From the IMG/VR virus record IMGVR_UViG_3300035698_007774, positions 1 through 23,207 of that record: DNA of 23,207 nt; one strand, given 5' to 3'. A program made the position numbers and the translations under genes. Of the stretch, positions 1-23,207 are shown one piece after another (the stretch's first letter is position 1; every line of letters starts with the position of its first letter). The notes beneath the pieces are model-generated. The model was not told where the DNA came from, did not search any database, and saw only the letters and a program-made list of their open reading frames with translations. This stretch comes from a virus.

Positions 1-30
1 AACCCGATACAAAACTGTTGTATTTCTTCT

Positions 31-1515
31 CTAGTCATACCGCTTCACATATTTGTTCACACCACAATCTCCAATCTGATACCATCCGATTCGTTCTGCT
101 AACTCTCGTTCGGTGCCGGTTTTGTCAATTGACTGAATTAATAATCGTTGCTTGGTCATAGAGCTGCGATGACGTCTTTCTACAGTATTGGTATACCAAT
201 AGCCTGGACTGATTGCCGGTTTCTCTAATGTGAACCCGCATCGTTCATATCCGACGCCAATTCCCCATCGCATGTCACAATAACTAACAATACTAGATGG
301 TGTGTGTCGACGTTCAAACGTTTTCAGTAATCGACTCATTCCTCCGATGATAGTGTCTCGACTACAGTATCGGATTAATTCCCATTCATGCCCTCGATCA
401 TACCTGCTTTTACCAAAGGTCATTACTGCTACAATTTCACCATCTTTCTCTAACCCAATGCCGTACGAATGAACCGCTGGTCCTTGAATATGATATTTTT
501 CGACAAATTTTCTAGCATCTTCAAATGGTAATTCAACCACATTGGTGGTTCTAGCATACGTTCTTTCACTCTTACCTAGTATGTTAGATAATCTAGATTT
601 GACAGCATCCTGTTTGTTCAACCATTCGTCTTCAAAGACTGTTATTAATCTATATCCAGCAGCGTTAGCTCTTTTCATTTTGTCTATGTGATAATTTAAT
701 TTTTTGCCATTAGCACTGCTATGCCAATACAACCCACAATATTCTATAGCCAATTCCAGTTGAGGTACTACTATGTCCAATTCCCATGGATTGATTATAG
801 ACTTGTTGTTTCTGTCAATCCGGAATCCTTCCCCTTCGATCCAATCAGCTAGCTCTCGCTCAGCATTACTAGAATAACTTGGAACTGTTGGATAACATAT
901 CTTACATGTCGGAATATGTCCATTGTCTATATAAGTGGTGAAAATAGCTCCACATGACAAGCAAGAGAAATCATAATGTTGATTATTACTGACCCCTTCA
1001 TATTGATCGAAAGGAGTGTCAAACCAAATATTATTCTGAATGTATTTAGAAACTAGTTTATTGTATGATTTCTCTAAAGGAGATATTTTAGGTTTTGGAT
1101 GCGGTCGTCGTTCATCGTAGTATTTTTTATGCTGAATTTTAGAGTATTCCGTCTGTCCTGGATTGGTGACTCCGTACCGTTTCATCATTGTTTCTGTTCG
1201 TTGAGCAATAGTCTTTTCTGGTATTTTTGTTCCTGCGAGAGTGTTACTAACTGATTCTCTAGCACATTCACACGAATGTGAACTGCCACAGAATCCAAAG
1301 CCACTATTAAATGAACGAAACTTACGAGGATTACCTCTATCACAGACGGTATTTTCATTAGGATGAGTTGCTAGAAATATTCTAGCAGAAAAAGGATTTA
1401 TTTTATCTGAATTAGCCTTTACCCAGTCAAGTAATTCTGGGTTTGATTTCACCATCCTACTGTAATTTTTTGGGTAATTAGTAGCTAGTTCTAAAATGAT
1501 ATCTTTTGAATCCAT
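31..1515 (-). CDS. Vsr/Hef-like free-standing homing endonuclease
   Basis: This 494-aa protein resembles the phage homing endonucleases with a Vsr/EDxHD-type nuclease core (the I-Bth0305I-like group), which cut a site in a neighbouring gene and spread by recombination. From the chosen start it shows a Cys-rich stretch (residues 76-84), a treble-clef-like CxxC pair (185-188 and 204-207), then the nuclease core: E219 in SNAERELADWIE, D247 in WELDIVVP, E258 in AIEYCG, YWH at 263-265 and FEDEW at 294-298. The C-terminal part has the family's usual DMRWGIGVGY and GYWYTN segments and a final DCGVNKYV. An upstream in-frame ATG at 1569 lies inside the capsid gene's terminator hairpin, so the ATG at 1515 is preferred; a consensus promoter ends just before it and there is no clear Shine-Dalgarno site. 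It sits directly after gene 23, a common place for mobile endonucleases in T4-type phages. Family call is firm; target site unknown. Confidence 0.85.
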   Translation of the reverse strand: MDSKDIILELATNYPKNYSRMVKSNPELLDWVKANSDKINPFSARIFLATHPNENTVCDRGNPRKFRSFNSGFGFCGSSHSCECARESVSNTLAGTKIPEKTIAQRTETMMKRYGVTNPGQTEYSKIQHKKYYDERRPHPKPKISPLEKSYNKLVSKYIQNNIWFDTPFDQYEGVSNNQHYDFSCLSCGAIFTTYIDNGHIPTCKICYPTVPSYSSNAERELADWIEGEGFRIDRNNKSIINPWELDIVVPQLELAIEYCGLYWHSSANGKKLNYHIDKMKRANAAGYRLITVFEDEWLNKQDAVKSRLSNILGKSERTYARTTNVVELPFEDARKFVEKYHIQGPAVHSYGIGLEKDGEIVAVMTFGKSRYDRGHEWELIRYCSRDTIIGGMSRLLKTFERRHTPSSIVSYCDMRWGIGVGYERCGFTLEKPAISPGYWYTNTVERRHRSSMTKQRLLIQSIDKTGTERELAERIGWYQIGDCGVNKYVKRYD

Positions 1516-1525
1516 ATGTATACTT

Positions 1526-1554
1526 ATTATAGCACAGGAATTGGTAGTAATCAA
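1526..1554 (-). promoter_or_regulatory. sigma70-type promoter for the homing endonuclease
   Basis: On the minus strand TTGATT (1549-1554) is followed after exactly 17 nt by a perfect TATAAT (1526-1531). Only 10 nt separate the -10 box from the ATG at 1515, so transcription would start about 3-5 nt before the start codon, giving an almost leaderless mRNA. The -35 box overlaps the T-rich tail of the upstream terminator, insulating this gene from the capsid operon and suggesting early, host-polymerase expression. Seen in sequence; activity is inferred. Confidence 0.7.
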
Positions 1555-1581
1555 GAAGATAGGGCCCACTTGGGCCCTATC
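1549..1581 (-). terminator. rho-independent terminator after gene 23
   Basis: A perfect 10-bp stem (1558-1567 with 1572-1581, arm GATAGGGCCC) closes an AAGT tetraloop and is followed on the minus strand by the T-rich TTCTTGATT. It begins 23 nt after the gp23 stop codon and would end the prohead operon transcript. The inverted repeat is symmetric, but only the minus strand has the T-rich tail. Confidence 0.85.
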
Positions 1582-1604
1582 TGTTATTGTGTGTACTTCA
1601 GTTC

Positions 1605-2807
1605 TTAGCTGAAGGTTACGTTTGCTACTGAGATCTCGCCCAGGTAGTCAGACGCGTTACCAAGTGACGAAGCACTGTTGGTAAGCTCTACGTATCCGTA
1701 CCTTGTCATAAAGCCAGTTACTGGCTCTAGAGTGTTAGGATCAAGAACTGTACCGCTGCTCATAAGAGGGATATATGGGCAGTAGTGTGCTGCGGCGTCA
1801 GTTTCGCTGGCACCTTTGTATCCAACCAATACTGGAGTAGTATCAGCAGCATATGTATCAACAAATACTCGCATTGCACCGTTAAGAGTACCTACCAGCT
1901 TGTTGTTGGTTGGGCTCTCAAATGTACCTTCAGTTGTACGAGCAAACGCACTGGTTGTCGCACTCTGTAGGATGGTAAGAGCAAGAGGACTAACCACTGC
2001 CCAGTTACCAGCACCACGACGTGTGCGCTGCGCGATCTTGTTAGCTACACGGTTGATAAGCACTGCTAGAGCAGCATGTTCATCACCAACGAAAGTAGCC
2101 GTACCACTTACTGTGCTCTGGTTGTAAGCTTCTTCAGTTGCCGCAAGACTACGCAAGCTGTACAGGATTTCCTGATCAATTTCAGCAGTAATTTCTTGAG
2201 CAAGAGCTGCCATTAATTCAGCTTCAATGTCGATACCGTGCATCGTATTAGCGTCTTGGGCACTTTCAAATGTCCAACGAGCACTTAGCTTACGAGTCTT
2301 GGCTTCAACAACCTGCTTCAAGATTTCAACGTTGATGCGGCTACCTGCGATACCTTCCATCGAACTAGTTGTGCTAGCACGACCGTCAGTGCTGGTAACA
2401 CCAGTTGGGGTACCAGAATAACCTTGCGCAATCTTGAATGGGCTAAGAGCTTCATCACCTGCTGCAGCATCAGTTCCGGCACCACCACTTGCGGTACTGG
2501 TAAATGCGTCAGCATAACGAACACGCAATGTGTGGATCTGACCAATTGGGCCGTCCATTGGTTGTACACCAACAAGTTCGTTAGCGATAACAGTTGGCAT
2601 TACTCGACGGATAACAGGCAAAATAACTCGGTTAAGAGTAGCAATGCTACCTACACTGGTACCACCTGCTGTTGCAGTTTCCATAAGATACTTACGAGTG
2701 TTATTCAGTACCTTTTCCATGTTGTTACGACGAGTTCCAGCAAGGCCTTCAAGTAGCGCCTCTTTAGCTTCGCCCCAACGATTTTCATTTAGAATAGTTC
2801 TAGACAT
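1605..2807 (-). CDS. 23: major capsid protein gp23
   Basis: This is the T4-type major head protein that forms the hexamers of the capsid shell. The N-terminal block (NNMEKVLNNTRKYLMETA, then ATLNRVILPVIRRVMPTVIANELVGVQPM) and the following GPIGQIHTLRVRYAD are the conserved gp23 signature, and the ending AxxYLGEISVANVTF is typical. At 400 aa it is clearly shorter than T4 gp23 (521 aa), so the outer insertion regions are probably reduced. Proheads are matured by gp21, which cuts after (L/I)xE; the best candidate here is LME at residues 41-43, just before the Gly/Thr-rich TATAGGT, with LLE at 18-20 a second possibility (inference). The ATG has a good Shine-Dalgarno site (AAGGA about 9 nt upstream) and lies 13 nt after the gp22 stop. 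Codon use looks more regular than in neighbouring genes, as expected for the most expressed protein. Confidence 0.97.
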   Translation of the reverse strand: MSRTILNENRWGEAKEALLEGLAGTRRNNMEKVLNNTRKYLMETATAGGTSVGSIATLNRVILPVIRRVMPTVIANELVGVQPMDGPIGQIHTLRVRYADAFTSTASGGAGTDAAAGDEALSPFKIAQGYSGTPTGVTSTDGRASTTSSMEGIAGSRINVEILKQVVEAKTRKLSARWTFESAQDANTMHGIDIEAELMAALAQEITAEIDQEILYSLRSLAATEEAYNQSTVSGTATFVGDEHAALAVLINRVANKIAQRTRRGAGNWAVVSPLALTILQSATTSAFARTTEGTFESPTNNKLVGTLNGAMRVFVDTYAADTTPVLVGYKGASETDAAAHYCPYIPLMSSGTVLDPNTLEPVTGFMTRYGYVELTNSASSLGNASDYLGEISVANVTFS

Positions 2808-2820
2808 TTTATTTTCCTTT

Positions 2821-3930
2821 TTAGTTGGACTTTACGCCCGCTAGAAGCTTCAATTCATCAGTATCATGTCGATTTGAGGAATCTTCCACTATCTTGGTCT
2901 TTCTGTCACCAGTTCTAGCTGTTCTAGTACTGACTGAAGATTCATTGAGTTTACGGCGATCAATTGATTTGCCATTGGTTACTGCTGGTAGATAACGATT
3001 GAAGGCTGCTTCAAGTTTGCTGGTTGGCACACTTTCTAATAAGCTCTTCATAACGTCTGCCTTTTCTGCTCGTAGGGGTTTAAGCAGGCTAGACATAACG
3101 CGACTTCTCTCAGCACGTTCTTTGATTACTTTTACTTCGCGGTCTTTCTTCTGAATTGCTTCACTTAATTCAGTAACACGAGTTTCGTGTGCTTGAATCT
3201 TGCTTGCGCTCTCTTTGATACGACGCTTTAGTTTTTTGATTTCAACATTCTCATTCAGGTAGCTATTACTAAATTCGCTAGCAAAGGCTTCGAACATTTT
3301 ACGTCCAAAGTTATTCTCTCTAGCCACTGTAATATCTTCTTTAAGTTGCCGAATTTCAGTTCGTAGTTGACGCTGTACTGCTTCACGTAGAGCAGCGCTG
3401 CTTCGTTCTACAAATTGCTTTTTGAGACGTTTTAGCTCAGTTTTTGATTCTTTAATCAGCTTTACTCGTGTTTCAACCAGAGCACGTTTGTCTTGTCCAA
3501 ACTCTGTAAGTTCTTTAGCAAGTTGACGTTGAACAAATTCACGCAAAGTTTTTACTTCACGATCACGTGATCGGTTATCATTGCGGAATTCCTTGATCTC
3601 AGACGCCATTGTTTTCTTTACAAACTCGCGAATAGTATTCGCACGTTCTCGCATTGATTTTACGAATTTTGCTCTATCAGAAGCCAGCGCATTTCTCTCT
3701 TCAGATAAACGACTGATTTCGGTTGTTAGAGTTTCCTGAACCATGTTCTCTAGAGCTGATACCATTCTATCTCGATCATGTTCAAAACGACCGGCGAATT
3801 CACTGCGAATTTCAGACGCAAGTTGTTCTCTTGCTTCTTTTAGTTTGTTGTTCCAAGCAGATTGAATCTGCTGTTTAGCTTCGTCGCCGATAAGATCGCT
3901 CTCTAGCAATGATGTAATAGATGTATTCAT
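2821..3930 (-). CDS. 22: prohead core scaffold protein gp22
   Basis: By position between the protease gp21 and capsid gp23, and by composition, this is the major internal scaffold of the prohead. The 369-aa protein is almost wholly predicted helix and coiled coil, rich in Glu, Lys, Arg and Ala, with recurring segments such as REFVKKTMASEIKEF, REFVQRQLAKELTEF and REAVQRQLRTEIRQL. These look like an internal repeat of about 40 residues between residues 50 and 200. T4 gp22 is 269 aa, so this one is extended, apparently by repeat expansion. In T4 the scaffold is degraded by gp21 after assembly; several (L/I)xE sites are present here. The start has a strong AGGAG Shine-Dalgarno site about 6 nt upstream. 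Sequence identity to T4 gp22 is low, so the call rests on context and coiled-coil character. Confidence 0.88.
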   Translation of the reverse strand: MNTSITSLLESDLIGDEAKQQIQSAWNNKLKEAREQLASEIRSEFAGRFEHDRDRMVSALENMVQETLTTEISRLSEERNALASDRAKFVKSMRERANTIREFVKKTMASEIKEFRNDNRSRDREVKTLREFVQRQLAKELTEFGQDKRALVETRVKLIKESKTELKRLKKQFVERSSAALREAVQRQLRTEIRQLKEDITVARENNFGRKMFEAFASEFSNSYLNENVEIKKLKRRIKESASKIQAHETRVTELSEAIQKKDREVKVIKERAERSRVMSSLLKPLRAEKADVMKSLLESVPTSKLEAAFNRYLPAVTNGKSIDRRKLNESSVSTRTARTGDRKTKIVEDSSNRHDTDELKLLAGVKSN

Positions 3931-3944
3931 CAGTTTCTCCTAGA

Positions 3945-4568
3945 TTATAATTTTAGTTCTTCGATTAGTCTCACAATATTTGATGCAAGATGTCGTTGAG
4001 CACGTTGATCTACTAATGCTTCCGCAGATAGACCTAACATTGCGTTACCGCCCCGCATATTCATCAAGCTCTCATAAACAGCTCGAGGATATGCCGCCGG
4101 AGCGCTAGGGGTAGCAACGACGTCAACTGTGACAATTTCAAAGTTACTGACCATGCCAGAACTCTCGTTTACATCACCGCTTCCGCGTGTACTGACTCCT
4201 AGCTTGACTCCTTCTTCAAGCATAGTTTTGATAATATTACCCATTGGTGTAGATAATATTCTCATTTTAGAACATCCGTTTGCGCCTTCCATCCATACTT
4301 TTTCAATCATATGTGTAATACGATCAATATTAATGTTTAGCCCCTCAGGATGATCTGCTTCTCCAAGAATACTATACCCCTTCTCAATTTGACTATTGAT
4401 TTCCTGTATAGCTTTCTCAATTTCTCTCACAGGGTAGATGCGTTGATTAGCATTCTTTACATCACCCTGCATACAAATGCCAGTCATGTAAAGCTTCTTA
4501 CCGTCTTTACTTTCAGTAATCACGTTAGCTTGATCAAAACTTAATGTCTCTGTGAGAAGAGTTTTCAT
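3945..4568 (-). CDS. 21: prohead core protease gp21
   Basis: This is the T4-type prohead maturation serine protease, related to the herpesvirus assemblin/HK97 protease fold. The 207-aa protein has the family core: YMTGICMQGDVKNANQRIYP (27-46), the catalytic His in EADHPEG (H73), the nucleophile Ser in GVSTRGSG (S126) and the acidic VTVDVVATPSAP segment (D149 nearby). Length matches T4 gp21 (212 aa). It is packaged in the prohead core, activates itself, and cuts gp22, gp23 and the small core proteins so that the DNA-packaging space is cleared. The start ATG is one base after the stop of the upstream acidic core gene, so translation is probably coupled. All expected active-site segments are present. 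Confidence 0.95.
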   Translation of the reverse strand: MKTLLTETLSFDQANVITESKDGKKLYMTGICMQGDVKNANQRIYPVREIEKAIQEINSQIEKGYSILGEADHPEGLNINIDRITHMIEKVWMEGANGCSKMRILSTPMGNIIKTMLEEGVKLGVSTRGSGDVNESSGMVSNFEIVTVDVVATPSAPAAYPRAVYESLMNMRGGNAMLGLSAEALVDQRAQRHLASNIVRLIEELKL

Positions 4569-4569
4569 A

Positions 4570-5367
4570 TTATTCGCTCTTTGCCTTTGGTTTCGGAGCG
4601 GGCTTTAGCTTAGCGCGGTTACCTGCTCGGTTCTGGTAACCAGAGCCCATTTCCTTGGCTTTTTCAGATTTAGGAGCAGATGTTCCATCTGGGTTAGACT
4701 CTGAACCATTTCTAAGAAGATTAGAAGCATCGCCGCCCATATCGTTCTTTCCTGCTACAGGACTAGTTGCTTTGTTGTCTTCGCCACTAGGAATTTTAAC
4801 CCGATCTACGTACTCTTTGAAAATTGCCATTTCTTTTACGTCATCTTCGTCGTCCATGTCTTCGTCGTCCATGTCTTCGTCGTCCATGTCGTCCATGTCT
4901 TCGTCAGATTCTGCGTCTAGGTCGTCTTCCATGTCAAAATCTTCGTCGTCAATGTCATCGCTGTCCATGTCACTATCGAGATCTTCGTCGTCCATGCCAG
5001 AAAGGATAGCATCAAACTCTGCTCGAAGTTCGTCTAATTCTGTTTCAACGTCTACGATTCGATCTTCGATTTCGCCATCGCCAAATTCAGTTTCACCACC
5101 TTCAAAATCCATGTCAGCATCTGCTTCCATTTCATCATCGATACTGTCTGCGGCATCTTCCATGTCATCCATGCCGAAGCCTTCTTCGTCAGCGCTAACA
5201 TTATCTACGAAGTCGCTACTGGTTTCATCACTTAAATCTTCGTTAAGCAATTCACTGTAAATTTTTCTTGATTCTTCGACAATAGTCTTATGGAAAAGCG
5301 CTTCGGCTTCTTTGGTATTCTCATTAATCAGAAGATCAATAAGCTTCTTATAGTTTGCAGTACTCAT
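4570..5367 (-). CDS. acidic prohead core protein (gp67/gp68 position)
   Basis: The gene lies between portal gp20 and protease gp21, where T4 carries the small prohead core genes 67 and 68. The 265-aa product starts with a helical, gp67-like segment (MSTANYKKLIDLLINENTKE), followed by a very acidic Asp/Glu/Met middle (about residues 50-180) containing a tandem repeat, and ends in a basic Lys/Pro-rich tail (AKLKPAPKPKAKSE). T4 gp67 has the same order of helical head and acidic tail but is only 80 aa, so this is a strongly expanded version (inference). An in-frame ATG at 5478 exists but lacks a ribosome site; the ATG at 5367 has GAGGA about 12 nt upstream and a late-promoter-like box above that, so it is preferred. 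Cleavage by gp21 is likely; a fitting LNE motif lies near residue 40. Confidence 0.75.
   Translation of the reverse strand: MSTANYKKLIDLLINENTKEAEALFHKTIVEESRKIYSELLNEDLSDETSSDFVDNVSADEEGFGMDDMEDAADSIDDEMEADADMDFEGGETEFGDGEIEDRIVDVETELDELRAEFDAILSGMDDEDLDSDMDSDDIDDEDFDMEDDLDAESDEDMDDMDDEDMDDEDMDDEDDVKEMAIFKEYVDRVKIPSGEDNKATSPVAGKNDMGGDASNLLRNGSESNPDGTSAPKSEKAKEMGSGYQNRAGNRAKLKPAPKPKAKSE
4844..4897 (+). repeat. 15-bp tandem repeat coding for Asp/Glu/Met runs
   Basis: Three exact copies of TCTTCGTCGTCCATG (plus strand; 4844-4858, 4859-4873, 4874-4888) and a partial fourth copy encode repeated DEDMD on the minus strand in the acidic core protein. The 15-bp period keeps the frame, so copy number can vary by slippage without breaking the gene. 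Confidence 0.9.
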
Positions 5368-5411
5368 AGTGTAAATTCTTCCTCTTTCGATGCTGTTGCA
5401 TTGAATTCTAG

Positions 5412-5422
5412 TAGTATTTACA
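5412..5422 (-). promoter_or_regulatory. candidate late promoter before the acidic core gene
   Basis: The minus strand reads TGTAAATACTA, matching the last nine bases of GATAAATACTA found in both divergent gaps and close to the T4 late octamer TATAAATA. It lies about 45 nt upstream of the chosen start at 5367 and would reinforce transcription of the core-protease-scaffold-capsid genes. Confidence 0.5.
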
Positions 5423-5492
5423 GAATGGGGTGATAAACCATAAGGATAAGGCTGATTTTTAGCCTTTTTGGTAACCATTATTATTTAGCATT

Positions 5493-5514
5493 CACACTAT
5501 AGTGAAATAGTGTG
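5493..5514. terminator. inverted repeat between the 79-aa gene and the core gene
   Basis: CACACTAT (5493-5500) and ATAGTGTG (5507-5514) form a perfect 8-bp stem with a 6-nt loop, starting 8 nt after the stop codon of the 79-aa gene. There is no T-run on the minus strand, so it may be a weak terminator, a processing site or an mRNA 3'-end stabiliser rather than a classical terminator. Its place just upstream of the late-like box at 5412-5422 supports a transcription-unit boundary here. Confidence 0.45.
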
Positions 5515-5521
5515 CTATATG

Positions 5522-5761
5522 TTAGAAACCATCATTTGATTCTTGAGCGCCATAAATTAACTGAATGCGTTTGAGTTTCTGCTTCTCTTCATATTGTCGT
5601 ACGTCTCCTACCTTTCTCAGGTGACGAATATGATGAAGCCGCAATCGTGTTTTGCGAGTATCCTTCAATTTCAGGGAGCTCTGATCGTTCGCAGGGTCGT
5701 ATACTCGATTCTCTGGTCTAGAGCTGTCTGAGTCTTTCTGAAAGAATTCATCTAATTTCAT
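5522..5761 (-). CDS. small basic protein between portal and core genes
   Basis: This 79-aa protein is not assigned to a T4 gene. It has a polar N-terminus (MKLDEFFQKDSDSSRPENRVYDPANDQS) followed by a strongly basic helical part (KDTRKTRLRLHHIRHLRKVGDVRQYEEKQKLKRIQLIYG). It occupies the place of T4 gene 67 or 68, between gp20 and gp21, but is basic whereas T4 gp67 is acidic. I believe comparable small proteins with a 'DTRKTRLTL'-type core follow gp20 in other T4-like marine phages, but this is from memory and unverified. Its charge would suit binding to the acidic neighbour protein or the acidic portal tail during prohead core assembly (inference). The gene is 36 nt downstream of the gp20 stop, with a modest AGG Shine-Dalgarno site. 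Confidence 0.75.
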   Translation of the reverse strand: MKLDEFFQKDSDSSRPENRVYDPANDQSSLKLKDTRKTRLRLHHIRHLRKVGDVRQYEEKQKLKRIQLIYGAQESNDGF

Positions 5762-5797
5762 AATACTACTTACCTACTGTGTGAAAGATTATAGTGT

Positions 5798-7516
5798 TTA
5801 GGTTTCGTCGTCGCCACTATCGTCTGGCATATCAAAGGACATATCATCATCACTCTCATCAAAATCATCACTAATTTCGTCAAAATCACCATCGTCAAAA
5901 TCGTCTAACGCATCGAAATCAGAACTCATACTACCACCGCTAACTCCGACATTGCGTAAATCGCCGCCTTCAACGGTTTGACCTTCGCTCTGATTCCGCT
6001 CTTCAAGCAACATAGATTCGTTCTTCGCAATTTCACTCTCACTTAAACCAAGATATTTTTCAAGTAAGAACCTTTTACTTAAGTATGCTACTCCATCTAA
6101 GCTGGTAAAATTACCTATCTGACTCTGGTACAGATCAATTTCTCGATACTTAGCAAAGTTTAATGGTGGGTTAAGATTTATTTCGAAACTTGCGCTGTCT
6201 ATATCAAACCCGCGCCAGGCCAAAAACATTTTGAATTCACGGTCTAATGTTTTTTCTATCGACCGCTGTAGTCTACGACAGTATTGGTTAAACCGATGTT
6301 CTTGAATTAGTGCAGTAGCTACTCGACCATCTGTATATGATTGACTGCCGTCATCTGTACCACTAGGAAGATAGCTACTAGGTACTCTAAGGCTTCGTAA
6401 CAGTTTGTTACTAAAGAACTTCAAGTCTTCAATCTGGTCTAGATTTTGCCCACCAGGAAGAGTTTCAACTCGACTACCATTGCCGTTTTCTGGTTGAGGA
6501 AAGAAGAAGTCTTCATTTATACTGATTGGGTTATATGTAGCATCCATAATGCTTTCACCACCACCAGTTCTACTAGGTACTCGTCTTTGTTTAATCTCAT
6601 TCTTTACTCGCTCGACAAACTGTCGTTGTAAGTGAGGTGGTAACGTGCCCGTACCAATATAAAATACTCGTCTCTCTGGTGCTCGTTGAATTCGATAAAT
6701 TAGAATTGCGTCTTCTAGCAGCTCTTTCTGTTTGAAGGTTTTAAATGCTGCTTCAAGAATGCTTGATCCGAAAGGCCAATTTGGATCCATGCCTTCACTA
6801 AGACTAAAATGAACAACATGTCTCGCATCAATTGCTTTTTCGGTTTGGTCTTGACTAAATCTACCACCACCAGACGATGACGAGTTTGGTTGAACATACC
6901 CGCTACTGCCTCCCTGATTCGGTCCGTTTAAGTATTGGTCATTCGTTGTGATACCAGATACCGTCAAGGTTTCAAAGTTAGGATCAATATCTCTAAGGAA
7001 ATATTGTTCTGGTTCCTTACCTTGACTCTCATTAACAACTACTTTGGTGACTTTATTCATATCACACCAAAACAGTTCATACGTCTGAGGATCACGAAGC
7101 ATAATCTGATCACCGTATAGGCAAGTATTTCGTACTAATCTAAACAGTCTATCATCAAAAGACTGAAGATTGTACCAATTACGCATCTGTTGGTTAATAG
7201 CTGCTAATTCGTTATCACTGATTTTTTCATGAGTTTCAATAGTAAAAGCAGTATTGTTTTCACTACTGGTCTGAGTACAAAAGTCAGCAATGATATCCAA
7301 AGCACCTGACACTTCGCCGTCTAAGTTCATGCTTTCAAACTGTTGATATCGTTGAATTCGGTTGGGATGACCAGTATATACATCTGGCAGGTTGTTGCCC
7401 CAATTACTGTAACCTTCCCAATCACTCATTTGATTTTGCGACGATGCGCCACTGATCGGACTTAATTTGCCATCCGGTCTGATACTAAAATTCTTCTTGA
7501 AACCTTTTCTTGCCAT
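5798..7516 (-). CDS. 20: portal vertex protein gp20
   Basis: This is the T4-type portal, the dodecameric ring at the unique head vertex that nucleates prohead assembly and serves as the DNA channel and docking site for terminase and neck. The 572-aa length is near T4 gp20 (524 aa). Conserved portal segments include NRIQRYQQFESMNLDGEVSGALDIIADFCTQ (about 53-83), RLFRLVRNTCLYGDQIM, the stem/clip region with YRIQRAPERRVFYIGTGTLPP, LRVPSSYL and a late RFNQYCRRLQRSIEKTLDREFKMFL. The C-terminal 40 residues are an Asp/Ser-rich acidic tail (DDFDDGDFDEISDDFDESDDDM), longer than expected, which may contact the basic 79-aa protein made just downstream (inference). It starts 17 nt after the tape-measure-like gene's stop; the ribosome site is weak (GAGAG). 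Confidence 0.96.
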   Translation of the reverse strand: MARKGFKKNFSIRPDGKLSPISGASSQNQMSDWEGYSNWGNNLPDVYTGHPNRIQRYQQFESMNLDGEVSGALDIIADFCTQTSSENNTAFTIETHEKISDNELAAINQQMRNWYNLQSFDDRLFRLVRNTCLYGDQIMLRDPQTYELFWCDMNKVTKVVVNESQGKEPEQYFLRDIDPNFETLTVSGITTNDQYLNGPNQGGSSGYVQPNSSSSGGGRFSQDQTEKAIDARHVVHFSLSEGMDPNWPFGSSILEAAFKTFKQKELLEDAILIYRIQRAPERRVFYIGTGTLPPHLQRQFVERVKNEIKQRRVPSRTGGGESIMDATYNPISINEDFFFPQPENGNGSRVETLPGGQNLDQIEDLKFFSNKLLRSLRVPSSYLPSGTDDGSQSYTDGRVATALIQEHRFNQYCRRLQRSIEKTLDREFKMFLAWRGFDIDSASFEINLNPPLNFAKYREIDLYQSQIGNFTSLDGVAYLSKRFLLEKYLGLSESEIAKNESMLLEERNQSEGQTVEGGDLRNVGVSGGSMSSDFDALDDFDDGDFDEISDDFDESDDDMSFDMPDDSGDDET

Positions 7517-7533
7517 ATATGTAGTTATCTCTC

Positions 7534-9861
7534 TTATGCGTTACGGGTTGCTGAGCCTTGAACCACTCTGTATGTTCTCTCACTCAACCGTCGGCTTTCT
7601 GTAATTTCTCGAGTCTGAGCTCTTTGTTCATCTAATGACAGTGCTGCTACTTCGCGTAAGCCAGACAGTTCACGAGTTAGGCTTTCAAATCTAGATCCAA
7701 AGACCGCAGAAGGATCTATTTCACTAGTTTCGTCGTTAACAGGCGGAGAGGGTCGTATTCTTTCCATCTCTTCGACTATTTCATCAACTGGAAATACCGG
7801 AACTTCGACTAGCGGTTGTTCTGAATAGTGCGGCGGTGAAAAAGATGATAGTATTTCCATTTCAAGATCGTTAAGATTAGAAGTAGACAAATTAGAAGAA
7901 TTAGGTATGCTACTATCTTCAGGCGCAATATATGATGAATTTTCATCAATATCAGTATGAGTAGATCCTCTTCTAGAGTCTCTATTACTACTTCGTTCTC
8001 TAGTGCGTTCTGGTTGGACACCTGTTAACCAATTGACAGCAACCTCTATCAAATCAGTTAGCCGAATCAATTCGATGACTAAATTTGCGATTCCGGCAAC
8101 AATACCGCTATCAAATTCTAGATCATCAACTTTATCACCGAATAAATCAAGTGCTTCACTTAAATTACTATTGCTTTCTTCGATTGATAATTGAAGTGCT
8201 GATGCTATTTGATTCGCATCGCTTGCAACATCATTCAGCAATGCTCCGGCATTAGACCCTAAAGACGTTACTGATGCTTGCAATGAGTTGAGAGTAACTG
8301 ACATGTTAGCTGACGCCTTAGTTAAACTAGTCATAGCAGCTATAGATGTGTCTTCTGTTCCTGCAGGGGTTAAGCCTGCCATCCCGCGCCGCACTTCATC
8401 AACCGTGTTATAGGTTTCCATCATCCCAGAAGCAAATAGACCGGCTGCATGTCGTGCTTGACCTAAATCTTCTCTAACTGTTGACAACAATTCCACGCCG
8501 CTATATTGTAACAACGGTGATACTCTATCAATATCTCTAGTAAGAGCATCACCTCTAGCGGTCATTGTACTATTATAGTAAGCCATTGCTTCAGCAGTAC
8601 TTAAAGTACCTTGATGCAACATTGATGACATATCGTTAAAAACTGCCGCAAACTCTGGTAGACTGCTAGTTACTTGTCGAAATTCTTCACTAGTTATGTC
8701 GCCTGCAGCAAACGCTTTGAATGCTTCACCAATACCATCACCAAATTGTGTCGATAACATACTAGTAATAGTTGAGACCGAATTCAATGCTTCAGCTCGT
8801 GCTTCGTCATCAAGATGACGGAATGCAGAGTTCAATCGAGTATCTCTGGTTCTTGCCATCATCTCGTTTTGAATTGCGTCTACGCTTTCACCAGTGATAT
8901 CAGCTAGTGCTCTTTGAACCGCGTACAATTCAGTCGCTGATTCAACTTTCTCTTCATCAGTTCTTGCTATCTCTCTAGCATATCTACCTTGAAGAGCCAT
9001 ATAGCGTGCGAGAGCATCAGGTACCTCATCCATCGCTATCCCCATGTTGATGAACGCATCAACGTCGATCTCGGACATTGAACTTCTAAGTGTCATGATC
9101 TCTCTAGCCCCACGTCCTAAGCTCATGGAGAAACTCACTAAACTCTGTGTATTTCTACTAACAAAATTAACAAAATCATCTAAAGTCATCTTTGCTTTGT
9201 TTAACGTAATCATCATATCGCCAAACGAAGTGTCTAGAACTAATCCAGTTCTAGAAAGTGAAAGATACCCTTCGTTTACGTCTTGTACCATTTTAATAGC
9301 TAGAGCTACAGGCGCTACTAGAGCTAGCACAGCCGCACCTGCTATCATTAATGCTGACCCTAATTTTAATATTCCTACTCCGGCTGCTCCAGTAGCTCCG
9401 CCAAGGTTGCCTAGTTTCTCGCCGATTTTCTTAACAAACCCGCCTACACCTTCGGTAGCACGGCCCATAGCATTGCCTAGTCTCTCAGTTAACTCTACAC
9501 TGTCCATGGATTTATGACTAATAACTTCCATAACGTTAGCAACGCGATCACCCGCTGGGCCTATTTTACTGCTCATACCAGTCATATCCAGCTTCATGCG
9601 TCCAGCAGTATTTCTCATCTCGTCAGCAGCTTGTTGACTGCTAAGGATCATCATATCAGACGATGATTTGGCTTCTCGTCCCAGTTTTTCTACACTTTTA
9701 GCAGCACTACGCGAGCTATTAGCAGCGCTAGATGACCCGCCATTTTTAGAGATGTTTACCAGTTCACGAAGGGTAGTTTCAGTCGCAGCATTTTGAAGCG
9801 AGGCATTATTTAGCCCACTAGTGTTATCTTCATTCTGAGTCTTGATTGTTACGTTTGCCAC
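7534..9861 (-). CDS. tape-measure-like tail protein (candidate gp29 counterpart)
   Basis: The 775-aa product is mostly helical with a hydrophobic, membrane-like segment of about 28 residues (161-188, GVGILKLGSALMIAGAAVLA and on). It is preceded by a Gly/Ala-rich stretch and flanked by long amphipathic helices, and the C-terminal third (about 620-740) is Ser/Glu/Pro-rich. This is the usual appearance of a tail tape-measure protein. If fully helical it would span about 116 nm at 0.15 nm per residue, a plausible myovirus tail length. T4 gp29 (590 aa) does this job and lies in T4 next to genes 26, 51, 48 and 54, all of which have counterparts nearby here. The start is GTG (9859-9861) with GAGG 7-8 nt upstream; no better ATG is evident. 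It leads the minus-strand prohead operon, divergent from gp26. No direct sequence match to gp29 was recognised, so another large virion protein remains possible. Confidence 0.6.
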   Translation of the reverse strand: MANVTIKTQNEDNTSGLNNASLQNAATETTLRELVNISKNGGSSSAANSSRSAAKSVEKLGREAKSSSDMMILSSQQAADEMRNTAGRMKLDMTGMSSKIGPAGDRVANVMEVISHKSMDSVELTERLGNAMGRATEGVGGFVKKIGEKLGNLGGATGAAGVGILKLGSALMIAGAAVLALVAPVALAIKMVQDVNEGYLSLSRTGLVLDTSFGDMMITLNKAKMTLDDFVNFVSRNTQSLVSFSMSLGRGAREIMTLRSSMSEIDVDAFINMGIAMDEVPDALARYMALQGRYAREIARTDEEKVESATELYAVQRALADITGESVDAIQNEMMARTRDTRLNSAFRHLDDEARAEALNSVSTITSMLSTQFGDGIGEAFKAFAAGDITSEEFRQVTSSLPEFAAVFNDMSSMLHQGTLSTAEAMAYYNSTMTARGDALTRDIDRVSPLLQYSGVELLSTVREDLGQARHAAGLFASGMMETYNTVDEVRRGMAGLTPAGTEDTSIAAMTSLTKASANMSVTLNSLQASVTSLGSNAGALLNDVASDANQIASALQLSIEESNSNLSEALDLFGDKVDDLEFDSGIVAGIANLVIELIRLTDLIEVAVNWLTGVQPERTRERSSNRDSRRGSTHTDIDENSSYIAPEDSSIPNSSNLSTSNLNDLEMEILSSFSPPHYSEQPLVEVPVFPVDEIVEEMERIRPSPPVNDETSEIDPSAVFGSRFESLTRELSGLREVAALSLDEQRAQTREITESRRLSERTYRVVQGSATRNA

Positions 9862-9873
9862 TGATTACCTCAT

Positions 9874-9884
9874 GATAAATACTA
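9874..9884 (+). promoter_or_regulatory. late promoter for the gp26/gp51 operon
   Basis: GATAAATACTA lies 27 nt upstream of the gp26 start and differs from the T4 late octamer TATAAATA at one position. The same 11-mer occurs at 17149-17159 ahead of the other baseplate operon. An AGGA Shine-Dalgarno site follows at 9900-9903. Confidence 0.75.
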
Positions 9885-9888
9885 GACA

Positions 9889-9899
9889 ACTTATTTACC
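9889..9899 (-). promoter_or_regulatory. candidate late promoter for the prohead operon
   Basis: The minus strand reads GGTAAATAAGT, two mismatches from TATAAATA and one from GATAAATA, 28-38 nt upstream of the GTG start at 9861. Together with 9874-9884 it makes a back-to-back promoter pair like that at 17137-17159. Confidence 0.45.
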
Positions 9900-9911
9900 A
9901 GGAAAAAATCA

Positions 9912-10742
9912 ATGACAGAAAAGAATCCATTATTAAGCGGTGCGCCGCGACCAAAATTCAGCATAGTATTACCCAGCCAAGGAGATTATTGGCCAGAAGG
10001 CGCACTAGCGTCCACTGACTCATTATCTGTCTTCAGTTTCTCTGGCCGAGACGAGACATTGCTTCGACGAAGCAATCCTATTTATTTAGGAAGCGTCCTA
10101 GCTGAAATCATTACCCGATGTATTCCCGCAATTAAAGATGTGTGGAGTATGCCTAGATGTGATTTAGACGCCGTGCTAGCAGGTCTTCTTGCGGCCAGTT
10201 ATACTCCGAAGGTCACTCAGACACATCAGTGTCCTCATTGTGAGAGCGACAACCAAGTCTCGATCAATCTGTCAGACCATTTGACCGGTTATCAAGTACC
10301 AGATTATCGGAGACCACTGAACGTTGATGATTTCACTGTGCATTTTCAGCCAGTTAGCTTCCAAGACAATTTTCAACTGTTGAGTGACCAAACCAGAAAA
10401 GAAGCCATCTTAGAGCAATTGAGAGATCCTAAGAAAACCCAAGAACAGAAAGATGAATTAATCAATCAAACTCTAGCAGATATCACTTCCATTAATATTC
10501 GAGCAATCGCAGCAACCGTTGAGAGTGTGGTTATCGATGAGAATCGAGTAACTGATCGAGCACATATTATAGAGTGGTTAGAAGTAACAGAACGGCATGT
10601 GTTTGAAGAAATAAATCAACACAGTAACAACATACTATCAGAATACCGATTACCAATCAAAACTGTCACTTGCGCTAATTGCAATAGCGACTTTGACATC
10701 GAGGTAGATGTTGGTGTTCAGGATTATATCAAGACCAAATAA
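9912..10742 (+). CDS. 26: baseplate hub protein gp26-like
   Basis: The 276-aa protein matches the T4 gp26-type baseplate hub assembly family in its marine-phage form: PSQGDYWPEG near the N-terminus, then DETLLRR, a hydrophobic IITRCIPAIKDVWSMPRCDLDAVLAGLLAASY segment (66-97), and a zinc-ribbon-like pair of CxxC motifs (C107/C110 and C254/C257). In T4, gp26 is needed to build the central hub of the baseplate and is followed by gene 51, as here. It starts with ATG after AGGA and ends in a one-base overlap (TAATG) with the next gene, so the two are translationally coupled. T4 gp26 is shorter (208 aa), so this resembles the larger gp26 of other T4-like phages. Function is by family resemblance. 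Confidence 0.8.
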   Translation: MTEKNPLLSGAPRPKFSIVLPSQGDYWPEGALASTDSLSVFSFSGRDETLLRRSNPIYLGSVLAEIITRCIPAIKDVWSMPRCDLDAVLAGLLAASYTPKVTQTHQCPHCESDNQVSINLSDHLTGYQVPDYRRPLNVDDFTVHFQPVSFQDNFQLLSDQTRKEAILEQLRDPKKTQEQKDELINQTLADITSINIRAIAATVESVVIDENRVTDRAHIIEWLEVTERHVFEEINQHSNNILSEYRLPIKTVTCANCNSDFDIEVDVGVQDYIKTK

Positions 10743-11743
10743 TGAATCCTTCATCACCACCTGATGTATACTTAGACATCACATCAAAAGAATGGAAGAA
10801 CGCAATAGGGTCTCCAAGCAACACTATCGAAATTTGGAGCTTAACCCTATATGACTTAATAGAACTCAAAAACCCAGATGGGCTGAGTAATGGTGCGTCT
10901 ATGATTAATGTTATTCGTCGCAGAGCACCCGCTATCGTTAACCCACATGGGTTAACCGAATCTCAATATCATCAAATAGTAAACAGCTTGTGGTTAGCTA
11001 CTTATGGTAACCGTATGGAATTAACCACAAGGTGTGACCAATGTAAAGAATCAATAGAGTTCGAATATGATTTAGGCAAAAGCATTAATCACATACAGAA
11101 TCTCAGTAGTGAAAAAAGCGCAATGATAGGCGAGCATGAGATTGAATTTTCACCGTCTACGTTCAATGACATGATTGCAGCTTCGTCATCAGCGTATGCA
11201 TTTAATAAGAGTTTGTACACTGTAAGAGAGAATCCCACCATAAACTTTGATGTGCGAAGATTTAGTGAATACCTTCATTCGTCAACCGACTCTGATAGAA
11301 ATATAAAATCAAAACGCATCCTCTCTATTGACAATGAATTAGTTTCTCCAGACGTTGCTGCTCAGTGGATCGATCAATTAGATCAAAAACAGTATGCTCA
11401 ATTAGATACACTGATGACCGCAGGTGATTACTTCTCACAAGAAAAAATCAAATGCCCGGAGTGTAGTTACATCAACACTGTCACCACACGAATGGACCCA
11501 ATTGGACAATTCTATAGTCAGTTAATCAGTACTCCTGATGAAGAATTGCCTGACTTTTTCTCTAGACTTGATCGACAGAAACAAGAAATCAATGATCAAG
11601 CAATGAAATTGTGCTGGTATATGCGAGGCGGGGTTAGTGTCACAGAAATTATGCATATGAATGCCAGTCAGAGACAGGCCATAGAGAAAACTGTAAACGA
11701 TAATATCGAGCTGAGTAAACGCGCTAAGACCCCAATTCTCTAA
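10742..11743 (+). CDS. 51: second gp26-type baseplate protein, probable gp51 (hub assembly)
   Basis: The 333-aa product is a diverged paralogue of its upstream neighbour: an N-terminal helical domain (IEIWSLTLYDLIEL, then VIRRRAPAIVNP), a first CxxC at C98/C101 and a second at C238/C241 (KIKCPECSYINTV). The C-terminal segment AMKLCWYMRGGVSVTEIMHM followed by NASQRQAIEKTV is highly characteristic of gp26/gp51-type hub proteins of T4-like phages. In T4, gene 51 follows gene 26 and acts catalytically in hub assembly, so position favours gp51; the exact split of the gp26/gp51 names between these two genes is inferred. It overlaps the previous gene by one base and ends 64 nt before a strong terminator structure. 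Confidence 0.65.
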   Translation: MNPSSPPDVYLDITSKEWKNAIGSPSNTIEIWSLTLYDLIELKNPDGLSNGASMINVIRRRAPAIVNPHGLTESQYHQIVNSLWLATYGNRMELTTRCDQCKESIEFEYDLGKSINHIQNLSSEKSAMIGEHEIEFSPSTFNDMIAASSSAYAFNKSLYTVRENPTINFDVRRFSEYLHSSTDSDRNIKSKRILSIDNELVSPDVAAQWIDQLDQKQYAQLDTLMTAGDYFSQEKIKCPECSYINTVTTRMDPIGQFYSQLISTPDEELPDFFSRLDRQKQEINDQAMKLCWYMRGGVSVTEIMHMNASQRQAIEKTVNDNIELSKRAKTPIL

Positions 11744-11806
11744 TTGAAAATCAGCTTAGGGCTTCGCCAGCCGCTAATAGTTTTATCAACATTTATTATA
11801 CTCTTC

Positions 11807-11891
11807 GGAGAGCTTTGCTCTCCAGTTGTTGTTTGTTATTCGCCTACTCGCAAGCTCGTGCTCATAACAAACACAACATTTTAATTCTTTT
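11807..11891 (+). terminator. double-hairpin terminator of the gp26/gp51 operon
   Basis: The first hairpin is a perfect 7-bp stem, GGAGAGC (11807-11813) with GCTCTCC (11817-11823), loop TTT, followed by T-rich sequence. Immediately after it, TGTTTGTTAT (11830-11839) pairs with ATAACAAACA (11864-11873) and GTTG (11825-11828) with CAAC (11874-11877) around one bulged T. This long stem is followed by ATTTTAATTCTTTT (11878-11891). The plus strand therefore has a strong terminator between gene 51 and the structured region. Confidence 0.8.
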
Positions 11892-11943
11892 CAGTTTATA
11901 TCAATCTTTTTATTGTTCTTATTAAATGAATGTCAAGTAAAGG

Positions 11944-12599
11944 TCTTATATTAATCATTCTTTAGATGGTTGGTCTCATGATTCGCCCGTTGCCGGGTCA
12001 AATCATGATGGACGCACGTCTATAAGAAATATTCTTTGAGTGGATGTGGTCGGTTTAGCAGAGATTGTACCGTCAGTCTAAGATTATAAACTGGTGCAAC
12101 AGTACTCGGAGGCGGTTGGCCTGTACCTCCTACTCCTACGATTCGTGTAGATAAAGCGCACACAGAAGAGTCTGTGATTTAGTTGTATATCCTAGGGGAA
12201 ACCTTTCATCCCTTTGCGTCATAATAGGATACGCATTATCAGAGCCGGAGCTTTTCTCCGTAGCCACTCAGGGGTGCGTTCCTGGCGACGGCTCTTTCCA
12301 TACCAACGGGAGCAATAATTCGGTCTAAACTACCACCGAATATTACCTGCAGTTGCGTTCTTTTTCAAGCAGAGCTGCTGTCATTTGAGCTAATTAAGCC
12401 CTAATCTTGCTGCGGTGAAGACAATTATCGGAGTGTCTTCGTCAACCTTCTGGGATATTCCTATGAGGCAGCATATGTAATGTGTCGAGTCGGACTAACG
12501 AACTCTATGACAGGCCGGTCATGGCCAAGTGGTGAACTCTATTTTGAGGCGAGTACCAAAAACTCTATTTTGAGGCGAGTACCGATTAATGCTGCTTGG
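11944..12599 (+). ncRNA. large structured noncoding RNA, unassigned
   Basis: No credible gene lies between 11744 and 12650. The region instead holds many nested helices: TCTTATA/TATAAGA (11944-11950/12021-12027) enclosing TCATGATT/AATCATGA (11976-11983/12001-12008) and CCCG/CGGG; TTGTACC/GGTGCAA (12065-12071/12093-12099); GGAGG/CCTCC (12108-12112/12126-12130); CACAGA/TCTGTG (12161-12166/12171-12176); TATCCTA/TAGGATA (12188-12194/12225-12231), crossed by GCGT/ACGC as a possible pseudoknot; AGAGC/GCTCT (12241-12245/12291-12295) around CGGAG/CTCCG; and a 10-bp stem with one bulge at 12314-12324/12335-12344. A 3' domain is closed by CAAGCAG/CTGCTTG (12366-12372/12592-12598), containing TGCTGC/GCAGCA (12408-12413/12468-12473) and GAAGACA/TGTCTTC (12417-12423/12434-12440). 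Several stems contain or extend through G-U pairs valid only on the plus strand, favouring that strand, although one loop reads GCAA (GNRA) on the minus strand. Size and phage setting recall GOLLD or ROOL RNAs, but membership is not shown. No clear promoter was found. Confidence 0.6.
12535..12583 (+). repeat. 23-bp direct repeat, two copies
   Basis: Two identical 23-bp copies (12535-12557 and 12561-12583) begin AACTCTATTTTGAGG and end GAGTACC, separated by AAA (26-bp period). Each contains ACTC...GAGT and can fold into a small hairpin; the first copy can extend with GGT (12531-12533) pairing ACC (12555-12557). A further AACTCTAT lies at 12501-12508. They form the 3' end of the structured region. 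Confidence 0.9.
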
Positions 12600-12649
12600 T
12601 GCTGTAGGTATTGAATAGGTGATGTGTAGGTTCTGTAGATATATTACTA

Positions 12650-13171
12650 TTATGCTGTATTCGGTTGGTGTATGTCAATAATAATCTGACGATTATTATT
12701 CCAGAACGCGTAATACTCGCATATATACCAAGTTGATTTTGAATTAATATGCGCATACTTAATATAGTTAAGTCCTGGGGTAAGTCTTGAATCAGAAAAA
12801 GCAATGAAACTGCCTTTTCTGTTAAATTTCATTGCTAGTAGATTAATATCGCCGGGATCAGCGCTGATTAATAGCTGACTGATCCACTGGTCAATTGTTT
12901 TACACTCTGTGGTTAATAATTGATGAAACGGAAAGTCTTGATAGAATTTAGCTTCAATGTTTAGTAACTGAAGATCTTCACCTGGAATAATGTCGCCTTT
13001 GAAATGTCGAATCTTACTCTCATCAAGAGACTGTTTACGTGAAGCGTTGGTTCCGCCAACATACGCACCACTACCTGAAGTTTTTAAGAAGACAGAACCG
13101 AAAAGTTCGCTTAAATGTGCGGCTATAGCTCGTTCCCACCCGCTACCTTTTGTTTTTTGTGGACTAGGCAT
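12650..13171 (-). CDS. PD-(D/E)XK nuclease, Holliday-junction-resolvase-like
   Basis: The 173-aa protein carries the ordered motifs of small PD-(D/E)XK resolvase-type nucleases: a first Glu in KGSGWERAIAAHLSELFG (E13), SGSGAYVGG (32-40), D60 in FKGDIIPG, and the catalytic ExK in LLNIEAKFYQDFPFHQLL (E73, K75). A conserved-looking AMKFNRKGSFIAFSD segment follows. T4 resolves junctions with an unrelated enzyme, gp49 (endonuclease VII), so in this phage the gene could be an alternative resolvase or a structure-specific nuclease (inference). It is last in the operon after gp55, gp47, gp46 and an 87-aa gene, a natural place for a recombination enzyme; the start ATG is 2 nt after the preceding stop. 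About 65 nt downstream of its stop the structured RNA region ends on the opposite strand; I see no terminator in 12600-12649. Confidence 0.7.
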   Translation of the reverse strand: MPSPQKTKGSGWERAIAAHLSELFGSVFLKTSGSGAYVGGTNASRKQSLDESKIRHFKGDIIPGEDLQLLNIEAKFYQDFPFHQLLTTECKTIDQWISQLLISADPGDINLLAMKFNRKGSFIAFSDSRLTPGLNYIKYAHINSKSTWYICEYYAFWNNNRQIIIDIHQPNTA

Positions 13172-13173
13172 GA

Positions 13174-13437
13174 TTAGAAACCATCTTTCCTATCAATGAA
13201 ATACATCTGGATGCTGGAAATTATAGCATCTGCGGTTTTCATATGTTTTCTTATTTCATCAACTGTTAAGCTGTCGTCATTTTTGTTTTCTTGTATTGAC
13301 TGAATCAGTCTATTCAAACGATTAACTTCTATTTTAATTCTCGATGATTTGATGGGATCTGGTTCTTCTAAGAACATTCGGTCTAACCCATCTCTAGCAA
13401 GCTCTATTTTGAGGATGTATTCGTCAGTTATTGGCAT
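13174..13437 (-). CDS. 87-aa helical protein of unknown function after gp46
   Basis: The product (MPITDEYILKIELARDGLDR and on) is not recognised. It looks all-helical and charged, with a C-terminal HMKTADAIISSIQMYFIDRK helix. A longer in-frame reading from 13488 would overlap gp46 by 50 nt. The ATG at 13437 is preferred because it lies just one base after the gp46 stop (TAA-T-ATG), which is typical coupling, and MPIT is followed by a well-formed helix. Its stop is 2 nt before the nuclease start. Lying between gp46 and a resolvase-like nuclease, it may be an accessory of the recombination machinery (inference). Codons 8-12 contain CCTCAAAATAGAG, exactly complementary to a 13-base core of the direct repeats at 12535-12583. 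Confidence 0.75.
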   Translation of the reverse strand: MPITDEYILKIELARDGLDRMFLEEPDPIKSSRIKIEVNRLNRLIQSIQENKNDDSLTVDEIRKHMKTADAIISSIQMYFIDRKDGF

Positions 13438-13438
13438 A

Positions 13439-15214
13439 TTATGCTTCTTCAATCTCAGTGTCAGTGGAGAATTCGGTAAACCCTCCACTTTTGATAACCC
13501 ATAGAATGTTGTTCACTCTACTACTTAGTTCATCTCGGTGACTAATAAGCCAAATGTTCTTGTCTCGTTCTCGACTCATACGTTTGAGAATAGACACGGC
13601 ACTCTCTACACCATTAGAATCGAGACCACTGTCAATCATCTCGTCTACAAACATCACATTAATAGGTTGGAACAAGTTTTCCCAAACATCACGGAATGCC
13701 CAACTCATACTGAGGATTAATCTGTTACGCTCTCCTCGACTTAAATTGTCAAAGTCTAATTCTCTTCCCAAGTCTTGAATCTGGACAGTAAGATCATTTT
13801 GAAATTCTACTTCATGCGGTAATCCAAGATGACTCAAATAATGTAGCAATCTGCTGTTGAGGAAACTCAAATTCTGATCAATGATTCTTTTTCGAATAAA
13901 GCTGTCTTTACTGGTAAGCAATTTATACAAGAATTCTTGGTGATCTAGTACTCGCTGAAGACTGTTAATGGCATCATAGTCAACCTCCTGAATTGAGTGA
14001 GTAAGCATTTCTTCAATCTGTTCTGTATATGGGTCTTCTGCTCTAGCAGACCTTTCCAGTTGATCAGACAGCGTGTTCATTGTAGTCTTGTGGTCGTATG
14101 CTTCTTCTACAGAGTCGTAGACAGTGTCAGACTGCTTGATAGATTGATATTCAGTTAGAAGATGTTGAATTTGGGTTTCTTCATCTGTCAGAACTTGGAT
14201 GGCCGCTGATGCTTCTTCGATTAATTCTTTCTTGGCGGTTTCGAGTTCCTGTTGTTTAGTATCGTGTAAGGTTTGCCCGCAGCTATGACATGTATGATCG
14301 ACGATATTAGATAATTCATTATTATACCGCTCTAAATCTCTCTCGTGTTTTGCAACGTCGCGCTTAATTCTCTTTATAGATTCGAGCAGAGTGTCTCTCT
14401 CTCGAAGTGCTTGAATGGCCGTCTTATTCGCATTGTGTGTTTCGATCTCATTTTCGATATCCACTTTGGATAATTGATGTAACCTAGCAGTCAGTTGTTG
14501 AGTCTCTTCCTCATGACTACGCTGCCAAGCACGTTGTTTTAATTTTAAACTAGCAATCTGCTTATCAAATCTAGCATTAGATTCACGGATGCTTTTGATT
14601 TGATACTCTTCTTCTGTTTTTAGTGATCGAGTGTCTTTGATTTGTTCTTTAAGAGTTTCAGCCTTTTCACTAAGCTGAGTAATTCCCATCAATTGTTCGA
14701 TAATTTCTCGTTGATCACTGCTTTTGAGACTCAAAAATGGAGTAGTATATGTGTTTAGTGCGACTATGTGTTTGAACATTTCGTGACTCATGTTCAATAA
14801 CTCATTTATCGACTGCTGAGTGGCTCGACTGTCTCCTTGACTGTTATCATCGTCAGGAGTCTGTTCATGTTCGCCAATAAAGAACCGCAAGACATTAGGA
14901 CCACGACCTCGCTCAATGCGATAATCGATCCCATTCTTCTCAAAATCAACAGTTACTAACATACCTTTGCTGTTGGTTTTATTGATCAAATTCTGTTTAC
15001 GGATATTTGTGAGAGCGTTACCGTATAAGGCGTAACTAACGGCGTTCACAAGCGCACTTTTCCCCACTCCGTTCCTGGAATTTCCTTCTCCATTAGTAAC
15101 GTCTTGGTTGTCACCTAGGACCAGAATCAATTGATTCTGATCAAATTTGACTGATTGAGTAACATTACCGATGGAAATAAAGTTCTTGATAGTGACGTTT
15201 TTAATTCGAAACAT
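13439..15214 (-). CDS. 46: recombination endonuclease subunit gp46 (SbcC/Rad50-like)
   Basis: This is the ATPase subunit of the T4 gp46-gp47 complex, the phage counterpart of Rad50-Mre11/SbcCD, which processes DNA ends for recombination-dependent replication and helps degrade host DNA. The 591-aa protein (T4 gp46 is 560 aa) has a Walker A motif (GEGNSRNGVGKSA, 42-54), two long coiled-coil arms, a zinc hook CHSC at 309-312, an ABC signature LSRGERNR (491-498), Walker B INVMFVDEMID (518-528) and an H-loop ISHRDE (557-562). All motifs are intact. The start codon overlaps the gp47 stop by one base (TAATG), giving coupled translation and balanced subunits. The acidic last residues (STDTEIEEA) lie against the start of the next gene. 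Confidence 0.97.
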   Translation of the reverse strand: MFRIKNVTIKNFISIGNVTQSVKFDQNQLILVLGDNQDVTNGEGNSRNGVGKSALVNAVSYALYGNALTNIRKQNLINKTNSKGMLVTVDFEKNGIDYRIERGRGPNVLRFFIGEHEQTPDDDNSQGDSRATQQSINELLNMSHEMFKHIVALNTYTTPFLSLKSSDQREIIEQLMGITQLSEKAETLKEQIKDTRSLKTEEEYQIKSIRESNARFDKQIASLKLKQRAWQRSHEEETQQLTARLHQLSKVDIENEIETHNANKTAIQALRERDTLLESIKRIKRDVAKHERDLERYNNELSNIVDHTCHSCGQTLHDTKQQELETAKKELIEEASAAIQVLTDEETQIQHLLTEYQSIKQSDTVYDSVEEAYDHKTTMNTLSDQLERSARAEDPYTEQIEEMLTHSIQEVDYDAINSLQRVLDHQEFLYKLLTSKDSFIRKRIIDQNLSFLNSRLLHYLSHLGLPHEVEFQNDLTVQIQDLGRELDFDNLSRGERNRLILSMSWAFRDVWENLFQPINVMFVDEMIDSGLDSNGVESAVSILKRMSRERDKNIWLISHRDELSSRVNNILWVIKSGGFTEFSTDTEIEEA

Positions 15215-16224
15215 TAAAGGTGCCTATAAATGTCAAGCAGTATGTCTCTGCTGTAAGCTTCACTAGAAATCTGACTTAACTGGTTCTGTACAATACTATC
15301 TACGCTTTCAAAAACAATTTCTCCGTCATTTGAAAATTCATGTTCTTCTAGTTTAGCGGGAATGAGACTAAGTTCTCGGAGCTGATATTGACTTACAAAA
15401 GTCTCTTTAATATAGTTAGCTTCTTCATAATTGATTTCAATATCTAAACTGATTCTAGCATAAGTATTCTCGCCCAAGTAATGATCTGGATTAGCTAATA
15501 AGTCGCTGATTTTTGCGTTTCGGTATTTTGGAGCACCGGGCCAAGCGTGATATTCATGACCGGCATTCCAGTCAATAATCGCTAATCCTCGTTCATCATC
15601 CCATACGTCACTGTAATTATGAGGGAAAGCGTTTCCCATATAAACTATGTTGCCGCTCTCTTGTCGTTTATGAAAATGACCAGTGAACACCGTACCACAA
15701 TCTTGGAAATGAACTCGTTGTAACTCGCCATGATCTGGCATCTGCACTCGAGCGTTCATAAAAAAGGATGGGAGCTCAAAGTGTCCAAACACGTAGTCAC
15801 TCTTCAATTTACGCATTTGACGGTATTCGTCGCCAATTAGCCAAGGAACAAAGGTACACCCATCTACTGTGGTAATATCGTTGTAGAAATGTACATTAGG
15901 GTACCTGCGGATAAACTCAATACTGTTATAACTCCGGTTATCACGGTAGTATTCATCATGGTTACCAGGAATAACGTGAACGTTATCAAATGCTGAGTTT
16001 AGCTTTTCTAAGGCACGAATACTATAGTTAAGAGTGGCAACATTAATGCTACTTCGATGATGATGCCAATCGCCGAGAAATAATAGAGTGGATATACCTT
16101 CTCTCTGTCCTACTTCACACGTCCATTCAATGAAATCTAAACAATCCTGATTGAATATGTGACTGTTGCTTTTATTACCAAGATGTAGATCAGTAATAGC
16201 TATAGCACGGTCAAATAAACTCAT
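15214..16224 (-). CDS. 47: recombination endonuclease subunit gp47 (SbcD/Mre11-like)
   Basis: This is the metallophosphoesterase nuclease subunit that pairs with gp46. The 336-aa length equals T4 gp47 (339 aa) within a few residues. All dimetal-site motifs are visible in order: DLHLGN (D12, H14), GDWHHHR (51-57), GNHDE (87-91), GHFE (147-150) and GHFHKR (182-187). The C-terminal part, with the capping region and YIKETFVSQYQLRELSLIP, is typical of the family. It starts in a 4-base ATGA overlap with the gp55 stop and itself overlaps gp46 by one base, so gp55, gp47 and gp46 form one tightly coupled operon. Expression would follow the gp55 promoter. Confidence 0.97.
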   Translation of the reverse strand: MSLFDRAIAITDLHLGNKSNSHIFNQDCLDFIEWTCEVGQREGISTLLFLGDWHHHRSSINVATLNYSIRALEKLNSAFDNVHVIPGNHDEYYRDNRSYNSIEFIRRYPNVHFYNDITTVDGCTFVPWLIGDEYRQMRKLKSDYVFGHFELPSFFMNARVQMPDHGELQRVHFQDCGTVFTGHFHKRQESGNIVYMGNAFPHNYSDVWDDERGLAIIDWNAGHEYHAWPGAPKYRNAKISDLLANPDHYLGENTYARISLDIEINYEEANYIKETFVSQYQLRELSLIPAKLEEHEFSNDGEIVFESVDSIVQNQLSQISSEAYSRDILLDIYRHL

Positions 16225-17117
16225 TGTTTCCCTTTTCTTATGGTCAATTGATCTTGAAATTTGTCAAAAAATTCTTTATTAGTTAACCCGTAGGCTGCGG
16301 AATTATCAGCCTCGTTCTGTCTAGCATGACTGGGAGTCATGTTATTGATTTCTAAGATATCATCCCGAATGCCTTGATTTCTCTTTTCAATATTGTGAAC
16401 TCTAGTAAAGCAATTAGAAAGAGTTGCGGTAAAATATGCGAAAGCGTTATTACTCTTACTCTCGTCAAACTGTAGACCGGCTTCGCATAACTGTAATTGA
16501 GCCTGTGATTGCATCTCACTATTGTAAGAATAATTACGCCAGTTCCATTTTGTGCCATACCTCTGACATAGCTTGGAAAACATTCGTCCTAGCGATTCTG
16601 TTATTCGTCCATGATCTAAACTAAAGTACCCATTATGTACGCCGCCGGTCCAATGACTGCGACCTACGAGTCGCAAATTGTCGTCCTCATCAAATCGATA
16701 ATGATGATATGGCATAAAATTCAGTTTTAAATATTTATCCTTAACCGTTTTAGGGTTCTTCTTTCTGCCTGGTGCTAGCGGGATATGATCAAATGTGTAA
16801 ATTCGTATCACTAATTCAGTTTTATCAAAGCTGTCAGGACTGACTGCGAATGCGTCTTGCTTGCCTTCGATACCGTTCTCTTGAGCATGTTCCCAGGCAT
16901 TGCGGCCTAATCTCTTAGCGCGATTTAGTCTTGCTTCGTTGATGTTTTCTTCAGTAATAGACGCTAACACATCCGGCAATTCTTCGTCTATCGCACTTAA
17001 AATAAGGTCATAGTCTCTATCAGTGTCATCATCCTGAAAGCAACTATAGGAATTTTTACTTCGATGTATTTCTAATAACAAGTCTCTGTTGTTTAGGTAG
17101 TTCTTTTTCTTTTTCAT
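16221..17117 (-). CDS. 55: late-transcription sigma factor gp55 with central insertion
   Basis: T4 gp55 is the minimal sigma factor that, with clamp gp45 and co-activator gp33, directs host RNA polymerase to late promoters. This 298-aa protein keeps the gp55 hallmarks: an N-terminal KNYLNNRDLLLEI (5-17) like T4's YVNNKELLQAI, and a sigma region 2-like block at about 171-255 with NNAFAYFTATLSNCFTRVHN (223-242) matching T4's [22 protein letters not shown]. Between them lies about 140 residues absent from T4 gp55 (185 aa): roughly 25-168, including PLAPGRKKNPKTVKDKYLKLNF and a His/Trp/Gly-rich GRSHWTGGVHNGYFSLDHG. The C-terminal NKEFFDKFQDQL could be the clamp-binding tail (inference). It leads the gp55-gp47-gp46 operon and has a late-type promoter of its own. 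The gp55 call is good; the insert's role is unknown. Confidence 0.82.
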   Translation of the reverse strand: MKKKKNYLNNRDLLLEIHRSKNSYSCFQDDDTDRDYDLILSAIDEELPDVLASITEENINEARLNRAKRLGRNAWEHAQENGIEGKQDAFAVSPDSFDKTELVIRIYTFDHIPLAPGRKKNPKTVKDKYLKLNFMPYHHYRFDEDDNLRLVGRSHWTGGVHNGYFSLDHGRITESLGRMFSKLCQRYGTKWNWRNYSYNSEMQSQAQLQLCEAGLQFDESKSNNAFAYFTATLSNCFTRVHNIEKRNQGIRDDILEINNMTPSHARQNEADNSAAYGLTNKEFFDKFQDQLTIRKGKQ

Positions 17118-17136
17118 GTGGTTCCAAATAGTGCGC

Positions 17137-17144
17137 TATTTATC
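17137..17144 (-). promoter_or_regulatory. late promoter directed into gene 55
   Basis: The minus strand reads GATAAATA within GTGCGATAAATAGCGC, 20-27 nt upstream of the gp55 ATG. It is one mismatch from the T4 late octamer. It sits inside a small inverted repeat (GTGCG 17131-17135, CGCAC 17144-17148) and back to back with a plus-strand copy 4 bp away. Confidence 0.7.
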
Positions 17145-17148
17145 GCAC

Positions 17149-17159
17149 GATAAATACTA
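17149..17159 (+). promoter_or_regulatory. late promoter for the gp48/54-gp53-hub-gp5 operon
   Basis: GATAAATACTA is identical to the element at 9874-9884 and one base from the T4 late octamer over its first eight positions. It lies 32-42 nt before the ATG at 17192, leaving a short leader with a weak AAGAG ribosome site. Confidence 0.78.
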
Positions 17160-17191
17160 CTATAGTACAAGGTATATATAAGAGTCAATAT

Positions 17192-18235
17192 ATGAGTGAA
17201 ACATACCAGAGAGCAACTGCTAGACAGCGTGAAATATTAGATAGATTGGGTTCTACTGTAGGATATTCAGTAGATACCATAACTGATATTCAATATCAGG
17301 GAGATATACCGGTTCAAGTGAGTTGGAGTGATATCTCTGGCACGTTTACTCGCAATACTGTACCGTACCTTGGTGGCGTTATTTCAGACTCCGAACACAC
17401 CACGTTAAAGAATATTAGATCGCAAGCTCAAGCAGCGTTTAACATTGTATCTCAGGCCGCCTCATCAGGATTAAATGCCGGAGTGAGTCAGATAGCTGGC
17501 GAAGCTGTTCAATATGGTGTTGATCAAGTGAATCAATTACTTGGCACTAACGTTAATCTTGATCCTCGGTCTTTGCGGTTGATGGCAAGTGGGTTAAGTC
17601 ATGCTGTAGATTCGTCACTGGCACAGATTTCGCAACGGCCTACCGTTCGATTCCGAGAATCACGAGATACTCGAGTTCGCATAAGTGATCCAAGTGGTCT
17701 GATCACTGGCGGGATATTGTCGCCTCTTGATCAGACAGGAGGTTCAGTTATTTTTCCGTATACTCCTAATATTTCAGTTTCTTATACTGCTGACTACGAC
17801 TCGGCTAGTTTGACTCACAGTAATTATGATTATATGTTCTATAAGAATAGCGGAGTAAGTGAAATAACAATTGACGGTAAGTTTAGTGCTCGTAATACAG
17901 GCGAAGCTGATTATATGTTAGCAGCGACCCATTTCTTTAGAACAGCTACTAAGATGTTTTACGGTAACAGTAACCCACGCGGCCTTCCACCTGTTGTTTG
18001 TCGATTATATGGACACGGCGAGTATCAGTTTAGTAATGTACCAGTGGTAATCACCAATATGTCTGTTGTATATCCAGAGGATGTAGATTATATAAGTACC
18101 AGTACTGGTTCTAGAGTACCAGTACTTCAGTCCCTCAATATTACAGCTAAACCTCTATACAGCCGAGATCAAGCAACGGCTTTTTCTTATCAAGGGTTTG
18201 CTAACGGCGGACTAGTCAAACGAGGATACCAGTAA
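17192..18235 (+). CDS. baseplate tail-tube junction protein, gp48/gp54-like
   Basis: The 347-aa protein resembles the tube-cap/tube-initiator proteins gp48 and gp54 (364 and 320 aa in T4), which sit on the hub and nucleate tail-tube polymerisation. Characteristic is the central block from about residue 187: VIFPYTPNISVSYTADYDS, then LTHSNYDYMFYKNSGVSEITIDGKFSARN, AATHFFRTATKMFYG, and PVVCRLYGHGEYQFSNVPVVITNMSVVYPEDVDY, which are shared with gp48-annotated proteins of marine T4-like phages. The N-terminal half is polar and probably helical (GVSQIAGEAVQYGVDQVNQLL). gp48 and gp54 are themselves related, and only one copy is visible here, so I do not choose between them. It opens the plus-strand baseplate operon under a late promoter and overlaps the next gene by one base (TAATG). 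Confidence 0.72.
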   Translation: MSETYQRATARQREILDRLGSTVGYSVDTITDIQYQGDIPVQVSWSDISGTFTRNTVPYLGGVISDSEHTTLKNIRSQAQAAFNIVSQAASSGLNAGVSQIAGEAVQYGVDQVNQLLGTNVNLDPRSLRLMASGLSHAVDSSLAQISQRPTVRFRESRDTRVRISDPSGLITGGILSPLDQTGGSVIFPYTPNISVSYTADYDSASLTHSNYDYMFYKNSGVSEITIDGKFSARNTGEADYMLAATHFFRTATKMFYGNSNPRGLPPVVCRLYGHGEYQFSNVPVVITNMSVVYPEDVDYISTSTGSRVPVLQSLNITAKPLYSRDQATAFSYQGFANGGLVKRGYQ

Positions 18236-18540
18236 TGCCACAGTACAAACAATCTAGCCCATACGCGAATACTGGGATTTTTTCAGGGGCACTAGACGTA
18301 TTGGTTTATCGATCTTTCCCAAAAGAAGCAGACGACATTTCATTTGTCATCAACAGTGTTTACGCTTTGCGGCCTGACAAACTGGCTTATGATTTGTACG
18401 AAGATTCGGGACTATGGTGGGTTTTTGCGGTCCGTAATCCTAACACCATTTCAGACCCGATATACGATTTTCGCGAAGGGATTACTATCAAACTGCCCAA
18501 ACGTGATACATTAAACCGGGCTCTAGGCGTAGGCGGATAA
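18235..18540 (+). CDS. 53: baseplate wedge protein gp53-like (LysM-like fold)
   Basis: The 101-aa protein has the hallmark of the gp53 N-terminal/LysM-like baseplate domain: KLAYDLYEDSGLWWVFAVRN followed by PNTISDPIYDFREGITIKLPK (about 49-90). In T4, gp53 (196 aa) joins neighbouring wedges into the hexagonal baseplate, and gene 53 lies immediately before gene 5, much as here. This protein is about half the T4 length, corresponding to the core domain only. It overlaps the upstream gp48/54-like gene by one base and is followed after 3 nt by the GTG start of the large hub-like gene. Confidence 0.8.
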   Translation: MPQYKQSSPYANTGIFSGALDVLVYRSFPKEADDISFVINSVYALRPDKLAYDLYEDSGLWWVFAVRNPNTISDPIYDFREGITIKLPKRDTLNRALGVGG

Positions 18541-18543
18541 TAC

Positions 18544-21309
18544 GTGTCAGACAGACAATTAACCAGTGCTAGCACCGCCACAGACCGACTAACGGCCCAA
18601 CTTGAGTTACAGACAGCGCAACAAGAGCTCCAGTCATGGGCAGCAGCTCGCATAGACGCATCTGGGCAGTTTTATACTTTTACTCCTATAGATTTAGAAC
18701 GACAAGCTAGTATAATATCTCAGAGATATGATTTTGTGAATTATGGTCCAATCCCTGGTTCTAGTGTTAGTGGTGCGCAAGGTATCGGCATCAGCGGAAA
18801 TTCAGCATTCTATGTTGACGGGTTATCATCACAAACCACTAGTCCAATATTTTCTAGAGATGATTTCACTACCGCAGATGTTAGCAATCGACTGGATACT
18901 ACATTTGACAGATTTGAACCTCAGAGCTTCGAATCTAATACCGGCGCAGGATCATTTGGCGACCCATCTAATCTAACAGGACCATTAAGTGACGTAAACA
19001 CTGATGCTTCATTTGAACGATCAGGCCTCGCCGAACGTGATAGGTTATCAGGCCCTGGAAATTCTAATAGAGACGGGGTAGCTCTTAGAGAAAATACCGA
19101 CGTAACTGGGACGAGACCGAATGAGACTACCGCATTCACTAACGACGACACCCCATCTTCGAGGCCGAACAGTTCGGCCTCGAATACCACTAACCAGAGA
19201 AACCAGACTAGTGACATACAGCGAGAAATAGATGGCCGTCGGGGTCTGACAGACAGCGGCTTGAGAAGTTTAGGATCGCCTAACATTACTAATCATGCTG
19301 GCACTGACAGTGTGACTGTCGGTCGATCAGGCGAAACTGATACTTTAGCGGAGGTCGATGCTGGCGAGTCAATCGAAGAACAAGCAGCTAACGTTCAAGT
19401 TAGGTCTAATATTCTACATGAATACAGTAACTGGACCTACAACTTTGGGTTGTATATGATAAGACCATCAGATTTAACGCCTGGCTCTCCCCAAACGTGG
19501 ATTAGTCCCCCATCAAGAAGCTCTCTACCATTAATACAGACCGGCGGCAATATTGGTAATAATGAAGGAGAATTTTCTAAAGATTATTACTTAGATGATG
19601 TATCAGTCTTCAGTATTATGGGCTTAAGTAACTCTAACAGCGGTGGTATGAACCATAAGGTTGAATTTACAGTTACTGAACCATACGGGGTAAACTTCTT
19701 AGCTGAATTAGCGATAGCTGCTGAAAATCGAGGTATACGGGACCAATTCGATACTCCGTATGTGTTGAAGATCGATTTCAAAGGGTATTCAACCGATGGG
19801 TCTCCTAGAGAATCGATAGGTGAACCAAAGTATATTCCACTCAAGATCACCAACATTACCTTTGAAATCAAAAACTCTGCTACTGAATACAGAGTAGAAG
19901 CTGTTCCATATTCGCATAGTGTATTGTTTGAACGAACTACCGCATTCCAAATTGCCAACTTCTCTACCCATGTAGCAACCTTTGAAGAAGCGATGTCTAA
20001 CCTTGAGAGATATCTAAACCAGCACGAAGCTAGAATGGCAGAAGCGAGTGAAATGAATTATGGTCTAGCTCGTGACTCTTTCTCGATTCAAATAATGGAA
20101 GGCGATCTAGCCGCAGCAAAGATTGGTACGTTTACGCACACTGAGGGGGGCGAGGTTCGTCCACCAGAACATAGTGGTTTTGACGCTAGAGATCAACAGA
20201 ATATAGTAGTCCCAGCAAATAGTACATTAAAGGATGCTATTGAGTATATCGCACAAGCGAGTGATTTTCTAGCAACATTTAATACAGTAGGATACGGTAT
20301 CAGTCAAGGTGAAGGTCAACCATTGCGGTTGATAAAAGTAATACCTGACGTTACTCTAACAGATTCATACATTGCGTCGAAAAGACGATATGCTCGGAAT
20401 ATTGTTTATAGAATTTACACGCATCGTATGTATGGTGAACAGATGAATCGCGCTGCTGATGCGCCTGTGGAAAGACAAGGGTATGTGAAAGAATACAATT
20501 GGATGTTCACTGGAGAGAACCGAGACATCGAAGACCTTACTTTTGAGTATAACACTCAATATTTTAATCTGTATAACGTGTTTCAGGCCGAAAGAGGATC
20601 AGTCAGAGGGACGCCGTCTGCTAGTGAAGGCATCGCACTCGCAGCCACTACTGAGAGCAAAACTCGCAGACCTTTCGGTCCTTCAGTATTCCCGACCTCC
20701 GGTAACGTATCAGCAGCACCGGGGTCAAACACGCACCGAGGTGACGCACATCAAGCCGCTATGGACATCATGGATAATATTTTAAATAATCCAGGGGCCG
20801 ATCAATTGACAGTTGATCTAACCATCATCGGGGATCCGGACTGGATCCCCCAAGACGGAAGTATAGTAGGTGGTGAGAGCGTAGCAGGTTCGTATACTCA
20901 GAACGGTAGTATAGCTATTGATACTCATGACGTATTCACCACTATAAAATTCAAAACACCGCGTGATTATAACAGTAAAGGGCTTATGAATATCGACTTA
21001 TCTGACAGATCGATGATTCAAGGATGGTATAGAGTGCTTGAGACTACCAGTAATTTTAGTGGCGGAAAGTTTACGCAAACATTGAAAATGCTGCGTCCAG
21101 TAAGTCAAAACAGCGATAATGTTATTGGTAGACCCCTTAGCCGTAAAGAACTTCGAGATATTAGTACTGACATAAACTTTAACGATACCGGCGCAAGTCC
21201 GATACCATTTCAACCCAACACTGATCTGTCTCCCCGAGAACAGATAGCCTTTGGCGACGTGCTTTCTCAATTAGCACCACTGTCGTCGAGATCTACAGAG
21301 GATGATTAA
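18544..21309 (+). CDS. large baseplate hub-like virion structural protein
   Basis: This 921-aa protein has no firm T4 name. Residues 1 to about 280 are low-complexity Ser/Thr/Asn/Arg/Asp-rich with a short N-terminal helix (ATDRLTAQLELQTAQQELQSW). From about 288 it becomes a folded virion protein: LHEYSNWTYNFGLYMIRPSDL, YLDDVSVFSIMGLSNSN, VEFTVTEPYGVNFLAELAIAA, YVLKIDFKGY, then VVPANSTLKDAIEYIAQASDF, YNWMFTGENRDIEDLTFEYN, and a C-terminal VDLTIIGDPDWIPQDGS and GWYRVLETTSNFSGGKFTQTLKM. Hub-like proteins beside gp5 in marine T4-like phages share this layout, and it may fill the role of T4 gp27, the partner ring of gp5 (inference). GTG (18544) is used 3 nt after the gp53 stop; no early in-frame ATG is available. 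The gp5 ATG directly abuts its stop codon. Two strong inverted repeats lie inside (19158-19184, 20830-20850). Confidence 0.65.
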   Translation: MSDRQLTSASTATDRLTAQLELQTAQQELQSWAAARIDASGQFYTFTPIDLERQASIISQRYDFVNYGPIPGSSVSGAQGIGISGNSAFYVDGLSSQTTSPIFSRDDFTTADVSNRLDTTFDRFEPQSFESNTGAGSFGDPSNLTGPLSDVNTDASFERSGLAERDRLSGPGNSNRDGVALRENTDVTGTRPNETTAFTNDDTPSSRPNSSASNTTNQRNQTSDIQREIDGRRGLTDSGLRSLGSPNITNHAGTDSVTVGRSGETDTLAEVDAGESIEEQAANVQVRSNILHEYSNWTYNFGLYMIRPSDLTPGSPQTWISPPSRSSLPLIQTGGNIGNNEGEFSKDYYLDDVSVFSIMGLSNSNSGGMNHKVEFTVTEPYGVNFLAELAIAAENRGIRDQFDTPYVLKIDFKGYSTDGSPRESIGEPKYIPLKITNITFEIKNSATEYRVEAVPYSHSVLFERTTAFQIANFSTHVATFEEAMSNLERYLNQHEARMAEASEMNYGLARDSFSIQIMEGDLAAAKIGTFTHTEGGEVRPPEHSGFDARDQQNIVVPANSTLKDAIEYIAQASDFLATFNTVGYGISQGEGQPLRLIKVIPDVTLTDSYIASKRRYARNIVYRIYTHRMYGEQMNRAADAPVERQGYVKEYNWMFTGENRDIEDLTFEYNTQYFNLYNVFQAERGSVRGTPSASEGIALAATTESKTRRPFGPSVFPTSGNVSAAPGSNTHRGDAHQAAMDIMDNILNNPGADQLTVDLTIIGDPDWIPQDGSIVGGESVAGSYTQNGSIAIDTHDVFTTIKFKTPRDYNSKGLMNIDLSDRSMIQGWYRVLETTSNFSGGKFTQTLKMLRPVSQNSDNVIGRPLSRKELRDISTDINFNDTGASPIPFQPNTDLSPREQIAFGDVLSQLAPLSSRSTEDD
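19158..19184. repeat. perfect 12-bp inverted repeat inside the hub-like gene
   Basis: TTCGAGGCCGAA (19158-19169) and TTCGGCCTCGAA (19173-19184) pair perfectly around a 3-nt CAG loop. The element is more G+C-rich than its surroundings and sits in the low-complexity part of the protein, where it encodes SRPNSSAS without disturbing the frame. Confidence 0.9.
20830..20850. repeat. 8-bp inverted repeat inside the hub-like gene
   Basis: GGGGATCC (20830-20837) and GGATCCCC (20843-20850) form a perfect stem with a 5-nt GGACT loop in the codons for IGDPDWIPQ. It could make a stable mRNA hairpin, but the protein sequence here looks conserved and may explain it. Confidence 0.75.
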
Positions 21310-23207
21310 ATGACAACCTTTACACCACAAAACGCATGGGACAGAGGTCCGACCAGTGGTATGACTCGGGACCCCGGTCCTTTCTTAGCCGAAGTAATGC
21401 GAAATGATGATCCAATTCATAGTGGCAGACTGCTGGTATACATACCTCATTTTGGCGGTGACCCTGCATTAGAAGAGAGCTGGCATATGGTTAGATACAT
21501 GACTCCGTATTACGGAGTACAACCGCTCTCCAATAGATTAGAATCCAATAAAGGTGAAGGTGGTGGTCAGATTGAAAGCTACGGCATGTGGATGACTCCG
21601 CCTGATCGAGGCGTCAAAGTACTGGTAATGTTTATTGCGGGGGATCGCCGAGAAGGAGTGTGGCTAGGCTGCCTCCCGGAACCAGGTAGTCACGGAGCGA
21701 TGGTAGGTCAGAACAAAGGTGACGTGGACATGTACACCGGCGAGAATTACAAGATGACCAACGATGATATCAAGAGTCTTGACAGTAGTCGTCCAGAACA
21801 CAGTACTGCAGAAACATTTAAGACACAGGGTTTAGATGAAGACAAACTGAGAGGACCGATCACGTCCAGCACGTATCGAGAGTCGCCAAGCAAGATTTTT
21901 GGTTTTAATACACCAGGCGGACACAGTCTTGTGATGGACGACGGCGATGAAGATGGTAAGAATAATATCGTCAGATTCCGCACGTCAGCTGGTAATCAGA
22001 TTATGATGAATGATGATTCGGGATTGATATATTTGATCAATGCAGGGGGCACCGGATGGTTGGAACTTAGTCCTAGTGGTCAAATTGATGTTTATGGCGC
22101 TGCTGGTATCAATTTAGCCACAGAAGGAGATATGAATTTCCATGCTAATAAAAACGTAAGTATTCATGCTGGCGAATGTTTAAAGTTAGTAGGCACTAAA
22201 GGGGCGAAATTACAAGGCGACGAAGAAGTTCACATTCATGGTGCTGAAACGAGAATTGAAGGCGTTAGCAGATTAGATATGCACAGTTGCGAGGATCTTA
22301 GACTGACAAGCTATAAAGATATGCACATCAAAGTTTTTCAGAACTACTATTTAGATGCTAAATGTTTTCGTTTCAATAGTGGACAAGCTAAAGAAGCAGA
22401 CCAGGTCGCTCCGGAAGTTTCAAGTAACATAAGTGATTATCAAACCACTGTAAAACGTGCTCCAAGTAAAGAACCGTATAAAGAACATGACGGTAGTGGT
22501 GAAGGAGGAAGTCAGTCTAGCGCAACAGACGGTCCGTCTGCTCGTGCTAATGACGTAGTTGGAGAAAGTGGCGGTAATGGTGTAATTGGAAGCCCTAATT
22601 TTCCTGGGGTTAGTTCTTCGCAATCATCGACTAACTCTATCACCTCTAGTATTTTTGCTTCCGACGCAATACGAATATCAGGAAACTCTGTTACTAGTGT
22701 ACCTAATCCAGGTGCTAGTCCGGTGAACGGTCCACTAGCTTCACTTCCTGGGGTTCCCCCCTCTAGTGCGTCGACCTCAAATTTATTTAGTAGTTCTTTG
22801 AGTAGATTTGGTTTTGATAGCAGCCAGACAGTAGCAACACCAAGTACTCCTCGTGCGCCCTTAGGTACAGCATCTAGTGTTGCTGCAGAAACTCGTCCTC
22901 CAACATCAAGGTCGGGCGGTTCCAGTCCTCGTTCTATTTCATTAGATGATGTGACATCTATATCTCCGTCTGTTAACAGTCTAGCTGGACAGGGAGGCAC
23001 CGGCGGGGTTCAACCCGGTCTTACCCCAGAGGATCTTGCTCAACAAGCATTACCTGATGTTAGCGGCCAAGCGCCGGGTGGCGCGGGTGGCGGTCTACCT
23101 TCGACCGGCGCAGGCGGAAGTGGAGGATGTTTTGTGGAAGGGGTCAACTGTGAGAGACCTCAGGAATTTGCTGGAGGTCCTGGCGGCGGTGGCTCGAACA
23201 CTCCTGG
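21310..23207 (+). CDS. 5: baseplate central hub/needle protein gp5-like, 3' end beyond window
   Basis: The open frame starts with ATG directly after the preceding stop and runs off the right edge (632 codons visible). Residues about 20-135 are an OB-fold of the gp5/VgrG type: SGRLLVYIPHFGGDP, MTPYYGVQPLSNRLESN, ESYGMWMTPPDRGVKVLVMFI and EGVWLGCLPEPG. About 195-360 is a VgrG/gp5-like beta-helix needle (GFNTPGGHSLVMDD, NQIMMNDDSGLIYLIN, WLELSPSGQIDVYGAAGINL, HIHGAETRIEG, SYKDMHIKVFQNYY). In T4, gp5 also carries a lysozyme domain between these parts; none is seen here, where the OB-fold is joined to the needle by only about 60 residues. From about 375 to the edge the chain is Gly/Ser/Pro/Thr-rich with a Cys pair in GGCFVEGVNCERP. 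A lytic or receptor-interacting domain may lie beyond the window. Identity as gp5 is well supported by domains and by gene 53 nearby. Confidence 0.88.
   Translation, partial: MTTFTPQNAWDRGPTSGMTRDPGPFLAEVMRNDDPIHSGRLLVYIPHFGGDPALEESWHMVRYMTPYYGVQPLSNRLESNKGEGGGQIESYGMWMTPPDRGVKVLVMFIAGDRREGVWLGCLPEPGSHGAMVGQNKGDVDMYTGENYKMTNDDIKSLDSSRPEHSTAETFKTQGLDEDKLRGPITSSTYRESPSKIFGFNTPGGHSLVMDDGDEDGKNNIVRFRTSAGNQIMMNDDSGLIYLINAGGTGWLELSPSGQIDVYGAAGINLATEGDMNFHANKNVSIHAGECLKLVGTKGAKLQGDEEVHIHGAETRIEGVSRLDMHSCEDLRLTSYKDMHIKVFQNYYLDAKCFRFNSGQAKEADQVAPEVSSNISDYQTTVKRAPSKEPYKEHDGSGEGGSQSSATDGPSARANDVVGESGGNGVIGSPNFPGVSSSQSSTNSITSSIFASDAIRISGNSVTSVPNPGASPVNGPLASLPGVPPSSASTSNLFSSSLSRFGFDSSQTVATPSTPRAPLGTASSVAAETRPPTSRSGGSSPRSISLDDVTSISPSVNSLAGQGGTGGVQPGLTPEDLAQQALPDVSGQAPGGAGGGLPSTGAGGSGGCFVEGVNCERPQEFAGGPGGGGSNTP

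Follow-up and report, generated by a model that had tools for sequence, protein, structure and literature searches.

A structured RNA family at a fixed genomic locus in large T4-like myoviruses

The locus described here raises the question of what fills a gene-free gap between two convergent operons of a T4-like virus. The window, by which we mean the whole 23,207-base stretch of DNA that was analysed, is a complete viral record with T4-like structural and replication genes. The gap lies between a baseplate hub-like gene and a nuclease gene, and the features that define its surroundings are as follows.

In the window: major head protein and portal genes, part of the T4-like structural set
9912–11743, plus strand: two baseplate-hub paralogues
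10742–11743, plus strand: T4 baseplate hub-like gene (gp26/gp51 family), left flank (Pfam PF12322, E 5e-9; PHROG 150)
11807–11823, plus strand: predicted intrinsic terminator of the convergent gp51-like gene (from sequence)
12650–13171, minus strand: PDDEXK or Holliday-junction-resolvase-like nuclease gene (HJR), right flank (Pfam PF24608, E 6e-19; PHROG 244)
13439–17117, minus strand: gp46, gp47 and gp55 homologues, codirectional with the RNA described below (PHROGs 77, 12791 and 234; Metallophos in Pfam)

A preliminary description of this DNA had reported that the gap holds no credible gene, and we agree, as the longest frame fully enclosed by 11744–12649 encodes 47 aa. A 72-aa minus-strand frame (12586–12804) overlaps the right end of the gap. 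The terminator at 11807–11823 probably ends the gp51-like gene before the RNA is reached, and would shield the RNA from gp51 transcription. At the far left of the window, a homing-endonuclease-like gene (31–1569; PHROG 3339, E 1e-96) is found beside the major head protein gene. No tRNA genes were found in the 23-kb window.

Relatives and the strand of the RNA

When the gap was used as a nucleotide BLAST query against phage records, only chance matches were returned. Because these DNA searches gave nothing, relatives were sought via the flanking nuclease. Several of the relatives found in this way have a gap of 390–745 nt at the same place, with short sequence matches inside it. The motif common to those gaps, TTGTATCTNTTTCACAGAG, forms the P1 loop of the structure described below, and a search for it returned at least 120 viral-contig stretches, a count that is a lower bound. 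As relatives were picked by this exact motif, it is partly by construction that the P1 loop does not vary. The outer stem of P1, as well as P2, P3, P0 and the pseudoknot, are unaffected by this selection. Closer variants came from two further search patterns; one of these variants is L149, which has a P1 almost identical to that of the window. Structure was assessed with RNAalifold in 67 non-redundant relatives and with a 52-sequence core alignment, and 54 relatives were used for the X repeats. The covariance models R1 (core) and R2 (3′ domain) were both built without the window.

The preliminary description had placed the RNA on the plus strand, reasoning that G-U pairs in or extending several of its stems work only there. 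Comparison of the two strands points the other way. The folding z relative to shuffled sequences was −4.1 for the minus strand and −1.5 for the plus strand, and 2 of 20 shuffles folded at least as well as the plus strand of the gap. Across the 67 non-redundant relatives, RNAalifold gave −69.5 for the minus strand versus −58.4 for the plus strand. The minus-strand consensus pairs in the same relatives include 516 G-U cells versus 98 A-C cells, and G-U pairing, on which the plus-strand claim had been based, favours the minus strand. The tetraloops of P4 and P5 are of the GNRA type 47 times on the minus strand versus once on the plus strand. As the GNRA loops and the G-U pairs agree, we conclude that the gap RNA is on the minus strand, where it runs antisense to gp51 and in the same direction as gp55-gp47-gp46.

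The helices are present on both strands, and every helix string quoted in the preliminary description was found where it had been placed. However, the idea of a plus-strand RNA, with GOLLD or ROOL as possible relatives, is contradicted by the G-U and GNRA tests, by model matches that are significant only on the minus strand and by the lack of an Rfam match, and we regard it as extremely improbable. The stem TTGTACC/GGTGCAA was a plus-only reading, and the RNA strand forms that stem differently.

Core structure and its covariation

R1 matched the minus strand of the window at 12287–12382 (29.1 bits, E 3e-6) and at 12080–12135 (25.2 bits, E 3e-5), and the next-best match had an E value of 0.5. 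In the window, the core elements P1, P2, pseudoknot, P3 and P0 follow one another in order on a single strand, and the two R1 matches are split by an insertion. The features of the RNA upstream of its 3′ domain are listed here from 5′ to 3′.

11900–12640, minus strand: structured RNA, approximate extent, with the 5′ end near 12640 (three covariance-model matches in family order; gene-free gap)
12417–12440, minus strand: 5′-domain hairpin GAAGACACUCCGAUAAUUGUCUUC (same loop and compensatory stem changes in L006, L008 and L149–L151)
12349–12378, minus strand: P1 hairpin GCAGCUCUGCUUGAAAAAGAACGCAACUGC (R1 match; outer stem covaries at 3/4 pairs in 52 relatives)
12312–12347, minus strand: P2 stem-loop of about 12 bp (R1 match; covarying stem)
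12303–12309, minus strand: 5′ strand of the pseudoknot, CCGUUGG, with partner CCAAC at 12115–12119 (5 covarying pairs)
12136–12302, minus strand: insertion unique to the window, within which separate stems are predicted (absent from all aligned relatives)
12133–12136, minus strand: 5′ strand of the closing helix P0, GGAG, with partner CUCU at 12060–12063 (4/4 pairs covary in relatives)
12108–12130, minus strand: P3 hairpin GGAGGUACAGGCCAACCGCCUCC, whose loop contains the 3′ strand of the pseudoknot (R1 match; 98.7% of cells paired, 4 pairs covary)
12067–12105, minus strand: P4, enlarged in the window and a short GNRA-loop hairpin in many relatives (fold; GNRA count)

The 52-sequence core alignment contains 32 pairs, including the pseudoknot, and 94.9% of the cells are paired versus 75.6% after shuffling. 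The core covariation score in these sequences is 0.491 versus 0.163 for shuffled alignments, and slid versions reached at most 0.151. Covariation across homologous intergenic regions had been proposed as a check on the structure, and 22 of the 32 core pairs were found to have compensatory changes on both sides in the 52 relatives. P4 carries a GNRA loop in 27/52 relatives when read on the RNA strand and in none when read on the other strand.

The pseudoknot has the general form CCG-NNNNN paired with the P3 loop. Its helix is at least 5 bp long in 51/52 relatives and averages 5.77 bp within a molecule versus 3.87 bp (sd 0.13) with partners swapped between molecules. The preliminary description had suggested that GGTTGG at 12114–12119 could pair with CCAAC at 12303–12307; this pairing is real, and covaries across relatives as the pseudoknot. 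Two of its other stems were also recovered, GAAGACA/TGTCTTC as the 12417–12440 hairpin common to L006, L008 and L149–L151, and CCCG/CGGG (11978–12006) as the conserved hairpin P5. The helix CAAGCAG/CTGCTTG (12366–12372/12592–12598), which had been proposed to close the 3′ domain, is unsupported, and its left strand is inside the conserved P1 (12349–12378). The helix 12188–12194/12225–12231, named as part of a possible pseudoknot, falls inside the insertion found only in the window. Overall, a large, ornate and conserved noncoding RNA with a pseudoknot and covarying helices between convergent operons was correctly recognised, on the wrong strand.

A 23-nt direct repeat (AACTCTATTTTGAGGCGAGTACC on the plus strand) is present almost in tandem in the 5′ part of the RNA, at 12535–12557 and 12561–12583 of the window. 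It was not seen in the relatives that were read.

A ribozyme or RNA-processing RNA would fit a core that is compact and pseudoknotted and whose P1 loop is strongly conserved. However, there was no match to an Rfam ribozyme, no conserved cleavage site was seen and the P1 loop owes its invariance in part to the way in which relatives were selected, leaving this explanation very improbable.

Genomic position and expression

More than a hundred aquatic viruses carry this RNA at one shared position in their genomes, as do large cultured phages that infect E. coli, Pseudomonas and their relatives. Homologues of window proteins are found on both sides, in the same order, at 126 of the 136 motif loci listed. 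Among these loci, the hub gene is on the left and the right side includes gp46 (105), gp47 (76), gp55 (51) or HJR (38). The RNA is antisense to the hub gene, and between it and gp46/gp47/gp55, in nearly all carriers listed and in the window. Immediately upstream of the RNA in L149, L150 and L151, and on the same strand, is a gene that, as read from its sequence, resembles a GIY-YIG or Seg-type homing endonuclease, and related sequence is near the RNA in several other loci.

Three exact matches to the motif were found in bacterial genomes, which is about chance level (an estimated 7 expected in 257 Gb). The only one convincingly supported by the core model is in Terasakiella pusilla, where positions 2826–2913 of a contig (L156) that also contains integrase- and resolvase-like genes match the RNA core with an E value of 3e-10. 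It may be a remnant, or else a copy that is mobile and lies outside the T4-like phages.

A second, very strongly conserved structured element was found at the same locus in sister phages, with the hub gene on one side and HJR and gp46 on the other. It was located as follows.

L009 3447–4172; L010 5559–6284; L011 5556–6203; L170–L225: second element

An exact motif identified it in 56 viral contigs, 22 of them non-redundant, and its consensus fold has 99 pairs. It matched neither Rfam nor R1, and is apparently a different RNA class.

Among cultured phages, a gap of approximately 680–840 nt without annotated genes is present at the same position in 121Q, PBECO4, CBB, GAP32, BF, XaC1 and Munch, and small hypothetical genes are annotated over the gap in Kaldavass and PA5oct. 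The best R1 matches fell within the gap and had the expected orientation in BF (E 0.0024), Kaldavass (0.003), GAP32 (0.0032), CBB (0.0085), PA5oct (0.02), 121Q (0.027) and Munch (0.036); each of these matches is weak alone, and the assignment rests partly on synteny. The copies in the isolates agree in position, strand, the twin X element and the pseudoknot (GUUGC/GCAAC, GUUAC/GUAAC, GUUGU/ACAAC), consistent with 121Q, CBB, GAP32, BF, Munch, Kaldavass and PA5oct carrying diverged copies of the RNA at the same locus. R1 gave no significant match in the gap of XaC1, RaK2, Phosso, Atu_ph07 or Vibrio phage 2.275.O. The XaC1 gap aligns by eye with the other isolate gaps.

Most of the matched isolates share a TATAAT box, which in PA5oct is part of TTGACA-N17-TATAAT, and a terminator with a covarying stem is found 3′ of the core. 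A sigma-70-type −10 box together with an intrinsic terminator suggests that the RNA is transcribed by the host polymerase from early infection. The window has a candidate promoter in the corresponding place.

12649–12678, minus strand: putative sigma-70-like promoter TTGACA-N18-CATAAT (11/12 positions), over the end of the HJR gene and just upstream of the RNA (consensus match only)

Sigma-70-like promoters were not enriched upstream of the RNA in metagenomic relatives (9.56 versus 9.48 for shuffles). In L088 (6935–7068), the RNA is inverted relative to the flanking genes and is preceded by TTGACA-N18-TATACT. As it is inverted there along with a promoter-like sequence, the RNA appears to behave as an autonomous gene.

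The RNA is codirectional with gp55-gp47-gp46 in nearly all carriers listed, directly behind HJR or gp46 in many, and convergent with gp26/gp51, as would be the case if it were a 3′ untranslated region of gp55-gp47-gp46, or if it served as antisense or insulator between two convergent operons. However, in 121Q, CBB, BF and GAP32 an EndoVII gene on the opposite strand separates gp46 from the RNA, which in those isolates follows its own −10 box. Given also the inversion in L088 and a structure far beyond the needs of an insulator, we consider an element acting in cis distinctly unlikely.

The twin X element and comparison with known RNAs

R2 matched the minus strand of the window at 11948–12059 (26.1 bits, E 0.0023; next match, E 1). 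The 3′ domain that it describes is made up of two modules, CUC-X and AUCU-X, that flank the hairpin P5, and the window has both.

12031–12037, minus strand: X copy A, AAAGAAU after CUC (R2 match)
11978–12006, minus strand: P5 hairpin with a GCAA (GNRA) tetraloop (R2 match; covariation; GNRA count)
11957–11963, minus strand: X copy B, AAAGAAU after AUCU (R2 match)

The two X copies are identical within the molecule in 46/54 relatives, and share 6.61 of 7 positions within molecules versus 4.95 (sd 0.12) for pairs shuffled between phages. X itself differs between phages, being AAAGAAU in the window, CGUCAAG in 121Q and Munch, and CGUCAG in CBB, GAP32 and BF. No complement of X was found within the RNA. 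X or its complement was not enriched near gene starts (13 versus 11.4), and showed no clear enrichment overall in the flanking phage DNA (113 versus 94, sd 10). As the X copies are identical rather than complementary, we infer that both would meet the same partner.

With moderate confidence, we favour the view that the gap RNA, which belongs to an RNA family found widely among large T4-like myoviruses, is a stand-alone, trans-acting scaffold that uses X to dock a partner. It would be a noncoding RNA transcribed by the host polymerase from early infection, in which P1, P2, the pseudoknot, P3, P0 and the GNRA hairpin P4 form a folded scaffold that acts in trans. The two X elements, identical within a phage and different between phages, would dock the same partner twice, most simply if X base-pairs with an RNA, of the host or the phage, that likewise varies from system to system. 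More tentatively, and with considerable doubt, we suggest a previously undescribed RNA-based function common to T4-like jumbo phages of one very large clade, where a conserved scaffold would carry a duplicated, phage-specific recognition sequence that pairs with host or phage RNA. On this view the locus would be a dedicated RNA slot, filled in sister phages by a second, unrelated RNA class.

X sequences that are identical within and different between phages are also a property of plasmid iterons, and the RNA has a fixed place beside gp46/gp47. The locus might on these grounds be a replication origin next to recombination genes, with the transcript as a structured primer RNA and the X repeats as iteron-like protein sites. 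However, there are only two 7-nt copies, each part of an RNA module beside a covarying hairpin, the signal comes mainly from RNA secondary structure, in which the G-U pairs and GNRA loops are strand-specific, and the RNA is inverted in L088. An origin therefore seems improbable.

GOLLD forms a 14-mer RNA cage and is often found beside tRNA genes. An RNA-only particle of the GOLLD or ROOL kind, with a structural or storage role and with GNRA loops, pseudoknots and X as contacts between copies, would fit the similar size, the phage origin, the conserved core with a variable periphery and the many GNRA loops of the gap RNA, and both GOLLD and ROOL form RNA cages (PMC12286853). However, the gap RNA has no sequence or covariance kinship with either and is not near tRNAs, and X does not explain self-assembly, as its copies are identical instead of complementary and no partner for them lies within the RNA. 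We consider such a particle possible but unlikely, and continue to prefer a scaffold acting in trans.

Large phage RNAs, GOLLD and ROOL among them, are abundant but unexplained, and few are found in convenient laboratory phages. The gap RNA represents a real and widespread family that belongs among the large structured phage RNAs, and no description of it was found in a literature search that mostly excluded subscription journals; the papers on CBB and MIJ3 make no mention of a noncoding RNA. As copies are present in E. coli jumbo phages that have relatives among the isolates grown on K-12, the RNA is directly accessible to experiments on transcription and to deletion, probing and pull-down. 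A family at a fixed genomic address also raises the question of what its twin variable elements recognise.

No Rfam model matched the window, and nothing above chance was found in the gap at E values up to 10. Of the Rfam families that had been proposed for comparison, GOLLD, ROOL, OLE and HEARO had no match in the window, and the first three also had none in relatives (at the gathering score) or in 121Q (at E up to 10). Identity with GOLLD, ROOL or OLE was rejected for lack of a covariance-model match, as was the suggested kinship with GOLLD or ROOL. The alternative offered with it, a new class, was borne out by a conserved RNA that has no described family, except for a small piece in some members. 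GOLLD resembles the gap RNA in being a large phage RNA with a conserved and a variable part and an obscure function (PMC12286853), but differs in its locus and in the tRNAs that the gap RNA lacks nearby. Similarly, ROOL is a large phage RNA of about 600–660 nt with pseudoknots, but it too has no covariance-model match here, and the gap RNA is not near tRNAs. An 800-nt noncoding transcript is the most abundant phage transcript of ICP1 (PMC7567579), and like the gap RNA it comes from a gene-free phage gap of similar size. Homology to it was rejected, as R1 found nothing significant in that region of ICP1.

The exception is Polynucleobacter-1 (RF01718), which had no match in the window but matched in the same gap and on the same strand, 20–35 nt 5′ of the core, in L001, L051, L058 and L124. 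The published listing gives it as a candidate found in Burkholderiales and fresh water, and not as part of a phage RNA (PMC2864571). The 141-nt Rfam model covers none of the conserved core. As its matches are directly 5′ of that core, we conclude that Polynucleobacter-1 is a 5′ domain of this larger phage RNA in some lineages, and that the family described here supplies the missing rest of this orphan Rfam motif.
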